From Shinisaurus crocodilurus (taxonomy: Eukaryota > Chordata > Lepidosauria > Squamata > Shinisauridae), in the NCBI GenBank assembly GCA_021292165.1, contig CM037879.1, positions 283,066,272 to 283,130,271 on the forward strand: a stretch of DNA of 64,000 nt. Direction: 5' to 3'. The notes beneath the pieces are model-generated. The model did not search any database, was not told the DNA's origin, and was given only the letters and a program-made list of their open reading frames with translations. Made by a program: the position numbers and the translations under genes. Position 1 is the first letter of the stretch. Each line of letters starts with the position of its first letter. Shown here in pieces: positions 1-64,000 of the stretch.

Positions 1-89
1 TGGGATGTGACCTCAGTAGGTGTAGCCCTGAACTGGGAGATGTAGGTGGGATCTAGAGCCAGGATGCTCCCCAGATGTCAGGAATGCTG

Positions 90-201
90 GGTGCTCTCCA
101 GATGTTTTGGACTACAGCTCCCAGAATCCACGATCATTGGCTATGCTGTTTGAGGGCTGATGGGATTTGTAGTCCAAAACATCTGGAGGGTGCCAGGGTG
201 C
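90..201. mobile_element. palindromic hAT-like MITE, degenerate copy
   Basis: The two halves are imperfect reverse complements: the left arm reads CTCTCCAGATGTTTTGGACT and the right arm reads back through AGTCCAAAACATCTGGAGGG. The same palindrome, with divergence, recurs at 609, 3077, 18813, 22218 and elsewhere, several times with 8-bp duplications. It is therefore read as a non-autonomous DNA transposon with no coding capacity. I could not see a clean target duplication for this copy. Confidence 0.7.
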
Positions 202-239
202 CTGTACCTGCTCTCGAGTAACTCCCCTGCCTGAAGCTG

Positions 240-345
240 ATTATTTATTTATTTATTTATTTCATTTTTATACCGCCCAATAGCCGAAGCTCTCTGGGCG
301 GTTTACAGCAATTAACAAGACAGTCCCTGCCTGCAGGCTTACAAT
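240..345 (-). mobile_element. 3' end of an L2/CR1-group LINE, antisense
   Basis: An ATTT-type simple repeat is followed by ACCGCCCAATAGCCGAAGCT and CTCTGGGCGGTTTACAGC. This is the reverse complement of the LINE 3' end seen in sense at 17300-17375 and 40780-40842. The simple repeat is the variable 3' tail of the element. Only about 100 bases of the family are recognisable. Confidence 0.75.
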
Positions 346-600
346 CTAAAAAGACAGGACACACAAGGAAAAAGGAATGGGGAGGGAAGAAGGGGGAATA
401 TTAATTAATACTCCTGTCAGGGCTGGTGGAATGGCCCTGTGCTCCCTCTCTTCTCCCTCCTCTCAGCTGATGGGTCAGAGGGAAGTGCTTACCTCTTTGT
501 TGGCCATTAGAGTCTGTAAGCGTCCGGTTTAGTTTAAGAGCAGTCCTAGATCCATTCAGACTGGTATACCATCCAGGAAATATATTCTTCCTCCTCAGTC
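345..600. other. non-coding stretch, old repeat remnant at its left edge
   Basis: The left part (CAGTCCCTGCCTGCAGGCTTACAATCT) resembles the tail of old LINE2/MIR-like repeats. The remainder has no recognisable feature and no plausible coding exon. Confidence 0.35.
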
Positions 601-608
601 CTTTAAGC

Positions 609-744
609 CAGGGCTCTCCAACCTTGGGTCCCCAGATGTCGCTAGCCTACAGCTCCCAGAATCCCTTGCCATTAGCCATGCTGGCTGGGTATGCTGGGAG
701 CTGTAGGCCAGCAACATCTGGGGACCCAAGGTTGGAGAGCCCTG
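609..744. mobile_element. palindromic hAT MITE with perfect 8-bp target duplication
   Basis: Terminal inverted repeats start CAGGGCTCTCCAACC and end GGTTGGAGAGCCCTG, and the element is a near-perfect palindrome around a short centre. It is flanked by perfect 8-bp copies of CTTTAAGC (601-608 and 745-752), the target-duplication length of hAT transposons. It has no coding capacity, so it was presumably mobilised by a hAT transposase from elsewhere. Confidence 0.92.
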
Positions 745-1022
745 CTTTAAGCTGACAGAGTGGTTGCATTTCTGGCTTAGCTTGACTTACCTGCCTACTT
801 TCCATTCTCTTTCCTCCTGGTGAGGCTTCCCTCCCTCACCCCCTCTACAGTGCTGCCTGGGTCATTTCCACCCCACCTCCCAAATCATTCACTGGCTGGG
901 TGGTTTTTTTTTTTAATGTCTTTTGGGGGCTGCTTCAGGCTGTTTGGATCCCATTATTGACAGCACTTCCCATTTCTGGCCCAGTTTGGTATAAAGCCGG
1001 TTGGGTGGTTGCCCTCTGACTG

Positions 1023-1108
1023 CCTTCTCCAAATGCCAATAGCCATGCTGGCTGGGAATTATGGGAGTTGCAGTCCAATACAACTGGATGACACCAAGTT
1101 GAGGAAGG
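1023..1108. mobile_element. partial palindromic hAT-like MITE
   Basis: The segment CCATGCTGGCTGGGAATTAT followed by GGAGTTGCAGTCCAA is the right half of the palindromic MITE family seen at 609. The left arm is largely missing and no duplication is visible. Confidence 0.6.
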
Positions 1109-1109
1109 T

Positions 1110-1810
1110 CTTGCTTTATGACTTCAAGCGCTAACCTGAAATGACCCCGCCCCCTATTTTTGTGTTGCTCACTTCTTGCTCATGGTAGCCACTCCCAATC
1201 TGTCCAAAAGTGCTCTTTTGAGAACTCTCAGTCCAGGATTAGCAGTGTCATCAGATGGTCCTGACTCCTGAAACCAGCTTTCTGAGAATTTCAATCCTTT
1301 AAAAAAAAAAAAAAAGCAAAAACAAGTCCTTATAGCTGTGAAGGTGTGTCTGAAAGTATGTGGGTAATGCGGGATGAAATCTCAAATGCCAGAGAGCTGG
1401 CTGAATAAGATTCCCTGTGGTTGGGGGACCATGGCCATCTCCTTGTCGCTCCCCATAACTAGCAAAAATAGTACACGTTAGGAACAGTTGCTCCACTTGC
1501 ATAATGTATGCCGTTTGCCGAAGTTTGTTATTTTTCTTCATACAGGATTTGGATTGCCTGGATGCAAAATGTAAATATTTTTTAGCATGGATTAGCCACA
1601 AGGCTGAACAATGGGATGGAACCAGACTTAGTCGTATGATTTCAATGGATCTTTTCAGTTATCATGACTACTCTGGCTAAATCTGGATCCAAACCAATGT
1701 TTCACATTCCTTCTGGTCACCAAAGTAAAAAAATAATGGGCACCACAATGCAGCTCTCTACCAGCTGTTCTCGTTGGGATCTCCAGAACAAGAAATGCTT
1801 TCCCATGACG
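1110..1810. other. unique non-coding stretch
   Basis: No gene or recognised repeat apart from a short poly-A at 1300-1314. Open frames here are short and without family resemblance. Confidence 0.4.
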
Positions 1811-1821
1811 ATGTTCTAGAT

Positions 1822-1937
1822 CAGGGTTGGGCAGAAAATAGATTTCTCCCAGCATTCCTGACCTTTGGCCATGCTGGCAGGAGCTTCTGGGAGTTGAAGT
1901 CTTAAACACCTCAAAATCTACCTTCTGCCCACCCCTG
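1822..1937. mobile_element. hAT-like MITE with perfect 8-bp target duplication
   Basis: The 116-bp element starts CAGGGTTGGGCAGAA and ends TTCTGCCCACCCCTG, which are inverted repeats of each other. Flanks are TTCTAGAT on both sides (1814-1821 and 1938-1945), a perfect 8-bp duplication. The internal arms resemble the CTGGGAGTTGAAGTC type of palindromic MITE. Confidence 0.9.
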
Positions 1938-1945
1938 TTCTAGAT

Positions 1946-2560
1946 GAACTTCAGTGGCCCAAGAAGTCAGCATGCTTTATTTTTCTTTGCCTCATACCCT
2001 GTTATATAAGATGAGATCTTTTGACCAGAAATTATTTAGGCTAGTACAATTTAAACGAATGAAAAAATCCCATTCTTAATAAATAACCTCTAATTCATAA
2101 GGCAGCAATTAACTGAACATTCTGAACCTTGTAAAGCTTCCATTTTCATTTGTGTTTTTTTTTTAAAACAACAACATTGTGCTGTGGTTAATTGATTCTG
2201 TGGGTCATTTATAATGGACTCTAAGAGCCCTCTTCATGTAAATAAAATGACTTTCTGAAGTGGGTGGGAAAGGCAAGCATGTTGTGTTCATTTACTTGGA
2301 ATGAAGAGAACTGGGAGATTTTCCTCTGCACGATAATGCAAAAAATTCAACATAGTCCTGTTGGAGTAATACTGTGGACTCCAGTGGATCCACTCTACAG
2401 TAAGTTGTTAAAGGATTGCAACCTATTATTAGAATCAGCAGTAGCTCCTTTACCAGCAAATGTCTGGCAAAACAGCAGTGTAATGATCCTATTAGGGGAT
2501 ACACTCAAGAATTTCTGAAGTCTTCTGTGTCCTTCATCTCCTTGTTCTTGATTATCTTGC
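1946..2560. other. unique non-coding stretch
   Basis: AT-rich sequence without a recognised repeat. The overlapping 60-84 codon frames near 2264-2604 show no family resemblance and are treated as chance. Confidence 0.4.
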
Positions 2561-2768
2561 CTCAGATAGGAAAGTGCCTTTTTCTACCATGTCTATCCAT
2601 CTAGCCTAGCTTTTGTCCACACTGACTGGCAGCAGAAGGTTCTTGGGAGATGACGAAGGCCTTCCTCATTGCCTGCTCCTTGATCTTTTTAACCGGAGAT
2701 GCCCGAGATTGAATCTGGGACCTTCTGCATGAAAGATGTGTGCTGGACCATTGAGCCGCAGTCCATCA
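2560..2768 (-). mobile_element. tRNA-Ala-headed SINE, antisense, diverged
   Basis: Reading the minus strand gives a head with degenerate pol III boxes, then the SINE body and a tail. On the plus strand the order is reversed: CCATCTAGCC and CTGACTGGCAGCAG, then GAATCTGGGACCTTCTGCAT (B-box region), then the decayed head ending CCATTGAGCCGCAGTCC. The same SINE is seen in sense at 5030 and 35162. Confidence 0.8.
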
Positions 2769-2769
2769 C

Positions 2770-3060
2770 ACTCACAGGCCTGGCCTGAGTCATCAGCTGT
2801 GTGGTTAAGCCAAGGCTCCCAAGCAACAATTTAGTCCACAGCTCAGCACAACTTGGCTGCGGTTTTACAACCCTTACTGAGTATGGTCAGGGTTTTGGGG
2901 TGGGGAGGGCTAGATGATCAACCTGCATGCAACCCTCCATGGGTCAAATTATATCAAGGGAATGGGGCCACACCTCCTGAAGTCATTTGGTCCCCAGCTG
3001 GTGCCCTGGGTGGATGATCTAGCTGGAACCGGCTTTGCTGTGTGCTGCGCTTCCCCACTG
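2770..3060. other. unclassified non-coding stretch
   Basis: No repeat family recognised. The frames of about 86-115 codons that cover it extend into the palindromic MITE at 3077 and are artefacts. Confidence 0.35.
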
Positions 3061-3076
3061 GAGGAAGCCTGTACAC

Positions 3077-3212
3077 CAGGGCTCTCCAACCTTGGGTCCC
3101 CAGATGTTGCTGGCCTACAGCTCCCAGCAGACCCAGGCAGCATGGCTAATGGCAAGGGATTCTGGGAGCTGTAGTCCAGCAACATCTGGGGACCCAAGGT
3201 TGGAGAGCCCTG
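3077..3212. mobile_element. palindromic hAT MITE with 8-bp target duplication
   Basis: Same family as 609: starts CAGGGCTCTCCAACC and ends GGTTGGAGAGCCCTG. Flanks are CTGTACAC (3069-3076) and CTGTACAT (3213-3220), 7 of 8 identical. The arms are nearly perfect and the central variable portion carries the GCATGGCTAATGGCAAGG segment. Confidence 0.92.
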
Positions 3213-3220
3213 CTGTACAT

Positions 3221-4430
3221 AGTGATGCCCTGTGTCTCCTCCCATTGGGGATAGGACATGGCACAGACAAAAGCTGCTCAGCCCAACTTCGCTCATCCTT
3301 CAGTTTTCCCCATGAGGGAAGGAGCTCCTGCAACCACTGGACAAGTGCGCAGCTGTCACTCCCCCAGGGGAATGACAGATCAGAGATAGCAAGGGGATTC
3401 CCTGGGAGCATCCAAGCAGGGCTTGAGGAGGGGCAGGGCTTGGAGAGAGGAGCAATCAGGGTTTAACTCTGGCTTCCAACTCTGGGTTGTCTCTCCCCCA
3501 ATAAGCCAGAGTTTCCGGTTGTCACACAACACTAAACAACCTGGGGATGGAGCATCCCTGGGTAGTTCAGCCACTCCTGCTTGCAGTGGGAGTGATCACT
3601 CACAACAACCCAGGTTTTTTAAAAGGGGGTTGTTGCAATGTCCGAACTGGACCACACGGGCTTATCCAAGAATGGCTGTTTGCCCACCAATGTCGTTAAT
3701 AGTCGGGAGTACTGGGAAAGAATGATGGATGGCCAGCTAGAATTCCTTGCGGGCACCCACAGAGGTGGAAGAATGGAGCTAAACATACTGGCCCATGTCC
3801 AAAATTTGGCAGAGGGAAGGGACTCGCCCCCGACTCTCCTTTAATGCTCTGCACTGATCAGTTCCACACCGCTGTGATTTAGCCAATTTCCCAAGTAGGC
3901 CTCTGTATGTCGAGATGGAGCAACCATGGGAGAGTAATGATAATAAAGAGCACTTATCTGTGGCATATAAATTTTAATATCATTTCCCGTGCTCTTGACA
4001 AAGGTGTCGGCTAATTAGAAATACGTATTAGCTCAGAGGCAGTCCACGACCCATTACTGTAGCAGGGAAAGCACTTGCTTCATTTAACCATGCTTGGTTT
4101 TATTGCTGGATCACTCAGAGGCAGGTAAGTACAGCAATTAAGTATGAAGACAGAGCTAAATAGACCAGAATAAAGAGGGTCCGAACTATATTGACCCTTC
4201 ATTGGTACTAGCAATTCAGTTATCCTTGCTGATAGCCGACTGTACAAAATGGTGGATTCCACTACAGCTACACTACTCCTCCCGTGATATATATTTTTTA
4301 AAAAAGTATTTAAAAAGCAACAACAGTGTTTCCATACAGTCTAAATTGTGTATGCCAACTGCTTCACATAATTAATTGTCATAGAAATTATTCGGTCATT
4401 ACCAAAAAGGGTTTGTGAGCTCTCACGAAT
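3221..4430. other. mostly unique sequence with a possible conserved AT-rich block
   Basis: No recognised repeat or gene. From about 3925 to 4085 the composition changes to AT-rich DNA with several TAAT-type motifs (TAATGATAATAAAGAG, CTAATTAGAAATACGTATTA), unlike the surrounding repeats. This may be a regulatory element, but only comparison with other genomes would tell. Confidence 0.3.
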
Positions 4431-4436
4431 TAATGG

Positions 4437-4915
4437 GGGATGTGGAAATCAGCAAAACATATCATGGTTCTTCGAGTTCCAGCTTGAAGCTCGGTCCAAC
4501 GCATGTAACCGCTCGCCTCGCGTGGGCATAGCGGGCCGAAATCGGCCCCGCTCACGTCCACGCGGGGCTCGCGTAGGGCCTACCTTTTTCCAGCGGCGGC
4601 TCGCCTCTCTGCGGCGAGCCGCCCGCGCCACCCGCGCTGGTCATGTCGCGTCACATCCGGCCCCGGAAGTGATGCGACGGGACCCTGCGCAGGTGCGCTG
4701 GACCCCCACGCGACGTATTGCAGCCTGCGCAGGGTCCCGTTGCGTCACTTCCGGGGCCAGATGTGGCACGACAGGACCAGTGCCGGCGACTCAGGCGGCG
4801 CGAAGAACTGTTCTGCACCGCTCAGAAGATCGAGGCGGGGGTGCGCCGCCGCTGAGAGGTGAGCCCCCCCTCCCCAGGTTTGTGAACACCGCTGCGCATG
4901 TCTGTATAAGACTGT
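4437..4915. mobile_element. foldback MITE with shared left end and CpG-rich core
   Basis: The left end GGGGATGTGGAAATCAGCAA matches the left end of the A-rich MITE at 7416 (TAGGAATGTGCAAATCAGCA). The core is different: strongly CpG-rich, with an inverted repeat of about 48-bp arms at 4646-4693 and 4729-4775 around a ~35-bp loop. Arm mismatches are mainly CpG-type transitions. A GC-rich block at about 4505-4590 is shared with the Tigger-like copy at 11886. The right boundary is uncertain. Confidence 0.6.
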
Positions 4916-4919
4916 AACA

Positions 4920-5029
4920 TCAGAACAGCCCTGAAGAGCCTGATCTCATCTGATCTTGGAAGCTAGGCAGGGTCAGGTCTGGTTAGTACTTGGATGGGTG
5001 ACCCCCTTGGAATACCAGGTGCTGTAGGG
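4920..5029 (+). mobile_element. 5S rRNA-derived SINE head or 5S pseudogene
   Basis: The sequence follows eukaryotic 5S rRNA almost to its end: CTGATCTCATCTGATCTTGG, GAAGCTAGGCAGGGTC (box A region), GTTAGTACTTGGATGGG (box C region) and AATACCAGGTGCTGTAGG. The first ~15 bases of a true 5S gene are replaced. It runs directly into a tRNA-Ala SINE with no gap, so a composite SINE is as likely as a lone 5S pseudogene. It is too diverged to be a functional 5S gene. Confidence 0.85.
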
Positions 5030-5216
5030 AGGGACCATCGCTTAGTGTGATAGAGCACATGCTTTGCATGCAGAAGGTCCCAGGTTCGATCCCCGGCCTC
5101 CAGGCAGGGCTTGGAAAGGATCCTGCCTGAAACCCTGGAGAGCCGCTGCTAGTCAGTGTTGAGAATACTGGGCTAGATGGACCAATGGCCTGACTCAATA
5201 TAAGGCAGCTTCCTAT
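5030..5216 (+). mobile_element. tRNA-Ala-headed SINE, sense
   Basis: The head contains GATAGAGCACATGCTTTGCA and GGTCCCAGGTTCGATCCCC, the pol III A and B box regions of a tRNA; the anticodon-loop position reads TGC (Ala). The body includes CCTGGAGAGCCGCTGCTAGT and CTGGGCTAGATGGACCAATG, and the tail AAGGCAGCTTCCTATT. Other copies lie at 2560 (-), 11770 (-), 20165 (-), 35162 (+), 39466 (-) and 56880 (-). It is not a functional tRNA. Confidence 0.9.
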
Positions 5217-5289
5217 TTTCCTAAGATTGCAAGGTGTGCGTGCATGTTTAATTTTCATGTGAAAATTGTGAAACACTTGGGTGCGTTCT

Positions 5290-5800
5290 TGGGCATGTAC
5301 TTCGCTGCACTGGGGATGTACATGTACCTCCTCGGGTGCTCGCCCTGTGCTTGGTGAGCACCCACCTGATGCTCCATCACTCACGGCAACAGCGAGGAGC
5401 CCGGCCGAACATCCTGGCACCCGGAAGTGCTGCGACGGGACCCAGCGCTACGTTTCTAATGTAAATACCAGGGGAAACCAGCTTAAAATGGCCACGATTG
5501 GCTATTCACGGATGTTTTAAGCTGGTTTTCTGTGGTATTTACGATAAAAACGCAGTCCCGTCGCGTCACTTCTGGGGCGTAGGGATGTATACTGACCTCG
5601 GCTTCCGTGCACTGGATGGTCGTTGAACACCCCTGCCGCGGTCCCTCCGGTGCTGCCTGGCGACTGCCAGCTGATGCAGTTGCCCAGCCGCTCGCAGCAC
5701 TTCCGGTTCTGGGTCCCCGGCGCTGCATTTTTTAGCCTAAATACTATAGAAAACCAGCTTAAAATGGCTGCGAATATCCTGGAGGAGGCTCAGGATGAAT
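5290..5800. mobile_element. CpG-rich foldback repeat, one copy plus a partial second
   Basis: A long hairpin spans about 5418-5578. The left arm contains CCGGAAGTGCTGCGACGGGA and GAAACCAGCTTAAAAT; the right arm contains ATTTTAAGCTGG-type sequence and GTCCCGTCGCGTCACTTC, its reverse complement. A second start, TAGGGATGTATACTGACC, follows at 5581 with one more arm ending near 5780. The arms resemble the CpG hairpin at 4646-4775, so both belong to the TAGGGATG foldback group. No target duplication was found. Confidence 0.55.
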
Positions 5801-6059
5801 TGTATCTTGGCCTCTCCAATATCCTTCCCTCCTGCCCCCCAGAACACCCCACTTTCCTGCTCTCCAAGGTCATTTTTTTGACCCCATAGGGGCAGCCAGC
5901 ATGGGTCTCTCCATGCCAGCTGTGAGGGATTGGAGTCAGGGGTCAGATCTCAGGATCCCCCTTCTGAGGTCAGAGCTCTGTCTCCGCCCTCAGAATGGGT
6001 TTTCTGAGCCATCCTGTGGTCCCTCGGACACTCACTCAGAGACTCTAGGATTGCTCTCT

Positions 6060-6284
6060 AAAGCATGTTTGTGTGCCCCTTTGAAAAAGTGTGCATTTCT
6101 TTCATGTGTATTTTTCTAATGTACACATTTTTAATGCATCATCTCTCCCCATGCAATCTGCATCACATGCTCAGGAATGTATGAGCTTTCACCGCAGATT
6201 GTGCTTGCTTTTGGGTTCAGGAGGTGCCAACGGGGTAAATCCTGTTCATAAGTGAACTGAAACAAATTTCTCATACAGCCCTAG
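6060..6284. mobile_element. right part of an A-rich TAGGGATG-type MITE
   Basis: Contains the T-rich GTGTATTTTTCTAATGTACA pattern and ends TTTCTCATACAGCCCTA, the reverse complement of the element start TAGGGATGTATGAGAAA seen at 25942. The left part is missing or unrecognised. Confidence 0.6.
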
Positions 6285-6289
6285 TGTAA

Positions 6290-7410
6290 AGAGAGGGCAA
6301 GATGATTGGGTTACCAGCCCTGGAAGCAACCTAGTAAGGAACAGAAAGCCATGTATCATTATACTCCAAGTTGAGGCGATATGGTGTGAGAATTTTCAGT
6401 ACGTCCATCCACATGTTCTCTTTCTCTCTCATCTTTTTTTCCCTAGTGCCTCAGGATTGAATGGAGTTTCTAACAGAAATAATTCAAAGTCTGAAAGTTT
6501 GCGGTCATTGGAACTGAACTATCTGGCAACAGGTTCCTCCATCCTTTTTATATGATTGCTGACTTACGATTTCTGAAGCGGGTTGCAAGTTTTCACATCA
6601 TATATATATATATATATATATACTGTATGCTTGTCATATTTCCTACATTGATTCCTATCAGTGTCATACTCTTTCCTGAGGGGTTTTAAGTACAATGCAT
6701 CCTCTCCCAAATTCTGCACACAGAAGCTGTCTTGGAAAGCAGCCAATATAATATATCTCTCAACTGTGTCTCTCCCTCCCTCATTTGCCTCAGTACTTTA
6801 ACCGCTGAGATAGTGTTTCTTAGCATGATAGACTTCCACTTACAGGTTCTTTCTCTAGCTGCAAATGCTCTTTAAGATAAGGTTAGCTGCACTGGTTTTC
6901 TCACCCTCTTCACCTTTCTTTGGGGACATATGTGTGTTTTTTCCTGTTAAGTGGATTCATTTTTTGGGGTGGTGTTGGTGGTGGAAATTTAGGGAAGTAT
7001 GAGAATTTTATTTCAGTTGGCAAATCACTCAAAGATGTGACCCCATTCACAACCCCAAATGTGGAAGTGAGCGTACATTCCTAAAAAAATGTTAACAAAT
7101 TCCCTAACCTGTGTTTGCGCTCACTCATATATGTGCACTTTTTTAAAAAAAAGAAAAGAAAAGATGTGCACTTTTAAATATGGCCACATTAAAATACACA
7201 CCTTTAAAAATGCACGCTTTTAAAACTGACATTTAAAAAATGCTTTAGTCAATGGAGAAAAGTGCAAACTTTCCAAAAATGTGCACTTTTCCTGTTAAAA
7301 ATGTAAGGTTTTCCCATTTGAACAAACTGAAAAAAAAACCAGTCACAAACAAAAATGGGAGTGCAGGCTGAACTGAGCTTTGAAGTGATGTTTGGAGAAT
7401 ATTGGCAAGC
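6290..7410. other. non-coding stretch with a TA microsatellite
   Basis: Mostly unrecognised. A (TA)n run lies at 6600-6622. From about 7080 to 7410 the sequence has a CACTTTTAAA-rich pattern that may be a decayed A-rich MITE. No gene seen. Confidence 0.35.
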
Positions 7411-7415
7411 TTGAG

Positions 7416-7489
7416 TAGGAATGTGCAAATCAGCAAAACCTGAGCATGTTGAAGTTCCAACTTGAGTCCATATCAGATTGCAAACTTTT

Positions 7490-7525
<36 letters not shown>

Positions 7526-7833
7526 TCGCATGAAAATTCATGTACTTATTTTGAAGTGTAGGTATGTCTGAAATGTATACATTCTTCTCTCATGATTAAA
7601 GCATATTTGTGCAGATTTTTGAAATGTATTCTTTTTGAAATGTATGCATTATTAAAATGTATGCATGCTATCAAATGAATTGTTTGTGGGGTAGGGGTCC
7701 ATTAATCACATTACTGGCTCTGAAAACCACAGGTTGCGACTGAGTCCATGTTCAGTCCTGAAGGTGTGAACTGGGTAAAATCCTGATTAAAATGAACTGA
7801 AATGAATTTCCCATGCATGCATCCCTAAGTCAT
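7416..7833. mobile_element. A-rich TAGGGATG-type MITE with internal CTTT repeat
   Basis: Starts TAGGAATGTGCAAATCAGCA and ends CATGCATGCATCCCTA, matching the TAGGGATG/CATCCCTA termini of the group. A (CTTT)n microsatellite of about 40 bp (7487-7526) sits inside. Motifs such as GTATGCATTATTAAAATGTA are shared with copies at 8460, 22640, 30430 and 51560. No clear target duplication. Confidence 0.65.
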
Positions 7834-7994
7834 TGGCCCTCCTATCCCTAGGGACAACATCTGTTTTGCTTTCTCTCCCAACTTTATGAATTTGACTCCT
7901 TGAAATCCAAATTATCTTTTACTCCAACAACTGCACCCCAGTCAAGTCTTTCCTGGCACCCTTTAAAAGATCAGGACCAGGGGTTATGGATGGG

Positions 7995-8745
7995 GGGGGG
8001 AGAAATGCATTTCTTTTGCATACCTAATTTCACACTTTGGAACCAATTTGCAAACTGAAACTCAGTCATCCTTCAAAATGTGCTCTTCTCTGAATTTTGC
8101 AGTGGAGTTCTTTAAGAACATAAGAAGAGGCATGCTAGATCAGACCAAGGGTCCATCTCGTCCAGCATTCTGTTCACACAGCGGCCAACCTGCTGCCCGC
8201 GGGAAACCCACAAGCAGGACATGAGTGCAACAGCACCCTCCCGCCCATGTTCCCCAGCAACTAGTGTACCTAGGCATACTGCCTCTGACACTGGAGGTAG
8301 CATATAGCCATCAGGACTAGTAGCCATGGATAGCCTTATTCTCCTCCATGAATTTGTCCAATCCCCTTTCAAAGCCCTCCAAATTGGTGGCCATCACTAC
8401 ATCTTGTGGAAGTGAATTCCATAGCTGAACTCTGTGCTGTGTGAAGAAGTAAATTTCTTGAATGGCAAAATTTGAATAGTAGGGGAAAGTGCACACAAAA
8501 GTTCATGAAAACAACAGTACATTAGGAAAATTGCTTGCAAAAAAACATGTACAAGAGGCAAAATTGTGTATGTACAAAACTCATATAGTAGGAGAAATGC
8601 ACACAAAAATGCATACACATTTTCACGCACATTTAAAAATAAATAAACACAATCTTAACATTCAGGACAAGCCACATGTAAGATTGGAAAAATGAGAAAC
8701 TCAGAGAAACCAAAACGGAGAAATTTATCCACCCCTACTAGTGAT
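7995..8745. mobile_element. A-rich MITE interrupted by a CR1 fragment
   Basis: The left part (CTCTGAATTTTGCAGTGGAG) and right part (AATAGTAGGGGAAAGTGCAC, then GGAGAAATTTATCCACCCCT) belong to one MITE, as comparison with the uninterrupted copies at 22475 and 30281 shows. The CR1 fragment at 8113-8452 lies between them. Confidence 0.65.
8113..8452 (-). mobile_element. CR1-type LINE 3' region
   Basis: Recognised by AAGAACATAAGAAGAGGCAT, GATCAGACCAAGGGTCCATC, CCATGAATTTGTCCAATCCC and GTGGCCATCACTACATCTTG, a non-LTR segment very common in reptile genomes. The orientation is inferred from how CR1 copies usually read. No protein is encoded. Confidence 0.7.
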
Positions 8746-10440
8746 GCTTGTTGAATTTGACCTTTGTGAATTCCATTATGAACTGATATGATCCACATCT
8801 AGAAAATGCATTCAAAAATAAGTATTTAAATATGTATTTAAATGCTTATTTTGGGGCAGATTAATGTGGAAATGGAGCTCATGAGTGAACCCATACAGAA
8901 ATGGCACAACTCGGAGATAGACTGATTCATCCATCCTGAACCAGTACAAAGGATTCCTGAAGATCTTTTAACAAAAGGTTTCTGAAATTAAAAAAAAAAT
9001 CCCTCATTCAGTGTAGTTCCCTAGCCTATGGATCAGGCTCAGCAGTGGTAGCAGAACACATTATTAAAATAATGCACTCCCCTTTCTTTGTCTGCTTGTG
9101 ACATTAGACTGTCAGCAGTCCAAATAGTGGAAGCACCGTTCTGGGAACAGCTTGTGGAGAAAACTCTGTGTTTCTCTAGTACGTACTTGAAGAAGATTAA
9201 TGAGCTCTACTAACATGCCAAGTCAATCTGTTCCTTCCTGTCAATCAAGTCCTATAGAACGAGAATGTCAGTCTCACTTGATGAGTTTTTAGGAAGATGT
9301 GAAATAAAAAAAAAATTTAAAATAAAAAAATAAAAAAAATAGTTTAATTAAACCACTATTTCAAATGGCCACTGCATATCATTCCAAAAGTGTCTGACAA
9401 GCATGATTACAACCTTCCTACTAGGATCTTTGCTTTTAGTTAAGAGGCTGTGGGGGTAAGAAGAAATGTAACAGCCATATGGACAAGTGGAATATTTTAA
9501 AATATTTATGATATTCCATCCCTGAGGGTAGCTTCAAAGAACTGAAACTAGGGTTACCAACCAGCCAATATTTTACTGGTCTGGCCAGTGTCAGTGTTTT
9601 CTATCAGGTAAGCTGAAATCACGATACAAAAACTTGTAAACGACATATTCCGGCAGCTGATGTCCATAATTTCCAGGTTTCACCTTGCCTGTGCCCCTGA
9701 CTCACACAGTTCAGTTCTGATGACTCCCCTAGCCCCCCAGATTCAACCCGGACTCCACCAGTGATCCTCCAAATTCCATCTAGGCTCTGCCACTGGTTCT
9801 CCTGATTTAATTCCTTTCATATCTTCTTGTCCACTTAATTAACAATTATGTAAGGTGAATCTATGGAATTCCCTGCTAATAGAACAGTATTCAGGCAATT
9901 ATTGCATGTACAGTGAATGAGCACAGTGGGGGAAAGGCAGCAACTACCCTATCATTTAGTGGGTTTTGTAGATCCTTTTGGTATTCTGCCTATACCAGGC
10001 CAAACTATTTGTCCATCCAGCAGCTCAGCAGCAATTTCAAATAACATCCCAAATACCAAGCTTCTGCACGTCTACCCAGAAGTAAGCGTGAGCAACATGT
10101 CTATGCACAAGTAAGCAGGGCACACCTCTGCATGTCTACTCAGAAGTGCACAGGACAAGTCTCAGATGTAAACAGACTCAGCCGCTTCCTGAGCCTTTTT
10201 CAGTGCCTAGTACATACCCTCCAACATTTCACGGATGAAAATAGGAACACACATGTGTGAATTTGTAAGAGGTATGGTTAAGCAACATGAAGGTGTGATC
10301 AAGAGGGTGTGGCCAGGCAACTTGAGGGCGTGGCCAAGGGTATAGCCACCCACCCCAGGATGGTCTAACCATTTAAGGGCTCTGCCCACTCTGAAGCCAC
10401 CATCATCCAGAACCATGAGGATGATGGTGATTGCTGTTGT
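8746..10440. other. mostly unique non-coding sequence
   Basis: No gene recognised. 9000-9300 looks like single-copy DNA. An A-rich run lies at 9305-9340. From about 10090 to 10150 there are pieces of the TCTACTCAGAAGT repeat, and 10200-10430 contains a GTGGCCAGGCAACTTGAGGG-type repeat I cannot classify. Confidence 0.35.
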
Positions 10441-11115
10441 TGTCATTATTATTATTGTACCATCAACGTGCATGGTGCTTTACCGAGTATAAGTGAACAG
10501 TTCCCTGCCCCAAAGAGCTTACCATCTAAAATGTAATATACAGGTGACAACAAATGGTAGGAAGGGGCAAACCAGGGAGGAATATGCCATTATTTCAGTC
10601 AAACATAACTTTCAGCCTACTTTGCCCACATTGTGCAGGAAACCCCTTGTTTTAAAGATCTCTCTCCCACTTTAAAAATGGATCCCTCCACGGTGGCTTT
10701 GTTCTCATTAGTAGTAGTTTGCCAAAGAAATAATAATATTTAACATCTAGATATCTCTGAGTGTGCAAAGTGGTTCACAGGCCCACCCTGCAAGCTCCTA
10801 TTTTCTCCATTCAGAAAACACACACACATGTGGGCTCTATTGTACTTTATTAAAGAACAAGAACAACAGCGTGATTGAACAATAATGCCAAAATGGAATG
10901 ATGAAGTTTGTTGCTGCTATTTGAGGTAGTTGGGATTTTTTCTTTCTTTCTCTTGAGGGTGTGTTTTCTGCTAAAAAATTAAATTTTCAAAATTTCTAAT
11001 GCATTAAAAAAAAAACCAATCCATTCTCCATGGCACTTCAGCATGTGTTAGAAAAAGACTTGCATATGGGGTTCACAGGTAGAGCCAGGTAAAATTTACC
11101 ACTGCTCTGAAAACA
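10440..11115. other. old L2/MIR-like fragments and unique DNA
   Basis: GTGCTTTACCGAGTATAAGT and CCCTGCCCCAAAGAGCTTAC around 10470-10530 resemble the tail of ancient L2/MIR-type repeats. The rest, including AT-rich 10700-11050, is unrecognised. Confidence 0.35.
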
Positions 11116-11123
11116 GAGTAACA

Positions 11124-11195
11124 GTGCAATCCTATGCATGTGTACTCAGAAGTAAGTCCTATTACGTTCAATGTGACTTACTCACAGGAAAGTGT
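11124..11195. repeat. interspersed repeat of the CAATCCTATGCATG type
   Basis: GTGCAATCCTATGCATGTGT followed by ACTCAGAAGTAAGTCCTATT recurs in diverged form at about 10110, 12895-12970, 29705-29810 and 41880-41960. Its ends are palindromic (CAATCC...GGATTG in some copies), suggesting another old MITE. Confidence 0.6.
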
Positions 11196-11417
11196 CAGTG
11201 CTTGCAGGACAATCCCTTTCTTTTTGTTTTAAAATGGTTAGGATTGGCACAAATTCAACAGGTGAAGTTTACCCACCCACCCCACACCCCCAAACACGGA
11301 CATTTTCTTATATTTCTTTCTGACACTGTGAATTCACCTGTTAGAGGCAGAGTTAGCTGGTGCCGCCTCCACCTCCTTTTCTTTGTGGGTGTGGGTGCGC
11401 ATGTGCGTGCACGCATG

Positions 11418-11418
<1 letters not shown>

Positions 11419-11448
<30 letters not shown>

Positions 11449-11460
11449 GCGCACACACAC
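11419..11460. repeat. (CA)n microsatellite
   Basis: An ACACAC run interrupted once by GACGCG; the 160- and 67-codon frames across it are artefacts of the repeat. Confidence 0.95.
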
Positions 11461-11769
11461 ATCCTAGTGTCTGTTCCCTCCCTGCTTACTGTTTCTTAAA
11501 GGTGCCATCGGCAAAATTGCAGCTAAACGAAAAGTTTAAAACAGGTTTGCAGGAGGCACCGAATTCAGGACTTTGCATAACAAAGGGAGAAGCCGTGATA
11601 GCTTAAGGGTATTTGTGAAGGTCCCGGGGACAGTTGGAGGGTATGCTAGTAGGGAAAAGCTCTTATCTCTGATCCACTGGGGTGGATAAGGGCAAGGCCT
11701 GGGGAAGAAGCTGGATGGGGAGCCTCTGCAGGCCATATGTGTCCCACAGGCCAGAGAGGTTCCCAATGC

Positions 11770-11858
11770 CTGATCTAGCCCGATATTGTCTACTCTGACA
11801 GTGGCTTTCCAGGGTCTCAGGCACAGAGAAGTTTTTCACATCATTTGCATCTGATCCT
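11770..11858 (-). mobile_element. partial tRNA-Ala SINE, antisense
   Basis: CTGATCTAGCCCGATATTGT, CTCTGACAGTGGCTTTCCAG and GGGTCTCAGGCACAGAGAAG are the 3' half of the SINE in antisense. It stops at a poly-T and the Tigger-like element; the tRNA head is not recognisable beyond it. Confidence 0.7.
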
Positions 11859-11885
11859 TTTTTTTTTTTTTTTTTGAACAGGAGA

Positions 11886-12149
11886 TACAGTAATACCTTG
11901 GATTGCAACTAACTTGGTCTGAAAGCGTTTTGCAAGACAAGCAAATTTTTTAAATTTTTTTTGACTTGATAAACGAGCGACGTCTTGCAAGACAAGTCGT
12001 AGGGATGTAACCGCTCGCCTCGAGCGGGCGTAGCGGGCCGTAATCGGCCCCACTCACGCCCGCCAGAGACTCGCTTTGATATAAGAGTGTTTTGGATTAC
12101 AAGCACGGTTCCGGAACGAATTATGCTCTCAATCCAAGGTATTACTGTA
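11886..12149 (+). mobile_element. Tigger-like MITE with a GC-rich replacement core
   Basis: Terminal repeats read TACAGTAATACCTTGGATTG and CAATCCAAGGTATTACTGTA, perfect inverted repeats ending in TA, the target of Tc1/mariner and pogo elements. The outer arms match copies at 21114, 45603 and 56615. The centre (about 11998-12075) differs from all other copies: it contains GGGATGTAACCGCTCGCCTC and GTAGCGGGCCGTAATCGGCC and resembles 4505-4590. Confidence 0.9.
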
Positions 12150-13150
12150 CCGGTCTTCAGAGTCGCTCTTCCGCTCTTTAGCACCCTCTTCCCCTTTTCC
12201 ATATCTCCTGTGTCACAGAAGGTTTTGTAAGATGGAAGCTCGGGATGGAGGTCTGAGTGCAGAGCTTTGATCTGCAGAAGAACAGAGGAGGGAAGTTGGA
12301 GAAGGATACAGTTCTATCGATCATCTATAAGTTACAACTTTGGAATAAAGCATGCCTGTGCCTCAACCTGGGAGTGTTAGAACCTGCCTAGTAAAGCTAT
12401 AGGGACCTGATTTGCCACGCACTGTTAATTTATGTGGCCATTAACTGCAAAAGCTCATTGTTAAATCATCACCCACAAAAAGCTATTGTGTGTCCAGCTT
12501 AGCTCTCTCCCACTCAGGCTGATAAGATAGTCTCCAGACAATTGCAATTATGAGTAATTTGTAAGAGTAATAAGAGCTGCTTTTTATTACAGGCAATAAA
12601 ATCAATTTTTCTTTCAATTATCTTTCTGGCCTGCAGTGTAACAGCTGCCCTTCGGTGAATGGAGTAGAGAAAAGTAACATATGGTTTAGGGACAAGGCCT
12701 GCTTTTTTGGAGTGTGTGCGGGGTTTTTTTTTTTTTTTTTTTACTTCCTTAAAAAAGAAAAGAAAAAAGAATATAGAAAAATGTCAGAACCTCCCATTCC
12801 CAAGCGAGAATAAATTAGTCAGACCCATGTCACATTGAAACTGAAGGGAAATATTGTCCGTTGTGACTAACCTAAATCTCATTGATTTTAAAAGGACTTA
12901 CAGATCAATCCTATGACTGTTAACTCAGTAGGAAGTCCTGCTGAATTCAGTGGAACTTACTCCAAGTAAATGTGGATAAAACTGCAACTTCCAGAGCAAC
13001 TAATTTTCTCTGGATCAGAGTCCCTGTGTAGTTTTCGGTATGATTTTTTTAGGGGGTATGGTCGAGATAGACTGCTGCCATGCTCCTTGCTTGGGGCTGC
13101 CCTTGATGACCATTCAGAGGTGGACAAGATGCTCCCTTCCCAACGGGCAT
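12150..13150. other. unique sequence with a possible conserved AT-rich block
   Basis: About 12400-12680 is AT-rich with many homeodomain-like motifs (GCAATTATGAGTAATTTG, CAATAAAATCAATTTTTC) and no repeat family match. 12895-12970 is a diverged copy of the ACTCAGTAGGAAGTCC repeat. No coding exon seen. Confidence 0.35.
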
Positions 13151-13154
13151 AAGA

Positions 13155-13275
13155 CAGGGGTGGAGAAATTGTGGCTCTTCTAGATGTTGTTGGACTGCAA
13201 CTCCCAACAGCCTTAGCCAGCATAGCCAATGGTGAGGCAGGTTGGCAGTTACAGTCTACCAACATTTGGGCAGGG
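13155..13275. mobile_element. palindromic hAT-like MITE, second family
   Basis: CAGGGGTGGAGAAATTGTGG, then TGTTGTTGGACTGCAACTCC, then a diverged mirror arm (CAGTCTACCAACATTTGGGC). Related copies are at 19457, 34702 and 58378. No clear duplication. Confidence 0.7.
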
Positions 13276-14062
13276 GGATTGTCCTCCGCTTGCATAGGTC
13301 ATCCATGCACATCCCTGTCACATCCACTGGGGGATAAGATGGTTTCTGTTGCATGGCAACCCACTTCTTTGGGATCGGAGACTGGGGGCCAACTACTCCG
13401 TCACCTACACCGGTGTCCTATTAAACTGTGCTGCAATTCAAAAACAAATTGTGAAAAGCCTTAGATCCAAACTTTATAAGATGTCGTTCCTTCTCATGCC
13501 ATTCAGGTAAAGTCAGAAGCTCTAAGTCCTCACTGTATCTCCTCGCAATGCCAGTGTTATGCTGATTTCCAGAAAGGATGTTAAGTGGAGAGGTCTCAGC
13601 ATAGGCTCCGCTCACCTGTGCCAGGCTTTCTGATGTTACCTTTGTACAGTAGGAAGGACTCACATAAGAAGGTAGTGTGAGAAGGGGTGCAGGGACCTAC
13701 TTTAAAGATGGCTTGTCATCTTAACGTTGCTCTCCACTCGTCCTAATCGGATAGCACAGAAACAGGGGGCTCACCCACAACTCTGGGGAAGCCTTCCTTT
13801 GAAATCTTGTCCAACATCCTTCACTGTGTCCGCCGCAACTACTGGAGAAATCTTACAACTCCCATTATTTACAATTCTTTTTTAACTTCACCAAAACACC
13901 ACGCTTTTCTTATGTGAAATTTGATGGCCTCTCGCATCTTTCAGAAGTTCTATGAGACTTTTTTTTTTTTTAAAATGGTCTGTTTATATATAAGCAGGAA
14001 GTGGCATAGGATTGGCTCTTGGGTGTCACTTGATTGTACTGTCGGATAGGATTCTGGGCTGT
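13276..14062. other. unique non-coding stretch
   Basis: No recognised repeat or gene, apart from a short poly-T at 13961-13972. Confidence 0.35.
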
Positions 14063-14070
14063 GGTTATAC

Positions 14071-14147
14071 CAGTGTTCTCCTGGCTGGGGCATGCTGGGA
14101 GTTGTAGGCCAAAAAACATCTGGGGGACCCAAGGTTGGAGAACACTG
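14071..14147. mobile_element. internally deleted palindromic hAT MITE with perfect duplication
   Basis: Begins CAGTGTTCTCC and ends GGTTGGAGAACACTG; the left arm is almost gone, leaving 77 bp. It retains perfect 8-bp duplications GGTTATAC (14063-14070 and 14148-14155), so both ends are authentic. The family matches 22218. Confidence 0.88.
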
Positions 14148-14155
14148 GGTTATAC

Positions 14156-15118
14156 TGTCCTAGGCTGAAATGGCAGAAGTTCCCTCATTTGACCAGCAAT
14201 GCTCGTCCAACAGCACAGGGAGTGCAGCCTCTCCTGGAGTGCCCTAAAGCCTCCTGCTTGACTAGTAGGGTGATGTTTTCACTGGCCAAGTTGGATGCAA
14301 TCTGGGCATGACAGATGACCTCTTAGACCATCCCGGAATATCCCTGAGGTGCACTAGGAGGCCACCTGTGTGTTCTAAGTCTGCAGTACAGTGAATGGCC
14401 AGAGCTTCTGGTATATGAGTCCTTAGACACCTGACACCTGGTAAACGTATGTACTTAAGGTAGAGAAGATGCAACATCATACCCTAATTGGGTTCTTTTA
14501 TCAAGTTTTTTTTTTTTTTAATGAAAGCATGCTATGGGATAGATCAGTTGGGTGCTGTGTGGAGCCTCCACCCCCAGTTCACCGCTCCTCAGTTTTGAGC
14601 TGCAGCATTCCTCGTTATTGCCATGTGTGAAACTCTCTTAAGTGAAGAGTTCAGGCATTTGCATGAATTCCCTCAGGAGCTGGGAAGGAACTGTTCCAAG
14701 CCCTCAGGGGCTAAGTGTGCACGGTGAAATATATGAATCATCCTGTCAGTTTTGAGAATCATTAGGAAGGCATGGCTTTAGGGTTGATTTAAATAGGGGC
14801 TGCTGTGCCTCAGGATTGTGCTTGAGCTGGGACATGACTGAGGGTTTCACTGCTATTATTCCTCATGCTTGTTCCAGGGTTAATTGCGACATTACCAAGC
14901 AGTGTGTGGGCGTCCTTTCTGTTACAATGGAAAGGTTACCAAATTTTACCCCAGTTGTCATCCAGGGAGGAACTTTGGCTGCTCACTGGGGTGAAAGCAT
15001 GATTGAAACAGGACCAGGATGCCCCCCCCCATGAAGGTATGGATTTCTGGCCCCTTCCAAAAGCTTTCGCGGTGTCTCCCATACTGAGTATGCAGTGTTT
15101 CCACCATCCCTCTGGCAA
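14156..15118. other. unclassified non-coding stretch
   Basis: No gene or clearly recognised repeat. Short homopolymers only. Confidence 0.35.
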
Positions 15119-15121
15119 CTA

Positions 15122-15556
15122 GGAATGTATAAGCATGTCATTTCTGCTTCGCAAAACATGCAAAGCCTGCCCCCATTCGAAGCCCTCAAGGTGAGGGTGA
15201 ACGCATGTCCTCCAAAAACATTTTCAAATTGTTGAACAAGTGCTCGCATTTCCCGCATTTGTCTCGTTCCCACTTCCCAGTTCAGCCTGCGCAAATTTCC
15301 TCCAAAGACTGAATCAGCCCGGCTTTAGTCTCCAGGGGAACTTTACACAAATTGGGAAATTTGCACACATTGGGGGAGATTTGCGCACATTTCGGGAGAT
15401 TTGCGCAAATCTCCCATTCGATTGCCGCTCGACTTGCGCAAATCTCCTGTTTGCGCAAAGCGAGCAGAGGTCACAAACGTGAACAAGAATCGGGCACAAG
15501 AGGAGTGGCAAGAATCCTAGTGATCTCAAACATCAGCTATTTGCCCATCCCTACGT
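15122..15556. mobile_element. TAGGGATG-type foldback MITE with TTTGCGCAAAT core
   Basis: Starts TAGGAATGTATAAGCATG and ends CTATTTGCCCATCCCTA. The core carries repeated and inverted GGAGATTTGCGCAAATCTCC motifs around 15370-15450, forming a hairpin. A related core (GTGCAAAATCTGCCAATCTG) occurs in the element at 56120. Confidence 0.6.
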
Positions 15557-15817
15557 GAGTGGCAATGTCAGAAAGGCATTCCAGGTAGCCTCCCACAGGA
15601 TCCTGGAACAGTCTCTGGAGTACTCTCGCAGGCTGTCTTGTATGCCCTGGTTGTGTCTTGGGATGGGTGAATCTGTCAATTTTGGTTCCATTCAGTTTCT
15701 CATCTTTGTGCATTCCTAGTTTTCCCCTCTGCCTCCACCCTTGGTCCTGCAGTATTAATTTGCAATGACTGCCCAGCACTCAACACATCAACTTACAGCG
15801 CGGCTGCATTCCTGATA

Positions 15818-16006
15818 GTGTTAAAATATGTGGATGACACCCTAGCCCTATCTCTCTCCTTTTCATCTAATCCAGGTGAGGCAGTGGCTGTTCTGAATCA
15901 GTGCCTGGGCACGGTAATGATCTGGATGACGGCCACTAAACTGAGACTCAGTCCAGACAAGACGGAGGTACTGTTAGTGGGTCTTTCATCTGCCTGGCTA
16001 ACGTGA
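15818..16006 (+). pseudogene. reverse transcriptase fragment of the L2/CR1-group LINE
   Basis: This short open block holds the RT catalytic box (YVDDT, where the family usually has YADDT), followed by the conserved stretch WMTATKLRLSPDKTEVLLVG. It then hits a stop at TGA; homologous amino-acid sequence resumes in other frames. It is a dead relic of a non-LTR reverse transcriptase, not a host gene. Confidence 0.85.
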
Positions 16007-16299
16007 CGTTCAGCCTGTTCTGGAGGGGGTTGCCCTCCCCCTGAAGGATCAGGTTCATTGTTTCGGGGTGTTCTTAGATCCAGCATTGTCACTAGAGTCA
16101 CAGGTGAACTCGGTGGCACGGAGCACCTTTTATCAGCTTAGACTGATATACACGAAGTACATCCTTATCTGGACAGAGATAGCCTAGCTACAGTTATCCA
16201 TGCTCTGGTAATCTCTCACCTGGATTATTGCAGTGTGTTATATGTAGGGCTGCCTTTCAGAATAGTCTGGAAAGCTTCAGCGGGTTCAAAAGCTCTGCT

Positions 16300-16848
16300 C
16301 AACCTACCTGCTTCCCCAGCTCGATTTGTGTTCTCCCGAGCCAAGCCGGAGAAGCAACTTCTGGGTTCTGTCCAGAGCACTTTTTATGTAGAAAGTAGAG
16401 AGCCAGTGTGGCGTAGTGGTGAGAGTGTTGGACTGGAACTCGGGAGATCCAGGTTCTAGTCCCTGCTCGACCATGAAACTCACTGGGTGACTTTGGGCCA
16501 GTCACTGACTCTCAGCCTAACCTACCTCACAGGGTTGTTGTGAGGACAAAATGGAGAGGAGGAGGAGGAATTATGTAAGCTGCCTTGGGTTCCTTGCAGG
16601 AAAAAAGGCAGGGTATAAATATAATAAATAAATAAAATAAATAAATAGAAAATGCCATAAGATATGGCATTAAAAATGCACTTTTAACGTATCTTATGCC
16701 ATTTTCTATGTAAAAAGTGCGCCGAAGGGAACCCGGAAGTCCAGTGAGCATCTTGGCTTGTGCTTGCTTTCGGCCCGGCATGGCAGGAGCGGTGGCAGTA
16801 CTCACTGAGTGCGCTGCGAGTCGGGTGGTGGGAGGATCACCACTAGCT
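16300..16848. mobile_element. foldback MITE with GCCATAAGATA core, itself split by a SINE
   Basis: Left part TGCTCAACCTACCTGCTTCC and CCGGAGAAGCAACTTCTGGG; right part includes the arms AATGCCATAAGATATGGC and TATCTTATGCCATTTTCTAT, then CCCGGAAGTCCAGTGAGC and a right end GGGAGGATCACCACTA. The same element without interruption is at 22925 and 25179. It lies inside the LINE. Confidence 0.75.
16398..16646 (+). mobile_element. Sauria-like tRNA SINE, sense
   Basis: Head GAGAGCCAGTGTGGCGTAGT and GATCCAGGTTCTAGTCCC (B box region), body CACTGGGTGACTTTGGGCCA, tail region CTACCTCACAGGGTTGTTGT with GTAAGCTGCCTTGGGTTCCT and an AATAAATA end. The 3' half is of the kind shared with Bov-B LINEs in squamates. 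It interrupts the foldback MITE within TATGTAGAAAATGCC, leaving TAGAAA on both sides. Confidence 0.9.
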
Positions 16849-17375
16849 GCCAATCCATTTCCAGGCCTGATTCAAAGTGCTGGTATTAACATTCAAAGCC
16901 CTAAACAGCTTGGGGCCAGGTTACCTGAAGGATCAACTCCTCCCAGATATACCTGTCCTGACCCTAAGATCATCCTCAGCAGTTCTTCCCCAAGAGCCTC
17001 CACCAGAGGAAGTGACGTGGGTTACTACTTAGAAGAAGGCCTTTTCTGTTGTGGCACCCCAGTTGTGGAATGAGCTTCCCAGAGAGGTTTGCCTTGTGCC
17101 TATGTTGTGCTCTTTTCAGTGCCAGTTGAAGACCTTCTTATTTTCCCAGGGAATTCAGTGTCTCTGTTGTTTTAAATCTGTTACTGTATCTTAAACCTTT
17201 GCATTGCTGCTAGGTTTTATTTCCCTTTTTATTTTATACTGTAGTTTTAAACTTTTATATGGTATTTTATCATGTTGTATTTTATGGTTTTAATTGTTGT
17301 GAACTGCCCAGAGAGCTTTGGTGATTGGGCAGTATAGAAATGTAGTTAGTAAGTAAATAAGTAAATAAATAAATT

Positions 17376-18540
17376 ATATTAAATATCCTTAATGCATTCT
17401 CCACACAAAAACATACATGTTCAGCTTGACTTTAATTCACAGAAACAGATTAGGTGCATTTGCAAAGCACTGCATGGCCTTAAATGAAGCTATTTCTTGC
17501 TATCTCCAAGCAGAGTACTTAATCATTAAAAAAAACAAAAAACCAGCCTAGGAGAGAAGCGGCAGAGCAGGGGTGGGGAGTGATGAGCTGGCTAGAGGAG
17601 GTGAGCTGAAAGTTCAACTTTGCAAACTTTCAGCTCAAGATTGAACATGTGAAAAGGGTGCCCCAAAACCAGGGGGAAATTACAGGTGGTGTGGCATAAA
17701 TCTTGCAAAAGTTTGCTCGTGGTTATCATTTAGCAGAGGCACTGCTGTGTTGTTATTATTCAGGGCCCTCCTGGGAGAGGACGCAACCCTGCCATCTCTT
17801 CCTCTGGCTCAGAGGATGAGTCCTTGGCAGAACCTCCATCTCCACAGCCTAGCAGAAGTCTCAGGCTATGAAATCAGGTGAGGGTCCTTTAACAATTCAG
17901 TCAGCTATTCCAGGAGGAGCAAAGACGACCCAGACTAGTCAGCAGCCTACATAAGGCTTCAGCTGGCTTCAGCTCCTTGCTGAGACAACATCTTCCAATG
18001 GTTGTAGTAGTTCTAGCCAGCAGGAGCCACTTGGTGCTATATAAGGTCCTTCTTTATTCCTACCGTGATCTGCTTTCCTGCCTTGATATTGCTACTAGCT
18101 CCCCCTTAGAGTCTGAAGGGACCACAGAATGGGACAGGAGGATGGTGGTGGTGGGGAAACATCACTGTCAGGACTTTGTGGCAGAAGGCCAGACAGAGTG
18201 AGCAGAAGAAAGTGAAATGACACACATGACCATCTGAAGAGCCACGCACCCTTGTAAGATCATTAAGTCCAACGTTTAAAATTACCCAACTGCACCTCTG
18301 GCCTTTGCTGCCACTGCCAATGAAAAATAGTTGAAATGCCTCCCCGCATTTCATTACTTTCAACTGGGGTGGGGAGCATTTAATCTCAGCCTTGGAACAT
18401 GGACATGCTGTTTTTCCTAGGGGTTAATGGAACCAAATAGGTCCACTCTGCAAACTTTTGGTGGAGAGAAGAACGGTGTGCAGCTGGAGCAAAAGCGGGT
18501 GTTTGATACTGCATTCACCTGCTCCTACTTCTCTCTCCCC
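17376..18540. other. unclassified non-coding stretch
   Basis: No gene or recognised repeat. Frames of 74-85 codons at 17977-18363 show no family resemblance. Confidence 0.35.
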
Positions 18541-18725
18541 TTCCTTATTTATTTATATCATTTATTTCTTATATTTATAGCCTTCTTTATTTCCTGCAAG
18601 GAACTCAAGGCAGATTACGTAATCCTCCTCCTCTCCATTTTATCCTCACAACAACCCTGTAAGGTAGGTTAGGCTGAGAGTTGGTGACTGGCCCAAAGTC
18701 ACCCAGTGAGCTTCATGGCCAAGTG
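18541..18725 (-). mobile_element. Sauria-like SINE, antisense, head missing
   Basis: TTTATTTCCTGCAAGGAACT, CATTTTATCCTCACAACAAC and GACTGGCCCAAAGTCACCCA are the reverse complement of the SINE at 16398; the tRNA head is absent after CTTCATGGCCAAGTG. Confidence 0.88.
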
Positions 18726-18812
18726 CCAGATGGCCCTGTGGTGAGGAAGGGGACAGTCTAGTTGTAGCAGAAGCTGAAGCATTTCTGGGGTCAGCTGTGC
18801 TTTCTCCTAGAC

Positions 18813-18948
18813 CAGGGCTCTCCACCCTTGGGTCCCCAGATGTTGCTGGCCTACAGCTCCCAGCAGACCCAGCCAGCATGGCTAATGGCAAGGGATTCTG
18901 GGAGCTGTAGTCCAGCAACATCTGGGGACCCAAGGGTGGAGAGCCCTG
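18813..18948. mobile_element. palindromic hAT MITE with perfect 8-bp target duplication
   Basis: 136 bp, starts CAGGGCTCTCCACCC and ends GGGTGGAGAGCCCTG, flanked by TCCTAGAC on both sides (18805-18812, 18949-18956). Both ends carry matching substitutions (CACCC/GGGTG rather than AACCT/AGGTT), consistent with arm homogenisation before or after insertion. Confidence 0.93.
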
Positions 18949-18956
18949 TCCTAGAC

Positions 18957-19456
18957 AATAGGTGTTTGGCTATGGTGATACATACCCTGTAACCTTCAGA
19001 TTAGATCCTGCCAAAGTTCAGAGTTTGGGGGAACTGTAAATGAACTTCTCCGGTTTGTAACCTACACGCCCTTTACACGCCATAATCAACCCCATTGGAA
19101 GTCCAGGCTTGGCTTGCAATGGGCTTAGTCCACCACTTCCATTTCCTACCCAAGGCGATCTTGGGATGGTGGCGATGCCAGGCACTACCGTAAAGTCCTC
19201 AAAGGTGGCACACAACATCCAGAGTCTCTGGGAACCACGGGAGATATAATTGAATTGTGATCTGGACATTTGTCAAGCTGGCTTGGGGAGTTGTTGTTTT
19301 TTTTTTTTTTTAAAGTATATATTTGAAAGGCAGATATAAACACTGCAAATAAAATAAATTCATAGAGCTCGTCCGCTGTGTGAAAAATCCACTTTAAAAG
19401 CTGACGTGTTTCATCTTCAGCATATGAAAGAAGTATTAATGTTCAGTACAGCCTCC
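18957..19456. other. unique non-coding stretch
   Basis: No recognised repeat or gene; poly-T at 19297-19310. Confidence 0.35.
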
Positions 19457-19570
19457 CTCAATGCTGTGCCCTCCAGATGTTCTGGACTACAACTCCCATA
19501 AACTCTAGCCACTGGCCATGCCAGCTGGGGGCTGATGGGAGTTGCAAGTCAAAACTTCTTAAGGGCACCA
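19457..19570. mobile_element. palindromic hAT-like MITE, second family
   Basis: CCCTCCAGATGTTCTGGACT with ACAACTCCCATAAACTCTAG, then a mirrored GGGAGTTGCAAGTCAAAAC. No clear target duplication. Confidence 0.65.
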
Positions 19571-20160
19571 AGAAGCATCTGCATAGCTCATTTTTCACAG
19601 CATTTTTGCTCAACAACCCCGTGGGGCATTATATCTTTACAATCCCACAGAAGACTCGGAGACACAGTGCCTACAGACAGATAATGGGTGTTGCATTTCA
19701 CCCCTGGGAAAATGCTGACTTTTTCTAGCATGGTTGGGAAAATTGAACTCGAGTACTTGAAGCTTCCTTCTAAATTTCAGAATAAATACATTTTTCAGAA
19801 CTGACTGAGAACGTAGTCAAGGAGCCAACAGGCTTGTAGTTATACCAAGGAACGTCTTCTTTTTTTGTCTTCAAGTGTTATTGAAATAGATAGAAGTTAA
19901 CCTCAAGAAAAAGAAAGAAAGAAAAGGAGAGAAGTGTTTTAAAACCAGGCGTAGCAGCACCCTGGTTATATTTAAACTTAACGCAACCACAGAAGGAGAA
20001 GGTGCTGAAAAAACCTCATTAAGGAGTCATGTCTTAGCATGGATGTGCTATACAGTTTTTGTTTTGGTCACAGATGTTCTTGCAGTTACTCAGTCTGAAC
20101 GTGTTTAATTTTTTAATTGTTCTTTCACCCCTCCCCTGGCTTTTTTTTTTTTTTTTTGAG
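19571..20160. other. unique non-coding stretch
   Basis: No recognised repeat or gene; poly-T near 20142-20157. Confidence 0.35.
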
Positions 20161-20164
20161 AGTG

Positions 20165-20452
20165 GATGTTAAGAACCGAGGAAGCTGCTTTATACTGAGA
20201 CCATTGGACCATCTATCTCAACATTGTCTACAGCAGCCTACCCCACCCCCAGTGCCTTCTAGATGTTTTGGACTTCAACTCCCTTATGCCCAAACCAGGA
20301 GGGCCAATGGTCAGAAATGCTGGGAGCTGTAGACTGAAGGGCAGCAATGGCTCTCCAGTGTTTCCTAGCTCGACCTGGAGTTGCCATGGATCGAACCTGG
20401 GACCTTCTGCATGCAAAGCAGGTGCTCTACCGCTGAGCTACAGCCCCTATAG
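20165..20452 (-). mobile_element. tRNA-Ala SINE, antisense, carrying a nested MITE
   Basis: Outer parts are SINE: GAGGAAGCTGCTTTATACTG and CCATTGGACCATCTATCTCA on the left; GGCTCTCCAGTG, CGAACCTGGGACCTTCTGCA and CTACCGCTGAGCTACAGCCC on the right. The junction TGTCTACA...ACTGAAGGGCAGC is where an intact SINE reads TGTCTACACTGACTGGCAGC, so the DNA between was inserted later. Confidence 0.85.
20230..20335. mobile_element. hAT-like MITE nested in the SINE
   Basis: CAGCCTACCCCACCCCCAGT with TTCTAGATGTTTTGGACTTC and CTGGGAGCTGTAG belong to the palindromic MITE group. The right terminal arm is shortened, so the duplication is unclear. Confidence 0.65.
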
Positions 20453-20579
20453 AGCTTAAAATACAGAACCTCAGCTGCATTGATAGAAAAGCCCCCACCC
20501 ACCACACACACAATGATCCAGTAAATGAGAGCGTAATTAAAGCGACACAGCTAGCAGCAGTCCCAGGATCATTATTGTT

Positions 20580-21110
20580 TGGGGAGGGAGGCTTTGGGGC
20601 AAGATGCTCCCAGCGGGCTTCCTTCCCTGCGTGTGCCCACCTCCTCCTTCCTCACCACTGTTGCTAGGGCTGGTGTTGAAGGTAGGTATGGTTGGGGCAC
20701 CTGCCGAGGGCCCGCACCCCAGCAGGGCCCACCGACAAGAAGCCCCTCCTGGAGTTGCTCCTCGGCTTCAGCGTTGCAACCTACGTGTCCCTCTGCCTCT
20801 TGCTCCGGCCCGTAAAATGGTGGCTGTGAGAGGGAGGAGCAGGAGATGCCACGGCGGCCTGCGTGCTCCTCCTGGCTCTCTGCCTGTCAAGCAAGTGGTT
20901 GGCCACAATGATGAGAAAGAGGATGAGGAGCAAGAGCAGCTGGTGACAATGGTGGTGAGAAGGTGGGCTCACTGAGGGAGGGGGGGCCATTGAGGGTGTC
21001 TTGCCAACGGCTCTGAAAAACCTGGAACTGGCATTGACTTTGCCACCAATGCCATTTGCTAGCACCTCCCTCTTGGCCTAATGCCTTGCTGTCAGACTCC
21101 AGGGGGTCTC
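20580..21110. other. moderately GC-rich unclassified stretch
   Basis: Contains GCCGAGGGCCCGCACCCCAG and GATGAGGAGCAAGAGCAGCT. It reads like a degraded interspersed repeat rather than an exon: frames of 78-123 codons overlap on both strands and none resembles a known protein. Confidence 0.3.
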
Positions 21111-21113
21111 AAG

Positions 21114-21371
21114 TACAGCAATACCTTGGATTGCAAGTAACTTGGTTTGAGAGCGTTTTGCAAGACAAGCAAATTTTTAAATATTTATTTAATTATTTTT
21201 TTTACTTGATATACAAGCAACGTCTTGCAATGCAAGTACTGTAGTACGGCTTAAATTAAAAATCTCTGTACAATTTTTTTTGGGGGGGGATTTTGTTTTG
21301 ACATACAAGTGTTTTGGATTACAAGCACGTTTCCGGAACGAATTATACTCTCAATCCAAGGCATGACTGTA
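21114..21371 (+). mobile_element. Tigger-like MITE
   Basis: Starts TACAGCAATACCTTGGATTG and ends CAATCCAAGGCATGACTGTA. The inner region has CTTGCAATGCAAGTACTGTA and GTACGGCTTAAATTAAAAAT. Same family as 11886, 45603 and 56615, with TA at both ends as expected for the Tc1/mariner/pogo superfamily. Confidence 0.9.
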
Positions 21372-22020
21372 TGGGCCTTTATATTGGTGCATAGAATGTT
21401 GGCAGCTGGATCCGAAAGGGTCTGGGGCCCGAGAGCCCTAGTGTCTTACAACCAGGAGTCTAAAGGCAAGCAACGCTTGCATCCCTTGGCCTTACTTCTC
21501 CCCTCCCTTTTGAAACCAAGACATCCATTTGGTTTCTTGCTGTCCTGATGAAGCATTACCTCCTGATGAAATCAGGACTTTGGAGACGTAATGTGCAAAG
21601 ATGAACAGCCCAGGTGGAGGCTGATAAAGAGGTTTCCATGGTGAGTGAAGGAGGCTGAATGCCACTTCTGCTTCAGGCTTTCCTGACCATTTATTACCGG
21701 AAAATGTTAATCTGATAGCGCCAGTAATCTGCTTGTAATCAACTGTCGGCACATCGTAGGAAAAGTCCGTGGCAAGCCTGAGAATGGATTTCAGGAAAGC
21801 GCTCGCCAGATGAGTACAAACATACTTGCTTTTCATTTTATAGCTGATGGAGGTTGATGGGAGAAGCCTGGTGGAACAAAATAAAAAATAAAAAAATGGC
21901 GGTGGACTGATTGGGTGGCGGGTGTTTCCTACTTCATTGGCCTCTACTTTACTTAAGTAGGACAGGCAAAGCCATGATCATAATTTGATTTAGTGCCCAT
22001 GGTCACTTAGTGGATTTCCT
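21372..22020. other. unique sequence, part possibly conserved
   Basis: No recognised repeat. The stretch 21665-21840 (ACCATTTATTACCGGAAAATG, TTGTAATCAACTGTCGGCAC) has the look of single-copy DNA. The 114-codon frame across it has no recognised homology. Confidence 0.3.
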
Positions 22021-22024
22021 AGAG

Positions 22025-22205
22025 CAGGGGTGGGCATCCTTTATTCTATTGAGGGCCATATTCCCTTGTGGATAATCTGTTGGGGGCCTCATATCAGTGG
22101 TTGGTGAGGCTAAAGCCAGCCATGGGCAGAGCCTTTTCCTTTTCCCTTTCCGCCACCCACGTTTCTCTGGCAGCAGCAGCAACACCACCATTTTTCATCC
22201 TTCCC
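22025..22205. mobile_element. left part of a CAGGGGTGGGC-type hAT MITE
   Basis: CAGGGGTGGGCATCCTTTAT and GATAATCTGTTGGGGGCC match the left half of the complete element at 39755-40083. The right half is lost or replaced. Confidence 0.65.
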
Positions 22206-22217
22206 AATGCTCTAGAG

Positions 22218-22375
22218 CAGTATTCTCCAGCCTTGGGTCCCCAGATGTTTTTGGCCTACAACTCCCAGCATGCCCCAGCCAGTGTAGTTGCCAGCATGCA
22301 GGCAGCGTAGCTGGCTGGGGCATGCTGGGAGTTGTAGGCCAAAAACATCTGGGGACCCAAGGTTGGAGAACACTG
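22218..22375. mobile_element. palindromic hAT MITE with 8-bp target duplication
   Basis: Starts CAGTATTCTCCAGCC and ends GGTTGGAGAACACTG; arms CCCCAGATGTTTTTGGCCTA and TAGGCCAAAAACATCTGGGG are near-perfect. Flanks CTCTAGAG (22210-22217) and CTCTAGAC (22376-22383), 7 of 8. Confidence 0.92.
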
Positions 22376-22474
22376 CTCTAGACTTACTGTCATTTCATGA
22401 CATTGGGGGGGGGGAGAGAGATGTGGCAGCAGCACATCCCACAACTGGTGGAGAATATTCAGAGAAAATTTAAC

Positions 22475-22910
22475 AAAAAGTGGCCTTCATTGGCTATGAA
22501 GTGGGTTGAGGTTGGTGGAGAAAAACCTCAAAACTTTACTCAGAAAAATACCTTCTGAGAAACTGAAGCTGCGTTATCCTTTGGAATGTGCATTTCTTTG
22601 AAATTTGCAGTGGAGTTCTCCAATCCAAAAAAAAAAAGTGTACAAAAATGCATATATTAAGGGAAATAAATGTAAAACTGCATAATATTAGGGAAAATTA
22701 CTTGCAAAAAAAAGTGTGTGTGTTAGGCAAAAATGCATACAAAAACGTAGACTATTAGGAGAAATGTGCACAAAAATACTTACGCATTTTCATGTAAACT
22801 TTTAAAACAAATTTCTCAGAGTTCGGGACAAACCATAGTTAAGGTTGGAAAAATGAGAAACGGAGAGAAATCAAAACTGACAGATGTGTCCATCCCCCTA
22901 CTGCTGACAT
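22475..22910. mobile_element. A-rich TAGGGATG-type MITE
   Basis: Repeats the pattern GCATATATTAAGGGAAATAA, ATTAGGAGAAATGTGCACAA and CGGAGAGAAATCAAAACTGA, ending TGTCCATCCCCCTA. Same family as 30281 and 51407. Confidence 0.65.
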
Positions 22911-22924
22911 GGAGTTGTTCCAAG

Positions 22925-23329
22925 TAGGGATGTGTGAGGATTTCATTGGGGGGGGGTGTGAAAATCCAGTGGACTAGCTGGGCTGCCCCCCCCCCCAAAC
23001 TCCAACCTACTTACCCCTTCCCTGGCTCGACTTGTGTCCTCCTGAGTCGAGCCGGGGAAGTGACTTCCAGGTTCCTGGCGGGCCGCTATTTACAAAGAAA
23101 ATTCCTTAAGATATGGCTAAAGTGGCCACAGTTTGTGTAACTTGCACAAATTGCAAGCCGCTTTTGACACATCTTAAGGCATTTTCTATGTAAACAGCAG
23201 CCTGCTGGGAACCCGAAAGTCCAGCGAGCAGTGCGGCGCATGCCAGCTTTCGGTCCGGGTCAGGCGGGCACAGCGGCAGTGTCCGCTGAGCTAGAGGCGG
23301 GTCAGGTCCTAGTGGATCGCCCACCCCTA
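22925..23329. mobile_element. TAGGGATG foldback element with perfect 8-bp duplication
   Basis: Starts TAGGGATGTGTGAGG and ends GATCGCCCACCCCTA. Perfect 8-bp duplications GTTCCAAG (22917-22924 and 23330-23337) identify it as hAT-like. The centre is a foldback: AATTCCTTAAGATATGGC and GCCGCTTTTGACACATCTTA mirror each other around a TTGTGTAACTTGCACAAATT loop. It has no coding capacity. Copies: 16300, 25179, 32279, 50014. Confidence 0.85.
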
Positions 23330-23439
23330 GTTCCAAGGGGGGGGGGAGGCACTGTGAGGAAAAGTGATGGCCACTGGCTGTCTGCTGCTAAGAGTCCTGT
23401 TGCTGCCACTCGTGCAGGCCGCAAATTGATAATGACAAA

Positions 23440-23712
23440 TAAATAAATATGCTGTTGCTGCATTTCCCAGTGAGCCCTGGCTCCTGAAATTGTCTAGAAT
23501 TTCTCCTTCCTTTCTGGAAATAATTAAATAAACGGTTGCCAATATATTGCTACATTTCCCAGTGAGCCCTGGCTCCCGAAATTGACTAGAATTTCTCCTT
23601 CCTTTCTGGAAATAATTAAATAAACGGTTGCCAATATATTGCTACATTTCCCAGTGAGCCCTGGCTCCCGAAATTGACTAGAATTTCCCCTGCCTGCCTG
23701 GAAATAATCGCC
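23440..23712. repeat. 92-bp tandem repeat, nearly three copies
   Basis: The motif CAGTGAGCCCTGGCTCC begins at 23468, 23560 and 23652, exactly 92 bp apart. Units two and three are almost identical over their shared length; the last is cut off at AATAATCGCC. Confidence 0.95.
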
Positions 23713-24655
23713 AAAATTGTTGCCCACTTTGTGGCCTTCTAACGGTGATACGGAAGGCCTTTTCTGCGCAGTGCTAATTTACAGGGTCTTGATGTTAAGA
23801 AACTCTCATAAGAATGTCAAGGGAAGTTAAAAGAATTTTTTTAAGATCAGTGAAATCACACAGGGGGGGGGTATGTGCCTGCGTAATTGTGCATAGGACC
23901 GTAGCCTTAAACTCTCTCATTCTTTTACCCAGATGTTTTAATGTCATCTTGGGCAAAGATTAGAAAGAAACCCAGTTTTCTCGGCTCCAAAGGGAGCTGT
24001 GCGGTTAATGAGCAAGCCCTCTTTGCAGCACAGCTGAATAACAACCTATCAGATGTATGTCATTTAGTCGAGCATTCAATTGCTGACCCAATTTAAGTTG
24101 ATTTAGAATATTGTGTGTTAACTTTGATAGGGACCTGATTTGCCAGCACGGAAAGATTTGCAAGATTTGGTAGAGTCAGGCTGAGCAAGGGGTTTGGATG
24201 TATCTGGCATTTCTCTACCATGGGGTTGAAATAGTCCTCCCCCCCCCATTGGTATCTGTCACTTCCGTTTTGATGTATGGGTGAAAGTCAGCTATACAAC
24301 ATATCCGTGGGCAGCAGGCCAGGAGACAGGAAAGCAAAAGCAGTGGGATCCAAGTAAATTGACAAATGTCAAGCAGTGATCTCCGTTCCTCTTCCTTCAT
24401 TATTAGGGACTTTGCTCATCCCATCCTCATCCTTCAGGCAATAGTCTAAAAGTAAATAGATGACTCTCATTCCTAGCTCTAAATGTCAACTTTAGCACTG
24501 TCTGGCCAGCTGAAGGAGCGCGCATTCCATCACTGAAGGCCTGCGGACTCGCAAGATCCAGTGTAAGAGCTGAGTGGGAAGGCAAGCTTCTCTCCCGAGC
24601 TGAGGCCAGATGGAGAAGAAACCCTCTTCTGCACCTCAACCCTGCTAATGGGTGT
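23713..24655. other. unique sequence with a possible conserved block
   Basis: No recognised repeat or gene. About 23950-24165 (GAGCTGTGCGGTTAATGAGC, TCATTTAGTCGAGCATTC, CCCAATTTAAGTTGATTTAG) looks like single-copy regulatory DNA. Confidence 0.3.
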
Positions 24656-24689
24656 AGCTATCTGCTGCGGCACACACGGTAGGGGGGTG

Positions 24690-25130
24690 GGGGCAGGTGT
24701 CCTACTTTACAGAGGACAGTCCTCTTTTTTGGAGAGCTGCTAGAGGACAGTGGCCCTCTGTTTGAAGGGCTGTCCAGTCCATGTCCAGTTTAAAGATAAA
24801 GAAAAGGAAAGAACCATCAAAAGGGGAGAGCAGGAGGGGCCTTGAAGCTGCCCATCAACAGTTAGCACCTGGTCTTCCCCACTATGGTGCGATGTATTGT
24901 ATTTCTATTTCAATTAGAGTATTATGTATTTTTTCAAAATTTGCATCTAGGAAGTAATAAAAATAGCACATAAATTAGCACATGCACAGTTTATGCAAAT
25001 CTGTGTCCTTTTTTGTGTGTGTCTTCCTTTTGGGTGATGCATTTCCTCTTTCTTGGCAAGGCTTAAGTGGCCCCAATAACACAGGGTAGGTTGTCCTCCT
25101 TTAGCTATTATTATTTCCCAGGATCCTAGC
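24690..25130. repeat. unclassified interspersed repeat (GTCCTCTTTTTTGGAG type)
   Basis: Segments such as ATGGTGCGATGTATTGTATT, AAATCTGTGTCCTTTTTTGT and GGGTGATGCATTTCCTCTTT recur in diverged form at 47640-47945 and partly at 51960-52100. The class is unknown. Confidence 0.6.
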
Positions 25131-25178
25131 AAGGTGATCTTGCCTTCCTGTGATGATGCACAGCAGAGGACACGGGGC

Positions 25179-25576
25179 TAGGGATGTGTGCGGATCTTGT
25201 TCTGGGGGTGGAAGTCTGGTGAACTCGTCGGGCTTGACCCCCTGAGCTCCGCTCGACCTACCTGCTTCCCTGGCTCGACTCGCGCTCTCCTGAGCTGAGC
25301 TGGGGAAGCGACTTTTGGGTTCCCGTAGGAGCGCTATTTACGTAGAAAATGGCATAAGATATGTTAAAAACGGCCGCGATTTGTGCAAGTTACACAAATC
25401 GCAGTCGCTTTTAACGTATCTTATGCCATTTTCTACATAAAAAGTGCTCCCCCGGGAACCCAGAAGTCCGGCGAGCGGCTCTGCCGGCGTTCGCATTAGC
25501 TCCGACTTGGCAGGCACAGTGGCAGCACTCGCCGAGCACCCAGCGAGTCGGGTGGTGGGAGGATCACCCACCACTA
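25179..25576. mobile_element. TAGGGATG foldback element
   Basis: Starts TAGGGATGTGTGCGG and ends GGGAGGATCACCCACCACTA. The internal arms ACGTAGAAAATGGCATAAGA and TCTTATGCCATTTTCTACAT are near-perfect, flanking a GATTTGTGCAAGTTACACAA loop. No target duplication found. Confidence 0.8.
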
Positions 25577-25935
25577 CTTGACTGGACTTTGTTGGAAGTT
25601 GCTTGCCGAGGGTTCCTTGTGAGAGAATCAGGAATGGATAACAAGCTCCCCTGAAAGACAGCACAGCACCTGCCCACTGCAGAGGAGAATTAGGTGTATT
25701 TTAGGGCACTGTGATCTGGGAAAGCATCCCAACTCCTACGGGAGCAATTATACTTATGACTGTAGGTATCAGTTCGTAGAGAAATATTTATTAAGGCTGT
25801 ACAGTAGGCAGCTATGCCCTGTTTTTCATTCTACATTCCCAGAATTCTTCTCCCTGGTCTTTAGCAGCGAGACGCAGGCCAAATGTGTATCTAAGAGGCC
25901 TACTCTTCACCCAAACTGTGTCTGGACTGTACCAT
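25577..25935. other. unique non-coding stretch
   Basis: Nothing recognised. Confidence 0.35.
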
Positions 25936-25941
25936 TGCAAC

Positions 25942-26398
25942 TAGGGATGTATGAGAAATTTGTTTCCATTCGTTTTTGATCAGGGCTTACCCAGTTCACA
26001 CCTCCCAGACCACGCATGAACTCGGACACAATCTGCAGTCAAAATCTGTACATTTCCAAGCTTGCAATGTGATTCGTGAACCCTCCCCCCCCCAAAAAAA
26101 AGGTGTTCGACAGCATGCGTTCATTTGAAAAATGTGCGTGGGGAAAAAAAATGTGCGTGGGGAAAAAAATGCAATACTTTTGAAAATGAGCATAAATATG
26201 CTTTACTCAATGGGAGAGGAATGCATATATTTCAAAGATGTGCACAAATGATGAGTACGTTTGGAAAAAAATACGCAAGAAGACACACACAGATTTTCAT
26301 GCAAAAAGAGGGGGGGGGGAAACAAAGCGTGCAATCTGATTTGGACTCGAGTCAGAACGAGCTTCGAGATGGAAATTGGAGAATTTCACACATCCCTA
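25942..26398. mobile_element. A-rich TAGGGATG-type MITE
   Basis: Starts TAGGGATGTATGAGAAATTT and ends GAATTTCACACATCCCTA, inverted repeats of each other. Internal GTGCGTGGGGAAAAAAATG is duplicated in tandem near 26140. Flanking 8-mers do not match. Confidence 0.7.
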
Positions 26399-26445
26399 CG
26401 AGACAGCAGGTGGAGGGTTTATGTGATGGAATGCACTCCCACCAG

Positions 26446-26464
26446 AGAAAAAGAGAGAGAGAGG

Positions 26465-26510
<46 letters not shown>
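26446..26510. repeat. (GA)n microsatellite
   Basis: A GAGAGA run with one GGGG interruption; Arg/Glu-rich frames across it are artefacts. Confidence 0.95.
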
Positions 26511-26512
<2 letters not shown>

Positions 26513-26669
26513 ACTGCATATAGAAAACCAGTAATTCAGGGAGAAGATTAAGTTAGGACCTTGATACCTAGTTTTCTATGGAGGGGGAATTGTATGGAGG
26601 AGCATTCTATTGTGTATCCCCCCCCCACACACACACACCTGCAGTGTGAAGTAATATAGGTCCAACAGA

Positions 26670-26888
26670 CAGGACCGGTGCAAGGCAGTTTGGTGCCCTA
26701 GGCAAGATCAGATATTTAGCGCCGCCCCCTTCCCACTTGAGCCCTCCCTCCCTCCAGCCCTATGCCCATTAAAAGTCAATTGGCAAAACTTGAACGCTGT
26801 ATTTTTTTTTTCAAGGCGTTTCTAGCGCCCCCTTTAGCCCTGCGCCCTAGGCAGCTGCCTAGTTGGCCTAATGGTAGCACCGGCCCTG
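26670..26888. mobile_element. hAT MITE with perfect 8-bp target duplication
   Basis: 219 bp, starts CAGGACCGGTGCAAGGCAG and ends GGTAGCACCGGCCCTG. Flanks CCAACAGA on both sides (26662-26669, 26889-26896). The interior has GCCCTAGGCAAGATCAG and its mirror GCGCCCTAGGCAGCTGCC. No coding capacity. Confidence 0.93.
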
Positions 26889-27089
26889 CCAACAGAGCCT
26901 TTCTGCTTCAGTGGGAGACATCAATTTCTCCTCCATTCTTACCTATAAGCCCTTCATGCTGCTGGTTATAAAAGGGATCCTCTCCAGGCCTGCTTTCCTT
27001 CTATTGTGGGTAATTGCAGGGTTGGGGTTCTCCCAGCTTCTCATTTTTCCAACCTTCCGTTCATTTCATCCCGTTTCTGCTTTTCATCG

Positions 27090-27626
27090 GGACTTCTTCT
27101 TTTTTTTTTTTAAGGGTTGCATGAGAGTTTGTACACATTTTCATACACATGTCTCCTAATATACTGAGAGCCAGTGTGGCGTAGTGGTGAGAGTGTTGGA
27201 CCGGAACTAAGGAGACCCTGGTTCAAGTCCCCACTTACCCATGAAGCCCACTGGGTGACTTTGGGCTAGTCACTGATTTTCAGCCTAACCTACCTCACAG
27301 GGTTGTTGTGAGGATAAAATGGAGAGGAGGAGGAGGACGACGACCGTGTAAGCCGCCTTGGGTTCCTTGCAAGAGGAAAAAAGGCAGGATACAAATGCAA
27401 TAATAAAGAAAGATATGCCTTTTTGCATTCATTTTTGCCCAATGCACACATTTTTGCAAGTGATTTCCCCTAACACAACACATTTTGTGTGTCTGATATT
27501 GTCAGTAATATATGCATTTTTGAAAAAAAAAAACCACGAATCAGAGAACTGCAGCACAAAATGCAGAGAACGAAGTGTGAATACTGAAGGATAACTGTCC
27601 TTTGGTTCACACATTGGTTTGAGAAG
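27090..27626. mobile_element. A-rich MITE interrupted by a SINE
   Basis: T-rich sequence typical of the A-rich MITE in antisense lies on both sides of the SINE: ACACATTTTCATACACATGT on the left, GCATTCATTTTTGCCCAATG and GCACACATTTTTGCAAGTGA on the right. Outer boundaries are uncertain. Confidence 0.5.
27166..27410 (+). mobile_element. Sauria-like tRNA SINE, sense
   Basis: GAGAGCCAGTGTGGCGTAGT head, GGTTCAAGTCCCCACTTACC B-box region, CAGCCTAACCTACCTCACAG body and TTGGGTTCCTTGCAAGAGG near the end, with an AATAAAGAAAG tail. Confidence 0.92.
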
Positions 27627-27630
27627 TATG

Positions 27631-27722
27631 AACGTGAAAATGGTGAAACGTGAAAATGTGAAACGTGAAAATGGTGAAACGTGAAAATGTGAAACGTGAA
27701 AATGGTGAACGTGAAAATGGCG
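27631..27722. repeat. minisatellite with alternating 16- and 15-bp units
   Basis: Units read AACGTGAAAATGGTGA and AACGTGAAAATGTGA in alternation, giving a 31-bp higher-order period repeated about three times, ending in an irregular unit (AACGTGAAAATGGCG). Confidence 0.9.
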
Positions 27723-27786
27723 TATATTAGTATATTAAATGGACAGAAAACTGCCTACAGGCTTGGCATACAAAAATGCATGTATC

Positions 27787-28033
27787 ATTTTATTTATTTA
27801 ATTTATTTATTACATTTATATCTGGCCTTTTTCCTTGCAAGGAACGCAAGGCGGCATATACGGTCCCCCCTCTGCTACATTTTGTCCTCACAACAATCCT
27901 GCGAGGTAGGTTAGGCTGGGAGTTAGAGATTTGCCCAAAGTCACCCAGTGAGCTTCATGGCCGAGCGGGGACTAGAACCCGGATCTCCTGAGTCCCAATC
28001 CAACACTCTCACCACTATGCCAGCACTGGCTGG
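27787..28033 (-). mobile_element. Sauria-like tRNA SINE, antisense
   Basis: TTTATTTAATTTATTTATTA tail, GAACGCAAGGCGGCATATAC, AACAATCCTGCGAGGTAGGT, then GAACCCGGATCTCCTGAGTC and CACCACTATGCCAGCACTGG (tRNA head in reverse). Flanking A-rich MITE sequence continues on both sides. Confidence 0.92.
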
Positions 28034-28309
28034 AAATATGTGCAAAAGGGCATGGACATTTTCATGTGGATTAAAAAAAAAAAATTCACAAAATGATGGA
28101 GAAACAGGATGGAATGGACTTGAAATTGGGGGGGGGGAGAAACTGAGGAAAATTGAAATGGACAGATTCATTCGCTCCTATCATGCAGACAGCTTGGCCA
28201 CTATTCTGCATCATCCACAACAATACACCAAACCTAGTAGTGCCATTCTAGGCCATTGTGGAGGTGGGGAATATTCAGAGAAAATTCTGCAAGTGGCTGG
28301 CTTCTTTCT

Positions 28310-28612
28310 AGGGTAGGGACGAGAAAAAGAAGCAGCAGCTCATACATTTTCTCAGTGGGGAGAAAAAAAACCTGAGAAACTTCGGCTCAGATCCAGTTCT
28401 CAGCGGTTTCAACCTTTCAAAATATGCTTTTAAAGATGCATATTGAATAAAATATTCATTTAAATAATATTTTGAGATAGACGACATAAACATAAGCTTA
28501 AGTATTTTGAGAGGATTGGAAATAAAATTGCAGAGGCCTGCAATGATGGAACAGAATGGAATTATGGGTAAAAACACAGAGAAATAGACAAGTTCCTCTA
28601 TCCCTAGGTGAA
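28310..28612. mobile_element. A-rich MITE, diverged copy
   Basis: Starts TAGGGACGAGAAAAAG and ends TCCTCTATCCCTA. Internal TTTCAAAATATGCTTTTAAA and GATGCATATTGAATAAAATA fit the family. Confidence 0.55.
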
Positions 28613-28685
28613 AGTGTGACAACTTTGGGACAGTAGCACTGATTTACCTCTGTACATTCATACGTGACAATGAACACAAATATAC

Positions 28686-28857
28686 AGGCCTGTGGCTTAC
28701 GCTGGCTCAGCTTGTCTGAGCATGGAAAGCTAAGCAGGGTCAAGCCTGGTTATTACTTGGATGGGAGACCCCTCCTCTAGTTTCCTGCATTGAGCAGGAG
28801 GTTGGACTGGATGGCCTTATAGGCTCCTTCCAACTCTATTATGAAATCTATGAAATA
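28686..28857 (+). mobile_element. SINE with a 5S rRNA head and a CR1-like 3' tail
   Basis: The head has GGAAAGCTAAGCAGGGTC and TTATTACTTGGATGGGAGAC, the internal pol III control region of 5S rRNA. At the end of that region it switches to GCAGGAGGTTGGACTGGATG and CTCCTTCCAACTCTATTATG, the CR1 3' end in sense. A second copy with the same junction is at 32858 on the other strand, so the fusion is a family trait. Confidence 0.88.
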
Positions 28858-28859
28858 AG

Positions 28860-29636
28860 AGGGACATCAGTGGAGATAAGGGTGCATCCAGTAATGAAAC
28901 TCTTAGTTTTCTGGTAATCAAGTTAGGAGCAAAAAAAGAAAAAAAAAGAAAGAGTGGGTAAGGTTCATCTTGAGAGTCTTCTGTATTTCTTACGCTAAAC
29001 CCACAATCCAGTGGCTTTTCCTAGGGAATTGTAGTGTTAACTAGCCACAGTTGTAAACTGCAAATTCATAAATGAATACAAGTCTGTAAGCTGTCGTAAC
29101 TGGCAGATGACTCTTCCTGGAGGATAAGCATGTACACCTCCCCAGTGACGGCAGCAGTGTACAAGAGTTGCCTCTCCAGAGAGTTCTAATGTACAAATTT
29201 GTTGGCAATCTTTCCTAAGGCGGAACTGTTTTTAACTTAGAAGACGTCAGGCCTAGTTGTGCTGGTGAGAGAAATTAATAAGCCAAGGACTCAGGTCGGC
29301 AGTGCTGTAATACCAAGTGGATATGTCTCCATTAATTGCTGGATCACTTATGCTCTCTTGAAAGCCGTTCATGCGCGGTGCCGTGGCACAGCCAACATTC
29401 CCTGGCACAGAGGCTTGAGCAACCCAGTTGGTGGAATATGGGAGAAGAGAATACTTATTCTACATCAAGGATGCTGCTGTTTGAACTGGGAATGCCACGG
29501 TCTGATAGTATACCTCCAAGTAGTTGCGGTGGTGTTGTGGTAAATTCTGAAGTGAAGAAGCTCCTCATGTCAGTGTGAACACTCCCCCCCCCCACCCAAA
29601 AGCAGCAATACAATTGATTAGGATCAGTCCCCAGGG
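28860..29636. other. unique non-coding stretch
   Basis: No recognised repeat or gene; frames of 80-108 codons near 29259-29781 overlap on both strands and look random. Confidence 0.35.
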
Positions 29637-29639
29637 AGT

Positions 29640-29708
29640 TGGCTGGCTGGGGCATGCTGGGAGTTGTAGGCCAAAAACATCTGGGGACCCAAAGTTGGAG
29701 AACACTGG
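29640..29708. mobile_element. right half of a palindromic hAT MITE
   Basis: GCTGGGGCATGCTGGGAGTT, GGCCAAAAACATCTGGGGAC and GTTGGAGAACACTG match the right arm of 22218; the left arm is absent. Confidence 0.75.
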
Positions 29709-30275
29709 TCTTATCCATACTTACTTGGGAGTAAGCGTTATTGAAATGAGAAGGTGCTGATTTCTGACTGCATAGGTTCAATTTCTAAAACACATTTACA
29801 GTGCAATCCAATGAGGCTGCCTGCAACCCTCCAAGCTCGGAGGAATATGGGCAACCTATGGAGGGCGGAAGGAATGCAGAGGCGAAGGTCGCCTCTGTGC
29901 GCTTCCACTCGGCAAAACACTTAGAATAGATGGCCGATTTCAGCCATCTAAGGTGTTTTTTTTTTTTTGCCCCAAAGCGCAAGGAGACGAGGCTGAGACG
30001 GTGCCAGGATACTTCGTATGCTGGCGTAGCCTGTCTCCTTCCCTCGCTGTCTCCTGGGACATCCACAAAACGCCATCTCCGAGGTTGCTCTTGTGACCTC
30101 GGAGGAGCTGCAGCCAGCGTGGTTCTTTCCATGCCAGCTGCTAGGGTGCGGAGAGGGCACTCCAGCTATGGAGTCCCAGCTCTGGCCTCGGAGCGCATGT
30201 TTCTGAGGTCGGAGCTGGGATTCCAAATTCTCCTATGGCTGACCAGACTCTATCTAGCGGTTGTGCCCAGTTAGG
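29709..30275. other. unclassified stretch, moderately GC-rich
   Basis: Begins with a diverged CAATCC/ACTCAG-type repeat. 29960-30230 contains CTGTCTCCTTCCCTCGCTGT and CCGAGGTTGCTCTTGTGACC. Overlapping frames on both strands (92-115 codons) give no recognised protein. Confidence 0.3.
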
Positions 30276-30280
30276 GATGG

Positions 30281-30692
30281 GGGGGGGGATTCATTCAGTT
30301 CACATTTGAATGTGAACTCATTTAATTTTGCACTTTCAAGCCACTCTGTGAACCGAAAGTCAGTTATCATTTGAAATTTGCACTGCTCTGAATTTTGCAA
30401 TGGAGTTCTCCAATCAGAAAATCAATACAAAAAATGCATGTATTAGAGAAAATAATGTCAAAGTAAACATTATATTAGGTAAATGGCTTTTAAAAAAAGG
30501 TGTTTGGGTTTTTGTGCGTGTGTGGCAAGAATGCATACGAAAACGCATGCATTAGGAGAAATGTGCACAAAAATGCTTATGGGTTTTCGTATGTTTTTAA
30601 AACAAATTTCTCAAAGTTTGAGACAAAGCAAACTTAAGATTGGAATAACCAATTTTAAGAGAAACCAAAATTGATTGATTCGTCCATCCCTA
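30281..30692. mobile_element. A-rich TAGGGATG-type MITE
   Basis: Extended termini CAGTTAGGGATG (from 30269) and CATCCCTAACTG are perfect 12-bp inverted repeats. Core motifs GCATTAGGAGAAATGTGCAC and CTCAAAGTTTGAGACAAAGC match the family. Flanking 8-mers do not match. The exact left boundary may lie a few bases left of the given start. Confidence 0.7.
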
Positions 30693-30736
30693 ACTGAGCT
30701 TTAACAATAGAACTTCAGCCAGCTGAAGTGTAACTT

Positions 30737-31012
30737 TTATTTTTTTAATTATATTTATACCCCACCTCTTTTCCTGCAAGGAACCCAAGGCTACTTACAT
30801 AATCCTGCTCCTCCTCCTCCTCCTCCTCCTCCTCCTCCTCCTCCTCCTCCTCTCCATTTTATCCTCACAACAACCCTGTGAGGTAGGTTAGGCAGAGAGT
30901 CAGTAACTGGCCCAAGCTCACCCAGCGAGTTTCACAGCCAAGTGGGACTACAATCCAGATCTCCCAAGTCCCAGTCCAACACTCTAAACACTACACCACA
31001 CTGACTCTCCTT
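30737..31012 (-). mobile_element. Sauria-like SINE with an internal CTC expansion
   Basis: Antisense copy: TTTCCTGCAAGGAACCCAAG, then (CTC)n at 30807-30852 where other copies have only two or three units, then CATTTTATCCTCACAACAAC, CTGGCCCAAGCTCACCCAGC and CACTACACCACACTGACTCT. Confidence 0.92.
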
Positions 31013-31334
31013 TCAATTTTAATTAGAAATGCAGAACATCTTGCAAAAAAGTGCTACCATTTAAACTATTAGTGTGAAGTAGGAACCCCACCCAAGAAAA
31101 GGATAATAATATCCAGCCTCTGCTTGATTATTTCCCTTGTTCTTTGACTTCCTCTATGCTAATCTGTCACAAGCAACAGTCAAACCTGAAAGACTCGTTA
31201 TCACCTCAATCACTTCCAGAACAAAGAGGGCTCATCAATTAACCTGGCACTGTGGCAGATCATGCCACCAGCCCCGCTCTGTAAAAGGTCCCGGAGCTGT
31301 GCTCCCCCTGCAGTACTGGATGAGATCATGGTCC
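31013..31334. other. unique non-coding stretch
   Basis: Nothing recognised. Confidence 0.35.
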
Positions 31335-31342
31335 ATCTAGGG

Positions 31343-32263
31343 CAGTGATGGCGAACCTTTTTGAGCCCGAGTGCCCACACTGCAACACAAAACCAACTTA
31401 TCTATTTCAAAGTGCCAACACTGCAATTAAACCTGAATACCAAGGTTTTAGGTTTAGAAAAATAACTCATACAGTTGTCTGAACTAATTAACATCTTTTG
31501 TCTTAAAAGAAAAACACAATAACAGAGCTTTCAATGATACAAACAGTTTTTTGTTGGGGAAAAAATCAACTCAAAAAATTATTATAGTACTACATTGTAC
31601 ACATAGCCTGAAGGGAATTTATACAAACTTTTAAAATAATTAGGCACATGTATTTTTGGATAAGGGATTCTCAACTTGTAATATGATTATATGCCAGACT
31701 GAAATTGTATGGGGCAAGCTTTACCTCGGGTCCTTTCCCTGCTTCTACAGGTGTCGGATTAGTAGAAGTAAAAGTCAACGGGTACTAGGATGAGCAAGAT
31801 AAACAAGAAAACTAAATGTGCTTAACACATTTTAAACACTTTATGTCTTGGACTGCAAACACTGCATTAGGTAAAAGTTTGCATTGGGCATGCTTTTGCA
31901 CAATTAATGTGATTTTTGCTATTGCATGCATGCTGATAATTTGTCAAACCTTGGCTCATACTCCGTTAGTTTGAGAGCAACACATGCAGCACTCAGGTCA
32001 ACTGTTAGGGCTTTACATCCAAGCCATGCTCTGTGCATCATTCTTCAAAATCTTTTAAATGTGATAACAATGTAGAAAAGGATTCTGTAACAGGAATTCT
32101 AGAATAAAATCATTCTGTTCCACACTGTGAGAAAGAACAAGATCATTAGCGTTTTGCAGAAGGGGACGGTCTTTTCGCGATCTGGTGACCAATGGCTCGA
32201 GTGCCCACAGAAAGGTCCCTGTGTGCCAGCTGTGGCACCCGTGCCATAGGTTCGCCATCACTG
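31343..32263. mobile_element. 921-bp hAT element with perfect 8-bp target duplication
   Basis: Starts CAGTGATGGCGAACC and ends GGTTCGCCATCACTG, a perfect 15-bp inverted repeat. Flanks ATCTAGGG on both sides (31335-31342, 32264-32271). Subterminal CCCGAGTGCCCACACTGCAA and GTGTGCCAGCTGTGGCACCC fit hAT elements that occur in many tetrapods. No transposase frame is visible, so it is an internal-deletion derivative. Confidence 0.92.
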
Positions 32264-32464
32264 ATCTAGGGCCAGCATTACGGGTGGGCAATCCTCTGGG
32301 TCCCAATCCATCTCTGGCTCAGCACGAGCCAGGCCAAAAGTAGACGCGCACCACCGCTCCTCAGACTTCCTGATTCCTGGCGGGCTGCTGTTTACGTAGA
32401 AAATGCCTTAAGATGTGTCAAAAGCAGCTGCAATTTGCACAAATTACAAAAATTGTGGCTGCTT

Positions 32465-32715
32465 TGGGCATATCTTATTTATTTATTTATTTATTATATT
32501 TATACCCCGCCTTTTTTCCTTCAAGGAACCCAAGGTGGCTTACATAATCCTTCTCCTCCTCTCCATCTTATCCTCACAACAACCCTGTGAGGTAGGTTAG
32601 GCTGGGAGTCAGTGACTGGCCCAAAGTCACCCAGTGAGTTTCATGGCTGAGCGGGGACTAGAACCCGGATCTCCCACGTCCCAGTCCAACACTCTCGCCA
32701 CTACGCCACACTGGC
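32465..32715 (-). mobile_element. Sauria-like tRNA SINE, antisense
   Basis: TTTATTTATTTATTATATTT tail, CCGCCTTTTTTCCTTCAAGG, AACAACCCTGTGAGGTAGGT, GGACTAGAACCCGGATCTCC and CACTACGCCACACTGGCTTA. It splits the palindromic arm between GCATATCTTA and TAAGGCGATTTC. Confidence 0.92.
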
Positions 32716-32857
32716 TTAAGGCGATTTCTACGTAAACAGTGGCCAGCCGGGAACCCAGAAGTCACCTCCCCTGCTTGACTCAAGAGAACGCGAGTCGAGC
32801 CAGGAAAGAGGTAAGTGAGACGACGTTCTGGGGGTTGAGCCCAGTCAGTCCACTGGA

Positions 32858-33033
32858 TTTCATAGATTTCATAGATCATAGAGTTGGAAGGGGCCTACAA
32901 GGCCATCGAGTCCAACCCCCTGCTCAATGCAGGGAAGCCAGAGGAGGGGTCTCCCATCCAAGTAATGACCAGGCCTGACCCTGCTTAACTTTCCACACTC
33001 AGACAAGCTGAGCCAGCGTGAGCCACGGGCCTG
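32858..33033 (-). mobile_element. SINE with a 5S rRNA head and a CR1-like tail, antisense
   Basis: CATAGAGTTGGAAGGGGCCT and AACCCCCTGCTCAATGCAGG are the CR1 tail in reverse; GGTCTCCCATCCAAGTAATG and GACCCTGCTTAACTTTCCAC are the 5S box C and box A regions in reverse. Same junction as 28686. Confidence 0.88.
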
Positions 33034-33081
33034 ATTTCCACCCCCTGAATGAAATCCGCGCACATCCCTGTGGGCCAGCAT

Positions 33082-34695
33082 TGTGTTTCCGACATTGCCT
33101 AGTCAGAGAAAAGGGCCTTCACCTTCCTGGTCAGCTTGGGAGCTTCAAGAAGCATCTTCTTAGGCACTGTTGTAAGCAGGATGGCGGGACCAAAACGGAC
33201 CTCAATCTGATCCAGTGGCAGTCCTTGCATTCTTAAGTTTCGCAGTGTTTTGTAGAGTTATCAGTCTGTTTCCGAGATTGGCATTTTCTGCGTGGGGCTG
33301 CTAATGCCCTCATTCAGTGGCCTAATTGTTACGGGGGTTGCTTATAAAAGCCAATCATGTGTTAATTCATTTGGTATTCATTGTGAGACCTTTAATCATG
33401 ATGGATTAATTTGTTATAAATGCGGATATAATATGTTATTTCATAATATCGCCACTGCAATTTAGCAATTAAATAGTCTGCTATTATTTCAATCACTGCC
33501 CAGATCTTTTATCATGTTACAGCAGTTTTGCTCTGTAGTGAATTATGTTACATGGTGTAAAGGACAATGACATCAGCTCTCTCTCTCTCTCTCTCTCCTT
33601 TTTGGGAGCAGGAACACAAAGGGGAGATATAGTTGCAACATGCTCTTGATATTATCAGTCTCCCACCCACCTTAATTGTTCCTTAAGGATCAGTGAATGG
33701 AAACAATAGGAATAATGAATGCCAATAGCACTACTTTGGGAATAGAATCGGCACTGACAGTCTCCATATAGTACATTTTCCTACTGCAAGACTGAAGAAG
33801 AAGCAACTTGGCAGTTGTGGCTGCACAGAGTCCGTCTGCGAGAGGTGGGGGTTGTGGGGTCTATGGTTTTGCGGGTCTTAAGGAGGTGCAGCCCAGCCCA
33901 GAAGGGCATGAGGTGGCCAATGGTGTGCCCTTTGTGGGTATGAAGGAAAGGAGGGGTGGATGAACACCACCAACTTGCCAGCTCACAAGCCCATTGGGCT
34001 TTTATAAGTGCACCATTCGAGTGCCCGCACCCCGGTGCCCGCTGGGTATGTGAGCCCTTCACTGCCCCTTGCCAGCAAGGAGCGTGTTTCTCTGCTGCAA
34101 ATGATGCTGCGCATCTCGTTTTCCTGCAGGGGATCATGGGACTTGTAATCCAGCCCATCCATCAGTGCACTGGTGGGAAAAGTTGCTCTTCATGGGTTGG
34201 ATCCAGATTTACTCTGGATCGATCAACTGCACTGATGGAAGTGGACTTCCTTGCCGCTTCCTCCCTTCCCACGGTAGGCCCCTGGAAATGCTACACAGAG
34301 AGTCAGGTGACCCTGCTGAATGGGGTGAGCTGCGATGTAGGGGAGGGGGATCCCCAGAAATTGAGCAGAGGGACCTTCCCCTGAGCAGAGCCCTTCCTCT
34401 CACAGAAGGCAGATCCTAGATCCACCCCCATGTCACTTACTGGCGATTGGGCAACTAGCAGTCACTTCTGTGCTAATGGGGGGGGGATGACAATGACTTC
34501 CCTCCACTTGCTATCTTTTCCTCTCCCCATGTTGAGTCTGTTTTTGTCATCCTGGAGAAAGGGGAAGGACTTAAAGGAGGCCGAGTGGGGTGCAAGACCA
34601 ATTGAGGAGGAACTTGAACAGGGATGCTCACATGGTTGAACAGCCCTGGATAAATTCTAAAGGAAGGCAACCTCATCATTGGCCGTGAAGTCTAG
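33082..34695. other. mostly unique sequence with a possible conserved AT-rich block
   Basis: A (CT)n run is at 33578-33598. 33280-33520 is AT-rich single-copy-looking DNA with many TAAT/ATTA motifs (CCTTTAATCATGATGGATTA, TAGCAATTAAATAGTCTG). From 33780 to 34440 there is GC-richer sequence with frames of 125 and 142 codons on opposite strands; neither resembles a known protein. Confidence 0.3.
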
Positions 34696-34701
34696 TCTAG
34701 G

Positions 34702-34803
34702 GATAGTGAAACTGGTGTCCTCCAGAAGTTTTGAACTACAACTCCCATGATCCCTGATCATTGGCTGCACTGGCTGAGGCTTATGGTGCTGGAGGGCACC
34801 AGC
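34702..34803. mobile_element. palindromic hAT-like MITE, second family
   Basis: GTGTCCTCCAGAAGTTTTGA, ACTACAACTCCCATGATCCC and GGTGCTGGAGGGCACCAGCT. Diverged; no duplication seen. Confidence 0.65.
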
Positions 34804-35161
34804 TTGCCCAGGCCTGGGCTAGTCCAACTCTGGAAGGTGACGTCATCACGTTTGGAGATCCTATGCCGCTGTCACCAGCAGCTAATGATTCTCAGTTTCC
34901 CTGCCCCGCTGCATTTAATTCTGCATTAAAATACAGTCACATAAAATGTTTTGATTCCTAGACATTACCGGGGGCCAGAGGAGAAGCAGGCGACTTGTGT
35001 CCGCTGCTTACTACAAGCAACACAGAAAGTCCCAAAGGACTGTTCATTAAGGTTCCATGCAGAGGTGTGGTCTGTCACCGTGGAAGTCCACAGCAAGGTT
35101 TGGGGAAGCTCCCAGGCCTAGCTGTGGAAAAGCTCAGCTACTTTCACTATATATAAGCTTG

Positions 35162-35545
35162 GGGAAGGGCTGTAGCTTGGTGGCAGAGCACATGCTTTGC
35201 ACTCAGAAGGTCCCAGGTTCAATCCCCAGTATCTCCAGGTAGGGCTGGAATAATCTCCTGCCTAAAACCCTGGACAACCATCGCTGCCAGTCAGTGTCAA
35301 CAATACTTGGCTAGATGGACCAATGGAGACTGGTGACTCCTATGTCAGTGGGGCTCCTGATCCATTGCCGCTTTTATTCTGAGCTTTATAGGAGCTATCC
35401 GTGGTGCTGTACCCCATCCCCCAAAAATAGGCTCACCACCATGGAACACCATGGATGGCTCCAATAAAGCTCAGAATAAAAGCTGCAATGGACAGGGAGC
35501 CACCACCAGCCTCCCCTGACTCAGTATAAGGCATCTTCCCATGTC
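35162..35545 (+). mobile_element. tRNA-Ala SINE, sense, interrupted by a MITE
   Basis: GGGCTGTAGCTTGGTGGCAG and GGTCCCAGGTTCAATCCCCA are the tRNA A and B box regions. The body runs to CTAGATGGACCAATGG, then resumes at TGACTCAGTATAAGGCATCT after a 190-bp insertion (35329-35518). Confidence 0.9.
35329..35518. mobile_element. palindromic MITE of the GGCTGGTGGCTCC type
   Basis: Left AGACTGGTGACTCCTATGTC and right GACAGGGAGCCACCACCAGC; inner arms CTTTTATTCTGAGCTTTATA and AAAGCTCAGAATAAAAGC are strong mirrors. A related copy is nested in the element at 54183. The target duplication is unclear. Confidence 0.75.
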
Positions 35546-35796
35546 CTCATGACTGTGAATGGAGCTGGAATGGGTGGGCCAGAGCGCTGTTGGCTGTGAA
35601 AAATTTGACATGGAAATTGAACCTCACCAAACTTTGGCTCAGCCAGCCGTGGTCTAGGCTCAAGAGGAGACTGACAAGAGTGAGTGAGACTCTGAACAAG
35701 AAGCTGAAACTATCCATTGATTCATATGTTCCTGTACAACTGTCACAGTTCCACCAAGAAAGTGAGAGTTGACTTAGAGGAGGAGGTGACAGAAGG

Positions 35797-36227
35797 GATG
35801 GACGCAAAATTCATTTGGTTTGAATGTGAATATGAACTGACCTAATTCACACTTCTCGAACTACAGACGTGAACCAGACTGCAATTATCCTTTGGTTTTT
35901 GCACTTCAAAAAAATGCATACAAAAATGATGTACGTACATCAGGGGAAATGGCACACAAGAAGACACGTATTAAGGAAAAGTGCTTTCCAAAATGTACAT
36001 ACTAGAGAATATGGCATTAAAAAATGTACATTTTTGTACACATGAAAATGTGCATGAAAATGCCTCCTCCTTTCTTTCTTTTTTTTTTTTTTTTAGTGAA
36101 CTTTTAAATAAACCATTCACAAACTGATGTGGAAAATGGACGGGATTGTACTTGTGCTTGGGAGGAAAAAAAGGCATAACAGAGAGGAAAATAGCAAAAT
36201 GGGTAGATATTCATCCATCCCTAGCTG
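35797..36227. mobile_element. A-rich TAGGGATG-type MITE
   Basis: Starts AAGGGATGGACGCAAAAT and ends ATATTCATCCATCCCTA; T- and A-rich core with GTACATTTTTGTACACATGA and CACACAAGAAGACACGTATT. Confidence 0.65.
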
Positions 36228-36240
36228 AGACCAACTGAGC

Positions 36241-36607
36241 CAGGGTTAGGGAACCTCAAACCTTGGGGGGGGGGAGGGAATCTGGCCCTCCTTGGAACAC
36301 AATCGGGTCTTCTGGGGTTATCTTGATGGCCATGCCATTTCCCCGAGTCCCACACCCTTTCCTTCAGCCACTGACTCGGTGGTTTCCCAGTCTTTGTGCA
36401 CATTTCCCCCCTTCTAAAAAGGTTGAAATGCCTCTCCTAAGCCTTCGTTACTGGCAGTCAGGGCTTTAAGCTATGATATGGATGATATTTATGTATTTTG
36501 CCCCATTCCCTTTGCCTATGGCCTCACCCACCACTAGAATGTGGCTCCTGAGAACTTTTCTGAAATTGAATTCAACCTTCAGGCTGAAAGAGCTTCTCTA
36601 CCCCCTG
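36241..36607. mobile_element. hAT MITE (CAGGGTTAGGGAACC type)
   Basis: Starts CAGGGTTAGGGAACC and ends GCTTCTCTACCCCCTG. Body motifs GAAATGCCTCTCCTAAGCC and GGCTGAAAGAGCTTCTCTAC are shared with the nested element at 54183. Flanks AACTGAGC and ATCTAGGC match only 5 of 8. Confidence 0.7.
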
Positions 36608-36889
36608 ATCTAGGCAGGCAACCACCCTATCAAAATGACCTCCGTCACAACGTACATCCATTCCTCCTTGTCTGAGACACCAAAAGGCCTGCCAAGAAGT
36701 CACAGTATGTCAAAAGAGGGCTTGGGGACTGTGTCCTCATTAAGGAATCACACTTCAGAAAGGAGCGGGTGGGGTTTGGCCCTAGACATCGTGGCCTACA
36801 CCAATATTGAACCAAGACTTGGTTCAGCTCAGAGGCGTAGCGTGGGGGGTGCAGGGGGGGCCGGCCGCACCGGGCGCAACATCTGGGGG

Positions 36890-37134
36890 GGCGCGCTCGC
36901 ACTCGCAGCTCTCTGCCCCAGCTCTTCCTTCCTCCTGCTCCCCCCCGAGAGGCGGCTGCCCTTGGAGAAAGGGGCGGATCAGCCACCGCCCCCCCTCGCT
37001 GCTGCCTTGCCGCCGCCGCCGCACCGGACGGGTCGTGCGCCTCGGAGAGCGCGCGGCAGGGGAGGCAGGAAGGAGGCGCCGGCCGTGTGCTCGCGCCGGG
37101 CAGGCGGAGGGCAGCCGCGCGCGGCGCGTGGGCC
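36890..37134 (+). promoter_or_regulatory. CpG-island-like sequence upstream of the captured exon
   Basis: Dense in CpG and GC (GGGGCGGATC, CCGCCGCCGCCGCACCGG, GAGAGCGCGCGGCAGG), unlike the rest of the window apart from the small CpG hairpins. Its position directly before a first exon suggests a captured promoter or 5' UTR. Whether it has promoter activity is unknown. Confidence 0.55.
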
Positions 37135-37263
37135 TTGGAGCACTGGAAGGGCGCGTGGCGCTGGTGACCGGCGCTCGTGGGCATCGGGCGGGCCGTGGCC
37201 CGTGCGCCTGGTGCAGCGCGGCATGAGGTGGTGGGCTGCGCCCGGAGCGTGGACAAGATCGAG
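37135..37263 (+). pseudogene. DHRS11: DHRS11-like exon 1 fragment inside the hAT element
   Basis: DHRS11 is a cytosolic NADP-dependent short-chain dehydrogenase/reductase. Translation gives the N-terminal Rossmann segment in three frames: GRVALVTGA (frame of 37155), VGIGRAVARA (from 37177), LVQRGMR (from 37208) and VVGCARSVDKIE (from 37228). Together these hold the cofactor motif TGxxxGIG and the beta-2 region as remembered for DHRS11. The coding part ends GAG at 37263, directly followed by GTATGG, a good splice donor at the place where the family's first exon plausibly ends. The start codon position reads TTG, and at least three indels break the frame. Only this exon is present. A related SDR gene is a less likely source. 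Confidence 0.78.
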
Positions 37264-37264
37264 G

Positions 37265-37547
37265 TATGGAGGGAGACCGAGGAGAGAGAGGAAGGAAGGA
37301 AGAAAGAAAGGGGAGAAGAGAAAGAGAGAGAGAATGGGGAGGGGAGGAAAAGGAGAGAAAAGAATGGAGAGAGAGAAGGTGGATGGAGGAAGAAGAAAGA
37401 AGAAAGAAAGGGGAGGACTAGAGATAGAGAGAGAGGGAGAGAGAGAGAAAGAGGAGAAAAGAGGAGAGAGAAAGAAGGGAAGGAAGGAAGGAGAAGGGGA
37501 GGGAGGAAGAGAGAAAGAAAGGAAAAGAAAGAGGAAGGGAGGAGGAG

Positions 37548-37582
<35 letters not shown>

Positions 37583-38150
37583 GAAAAGAGAGAGAGAAAG
37601 AAGGGAAGGAAGGAAGGAGAAGGGGGAGGGAGGAAGAGAGAAAGAAAGGAAAAGAAAGAGGAAGGGAGGAAAAGAGAGAGAGAGAATGAAGGGAAAGAGG
37701 AAAGATGGGGAATGAGAAAGGGGTAAAGAAAGTTGGGGAGACGAGAAAAGGAAGGATGGAAGGCAGATAGAAAGAAAGAGAAAGGGAGGGAGGCAGGAAA
37801 GGAAGATGAGGAAGGAGAGGAAAAGAGTGACGCGGAAGAAAGGAAAGAAGAGAAAGAAGGAAGGAAGGAAGAAGAAAGAGAAAGAGAGAGAGAAAAAGGA
37901 AGGACAAAGCGGAGAACAGCAAAGGAGAGAGAAAGGAAAATGGGGGAAAGGAGAAAAGAGGAAAGGTAAAAAGGATGGAGAGAGAAAAGAGGAGAGAGAG
38001 AAATGGGAGAGGGTGGGAGGGTGAAGGGAGGAGGGGAGAAAAGTGGGGGGAGAAAGGGAAGAGGAGGGCAAAGAAAGAAGAGGTACATTTTTAAAAAGCC
38101 CGAAAGGGAGGAGGGAGAAAGGAAATGGGGCTAGAGAAAGAAGGGAAAGG
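37265..38150 (+). repeat. ~890-bp purine-rich GA tract
   Basis: Almost entirely A and G on the plus strand (GGAAGGAAGG, GAGAGAGAGA and GAAAGAAAGG units). It begins right after the exon donor, so it probably derives from the donor gene's intron 1, expanded. Long frames on both strands (363, 369 and 425 codons) are composition artefacts. (CCT)n follows at 38278-38325. Confidence 0.92.
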
Positions 38151-38883
38151 GTGTTGTGGGGAAATGGGATCGGGGGACGGATGAAATGAAGAAATGGAGG
38201 AGGCAGGAAGTTGAGTTGAAGGGACAGGTGGAAAGCGGGAGGAGGCCCGAGCAGAGCAGAGCAGCGCGGGGTGTGTCTTCTCCTCCTCCTCCTCCTCCTC
38301 CTCCTCTCCTCCTCCTCCTCTTGGGGAGTCTCCCTTATTGCTTCTCCCTCTTTCTAGACCTCTGTGTGACCTCCCCGAATTTAAATTAATCTGTATATTA
38401 TATACAGATTGATATCTTGCACTTCTATTAAAGAATTACAATTAGAGGTACAGGATTGAGGAAGTTGGCTCCATCTAGCCCAGTCTTGGATCATCTCCAG
38501 GGTATGGTTCCATTTTGATGTTTAGTTTTTGTTCTTGATATTTTTTGTCGTTTACGATGGTTGTGAGACGACATATAATAGCATGGCCCATGCTAGGTTA
38601 CTACATTTGTAGATTTGTATTCATAGACCTGCTGAAAATGTGGAGAATGTGTAATGCATGTTCGCACTCAATAAAGTGTTTGAAAATAAACTTGTATTTA
38701 GATGCATTTTACTTTAATTACATCAGTATTTTCATAACAAACAATACATGTGCTTAGGGGGTAAGGGTTTCTTTAACTAATCTAGTGGAAGAGACTCAAG
38801 TGCTAAAATCCACGGGTTAGGGGGCGCAAATTACTTGCCTTGCCCCGGGTGCTGACAACCCACGCTACGCCATTGGTTCAGCT

Positions 38884-39465
38884 CCAGCCATTACTGGAGC
38901 AAGTTCTCTGTCTTCAAGCTCTGTGTGGTTCTGTAGATTGTGATGCACCAATCCTTGTCATGCTTTGTCCTGATACTTGCTCATTCCTGCTGGTCTTCAC
39001 CTGCTCCCCTACTACTGTTCACATGCTGCATGCTACGTTCTGCTTGCCCAAGCTGCTCCAGTGGGTTTGCACCATCCCTATGACCAGGCTTCCAGCAATC
39101 AAGATTGGACAGTGGTTTGGTTCCCACCAAAGCCATTCCCATGTGGTTGGAGTTCCATGCCACTACAGGAATGTCTTTCTGATCCAGCCCCAGGGCTTTA
39201 TAGAGACTCTGAGAAAAAAGCCAAATTGGAATGATTTTTATTAAAACTGATTTTACTCCTTCAACATTCCTCAGAAGTATCACCCGAGGAGGAAACTCTG
39301 CATTCACTTTGAACTTCACTTTAGTGTTCTGATGAGAGCCTAGGGATCTGTGGAACCCTCTGAGAAGGGTTGCTACTTCCATCCTCAGATGAATCTCCTA
39401 AAGACAAACATCCAATTTCTCGCTGAATTTTGCTTCAGGCAAAGTGTTTGTGGCAGATCCAGTTC
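38884..39465. other. unique non-coding stretch
   Basis: No recognised repeat. Opposing frames of 133-134 codons (38840-39382) show no family resemblance. Confidence 0.35.
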
Positions 39466-39635
39466 ACAGGAACGCAGGACGCTGCCCACTATACTGAGTC
39501 AGGCCATTGGTCCACTGACACTGACTGGAAACAGCTAAGGAAGGTTCTTTCCTGGAATTCCCTGGAGATACCGGGGATGGAACCTGGCACCTTCTGCATG
39601 CGGAGCATGTAATCTACCACTGAGTCATGACCCCT
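39466..39635 (-). mobile_element. tRNA-Ala SINE, antisense
   Basis: TATACTGAGTCAGGCCATTG, CTGACACTGACTGGAAACAG, GGAACCTGGCACCTTCTGCA and CTACCACTGAGTCATGACCC (tRNA head in reverse). Confidence 0.88.
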
Positions 39636-39754
39636 TCAAGTGTCCCCACACTGGTATGGTTACTCTTAAAATAACTTTCCCATGATTGGGGAGCTCATCG
39701 TTATAGGGATGTTTGATTCTACTGCCCTCATGGCTCCACCACTTTGAACTAAAG

Positions 39755-40083
39755 CAGCGGTAGGCAAACACTTTTTTATTTTATTATTTGGTCAGGTCCC
39801 CCCTTCCCTTGTGGGTAATCTGTCGGGGGCGGATGTTGGCAGTGGGCAGGACCGAATCAGGAGTGGGCAGGACCTGTGCCAAAAGTGGGTGGGTCACCCC
39901 TTTTCTCTTTGTTCTTCTCCCACCCCCTTTCTCTCCCTCCCGCTTCCTTTCCACTCAGTGGGCTGCCGGGAAAGAGACAGATTGCTCTTGCCAGAATTCT
40001 GAACTGATGGCACGCAGAGAGGGCTTTGGCAATTAAGCCCTCGGGCCACATGTGGCCCGAGAGCCAGCAGTTGCCCACCCTTT
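39755..40083. mobile_element. hAT MITE with perfect 8-bp target duplication
   Basis: Starts CAGCGGTAGGCAAAC and ends GTTGCCCACCCTTT; flanks AACTAAAG on both sides (39747-39754, 40084-40091). Interior GTGGGTAATCTGTCGGGGGC and GGGCCACATGTGGCCCGAGA. A left half of the same family is at 22025. Confidence 0.9.
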
Positions 40084-40317
40084 AACTAAAGGATAAAGTG
40101 GGATATGAACCCTTAACTTAAAAAAAAAAAAAGGAGATGGCATTGCTAAGGCAGGGGCACCGTTAAGGAGGAAGTGGGAGAGAGAGGACAATACAGTCAT
40201 ACAATCTGGAATACCGACCAGGACCGGTCAGTAGAAGCATAATGCAACCGTTTTAAAAGAGAGTCATTGGGTTCCTGTTCCTTCCTGGGCAAAAATTGAA
40301 AGTACTTCTTTTCACAT

Positions 40318-40582
40318 ATCATCATCATCAGGCGATCACTCGTGACCGAGTAAGATTGTCTTCCGGGATAAAAGGAGGAGATTCTAAAGAAGATTGTGTA
40401 GACTCTAGCGATGGGTCCGTAAGTGACTGTGGAGGCCAATTCTAGATCCACACAGCTTCCCACAGTGAGGACACAGGTTACCAGATAGAAGATGGTCCTG
40501 TAAAGGATTCATTTGACGTGCTTTTCGCTTAGCACGTTTCTCCCTTTCACCTTGCACTCGGGCTTCTTCAAAGTCCAGGCAA
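40318..40582 (-). mobile_element. 3' end of a C2H2-finger LINE, antisense (copy 1)
   Basis: On the minus strand the frame ends CPHCGKLCGSRIG followed by LHSHLRTHR and a stop, a C2H2 finger (C-x2-C-x12-H-x3-H). The 3' UTR then runs to CACGAGTGATCGCC and a (TGA)n tail, seen on the plus strand as ATCATCATCAGGCGATCACT. It is joined on its right to an L2/CR1-group tail. Confidence 0.82.
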
Positions 40583-40589
40583 TATGTGA

Positions 40590-40842
40590 AGCCAGGTGAA
40601 GACCTTCCTATTTTTCCAGGCGTTTTAGTCTTCCAGTTTCTGTCATTTTAAATCTGTCACCGTATTTTAAACCTTTCTACTGCCGCTCGGTTTTATTTTG
40701 GTTTTGCATTTTCTGTTTTTAATTTTATACTGTCATTTCAAACCTTTATACTGTATTTTATCATGTTGTATTTAATTGTTGTGAACCGCCCAGAGAGCTT
40801 CGGCTCTTGGGCGGTATAGAAATGTGACAAATAAATAAGCAA
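40590..40842 (+). mobile_element. 3' end of an L2/CR1-group LINE, sense
   Basis: GTGAAGACCTTCCTATTTTT, TTAAATCTGTCACCGTATTT and TGTGAACCGCCCAGAGAGCT with a tail of AAATAAATAAG. Matches 17100-17375. Confidence 0.88.
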
Positions 40843-41274
40843 ATGTGCACTTTATTGTGTTACAGTGCATATTGCAGTAAACAACTACCTCGGGGGGGGC
40901 AAGAGTCCCTCCCCACTTTTGTGGCCGTGAAAACGGAGCCTCCGGAACCTTTTTTGCCGGGCACTTTAAACAGAGCCCAACTTCTGCTTTCTCATCAGGT
41001 AGAAGCTCGCATTAAACAAATGTGAGTGACCCTTGTGAGTACAGATGAAGTTGATAGGTGCCAGGAACATTTGAGAATCTGACCTTCATGAATAATAAAC
41101 AGAAGTTGAGCTCCTTTGGGGGCGGAAAAACAACAACTACAATCTACACCTGATTTTGCATTTGGAATGGGCAACCCCCCCCCTTGAAACACAGTAACAC
41201 AGGGCAGAGATGAATATTTGTACTAGAATGTGCATTCTGAGACACATCAACAGCACATTCCAAGTAATTCGCAC
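40843..41274. other. unique non-coding stretch
   Basis: Nothing recognised. Confidence 0.35.
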
Positions 41275-41885
41275 ATCCTGCGAATTACTTGGGAAGATAG
41301 GCGAACAAATGTCAGTGTACTGGAAGAAGCAAAGACTACTAGCGTTGAAAAAATGATCCTTCAATGCCAACTTCAATGTACCGGTCATGTTGTTTGAATG
41401 TCTGACTGCCGTCTCCCAAAGCAGTTACTTTATTCCCAACTCAAGGATGGAAAGCGGAATATCGGTGGCCAGTATAAGAGGTTTAAAGATGTTCTTAAGA
41501 CTAATCTAAAAAAAAAAAAAATGCAATATAAACATCGAAAACTGGGAAACTCTGGCCCATGAACGATCTAAATGGAGGTTGGCCTTTCACAAAGGGTCCA
41601 TGGACTTTGAAGAAGCCCGAGTGCAAGGTGAAAAGGGAGAAACGTGCTAAGCGAAAAGCACGTCAAACGAATCCTTTACAGGACCATCCTCCATCTGGTA
41701 ACCTGTGTCCTCACTGTGGGAAGCTGTGTGGATCTAGAATTGGCCTCCACAGTCACTTACGGACCCATCGCTAGAGTCTACACATTTTTTTAGAATTTCC
41801 TCCTTTTATCATTTTCTTTTTGTAATTTTATCCTGGAAGACAATCTTACGCGGTCACGAGTGATCGCCTACTACTACTACTACCT
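41275..41885 (+). mobile_element. C-terminal part of a C2H2-finger LINE, sense (copy 2)
   Basis: Starts near GCGAATTACTTGGGAAGATA. Three reading frames together give a LINE C-terminal region of the type WASHV...PKQLLYSQLKDGKR...RFKDVLK, then the open frame 41559-41774 ending in the C2H2 finger (CPHCGKLCGSRIG, SHLRTHR). It breaks at a poly-A near 41508-41521 and by frameshifts. The tail after GATCGCCT is (ACT)n. The LINE clade is unassigned. Confidence 0.82.
41559..41774 (+). pseudogene. LINE-encoded C2H2 finger C-terminus
   Basis: A 71-codon open block with a lysine/arginine-rich stretch (KREKRAKRKARQ) followed by one C2H2 finger at the very end. Such a terminal finger in a non-LTR element presumably binds nucleic acid. 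The upstream coding region is frame-shifted, so this is a relic and not a host zinc-finger gene. The same block is at 44327-44542 on the other strand. Confidence 0.8.
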
Positions 41886-43049
41886 ATCTTTGTCTACTCA
41901 GAAGGAACCCCCATTGAGTTCAGCAGGGCTTACTCCCAGTATGTATGTAATGCAACCTTTCTCTCTGTTTTCCCCTCTCTTTCAGTTCAGCTTGTGCAAA
42001 GATCTGCATATATCCAGCCACTGAAAGCAAATTCTGACGGAGAGTAAATTAGATATTAGAAGGGGTTTGTATAATTGCCTTCACCAGCAGAACAGCAAAA
42101 CATGCATTCAAATCAAACCTGGCAGATTACCACAATATCCTTACTTCTGTCCCTGTCAGACAGGGGGAAAGACCGGGGAGGCAGATGACTGGTTGGGAGC
42201 CACTTGGCAAGAGCAGGCCTGGTAATTGTGCTGCTCTTGCCAAACAGCTTGCTTGCTTGCGGGACTTGCCCCTATGTGGGTCGTGTCCTCTGGCTTTCGA
42301 CGACACGGCAGACCACAGAGGGTTGTGCAAATCCTACAACAAGCCATGGCTTCTTGGGGTGGCTTTGTAGCCCCACTGAAGCCACCAGCGTGGGGAGGGG
42401 GCTGGATTCAGATGACACACTCAGCCACAGGTGGCTTCAAAGCCAAAGTATCTTAGCGTGGCATGCAACCCCAGTCTAAGTGTCAATCCTGGCATTTTAA
42501 ATTGAGACCAGAACAAGCCAGTAACCTGTGCCACAAACCCCAAGTTTAGAAATTGAGTCCTGGCTTCCATTCAGAATTCTCATTTGGGTATGTGGGAAGA
42601 AGTAACTTGGTTGCTTCTTGCTCATCTTTAAAACTCCCTCTCTCTGTTGACACTGAAGTAACTGTCTCTTCTGCATAGTGGTGAGCTGAGCGGTTGTTGT
42701 TGGGGTGGGTTTTTTTGGTCACTTCTGTCTGTCAACAGCTTGCTAAATTAAGTTTCGTGAGCCGGGACATTTTCCACGTGTAGCCCAATGAAATAAATGC
42801 CCTTTAGTGAGATAAATGGGTATTTGACAAAGATAGTAGGGGAAATGAATAACTTCTCATGTACATAAAGCTACAGAGCACAATTCGTCACCACCAGCAA
42901 CTCATCCAGTCTCTGATGAAACCGCAAATGCCTTCTTCAAAGTGCGACCTGCACTAAGTGCTTTGCCACTAAGATAGCAAGGGGAAAAATGCCACAGTGA
43001 CAACAAGAACGTTCGTTCGTGGTATCAAAATAATTCTTAGGTGCATATG
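41886..43049. other. unclassified stretch
   Basis: 41886-41960 has the GAGTTCAGCAGGGCTTACTC repeat. 42120-42480 (GGCAAGAGCAGGCCTGGTAA, GACGACACGGCAGACCACAG) and 42700-42990 are unrecognised. No credible exon. Confidence 0.3.
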
Positions 43050-43205
43050 TTTTTATTTATTTATTATATTTTTAAATCACCCATCTGGCCGGTCACACAG
43101 CCACCCTGGGCGATGTACAATAATTAAAATACAATAAAATACAATAAAACACAATTAAAACTACATTAAAACATAATTAAAACACAATTAAAAATATAAG
43201 GTGTT
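43050..43205 (-). mobile_element. LINE 3' end, antisense
   Basis: TTTTATTTATTTATTATATT then CTGGCCGGTCACACAGCCAC and CCTGGGCGATGTACAATAAT with CAATAAAATACAATAAAACA. Resembles the L2/CR1-group tail but is a separate subfamily. Confidence 0.6.
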
Positions 43206-43730
43206 TTTTTTTAAAACCCTAACCCACCCCAACTCCAGCATTTGGGATTGTCATCCCAACTGGAAGAAGGAATTGTATTGTGCACTGGAGGGCACATGTA
43301 TAGTGACACATCTCCCTATAGGAGACAGCCTATATGAAATGTCATCTTAGATACCTTCTTCATGGTTCAGAGCAACTATGATGCTCCAGGAACCTACAGT
43401 ACTCTAGCTGCTTGAGTCCTGGAAGGATTATTAGGCAGCCCTGCCATGGATCCGTTTGCTTAAAAAAAGAGAGATGATGTTGAAAATGTAAGCCAAGAGA
43501 CCTACCTGGATTGCCAACAATGAGAAATAAAGTAACCTCATCATTAGTAACTGGGCATAGAGGATTCTGAACACTACATTGCCAGAAATAACTTCCCACT
43601 AAATTGGACCTCTTGCATATGCAATGAGAGCTCAGCTGCTATTATTTCAGGTAGATCTAAGGAAGATGGAGTTGCCTGGTGGATCATCATTTGAATGAAT
43701 TCAAGAAACCACCAAGTATAAACACCTGCA

Positions 43731-43768
<38 letters not shown>

Positions 43769-44187
43769 TAAACAACTGAAGAGTATATGCTACAATTTCA
43801 GAAAGGAAATTGTGTCAAAACTGCCTCAGCTCATGATGTGCACACATAGTTTGAACAGTGTGGTGCGCAGATGTGCTTTGACCTATATTGTTCATTCTTA
43901 AACGGGCACTGCCTGCCATCAACCAACCTGGCTTTGTGGCACTGTTCACTCTGTGTGAACAGAGGTTCTTCCAATCATGACATAGTTTGGTCATGAGGGA
44001 GAAGAAGACCACTGTCTACTTTCCTGGCAGGACTGGAGCCCAAAGCAGGTCTTGAACTATGGAAGAGCACATTTCCCCAGTTATTATCCTTTATTTGTGC
44101 TGTGGGTTTGCTGCGCACTGACCGACCTCCATTTCTCCTGAATTCCAATTTAGCTAGAAGCATTTATAAAATTAATTCCAGAATTCA
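43206..44187. other. unique stretch with a (TA)n microsatellite
   Basis: (TA)n at 43733-43766. Nothing else recognised. Confidence 0.35.
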
Positions 44188-44825
44188 GTCAGTCAGTCAG
44201 TCAGTCAGGCGATCACTCATGACCGAGTAAGATTGTCTTCCAGGATAATTTATTTATTTTTTATTTATTTTTTTACAAAAAGGAGATTTTAAAAGGAGGA
44301 AAATTCTAAAGAAAATTGTGTAGACTCTAGCGATGGGTCCGTAAGTGACTGTGGAGGCCAATTCTAGATCCACACAGCTTCCCACAGTGAGGACACAGGT
44401 TACCAGATGGAAGATGGCCCTGTAAAGGATTCATTTGATGTGCTTTTCGCTTAGCACGTTTCTCCCTTTTCACCTTGCACTTGGGCTTCTTCAAAGTCCA
44501 TAGAACCTTTGTGAAAGGCCAGCCTCCAGTTAGATCGTTCATGGGCCAGAGCTTCCCAGTTTTTGATGTTTATATTGCATTTTTTTAGATTCGCCTTAAG
44601 AACATCTTTAAACCTCTTATATTGACCACCTATATTCCGCTTTCCATCCTTGAGTTGGGAATAAAGTAACTGCTTTGGGAGACAGGCAGTCAGACATTCG
44701 AACAACATGACTGGCCCACTGAAGTTGGCGTTGAAGGATCATTTTTTCAACGCTAGTAGTCTTTGCTTCTTCCAGTACACTCATCAACGTTGCCTCCGGA
44801 AAATCCTGCGAATTACTTGGGAAAA
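44188..44825 (-). mobile_element. C-terminal part of a C2H2-finger LINE, antisense (copy 3)
   Basis: Minus-strand frames 44844-44617, 44708-44451 and 44542-44327 are consecutive pieces of the LINE C-terminus, ending in the same C2H2 finger as copies 1 and 2. The tail after GTGATCGCCT is (GACT)n, seen as CAGTCAGTCAGTCAGTCAGG on the plus strand. It is the inverted partner of copy 2, about 2.3 kb away. Confidence 0.85.
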
Positions 44826-45090
44826 AATTCCAGAATTGTAGCATGCACAGTTCCCTCAGTCCATTTGCATCATTCTCCCCCTATGTTACAAATGTGTATA
44901 TTTGTACACATTCACCTTGATAAAAAACACTACCAAGGAGTAATCCTGATCAGAGTGGGTATGACCGAATCAGGATTTGTTTCGTGCAGTGTTGCTATAG
45001 GTGTGCCCCCTGATGTGTACTTGGAAAACACCACACACAAAAAATCTTGGTACAACTGTACATGCAAGGATATGGTTTTTTGTTCTTTTC
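44826..45090. other. unique non-coding stretch
   Basis: Nothing recognised. Confidence 0.3.
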
Positions 45091-45350
45091 TTTTGCTGTA
45101 AACTGCCCAGAGAGTTTTGGCTATGGGGTGGAACAGAAATAAAAATTGTTGTTTGTTGTTGCTGCTGTTGTTGTTGTTAATATTTTTATTGTATTTAATA
45201 ATATTATGTAAAATATTATTTTATTTAATATTATTAATATTAATATTTTATTAATTATATTAATAATTAATTAATTATATATTTATATTAATAGGAATAA
45301 TAATAATAATTATTAATAATAATAATTTTATTCTCTTGCAGTTTTTATCA
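45091..45350 (+). mobile_element. LINE 3' tail followed by AT-rich low-complexity DNA
   Basis: GCTGTAAACTGCCCAGAGAG with TTTTGGCTATGGGG and an AATAAAAATTG end is the L2/CR1-group 3' end. It runs into (GTT)n and then 150 bp of TTAATATTA-type low complexity (45180-45330). Confidence 0.75.
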
Positions 45351-45602
45351 ACGTGTACATGTGTATTAGTAATGTAGATTGAGACCAGAGGAAGGCATGA
45401 AGGAACTGAAAACTTTGTCTTCAGTCAGTGATCTTGCCACATATGGAGTGGGTACAAAGATGGATCCCTTGACACATGTACAAGGTGATGTGTAATGTGG
45501 GCATCTATGTGCATGCAACACATTCACTTGGCATGTCCCCCTTTTTTTGAGGGGGAAGGACTGCATGGATTGTAGTAACTTTATCACATGTTACTTTGCA
45601 TA

Positions 45603-45857
45603 TACAGTCATGCCTTGGATTGAGAGCATAATTCGTTCCGGAAACGTGCTTGTAATCCAAAACACTCTTATATCAAAATGAAATTCCCCCCAAAAAAATT
45701 TGTACAGAGATTTTTAATTTAAGCCGTACTACAGTACTTGTATTGCAAGACGTCGCTTGTATATCAAGTAAAAAAAAATTAAATCAATATTTAAAAATCT
45801 GCTTGTCTTGCAAAACGCTCTCAAACCAAGTGACTTGCAATCCAAGGTATTCCTGTA
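45603..45857 (-). mobile_element. Tigger-like MITE
   Basis: Starts TACAGTCATGCCTTGGATTG and ends CAATCCAAGGTATTCCTGTA. Core ATTTGTACAGAGATTTTTAA and CCGTACTACAGTACTTGTAT. Opposite orientation to 21114; nearly identical to 56615. Confidence 0.92.
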
Positions 45858-46254
45858 TACAGTCCTCCATCATGTGGAAAAGGTCACTGGCCAGGTTAGT
45901 CTGTGAACCCAACTCTCAAGTTCACCTTGCCCAGCTCAGACGTTGACTCATGCCTTAGACCTAGGGCCACTGGGAGCACCCAGCATCCTTGGGCAGCTGC
46001 CAGGACCTCAGAAGCTTGGCAGGGCCCGCTACCATTGATGCCTCCTTTGACAGCTGGCAGGCAGCTACAAACCAGCATCTTAAATTTCCCACAGTGCCCT
46101 GGTACAAACCTCTGTTGGGCATGCCAGGGCAAGGAAGGAAATGTAACGTGCTGGTTGCCCAGTGGGGGGGAATCATGTTCATAGGAGAGGGCCCACAGAA
46201 GGTAGGATGCTGAGGGATCCCTGTTGTCACCCCACTAGGGAAAAATTAGAGGAT
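45858..46254. other. unclassified repeat-like stretch
   Basis: CTAGGGCCACTGGGAGCACC and GGGCAGCTGCCAGGACCTCA around 45960-46010 look like an interspersed element of unknown class; opposing frames of 74-93 codons have no recognised homology. Confidence 0.35.
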
Positions 46255-46340
46255 TTGTTTATTTGTTTACTTACAACATTTGCATACCACTCCATATCTA
46301 AACAGATTCTGGGTCACAGAACAATAAAAGGAATAAACCA

Positions 46341-46376
<36 letters not shown>

Positions 46377-46680
46377 TACTACTACTACTACTACTTTTAT
46401 TTTATTTTATTTTATTTTATTTTATTAACAAAGTACCAATAAAAACTGTGACCGGTCAATGGGGAAGGGCTTGTTGAAATAAAAATGTCTTCAGTAGGCA
46501 CCAGAATCAAAACAATGTTGTTGCCTGCCTGACCTCCATAGACAGGGCATTCCACAGAGAGGGAGCCACCACACTGAAGGCCCTTCTCCTGGTGGATTCG
46601 AACCGGGCTGCAGGTTTATGCAGAACCACCAGGAGTGCCTCAGGTTGGTAAGGGAGAAGGCACTCTCTCAAGCATTTCAG
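46255..46680 (-). mobile_element. LINE 3' region, antisense, with compound microsatellite
   Basis: TTTGTTTACTTACAACATTT tail, then a compound run of (ATT)n, (ACT)n and (TTTTA)n at 46342-46427, then GCATTCCACAGAGAGGGAGC, GAAGGCCCTTCTCCTGGTGG and AACCACCAGGAGTGCCTCAG, a pattern typical of the L2/CR1-group 3' region in antisense. Confidence 0.7.
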
Positions 46681-47490
46681 TTCTTTTTTTCCTGTTCTTC
46701 TCTTTTAAAAAAAAAAAAAAAAATGAAAATTAAGCAAAATGCACAAATTTCTTCCTATTTCGGAAGGAACATTTGAATGGGGGAGAAACCAAAACTGAAA
46801 GATTCATCCGTTCCTACAAACCACATACCTTGCACATATTTGGCTTCTCAAGTTGTGCTGCAAGAATATATGTGTGTTTGTAACCCAAGATCTTACAAGG
46901 GGTGGGGGTGGAAACAGTTAGATAAACTTAGATTGCCGTGCAATTCCTCAAGGATAAAGTTTGTGCACGTTTCTGATTATTTATTTTCCATTTCTACTTT
47001 AAATGCTGAAGAGCAGCAGAGATGAGAAAGGTGAAGCTGAAATCCTGTGAAAACCAGATTTAAAACTCCAATGTACTTGTTTGCAACTCCGCTCAGAAAC
47101 TGAACCAGACCAAAGGTCTAATTCCCTCAAGCTGTTATGTGTGGGTGGTTCACACCCGTAGCCCAAGGGTGCGTGGGTTACACACAGAACACAGCTCGTG
47201 TGGGAGTGAGGAAAAGGAAGTCAGACAGAATACGCTGAGGAATGTGATCATCAAGGTCAAGAAGTAATCATTCCATAGGCCATGTAATGACAGTAGTCAT
47301 AGCCATAAACTTGAGATTTAATATATTATATGCTAATTTTGATAATCAAAGCAGCTGTCAACCACGAAGTGCCCTGTGGAATACTGAGGTCTTTTTGAAT
47401 CTTTTCTGTTGTTGTTGTTTTTAAAAAAATCAATGGTCTGGTCTCCAGGGTGGACCTGTGTCCATTTTGTCAGAGGTCAGCCCTCTAAAT
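46681..47490. other. A-rich MITE remnant and unique DNA
   Basis: 46735-46817 (GGGGGAGAAACCAAAACTGA, GATTCATCCGTTCCTA) is the right end of an A-rich MITE. 46820-47400 is unrecognised; 47270-47380 is AT-rich single-copy-looking DNA. Confidence 0.35.
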
Positions 47491-47628
47491 CAGGATTCTC
47501 CAACCTTGGGTCCCCAGATGTTGCTGGACTACAGTTCCCAGAATCCCTTGCCATTAGCCATGCTGGCTGGGTATGCTGGGAGCTGGGGGCCAGCAACATC
47601 CCTGGGGACCCAAGGCTGGAGAGCCCTG
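47491..47628. mobile_element. palindromic hAT MITE
   Basis: CAGGATTCTCCAACCTTGGG to GGCTGGAGAGCCCTG, with arms CCCCAGATGTTGCTGGAC and GGCCAGCAACATCCCTGGGG. Flanks CTCTAAAT and CTCTTGAT match 6 of 8. Confidence 0.85.
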
Positions 47629-47639
47629 CTCTTGATGAA

Positions 47640-48060
47640 GGTGTCCTTGATTTCAAGGGTTGTCCAGTCCGAAGATAAAGAGCCATAAGATGGTAGAGCA
47701 GGGAAGCTGCCCGTGAAAAGTTAGCACGTGGTCGGCAGCAGACTAAACAGATACATAGGCCACTCGGTCCCAGTGTTCATCACTATGGTGAGATGTATTG
47801 TATTTTGATTTAAATTATAGATTTCCCTCCCAAAAGTTAGCATCTATACATGCAAGTCGGCATATGCAAAATGTATAAAAATCTGTGTTCTCTTTTGGGG
47901 TGATGCATTTCCTCTTTTGCCAACGCATAAGTGGCCGCCCTAATTGTCACTAGCAGAGATACAGGCCTGGCCCATACATTTGCTGGTGCCAATGGGGCAA
48001 TTCACATGGGGAAGGAATTAGCACGCACCATGCATGCACCCCTTCCTCTCCAGCACAGAG
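47640..48060. repeat. second copy of the unclassified GTCCTCTTTT repeat
   Basis: ATGGTGAGATGTATTGTATT, AATCTGTGTTCTCTTTTGGG and GTGATGCATTTCCTCTTTTG match 24690-25130 in order. The class is unknown. Confidence 0.6.
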
Positions 48061-48292
48061 GGCCATTTGATATAGTTGTTCTACTTACTTGCAGGCTTCC
48101 CATTAGAGCTGAGCCAAAAGTTTTCAGAAAACCTTTTTTTTCCTGAGAGAATGTCTCTCACAGCCTGGGGGGGGGGGGAAGCCCTCTTACAAGAATTTTC
48201 TCCAAATATTCTCCACCTTGTGTGTGTGTGTCTCTGTGTGTGGCAGCCACCCCCCCCTCCTTACATACATAATGCCCCAGAATGACCAGAAG

Positions 48293-49264
48293 TCATAGAT
48301 TCATAGAATCATAAGATAGATTCATAGAATCATAAGATAAGAGCTGGAAGGGGCCTATAAGGCCATCGAGTCCAAACCCCTGCTCAGTGCAGGGATCCAA
48401 GTTAAAGCATCCCTGCGTTGCGTCCCGCTTGATCACGCCAGACAGTGCAGCCGCAAACAGATTCTTTATTGCTACAAGCAATACGCCAGACACCAGTCCA
48501 AGAAACAAGCCAAAGTCGAGACAGTCCAAGGTCCAGAGGGTAAGAGATAAGGGCTCAAGAGTCCAAAGTCCAAGTCCAGAATCGTAGCAGCCAGGAGTTC
48601 AGATCAAGGGAATCAAGGAGCGTAGAAACCTTGCCAGGTAACAGCCTTGTTGCTTTCTACGCTGAGCATGGGCCAGCAGCTAGACTATAAACCCTGACCC
48701 AGCCTCGATCTCAGTCTGAGTCCGATTCTGGATCTTGACACGGGTACCGGGCCAGGAGACGCCTGCTACGCCTGCTCACGTGCCTGTCAGCCAGGCGTTT
48801 CTCCTGGCGTCTTTGGGCCGGCCGCAACCCTGAAGGGCCCTCCTCCCCTGAGCCCTCATGGCAGCCCAAGGCCAGTGCCTGCAGCTGAGAATCCTCAATC
48901 GGCTCTTCCTGCTCCTGTTCCCCAGGGGAGGCGGGACTGTCCAAAAGGTCAACTGGCCTTGGCTGCATAGAGGCACCTGTTTAAACAGTTCACATGACAC
49001 CTCACCAGTGGCTAAAACAAGGCAATTATCCCACAGCCTCAACATCTGGCATTCGATCTGGCATGGCCATTCTTCCAGGTTGAGTCCTTCACCCTGTCCC
49101 AGCTCCTCTTCTGTGTCAGAGCTGGTGCTGAAGCAAGACCCCACACCCTGGCAGATGGCCGCTACAGCCGCATCTTGGATGCCTCCAGTATAGGAGAGCC
49201 CACCCACCTCCCTAGGTAATTGCTTCCATTGCTGTATTGCCCGAACGGTCAGGAAGTCCAGGGT
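48293..49264 (-). mobile_element. CR1 3' end, antisense, split by a solo LTR
   Basis: Left piece 48293-48415: TCATAGAATCATAAGATAGA, AAGGGGCCTATAAGGCCATC, AGTTAAAGCATCCCTG. Right piece 49151-49264: CATCTTGGATGCCTCCAGTA, CACCTCCCTAGGTAATTGCT, GAACGGTCAGGAAGT. An unsplit CR1 copy at 54641 shows that the two pieces are contiguous in the family. Confidence 0.88.
48416..49145 (-). mobile_element. solo LTR, minus orientation, 730 bp
   Basis: The insertion in CR1 is flanked by 5-bp CCCTG on both sides (48411-48415, 49146-49150), the length typical of LTR-retrotransposon integration. On the minus strand it begins TGTGGGGTC, has a TATA-like GGTTTATAGTC, and an AATAAA about 55 bases before the end. It ends ...CAACG, where CA is usual. 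No internal coding region, primer-binding site or partner LTR is present, so it is read as a solo LTR left by recombination. Confidence 0.82.
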
Positions 49265-50010
49265 GTTGTGGAGGATACAAGATGGTGGCCAGGCTGCCAA
49301 CACGATTGCTGCTGCTGCTACTACTTGCACACAGTCCACTAGCCATCATGAAGGTTATGAAACGAGGTTGGTGGGGCTTCGAGGGTAAGGACAGTAAGGG
49401 AAATTTCCCTTCCATGAACTTTTCAAAGTTAATTTATCCTATCATCCAAGCCACGGAGGTATGAGTTTACTACTCACTGCAGGAAGAACCAACCTGTTTT
49501 AGGTCATGTCCGCTGCACAGAACACATTGGCCACTGGTGAAAAGAGAGCCCCTTGAGAAGGAGAGAGAGCGACTTCCAGCTGTTGTCCTACATCTGCTGA
49601 CATAGAGGCACCTGTTTAAACAGTTCACATGACACCTCACCAGTGGCTAAAACAAGGCAATTATCCACAGCCTCAACATCTGGCATTCGATCTGGCATGG
49701 CCATTCTTCCAGGTTGAGAAGCGGTGGAGTGTTTCTCATTGCTCATTCATTCCTGAACGCTGCTTAAGTAAGGCTGTCAGATGTGTCCAATTATGGGGAA
49801 AATATCTTCTAATATGCTTGGCCCCCTTTCTTCTGAAGCTAACCTGATGCTGTCAAGCCTATTTTGCAGGCATTCCTCTGTTGACCTTATTAGCCTGAAG
49901 TTTGAAAGATGGCTTGTGCAGCTCAATGAACAAATGCAATCGTATATCTACTTATTTGGATCGGCAGGGTTCCGTAAGCAAAAGCACACAGGAGAAGTAA
50001 CAACCCATTT
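49265..50010. other. unique stretch containing a copied LTR piece
   Basis: Nothing recognised except the 49601-49718 segment listed separately. Confidence 0.4.
49601..49718 (-). repeat. 118-bp copy of an internal LTR segment
   Basis: From CATAGAGGCACCTGTTTAAA to CATTCTTCCAGGTTGAG it equals 48966-49084 except for one missing C (ATCCACAG against ATCCCACAG). It starts and ends inside the LTR, without LTR termini. Confidence 0.93.
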
Positions 50011-50013
50011 GTA

Positions 50014-50434
50014 GGGGTGGGCGATCTGCCCACGGCACCGCCCGACTTGCTTGGCACACGGAGAGCGCTGCTGCCACACCTGCTGCGCCGGGCCAAAAAC
50101 AAGCACCATCCGAGGTGCCCACCAGACTTCTAGCTTCCCGGCGCTATGTTTTTTACGTAGAAAATGCCGTAAGATACGTTAAAAATGGCTGCAATTTGCG
50201 TAACTTGTGCAAATTGTGCCCATTTTTAATGTCTCTTATGCCATTTTCTGCATAAACAATGCAGCGCTGGGAACCCGGAAGTCAGTTCCCTGGCTCGGCT
50301 CGCGAGAATGCGAGTTGAGCCAGGGAAGCAGGTAGGCCGAGAGGAGCTTGGGGAGTCGAGCCCGGCAAGTTCACCAGACTTCCACCACCACCCCCAATCG
50401 AGCACCGCACACATCCCTTCCCATATATTTCAGT
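50014..50434. mobile_element. TAGGGATG foldback element
   Basis: Starts TAGGGGTGGGCGATC and ends GCACCGCACACATCCCTT. Arms ACGTAGAAAATGCCGTAAGA and TCTTATGCCATTTTCTGCAT. Flanks CCCATTTG and CCCATATA match 6 of 8. Confidence 0.78.
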
Positions 50435-51036
50435 TCCTGAAATGTCATGTTAGGGATAGTCAATTGGGGACCAGGGGCCAAGGGCAGCCACAGAAGACTT
50501 TCCGTCTGATGCCCAGCATAGTCGCTGATACCAAAAAGGCCCCATCATTTCATGAATATTAGCCATCTTCTCCCAAACTGAGACACAGATAGGGATGGGT
50601 GAGAATTCCATTTGGGGAGCAAAAATCTAATGGATTTTTCCAGTTCAACCACTCATGTCCCCCCCAGTTCAGCCCCTCCATTCTGTTTCCCCCCTGCTGG
50701 TGTTGACTTGATGTATTTATTTTTTTTGTCTACCTCAAAGGCTTGGGATGCTTCCTATGTTTTGTTCTTGTTTTTATCCACCATTCAATTTTTAACACTG
50801 ATAGGACAGGCAAGAAAATTGATGCAAGTAATTTCCACTCCCACTTCCTGGCTGCTTTCATCTTTGAAAACCCATATCAGTTTCACCATTCTTATAATTT
50901 GGGGCTTGGGGGTGGAGGTGGAAATTTTCAGGTTGCCTGGTGTGAGGGAAATGTCACGTTTTGACAATTCTAGGAATTTCTAGTACCACTGTCTTCATGG
51001 ATAGCAAACAGTTCTGGGAAGACTCTTGACTTTAGG
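50435..51036. other. unclassified stretch
   Basis: TAGGGATGGGTGAGAATTCC at 50592 looks like another TAGGGATG-type start, but no matching right end is seen. The rest is unrecognised. Confidence 0.35.
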
Positions 51037-51260
51037 GTTGTGCACTTACCCCATGGCTCATCTTGCGGGGCGCTCCTTGAGCACCCCCGCTGCGTGATCC
51101 GTTTTGCGCGCTCCATGAGTGCCAGCTGAGGCGCTTGCCGAGGCACTTGGTGGACTTCCAGGTCCCCAGCGCTTCACTTCCGGGTCCCCCCGGCGCTGCG
51201 TTTTTTACGTTAAAAACAGGGTAAACTACCTTAAAACTGCTGCGATAAATTGAAATAACA
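51037..51260. mobile_element. partial CpG-rich TAGGGATG-type element
   Basis: TAGGGTTGTGCACTTACC, GCGCTCCTTGAGCACCCCCG and CTTCCGGGTCCCCCCGGCGC resemble the left half of the CpG-rich foldback repeat at 5290; it stops in an (AAC)n run. Confidence 0.5.
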
Positions 51261-51406
51261 ACAACAACAACAACAAATGAAGCCCCTTCTTGAATATTGT
51301 CAAGGTTTTCCAGATACTCACAAGGAATTATCAGAAAACCCTGATTTTTTTTTAGGCAAACAAGGGGATATTTTCCCAGGGCTACTATTGCTATTGTTTG
51401 CTGCTA

Positions 51407-51790
51407 CTAGGGATTGGGGAGAAATTAATATGGTTCACATTTTAATGCAAAAACCTACCTAATTTTACATTTTCAAATCAATGCACAAACAAAAAACTCA
51501 GTTATCTTTCAAAATTTGCACTTTGCGATGGAGTTCTCCCTTTCCCCCCCTTTTTTTTTAAAAAAGCATATATTAGGGAAACGTGAACTCAAAAATGTGT
51601 ATATTAATGACAATCCCTTTAAAAATGCATTATATTAGGAAACATGCTTGCAAAAAAGGGTAGATTAGTCAAAACTGCGTACAAAAACCCATGTATTACG
51701 AGAAATGTGCACAAAAATTAATATGAATTTTCAGGCAAAGTTAAAAAAAAAATGTTCAGGACAAACCGAATTGAAAATTTTGGGTGAACT
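51407..51790. mobile_element. A-rich TAGGGATG-type MITE
   Basis: Starts TAGGGATTGGGGAGAAATTA; GCATATATTAGGGAAACGTG and TTACGAGAAATGTGCACAAA match the family. The right end is unclear. Confidence 0.6.
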
Positions 51791-52633
51791 CTCCCCTTCC
51801 CACACGTTGCAACGTCCCCCCCCCAATAAATCCTCTCCTGCATGGCAATTAAGCTTAAAAAAACTTCCCCATTGATTTGCGATGATTTAGGTCACAGAGC
51901 CAATTAACTGGGGGAAAAATATCTTGTTTGAGGTGATTTGCCCCCTGTGAACTTTAAATAAACCCTAGTAATTATTTCTAAATGTCCATGTATAGATCTA
52001 AATTAACATATGCACATTTTTATACAGATATGTGTCCTATGGGCCTGGGCCCCAAATCTTTTAAGGGCCTAGCAGTGCCCATCTTGAAAGGTTAGCACCT
52101 TGAATTAGGCCCACAAGCAAATAGGCAGCCAATACTCCTCCAGTGTTGGGCAAGTGTGATTCCATTTGGATTCAACAGTTAACTTTATAGCATCTGCATT
52201 CTGCACTAACTGAACATGGGAACTATGGCGCCTGCGCATGCAGCTGAACACAATACCTGCTTCTATGCCTGGGAAGCATCTCAAGTTATGTTACCTCAGC
52301 TAGAAAACAAGCCGTCGCCAAGACTCTGTTTATCTCTCATGCAAAAGTTCTCCGTACAACTTGGAATGACTGTGAAGTAATTTTTGCAGTGTCCGCCTCC
52401 CTTCAGCCCAAAGGCAGAGGTAATCGACGAGAAAGAGAAATATTTCATTCAGCACTGACTACCGGTACAATACACTCGGATCTCATCAGCTCAGACAGAA
52501 AACAATACATTTTTCTCTAAAAGTTTAATTGTCTTAACACACCGTCTACCTGAGAAACAGTGGAACCCCAGACCAAAACAGTAGTCCTAATTTTTCCTTC
52601 TTTGCCCCCCCCCCACAATAATAACAAAGCTTT

Positions 52634-52664
<31 letters not shown>

Positions 52665-53891
52665 AGACAAGACGTCATTTCAAGTATCCATAGTTTAAAA
52701 ATGCAATCCAAATCGACCAATCAAGTCCCCCTTGTCATGGTGCGACATTTCCATCATCACTTCTGGTGGGAGAACAGTGAATTTGCCAAGAGAAAACATC
52801 TTTGAGACAGTCATGAATGCTGTTATTACCCATTTTAAGTAAGACGAGAAGGTCATATATCATGCAATTACACCTTTTCATTACATCTGAAACCCTTCCC
52901 CCCGCACGCGCACACACCACACAGAGGAACTTCGCTTCGGCGTGCCTTAGATATACAAAAGATTCCAGCTCCGAAGAAGGAAAAGAAATGAAGGGGATTA
53001 AAAAAAAGAAGGAAAGAAATATTAAATTCCTCTTACCGGTGCGTAGCGGTAGCAACTCACTTCAAGGAACGTTGCTTTTACAGATTTCTCTTTCAATTAT
53101 CCTTGATTCAAGAGTAGTGAAAGACAAAATGAAAGAAAGAGACAAAGAAAAAAAAAAGAAAAGCAAAGAAAAAAAGAAAAAGCAAAGGTTCTTAAATGAA
53201 CATGTGCTGGAATCTTTTCCGTTTGTCGCAGAATGTGTGTGTGGGAAACTACACATAAAAAAAAGAAAAAGAAAAGCTCTCAGTAATTTAAATTTGCTGT
53301 CAATTTAAGCTGCATTCTTCCATCCCGCCCCTCTTCCCACTGGGTTCTACTACCTGCCAGACTGCTACTGACAGCTAGCATGCAAACAAACAAACACAAA
53401 TATAACGGAACGCATGCTGGGACCACAAGTCTTCTCTCTCTCTCCCTCTCTCCAGTGACTGCAAATCATTAGTGCATTTTATTTTGTTGTGGTTATTGTG
53501 GTTATTTGGGAGCTTCATTTGTGGCATGACATTTTAATTTCTGATTAATCGATGAAGCCCAGTTGACGACAAGGGCTGTCTTTTCCACAACATGGATCGA
53601 ACCGGCTTTCCGAAGATGGCTGAGACAATGTTCAGAGAGATGTCAACACAAATATGTTCTCCAGAAAAGGATCCCCCCCCACCCCAATTCAGACTAGGTG
53701 TGCTATGAAATTCATTTTAAGGCATCTTAGTGAAGAATCCAGAGGAAACAGTTGACTAGTTCATTAACTGTTTTTGAGTGAATACCATTCTTCATGAATT
53801 GATTGCCTTTGTATTCTGCCAGTCGTGCAAGGAGCTTGAAGTGGTTCCCTAAACTTGTTACAGCCCTCCAAGGTAGGGCAGGCTGAGATAT
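51791..53891. other. mostly unique sequence
   Basis: 51960-52100 matches part of the GTCCTCTTTT repeat. (AAAT)n at 52637-52665. The rest looks single-copy. 53455-53670 contains GATTAATCGATGAAGCCCAG, a homeodomain/Cux-like motif cluster, and may be regulatory. The 163-codon frame at 52817 is lysine-rich from an A/G-rich stretch and has no recognised homology. Confidence 0.3.
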
Positions 53892-54008
53892 TAGGGGGTA
53901 ATCTAAGGTCAGTAAATTGCTGCTTTTGATTTGATATTTGGTACTTTTCCTCTGAAACAGAAGAAAGGTAGGGTCCAAATGAGAGCTGTGATGAATTTTG
54001 TGAGTTGT
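53892..54008. repeat. source copy of a 117-bp local duplication
   Basis: TAGGGGGTAATCTAAGGTCA to GAATTTTGTGAGTTGT equals 55311-55427 at 115 of 117 positions. It sits in otherwise unique DNA here, so this is probably the source. Confidence 0.93.
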
Positions 54009-54350
54009 GATGTTCATGTCATGTTCAAATTTGCATTCTCAGTGATAGAAATATTTTTGTGGCACAGCTAAGAAAACTGCACAGAAACCCAGCATGTCCT
54101 CCTCCCCCCGCTCTGCTTTTTTTGCCCAAGTCCTGTGGAAACTAACCGTGACTGAGATAGAAAAGTGCAACAGCCCCTAAAGCTGGGGTGCAGAACCGTG
54201 GGCCAAATCCAGCCCTCTGGGTTTCCCAGATGGCCCCACCCCTTCCCATGGCCCCACCCCCTTTCCCCAACTACTGATTGTTTGGCAGTTTTCTGGCTTC
54301 TGCGGTGTTTTTACCCATTCTGAAAGGTTGAAATGCCTCTCCTAAGGCCA

Positions 54351-54545
54351 GCAGTGGCTGGTGGCTCCAATGTCCATTGGGCAATGTATTCACTCCAGGT
54401 TTCAGACTGAACTTTAAAGGAGCCATCCATGGTACTCAACCTAATTTGGAGATTGGGTTCAGCACCATGGATAGCTCCTTAAACGTTCAGACTAAAACCC
54501 AGACTGGATACACCTCTGCACTGGCATTGGAGCTGCCAGCCTCCA
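54351..54545. mobile_element. palindromic MITE of the GGCTGGTGGCTCC type, nested
   Basis: CAGCAGTGGCTGGTGGCTCC and GGAGCTGCCAGCCTCCACTG with inner mirrors (GGAGCCATCCATGGTACTCA against GCACCATGGATAGCTCC). The host MITE reads CTCCTAAG before it and TCTAAG after it, a possible target duplication. Confidence 0.75.
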
Positions 54546-54640
54546 CTGTCTAAGTCTTAGCTACTGGCAGTAAGAGCTTTAAGCTCAAATATGCTGATAT
54601 TTTTTGGGCCCTTTTGCCTTTGGACACACCAAATTTGCCT

Positions 54641-55018
54641 TCATAGAATCATAGAATCATTAAAAAAAAGTAGAGTTGGAAGGGGCCTATAAGGCCATTG
54701 AGTCCCCTGCTCAATGCAGGAATCCAGGTCAAAGCATCCCTGACAGATGGCTGTCCAGCTGCACCTTGAATGCCTCCAGCATTCAAAGGTCTTCACCTGG
54801 GAAAGCCCACCACCTCCCTAGGTAGTTGGTTCCATTGTCTTATTGCTCTACCAATCAGGAAATTTTTCCTGATGTCCAGGGCCAGGCAGAATCTGGCTTC
54901 CTGTAACTTGAGCCCATTATTCCGTGTCCTGCAAACTGGGATGATCGAGAAGAGATCCTGGCCCTCCTCTTTGTGACAACCCTTCAAGTACTGGAAGAGT
55001 ACTTCAGCCCCACCTGCC
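54641..55018 (-). mobile_element. CR1 3' end, antisense, nested
   Basis: TCATAGAATCATAGAATCAT, GTTGGAAGGGGCCTATAAGG, CAGCTGCACCTTGAATGCCT, CCAATCAGGAAATTTTTCCT and CTTCAAGTACTGGAAGAGTA. This is the longest CR1 tail in the window. Confidence 0.92.
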
Positions 55019-55100
55019 ACTGGAATGTGGCCCCCGAGAGCTTCTCCAAAACTGAATCCAGCCCTCGGGCTGAAAGAGGTTCAACACCCCTGCCCTAACG

Positions 55101-55267
55101 GTTGATTTCTCAGGCTCCAAGCAACCATGACTTCACTGACCTAACCCACCAGGCACAATGAGCTGTGCATTCCCAACTCTCTGCGCTTGCAGAAGCTTCC
55201 TTATATCATGGAGTGGAAGCTTAGGCTGAGTGTCTATATATGCTTTCATTATGCCCTCCCCCAAACC
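55101..55267. other. short unique stretch
   Basis: Nothing recognised. Confidence 0.3.
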
Positions 55268-55965
55268 ATTTTATTTATTATTTTATTTAATACATTTTTA
55301 TACTGCCCAATAGGGGGTAATCTAAGGTCAGTAAATTGCTGCTTCTGATTTGATATTTGGTACTTTTTCTCTGAAACAGAAGAAAGGTAGGGTCCAAATG
55401 AGAGCTGTGATGAATTTTGTGAGTTGTCTCTCTGGGCGGTTCACAACAGTTAAAACCATAAAATACAATAAAAGATAAATATAAGATGTAAAACTACAGA
55501 TTAAAAACAACAACAAAGCTAGCAGCAGCAGTTCAAATTATAATAACAGAGTTAAAACAAATACAAGATTAAAATGATTAAAATGATTAAAATGCCTGGG
55601 AGAATAGAAAGGTCTTCACCTGGCGCCGGAGAGAGTACAATGTAGGCACCAGGCAAGCCTCTTTGGGGAGCTCATTCCACAACCAGGGTGCCACAGCAGA
55701 AAAGGCCCTCCTCCTGGTAGCCACCTGCCTCACTTCCTTTGGCAGGGGCTCTCAGAGAAGGACCGCTGAAGAAGATCTTAGTGCCTGTGCAGGTATATAT
55801 GGGAGGAGACAATCCTTCAGATACCCTGGCCCCAAGCCGTTTAGGGCTTTGAATGTTAGTATCAGCACTTTGAATTGGGCCCGGAAACGGACTGGCAGCC
55901 AGTGCATGTGATTGGAGAGACAGTGCTTCATACCACTTATAGGGGGTGAGGCAGCAATGCAGTAT
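55268..55965 (-). mobile_element. L2/CR1-group LINE 3' part, antisense, with an inserted local copy
   Basis: ATTTTTATACTGCCCAATA, then the 117-bp foreign segment, then TCTCTGGGCGGTTCACAAC. The family reads CCCAATAGCCGAAGCTCTCT across this point. Further in: GAGCTCATTCCACAACCAGG, AAAAGGCCCTCCTCCTGGTA and CCGTTTAGGGCTTTGAATGT. Confidence 0.88.
55311..55427. repeat. inserted copy of the 117-bp local duplication
   Basis: Identical in length and direction to 53892-54008, with two T/C differences. It replaces about 10 bases of the LINE and has no poly-A, terminal repeats or target duplication. Confidence 0.93.
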
Positions 55966-56119
55966 AGATCAGTTTCCTGTGTTCCTGTGCAGTGAATTTT
56001 CACAAGACAATGGCGCAGAGATAGATGGGGCAAATGATTGCAAAGTCGTGGGCAGACAAAATGTCAGATCCAGAGCAGCAGGCCATTGCAAAAGAGGCGA
56101 GGTTGAATATAGTGTGATG

Positions 56120-56585
56120 TAGGGATGTGTCAAAACAGGGAAATCTAGCTCTCTTGAGCTCGATGGATTTCCTGCCCGCTTCCGATCATCAGATCGGAAG
56201 TGGGCTGAGATGGGTTTTCCCCCACTAACTTCCATCTCCCAGACAGGCTGTGCTGATTTGTGAATTAAAAAAAAAAAAAAAAGCTGAGGAAATTTGTGCA
56301 AAATCTGCCAATCTGCGCAAATTGGCACCCAAAAACCATGCAGTTCTAGCACAAGTCTTGCTAGAACCACGTGGTTTTTGTGTCTCAATTTGTGCAGATT
56401 GGCTGATGTTGTGCAGATTTCCTTAGCGGTTTTGTGTAAAAAATGTGCAAATCTTGGCCTGTCTTAGAGATGAACGTGTGCGGCCTGGCTCGACTCACAC
56501 CACAGCAAGCTGGTTCCAGTGTGGGGCTAATGAACCAGAATCCATCAGATGTTAACCCCCTGATCAGATTCGTCACACAGCCCTA
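56120..56585. mobile_element. TAGGGATG foldback MITE with 8-bp duplication
   Basis: Starts TAGGGATGTGTCAAAAC and ends AGATTCGTCACACAGCCCTA. Flanks GTGTGATG (56112-56119) and GTGTGATA (56586-56593), 7 of 8. The centre mirrors GCAAAATCTGCCAATCTGCG against GTGCAGATTGGCTGATGTTG, with CTAGAACCACGTGGTTTTTG in the loop. Confidence 0.82.
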
Positions 56586-56614
56586 GTGTGATATATATAT
56601 ATATATATATATAT

Positions 56615-56868
56615 ATAGTCATGTCTTGGATTGAGAGCATAATTCGTTCCGGAAACGTGCTTGTAATCCAAAACACTCTTATATCAAAACGAAATCCCCC
56701 CCAAAAAATCTGTACAGAGATTTTTAATTTAAGCCGTACTACAGTACTTGTATTGCAAGACGTCGCTTGTATATCAAGTTTAAAAAATTAAATAAATATT
56801 TAAAAATTTGCTTGTCTTGCAAAACGCTCTCAAACCAAGTTACTTGCAATCCAAGGTATTACTATATA
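56615..56868 (-). mobile_element. Tigger-like MITE inserted in a (TA)n microsatellite
   Basis: ATAGTCATGTCTTGGATTGA on the left and CAATCCAAGGTATTACTATA on the right, flanked by (TA)n on both sides (56588-56616 and 56864-56875). Nearly identical to 45603. Confidence 0.92.
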
Positions 56869-56879
56869 TATACCATATG

Positions 56880-57045
56880 TCTAGCCCAGTATGTTCTGAC
56901 TGAGAAGGATTCTCCAGGGTCTCAGGCAAGAGGTTTTTCCCATCACCTGCTACCAAAACCTTTTAACTGGAGATGTCAGAGACTGAACCTGGGACCTTCT
57001 GCATGCAAATCAGGTCCTCCACCACTGAGCTGTGGTCCCTTCCCA
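56880..57045 (-). mobile_element. tRNA-Ala SINE, antisense
   Basis: GTCTAGCCCAGTATGTTCTG, GGATTCTCCAGGGTCTCAGG, GAACCTGGGACCTTCTGCAT and CCACCACTGAGCTGTGGTCC. Confidence 0.88.
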
Positions 57046-58377
57046 AAAGCATATGGCACATCTGATTACATTACTGGGAACAGGAATGCCCCATGCCATG
57101 TTCGAGTGGGTGGGAAAGCAGAGAGAAGCAGAGAGAGAAATGCTAGGAGGAACAGATGTTGCATTCTCTTCTTAAAGGTAAAGGCACATAGCACATGGAT
57201 AATTTATATGCTGCTCATATAACAGGAGAACATATTCAGAAATAAGGGGACATGGTGATAGTTAATAACAAGTATAAAACTTCGGTGGCTCTGAGAACTT
57301 TTGCCTAATAAGCAAAGCAAATGGGTAGGGAGGCATGCACTGTTTCTCTTCCCAGTGCCTGATCATTGAACGCCTTCCTTTAAATCTCTGCAATTGCCAA
57401 TGAAAAATAATGGAGATGGGAGAAAGAACAGTGGTTGAACAACACTGATGAACTGTATTAGACTGCACAGGGCTGAAATGGACTGCTTAATATCCCCGAT
57501 ATACAAAATCTTGAAGTCTCAAAAAATGAGTGAGTCAGGACACGGCCCAAGACATCCTCATCAAGGAGAACATAGGATAAGAAATTAAAGAAGTTGATGT
57601 AACTGGTCTGATACCCTTAAAAACAAAGAGACAAACAAACAAACCAGCCAGATGAGCATATTGACAATCTTAGGCGACAGTGGCCTGAGCAACTATTTGC
57701 ACTTTTGTGGCCAGTCTTAATTCTGATAATTAGAGCAGGACTGGATGGCTCCTGCGACGACACGGTCCCTTACACTTTAGGACCCGCCGCATAAACCCTT
57801 CTCAGGCCAAGCATCAACACTTAAAAACCTGAGGGGAGGGTCAAATGAAACCTTTCCCCTACTAGTGAGGGAAAAGATTAATACTGGATATTAAGGATCT
57901 AGCTTAAATTTATGATGCTGTGGGTACAAAGGTGTGTGTGTAGATTTAAAAGTAAAGCAGGTAATAATGCCAAGCTGACACGTAGGATTTGGGTAGCAAA
58001 CAAAATAAAAATAAGTTTATTTTAATTCTCAAAATCTTAGTTCCAGAAAATAAACCTGCCTACACCAAACACTTTGTAACTGACCTAACTCCCAAACTCC
58101 CAACTCTCCCCACACACTACAAACACTCTCCCATATCACACTAACTCCAACCACCTAAAACTCTCTAACCCAGCTCCACACTCCCATAACACTCAACTCA
58201 CTAACTCTGACATCACTCACACACTCCTTATATACTCCTCCCCCCACCCTTTCCAAGACATCACAAACCACACCCACTCGGTTCAACATTCTAGACACAC
58301 TAAACATACTAATGCAGACATACACCAGGGAACTGAATCGTGGGGTTATGCCACAGCTCCGTCTTGCTTTCTTTAAG
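57046..58377. other. mostly unique sequence
   Basis: No recognised repeat or gene. 57640-57780 looks single-copy. 58070-58320 is a CA/CT-rich, G-poor stretch (CTCCCAACTCTCCCCACACA) without a clear repeat unit. Confidence 0.35.
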
Positions 58378-58490
58378 GCAGGGTTGGGGAATCTTTGTCC
58401 CTCCAAATATCGTTGGACACCAACTATCATCAGTCACAGCTAACATGGCCAATGGTCAGGAATTAAGGGAGCTGTAGCCCTACTACAGCA
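58378..58490. mobile_element. diverged palindromic hAT-like MITE, second family
   Basis: GGCAGGGTTGGGGAATCTTT, CATGGCCAATGGTCAGGAAT and GGGAGCTGTAGCCCTACTAC follow the family consensus at low identity. Confidence 0.6.
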
Positions 58491-58576
58491 TCTAGGACTG
58501 CATGTTCTAAGATGCTTAAGTGTGAATGAGGAACCTCCAGCTTTTGGGATGAGACCCAGCCTACTGAGGGGCCTGA

Positions 58577-58641
58577 GATGTCTATGATGATGATGACGAT
58601 GACGATGACGATGACGATGATGATGATGATGATGATGATGA
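58577..58641. repeat. (GAT/GAC)n microsatellite at a LINE tail
   Basis: GATGATGACGATGACGATGA pattern ending directly at TTTGTATACCGCCCAATAGC, the LINE 3' end in antisense, so it is the expanded tail of that LINE copy. Confidence 0.9.
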
Positions 58642-59480
58642 TTTGTATACCGCCCAATAGCCGAAGCTCTCTGGGTGGTTTACAACAATCAATTAAAAAT
58701 ACAATACAATAGAAAATATACACAATTTAAAAAAGTATAATTTTTTTTAAAACCAAATTTAAAATGATACAAATAGCGAGACAAGTTAATGCAACATGAC
58801 CAGTTAAAAAGTTAAAAATGACCACCCCACCATGCACTATTTAGAGTTGTTAAAAGCCTCGACATACAGGGCAGTCTTAACATGGCGCCGAAAATATAGT
58901 AGAGTTGGCGCCAGGCGGGCATCAGGAGGGAACTTGTTGGGGGGCTACCACAGAAAAGGCCCTCCCCTTGTTGCTGCCCTCTGAGGCCCCAGATGTTGAG
59001 CATAGTGTCTGAGTAGATTGCGGTTGGGAGAGGTGTTCCGTCAACTATTGCAGTCCCAAGCTGTGTAGGGCTTTAAAGGTTAAGACCAACACCTTGAATC
59101 AGGCTCGGAAACATACAGGCAGCCAGAACTGGTATTATGTGTTCGGATCTTCTGGTCCCAGTAATGAGTCTGGCTGCCAGCCTGCCACATTTTGCACAAG
59201 CTGCAGCTTCTGAAGAGTTTTCAAGGGCAGCCCCATGTAAAGTGCATTGCAGTAGTCTAGCTTTGAGATTACCAGAGCATAGATTACTGACACCAGGCTA
59301 TCCCTGTCCAGATAGGGGCATAGCTGGGCCACCAGCCAGAGCTGGTAGAAGGCATTCCGTGTCACTGTGGCCACCTGAGCCTCAAGTGACAGAGATGGCT
59401 CAAGGAGCACCCCCAAGCTATGGACCTGCTCCTTCAAGGGGAGTGCAACCTCATCCAGAGCCCTTCTCAAGCTCAAAGAA
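58642..59480 (-). mobile_element. L2/CR1-group LINE, antisense, with coding relic
   Basis: TATACCGCCCAATAGCCGAA and CTCTGGGTGGTTTACAAC are its 3' end; then GAAAAGGCCCTCCCCTTGTT, TGTGTAGGGCTTTAAAGGTT and an open frame 59476-59135 on the minus strand. Same family as 15790-17375. Confidence 0.88.
59135..59476 (-). pseudogene. C-terminal coding relic of the L2/CR1-group LINE
   Basis: The 113-codon open block includes LGVLLEPSLSLEAQVATVT and LVISKLDYCNALYMGLP, the conserved region after the RT domain in this LINE group. The same stretch appears in the relic at 16060-16280. It is not a host gene. Confidence 0.85.
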
Positions 59481-60461
59481 AATAGAGATGGGGAACGTCA
59501 GCCCCTGAAAATTGCAGGCATTATGAAGCCTGTGGATTGATTAGGACTGGAATAAATGCAAGGAGCTTGGTTATTGGGTTTTGCCTCATCAATGGAGCAG
59601 TATCTGCTTTCTGCTTGATCCACTCCAGTCTCTCCAGCAACTGACCTTAGTATTCCCAGGCCTAGAGTCCAGGCCTAGATTTCGGCAGAGCAGCATGGGT
59701 GGCTCTGGCATTTGCCAGGAAGCTACCATGACTGACTTGTTTTTTTATTGTGCTTGTTAGCTGCCTCGGGGGTCGGGGGGGTCAGATCTCACATGAGATG
59801 GAAAGGCCAGTACAGTTTTGCACTCTGTCAGGAGCCTCACTCAGCTGCACTGTGGCTGAACATGACGACTGACCTGACTGGATGTTGACATGGTGGACGT
59901 GATGTATCAACCCCAACACCCATATGTCCTGATGCATCCCCGAAAATTGCCTCCCCATCAGCAGAGAAGGAGGGAACGAGTGGCAGTGCATGGCAGCCAT
60001 TCTCTGGGAAGGGTTGGAGGAGGCACCACAGTTAGTAGAATATGAGATAGGTGGAGACTCTAATTCCCCCAAGGCACACCATCATATAGGGGATGGAGAG
60101 AGAATGATGGGAGGAAGCTCCTGAAATGGAACCACATCTGATGAGAGGATAGTTTTCAATCCCATTCTATGATGGCCCAGCCTTAACCCAAGCTGGCCAG
60201 ACAATGATGAGGTGTGTCCTCCCCTGGAAGAACACAACATTGGGGAAGATATTTGGGCACCCACCTGGCATAAGCCAGGAGTCAGGGCTGTGTCCACCAA
60301 GACCCAAAGTGATTAGCAACCTTGTCCCATGGGTGTATCACAGTCTCCATGGCTCCTATGGGCCAATGAATGCTCACATACTATACAAAGGTGATGGAGG
60401 GACATTCAGTAGTTGATGCCTAGACCCGTTTCTGTATTTGGGCTGGCTCCTGGTAAGGACC
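59481..60461. other. unclassified stretch
   Basis: Long, not obviously AT- or GC-skewed, no repeat family recognised. Frames of 70-96 codons on both strands give no recognised protein. It may be an old element beyond recognition. Confidence 0.3.
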
Positions 60462-60471
60462 CAGGTGGCAG

Positions 60472-63367
60472 GTTTTTTTTTTTATTTATTTATTTTAAAA
60501 ATAATGAATACAACAACAAAAAATACAACATAAACATTGTGCACCCCCCCACCTCTTGTGACCAAGTTATATTTCTCACCCCAATTTTTTTTTTTGTATG
60601 TGTATATATACAAGCTATTATTCTATATTCCAAAAATATAAGAAATCTTGACAAGCTTTGTTCCCCCTCCCCTTTACCAACACATAATCCAAAAATTTGC
60701 CCCAAATGTTCACAAAGGTGTCTTTCTCCAATTGTCCTTTTTGACACTTAATATTACAAGTTAATTTATCATTTAACGCGATATCCCATACCTCTGTATA
60801 GCATTCATTAATTGAAAACACATGTTGAACCTTCCAATTCCTAGCTATCATTAATTTTGCTGCTGTTAACAAATTCACAATCAATTCTTTTGTATTTTTT
60901 AAACAAACTAACTTTTCTGTAATTGTTAACAATGCTAATTTTGGGCAGACTTCTAATTCCATTCCAAATATTTCTGATATTTCTGCAAATAATTTCTGCC
61001 AAAATTCCAGAACATTTTTACAGCTCCACCACATGTGGGCATACGTACCTTTTACATTACATCCTCTCCAACACAATGCGGAGCAATTTTTATCTATCCG
61101 ATTTAATCTTACTGGGTTAAATACCATCTCCATACCACTTTATAAAAGTTCTCTTTTATCCTAGTTGACATAACTCTTACAATACGCCTATCCCAAATAT
61201 TTTTCCAACTTTGTTTCGATATTTCCTCATCAAATTCATTATCCCATAACACTTTAAGAGAATCTTTATGCTCTTCTTCATTTTGTAACATCGTATATAA
61301 AGCCTTTGTTGTGCCTCTTGTTGAAACATTACCTTCTATAGCTTCTCTAGTCAAAACTATCTTTTCAAAATTGGTTAGTTCTCTTTCACTATCCATTCTT
61401 GTCCTCCACTTCTTTAACCACAATTCCAATTGCATTGAATTTAACCATGATATTCTCTCTCTTCCTACTATTTCTATTATATGTTCTCTAGTCTTAATTT
61501 TTTCCACCCAATCCATTAATTTAATCACCTTTTTTCTCCTTAATATAGCTTCTAGATGTCTTACATTTTCTGGAAAGTCCTCCATGGCCACTACCGGAGT
61601 TAACGGAGATACCTCTGGTATAAAAATTTTCCTCGTGTTATTCCAACTCTCTAACATACTCCTCAAAAAGGGATTTTCTAGTCCTTTTATAATATTATTT
61701 ATATTTTTCTTAAATAATATATTCACCATCATGTTTCCTAATTCTCGTGCTTTTAGTTCCAACCACATTTTGTCTTTCCCTGCTATAATGTCCAAAATAT
61801 GTCTTACTTGGTTGGCTAAATAATACCACTTTATATTAGGAAGACCTAAACCACCTATTTTTTGCGCTTTATACCAACTATATTTATTAATCCTTGATCT
61901 TTTCCTTCCATTACAATATTCATTAATAATTGATTGCCAATCTTTAATTTCTTTTTCTATAATCTTTACTGGTAACATCCTAAACAAAAAGTTTATTTTG
62001 GGCAATATCTTCATTTTTACCAACGCTATTCTGCCAAACCAAGAAAGTCCAATTTTTTTATACTCCTCTATTTTATTTTTAACCTCTATCTTTAACTTTC
62101 TAAAGTTTTGTTCTCCTGCTTTATCAATATCTTGTGTAATTTCTATTCCTAAATATTTAATTACATTTGTAATTTTAATGTTATATTTTTTCTTTAACAT
62201 TTCACTCTCCTCTTTTTTACTATAATTAAACAGTAAAATCTTGGATTTACCCCAATTCATCTGTAGCCCAGTTATTTCTCCAAATTCTTTCAAGTGGTTC
62301 TCCAACCTATCCATTGTTTCAATTGGATTTTTAATTGTTAATAAAGTATCATCTGCAAATAAATTTATTTTAATTTGATCTCCAACCCCCATCCCTATAA
62401 TATTTCTATCTTCTCTTACTACATTTGCTAGTATTTCCATCACTAATGCAAACAAAATAGGGGAAAGGGGACATCCTTGTCTAGTTCCTCGGTCTAAGGA
62501 AATTTTTCCGTAATACCATCATTTACCACTACATTTGTAATATTATGGGCATATAATTGATTAATTACTCCTTTAAATCTTGCTCCAAACCCCATATTTT
62601 TAATGATCATTTTTAACGTAGGCCATTCCACGCAATCAAAAGCCTTGAAAATATCTAATGCTAATACACCCGCTCTAACATTATTTTTCTTTATACTATA
62701 TATTATATTTAATACTCTTCTAGTTAAGTCGGCCATTTGTCGACCTGCAATAAATCCACATTGGTCCATCCCTACATATTTACTCATAAACCTATTCATT
62801 CGTCTCGCTAGTATTGCAGTAAATAATTTTGCATCTTGATTTATTAACGAAATGGGTCTATATGAATCTGATTCTGTTAAATCCTTTCCTGGTTTTGGAA
62901 TTACTATAATCATAGATTGTTTCCATGAGGGGGGAATTTCTCCCCCTTCCATTATATTATTATATAATAACTTCAACCTTGGAATTAACATATGTTTAAA
63001 AACCTTGTAATATTCCACCCCTAATCCATCTACTCCTGGGGTCTTGCCTTCTTTTAATTTATTTATAGCAAAATCTATCTCCAAATCTGAGAATGGTTGC
63101 TCCATCGTCTCTCTCTCTATCTTCTTCTTGTATTCTTATTTTCATATGTTTTTCAATATATTCTTTAATCCTATCTTCCTCACCTATTCCTGCTTTATAT
63201 AATTCTGAATAAAATTCTTGAAAATTTTTTAATTTTTCCTTCATCAAATTATGCCCTTTCCCTTTTTTATCCTTTATTATTCCAACTATATTTTTTCCCC
63301 GTTTTTTTTGTGTGGATCTAGCTAACATTTTAGAATTCTTGTTACTATTTTCAAAGTAAGCTCTTTT
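60472..63367 (-). mobile_element. 5'-truncated L1 LINE with target duplication
   Basis: Flanked by CAGGTGGCAG at 60462-60471 and 63368-63377. On the plus strand the left junction is a T run (poly-A tail of a minus-strand insertion). The right copy continues TTTT, so the duplication may be longer by overlap with the tail. The element covers the RT and C-terminal regions of ORF2 and a short 3' UTR; ORF1 and the endonuclease domain are absent. This pattern is target-primed insertion with 5' truncation. Confidence 0.93.
60618..63328 (-). pseudogene. L1 ORF2 relic (reverse transcriptase to C-terminal Cys motif)
   Basis: Read along the minus strand: 63328-63059, 63105-62494, 62455-61109 and 61133-60618 form consecutive parts. 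Visible motifs: KLKEGKTPGVDGLGVEYYK, YRPISLINQDAKLF, QCGFIAGRQM, catalytic LDIFKAFD, catalytic FADDT, YLGIEIT, and the C-terminal CWRGC...GTYAHMWWSC cysteine/histidine motif. Three frameshifts but few stops, so decay is recent. In an intact element this enzyme copies the RNA into DNA at the target site. Confidence 0.93.
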
Positions 63368-63377
63368 CAGGTGGCAG

Positions 63378-63600
63378 TTTTACTCTTGTGTGAACAGTGG
63401 AACCCCATCCCTGGCTGCTTCGTCACTCTCCTTCTTCCTTCCACAACACCCATTTATTTAGCAAAGCCCTCCTTGTACCACCCTGGCCTCAAAGTGTCTC
63501 CATCCCCACAGCCACCTGACTCCCCCTGCTGACGTTTGCCATCTTTTGATTTCAAAAGGGAAAGTGTCTGGTGTGGCGCAGGAAGCAGAAAGTGGCCACA
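63378..63600. other. short unique stretch
   Basis: Nothing recognised. Confidence 0.3.
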
Positions 63601-63845
63601 GATTTTCATGAGAAAAGAAAAAGTTCACAATCTGATATGGACTCAAGTCTGTATCAGATTGCAAACTTTGTTTCCCCCCCCTCGCGAAAATCTGTGCATA
63701 TTTTTTCCAAATGTACACATCAAATGTGTGCATCTTTAACATGCAGGCATTCCTCTCCCATTGATTAAAGTGCACGTGTGTGCATTTCTCAAAAGTACGC
63801 ATGCTGTCAGACACAAGTGTTCTGGTCTGCAAATCATATTGCAAG
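63600..63845. mobile_element. partial A-rich MITE
   Basis: TTTTCATGAGAAAAGAAAAA, CACAATCTGATATGGACTCA and its mirror GTCTGTATCAGATTGCAAAC, then T-rich GTGCATATTTTTTCC-type motifs. Part of the group seen at 7416 and 25942. Confidence 0.55.
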
Positions 63846-64000
63846 TTCAGAAATGTACAGACTTCGACACAGAGGGCAGATGTGGAGGGACCATAAACTT
63901 GTATGCTGAAATCTCTCACCCAGCAGCACCATGTAAAATAGCATCCCGGGGCTCCACTCTGTGGCCTTCTGTCTTAATACATTTGCGTGGGCTGCCCTAT

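Follow-up and report, generated by a model that had tools for sequence, protein, structure and literature searches.

A hAT element holding a genomic piece of the DHRS11 5' end, and the large Pack-hAT family to which it very probably belongs

The window analysed here, a whole stretch of 64,000 nucleotides of a squamate genome, contains at positions 36830-38875 a hAT element with an 8-bp target-site duplication (TSD), the interior of which is a genomic piece of DHRS11. The parts of the element are the following.

36822..36829, no strand: left target-site duplication GTTCAGCT, identical to the right copy
36830..36846, + strand: left terminal inverted repeat CAGAGGCGTAGCGTGGG
36830..36919, + strand: left hAT end, common to the autonomous element L079x and sister Pack elements
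36920..38377, + strand: captured DHRS11 segment, matching the gene at C1107:~182471-181090, minus strand
36947..37134, + strand: CpG-rich DHRS11 5' flank/5'UTR, a promoter by position only
37135..37263, + strand: DHRS11 coding exon 1, decayed in the window copy (TTG for ATG, frameshifts)
37264..37269, + strand: splice donor GTATGG of DHRS11 exon 1
37264..38377, + strand: initial part of DHRS11 intron 1, a purine-rich tract for most of its length
38349..38357, + strand: acceptor-like TCTTTCTAG, so called by sequence match, which occurs within DHRS11 intron 1 too
38378..38875, + strand: right hAT end of 498 bp, with the end of the transposase frame, the 3' UTR and the right terminus
38670..38690, + strand: two AATAAA hexamers, poly(A)-signal-like, within the hAT part
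38859..38875, - strand: right terminal inverted repeat
38876..38883, no strand: right target-site duplication GTTCAGCT, identical to the left copy

A sequence-only reading of the window had described perfect 8-bp duplications around the element and matching 16-bp terminal repeats at its ends. The two copies of GTTCAGCT, at 36822-36829 and 38876-38883, are indeed identical, and terminal repeats are present, but as a 17-bp pair with 2 mismatches (CAGAGGCGTAGCGTGGG at the left and, inverted, CAATGGCGTAGCGTGGG at the right) rather than as a perfect 16-bp one. When the 17-base repeat was searched at up to 3 mismatches the window gave 3 matches where 0.05 are expected, namely the two element ends and one 3-mismatch site at 34268. 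The right ends of other copies are slightly different from that of the window copy, being mostly CAGTGGCG; in most copies seen the terminal repeats are CAGAGGCGTAGCGTGGG and CAGTGGCGTAGCGTGGG, short (~15 bp) and starting with CAG, which is the hAT type, unlike the right end of the window copy, which reads CAATGG.

The CpG-dense block of the same reading is also there, as positions 36830-37290 (461 bp) have a GC content of 0.757 and a CpG o/e of 0.90; the 2-kb flanks of the element have CpG o/e values of 0.25 and 0.36. The donor had been placed directly after a codon for E, and GAG is followed by GTATGG at 37264. The consecutive peptide pieces that had suggested DHRS11 are real but spread over three frames, since the window copy carries small indels, and TTG stands at the position of the gene's ATG. 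Joined by X, the pieces match best PDB 1xg5 (41.4 bits), which we take to be human DHRS11, the runner-up among 384 matched sequences being a 3-oxoacyl-ACP reductase at 33.8 bits. Of the promoter, first exon and donor said to have been captured, the exon and the donor thus stand, whereas the promoter is one by position and CpG content.

Elsewhere in the window, a 5S rRNA-like match (4913-5030, + strand, 56.4 bits) lies in CpG-rich sequence at 4-6 kb and may be either a 5S-derived SINE or a copy of 5S itself; a tRNA match lies at 20376-20447 (- strand, 56.5 bits) and a LINE-like reverse transcriptase at 61109-63135 (- strand) in two long frames (RVT_1, 57.2 and 50.8 bits). Variants of one translated string (e.g. 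GPQMLLDYSSQNPLPLAMLAGSAGSCRPATSGDPRLESP) recur on both strands, at 471-755, 2949-3299, 3023-3466, 18646-18969 and 47477-47776, and on that account the window contains an interspersed repeat. Searches of the window against Rfam and of nine of its frames against Pfam returned background features only.

The donor gene lies on another contig, C1107. With the human DHRS11 protein as the query, the exons of the host gene were found in order on the minus strand, exon 1 at 182264-182127 and then exons from 167458, 166539, 164836 and 162875 downwards. The comparison with this locus that the sequence-only reading had proposed yields an alignment of the element to C1107:182471-181090, a span of 1,382 bp in which 210 bp precede the ATG and the 132-bp coding exon is followed by ~1.04 kb of intron 1. 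As the segment matches the 5' end of DHRS11 in its genomic form, intron included, it is a transduplication of an unspliced gene piece, as had been supposed, and not a retrocopy; a processed retrocopy is rejected on the retained ~1.04 kb of unspliced intron. A chance peptide match is ruled out by the PDB match, the ordered gene exons and the genomic alignment, and another SDR gene as the source by the donor exons, which follow DHRS11 in order. Nor is TCTTTCTAG the sign of a designed mini-gene, being already inside the DHRS11 intron.

The left junction of the captured piece is fuzzy, lying within 36920-36946, and the right one is sharp (CCCCG/AATTT), GACCTCCCCG being followed by AATTT in the element and by TCTTC in the gene, with a microhomology of just 2 bp (CG). 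When compared with the gene, 44-46 of the 46 copies from which the segment could be extracted have four point changes in common, which fits a single capture of DHRS11.

Copies with the same interior in different flanks, for which the sequence-only reading had proposed to look, were found in the window's own genome (2.19 Gb) and carry TSDs of their own. The first search for them, in which the best 40 of 2,249 candidates were scored, gave 56 matches. The DHRS11/hAT 3' junction, searched as a 30-base pattern with up to 2 mismatches allowed, is present at 221 places (reversed control, 0), which may not all be separate elements, as two on C2 point in opposite directions at ~240 bases from each other. 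For a 58-base pattern within the right part of the hAT, with up to 3 mismatches allowed, the count is 399 places (control, 0), and an exon-1-like match was listed at 141 places among the 147 DHRS11 matches listed, the rest being 4 other DHRS11 exons, 1 apparent other SDR gene and the gene's own exon 1.

Among 68 loci examined, 54 had a left/right pair of ends, picked by the fewest TSD mismatches, and 14 had none (L004, L023, L029, L030, L038, L039, L040, L041, L046, L047, L065, L067, L069 and L071), L029, L030 and L038 being the DHRS11 gene itself. Paired ends were present at 48 distinct places among those fetched, and 47 of these have a perfect 8-bp TSD, the duplication length of hAT elements; these 47 complete copies are the 54 paired loci minus L053 and L064, which are one place, and minus five duplicates. 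At the L053/L064 place 7 of 8 TSD bases are mismatched and two DHRS11 exon-1 copies lie inverted, ~90 bases apart (C6:61790220 and 61790446). The complete copies measure 1,042-2,123 bp (median 1,815), and 42 of the 47 have the exact DHRS11 junction. As the same junction recurs at 221 places and the complete copies have their own 8-bp TSDs, the data argue for one chimera and many transpositions. The last 490 bp differ from the majority sequence by a median of 0.4%, the outliers L031 and L054 being internally deleted, and by this sequence measure the DHRS11 copies are young. L031 (C1:170429794 region) also contains a middle piece of foreign sequence, its right end is ~7% different from that of L008, and template switching between related hATs is possible there. 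The left junction of L003 differs, reaching further into the hAT's own 5' block (110 on L079x), and this copy looks recombinant.

The ATG, an ungapped open frame and the donor are kept in 26 of the 47 complete copies, the window copy being within the 47 and outside the 26. An 18-bp deletion that removes the donor is common to 7 copies, and ACG replaces ATG in 8, two of which are frameshifted as well. As both defective groups multiplied, neither the donor nor the start codon was needed for spread. By a looser test the frame is open from ATG to donor in 29 of the 47, of which 25 have in addition the acceptor-like TCTTTCTAG and AATAAA; conceptual splicing from the donor to TCTTTCTAG gives a 47-aa peptide ending in TSV. 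The joint occurrence of frame, acceptor-like site and poly(A) signal in 25 of 47 copies would suit an element that is a small transcription unit, in which the DHRS11 promoter, exon 1, donor, a cryptic acceptor and the hAT poly(A) signal make a 47-aa truncated protein or drive neighbouring genes. Yet the donor-less (7/47) and ACG (8/47) groups multiplied all the same and the acceptor is a sequence match, and we hold such a function to be unlikely, if by no means negligible.

The right part of the DHRS11 element begins at the end of a transposase frame of the type found in L079x, a complete element of 3,772 bp with TSD GTTGTTTA, a left end of the DHRS11-element type, a CpG-rich 5' block of its own and an 825-aa open frame. 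The frame of the sister copy L075, 98.5% identical to that of L079x, contains the Pfam domains DUF4371 (PF14291, 2.3e-16) and Dimer_Tnp_hAT (PF05699, 8e-12), and L079x, with both ends and its 825-aa frame, is a partner of the kind that has a hAT dimerisation domain. Among the best 55 of 2,144 candidates scored, at least 13 stop-free frames run from residue 1 or 2 to 825 at 98-100% identity, two of the 13 being shorter than the query span and therefore containing in-frame gaps. With its 13 open frames the autonomous hAT is possibly still active. In L081, L082 and L084 just the 3' part of the transposase frame is left. L075 and L085, at C1:87478153-87480627, are one open-frame autonomous copy; no left end was found in the ~2.6 kb upstream of the L075 frame, and its 5' part is unlike that of L079x. 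Compared with PDB, the transposase had no match at E <= 0.01.

An insertion of a DHRS11 retrocopy or segmental duplicate into a resident hAT would likewise leave gene sequence between terminal repeats, and the sequence-only reading had named hAT copies free of DHRS11 as a sign of it. Such relatives exist, yet compared with L079x the hAT middle of the DHRS11 element is missing and not split, that is, replaced rather than interrupted. As the middle is replaced and the DHRS11 junction is common to 221 places, that sign does not apply; taken with the unspliced intron 1 and the separate outer TSDs of every complete copy, this leaves a later insertion extremely improbable. It might also be supposed that the DHRS11 5' end once had a hAT copy on each side, that the two moved jointly and that the composite was later internally deleted, whereby the order hAT-DHRS11-hAT would be expected as well, and internally deleted copies do exist (L031, L054, L077). 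However, no hAT terminus was found at up to 3 mismatches in C1107:160001-199000, the 39 kb around the gene, each junction fuses mid-hAT sequence straight to the gene, and the breakpoints of elements that differ in their interiors fall in similar outer zones, so that we consider a composite origin improbable. The explanation that we put forward with high confidence is that the window element belongs to a non-autonomous hAT family (Pack-hAT) that is both large and young, and is a chimera that captured its interior from DHRS11 and has moved many times.

The same hAT ends also enclose other interiors, among them GAS7 and PLK1 pieces, which, like the autonomous partner, the sequence-only reading had not anticipated. 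We sampled 12 places on C1 that have the hAT right part without an exon-1 match, drawn among the 24 exon-match-free of the 36 C1 rows listed, all exact matches, of the 399. The DHRS11 junction is present in 18 of the 36, and L078 and L083, two of the 12 sampled places, turned out to be DHRS11 copies. The stretches fetched contain no left end for L075, L078, L081 and L082; L084 is without its first 61 bp, and in L074 and L080 the fetched stretch ends before the right terminal repeat, so that their TSDs lie outside the data.

L074 has a GAS7-like first exon, scoring 106.5 bits to GAS7 versus 46.2 to the next non-GAS7 protein and followed by GTGAGC, and looks like one such element nested in another. 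L080 has a PLK1-like first exon, with 142.2 bits to PLK1 versus 83.9 to PLK2, followed by GTAGGC, and L077 is a shortened relative. Of the 16 places with PLK1 exon-1 sequence, 8 have it in full and 8 in shortened form, and one of the 16 is presumably the PLK1 gene. From the exon matches we infer that the GAS7 and PLK1 pieces were captured from host genes. Each of the GAS7, PLK1 and DHRS11 pieces consists of 5' sequence, the first coding exon and a donor-like GT, all oriented as the transposase gene; a captured intron part is proven for DHRS11 alone among the three identified captures. On L079x the left shared sequence ends at 74 for PLK1, 85 for GAS7, 90 for DHRS11, 91 for L076, 98 for L084 and 102 for L073, and the right part measures 399 bp for PLK1, 414 for L076, 498 for DHRS11, 521 for GAS7 and 568 for L073. 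As all junctions differ, the captures were separate events. Other interiors between the same ends, CpG-rich at the left, were seen at L073:1187-3254, L084:1-2595 and L076:1940-3287; these are possibly further captured gene starts, and part of the L073 and L084 interiors could be the element's own 5' block.

The DHRS11 piece is flanked by the ends of an intact autonomous hAT, ~90 bp of sequence at the left and 498 bp at the right, and this chimera formed once and then transposed repeatedly. In the mechanism that we propose, the DUF4371/Dimer_Tnp_hAT transposase would mobilise the Pack elements in trans. More tentatively, the captures may have arisen through template switching while a hAT copy was being repaired or replicated. 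The GC content of L079x is 0.75 in its left 110 bp and 0.37 in its right 570 bp; the joining of the GC-rich left subterminal part to a CpG island and of the AT-rich 3'UTR part to an intron would explain why gene starts were taken and in the same direction. The identified captures are three, too few to prove a bias towards gene starts. For Pack-TIRs, gap filling has been proposed where there is a single copy and fork switching where there are several (PMC8277862), and both models are compatible with the data at hand.

The transposase of L079x has an identity of 98.0% with a protein of the newt Pleurodeles waltl, over 814 aa, and of 96.8% with one of Pelobates cultripes, over 534 aa; two transposase copies inside the host genome are 1.5% apart. 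As vertical descent would hardly leave a squamate host with near-identity to both a salamander and a frog, this comparison of proteins, in which contamination is possible, suggests that the hAT reached the host by horizontal transfer. A second, related hAT family is present in the genome (31 rows, 34-37% identity), and as 20 of its rows have the same score it may be recent too. Hemicordylus capensis P0115 likewise shows 37% identity.

Taken further, a recently arrived, active hAT might systematically package CpG-island gene starts through GC/AT-biased template switching and so seed hundreds of alternative promoters with donors, some of which rewire host genes; we regard this broader scenario as possible, though it falls well short of being likely. 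Mobile DNA may be spreading gene starts in a vertebrate, and the near-identity of the newt transposase suggests that an incoming element can package genes of its new host soon after arrival. Owing to the youth of the family, the junctions, the DHRS11 donor, an open-frame autonomous element and at least three gene starts can be read directly. Two questions thereby come within reach of a test, namely by what route TIR transposons acquire DNA and whether a first exon taken up with its donor turns into a new promoter.

Among the open-licence papers listed in literature searches we recognised no description of this family, and part of the element's end sequence, sought in print, gave 0 matches. What is new is the copy number, the capture of one gene 5' end after another and the presence of an intact partner. 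Bat Helitrons reportedly carry gene fragments (the Helraiser study), and a NUBPL promoter is a case of Helitron spread; the likeness is that of a vertebrate DNA transposon spreading host gene pieces to many places. Helitrons are rolling-circle elements without TIRs or TSDs, whereas the window element is a cut-and-paste hAT. Plant Pack-MULEs belong to the Mutator superfamily, have 9-11-bp TSDs and show an acquisition bias towards GC-rich 5' sequence; there too one element family repeatedly captures GC-rich gene starts, but the present element is a hAT with an 8-bp TSD, and we rejected membership among the Pack-MULEs, which takes a 9-11-bp TSD and a MULE-type TIR. A closely similar hAT in distant vertebrates recalls hAT-6_XT, described as a horizontally transferred vertebrate hAT (PMC11008031, where SPIN is cited). 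In the main text of that paper 'captured', Pelobates and Pleurodeles occur 0 times; the present hAT has a 98.0% transposase identity to Pleurodeles.

Close counterparts are the Pack-TIRs of animals, which are mainly Pack-hATs (Tan et al. 2021, PMC8277862), and with which the window element shares host gene DNA between TIR ends and a TSD outside them. As in those, the interior is non-TE DNA with a parental locus elsewhere (DHRS11 on C1107), and several copies exist, each with a distinct TSD. For cut-and-paste transposons of animals, multicopy gene captures are reported there as very rare, the survey of 100 genomes describing four multicopy cases ('1.4%') and an example with three copies, and in frog a 291-bp piece of the CAPSL 5'UTR was amplified by hAT-N8_XT (PMC8277862). 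Compared with the animal Pack-TIRs as described in that survey, the present case differs in 221 places for one capture, in two more gene starts and in an autonomous partner with an open frame.
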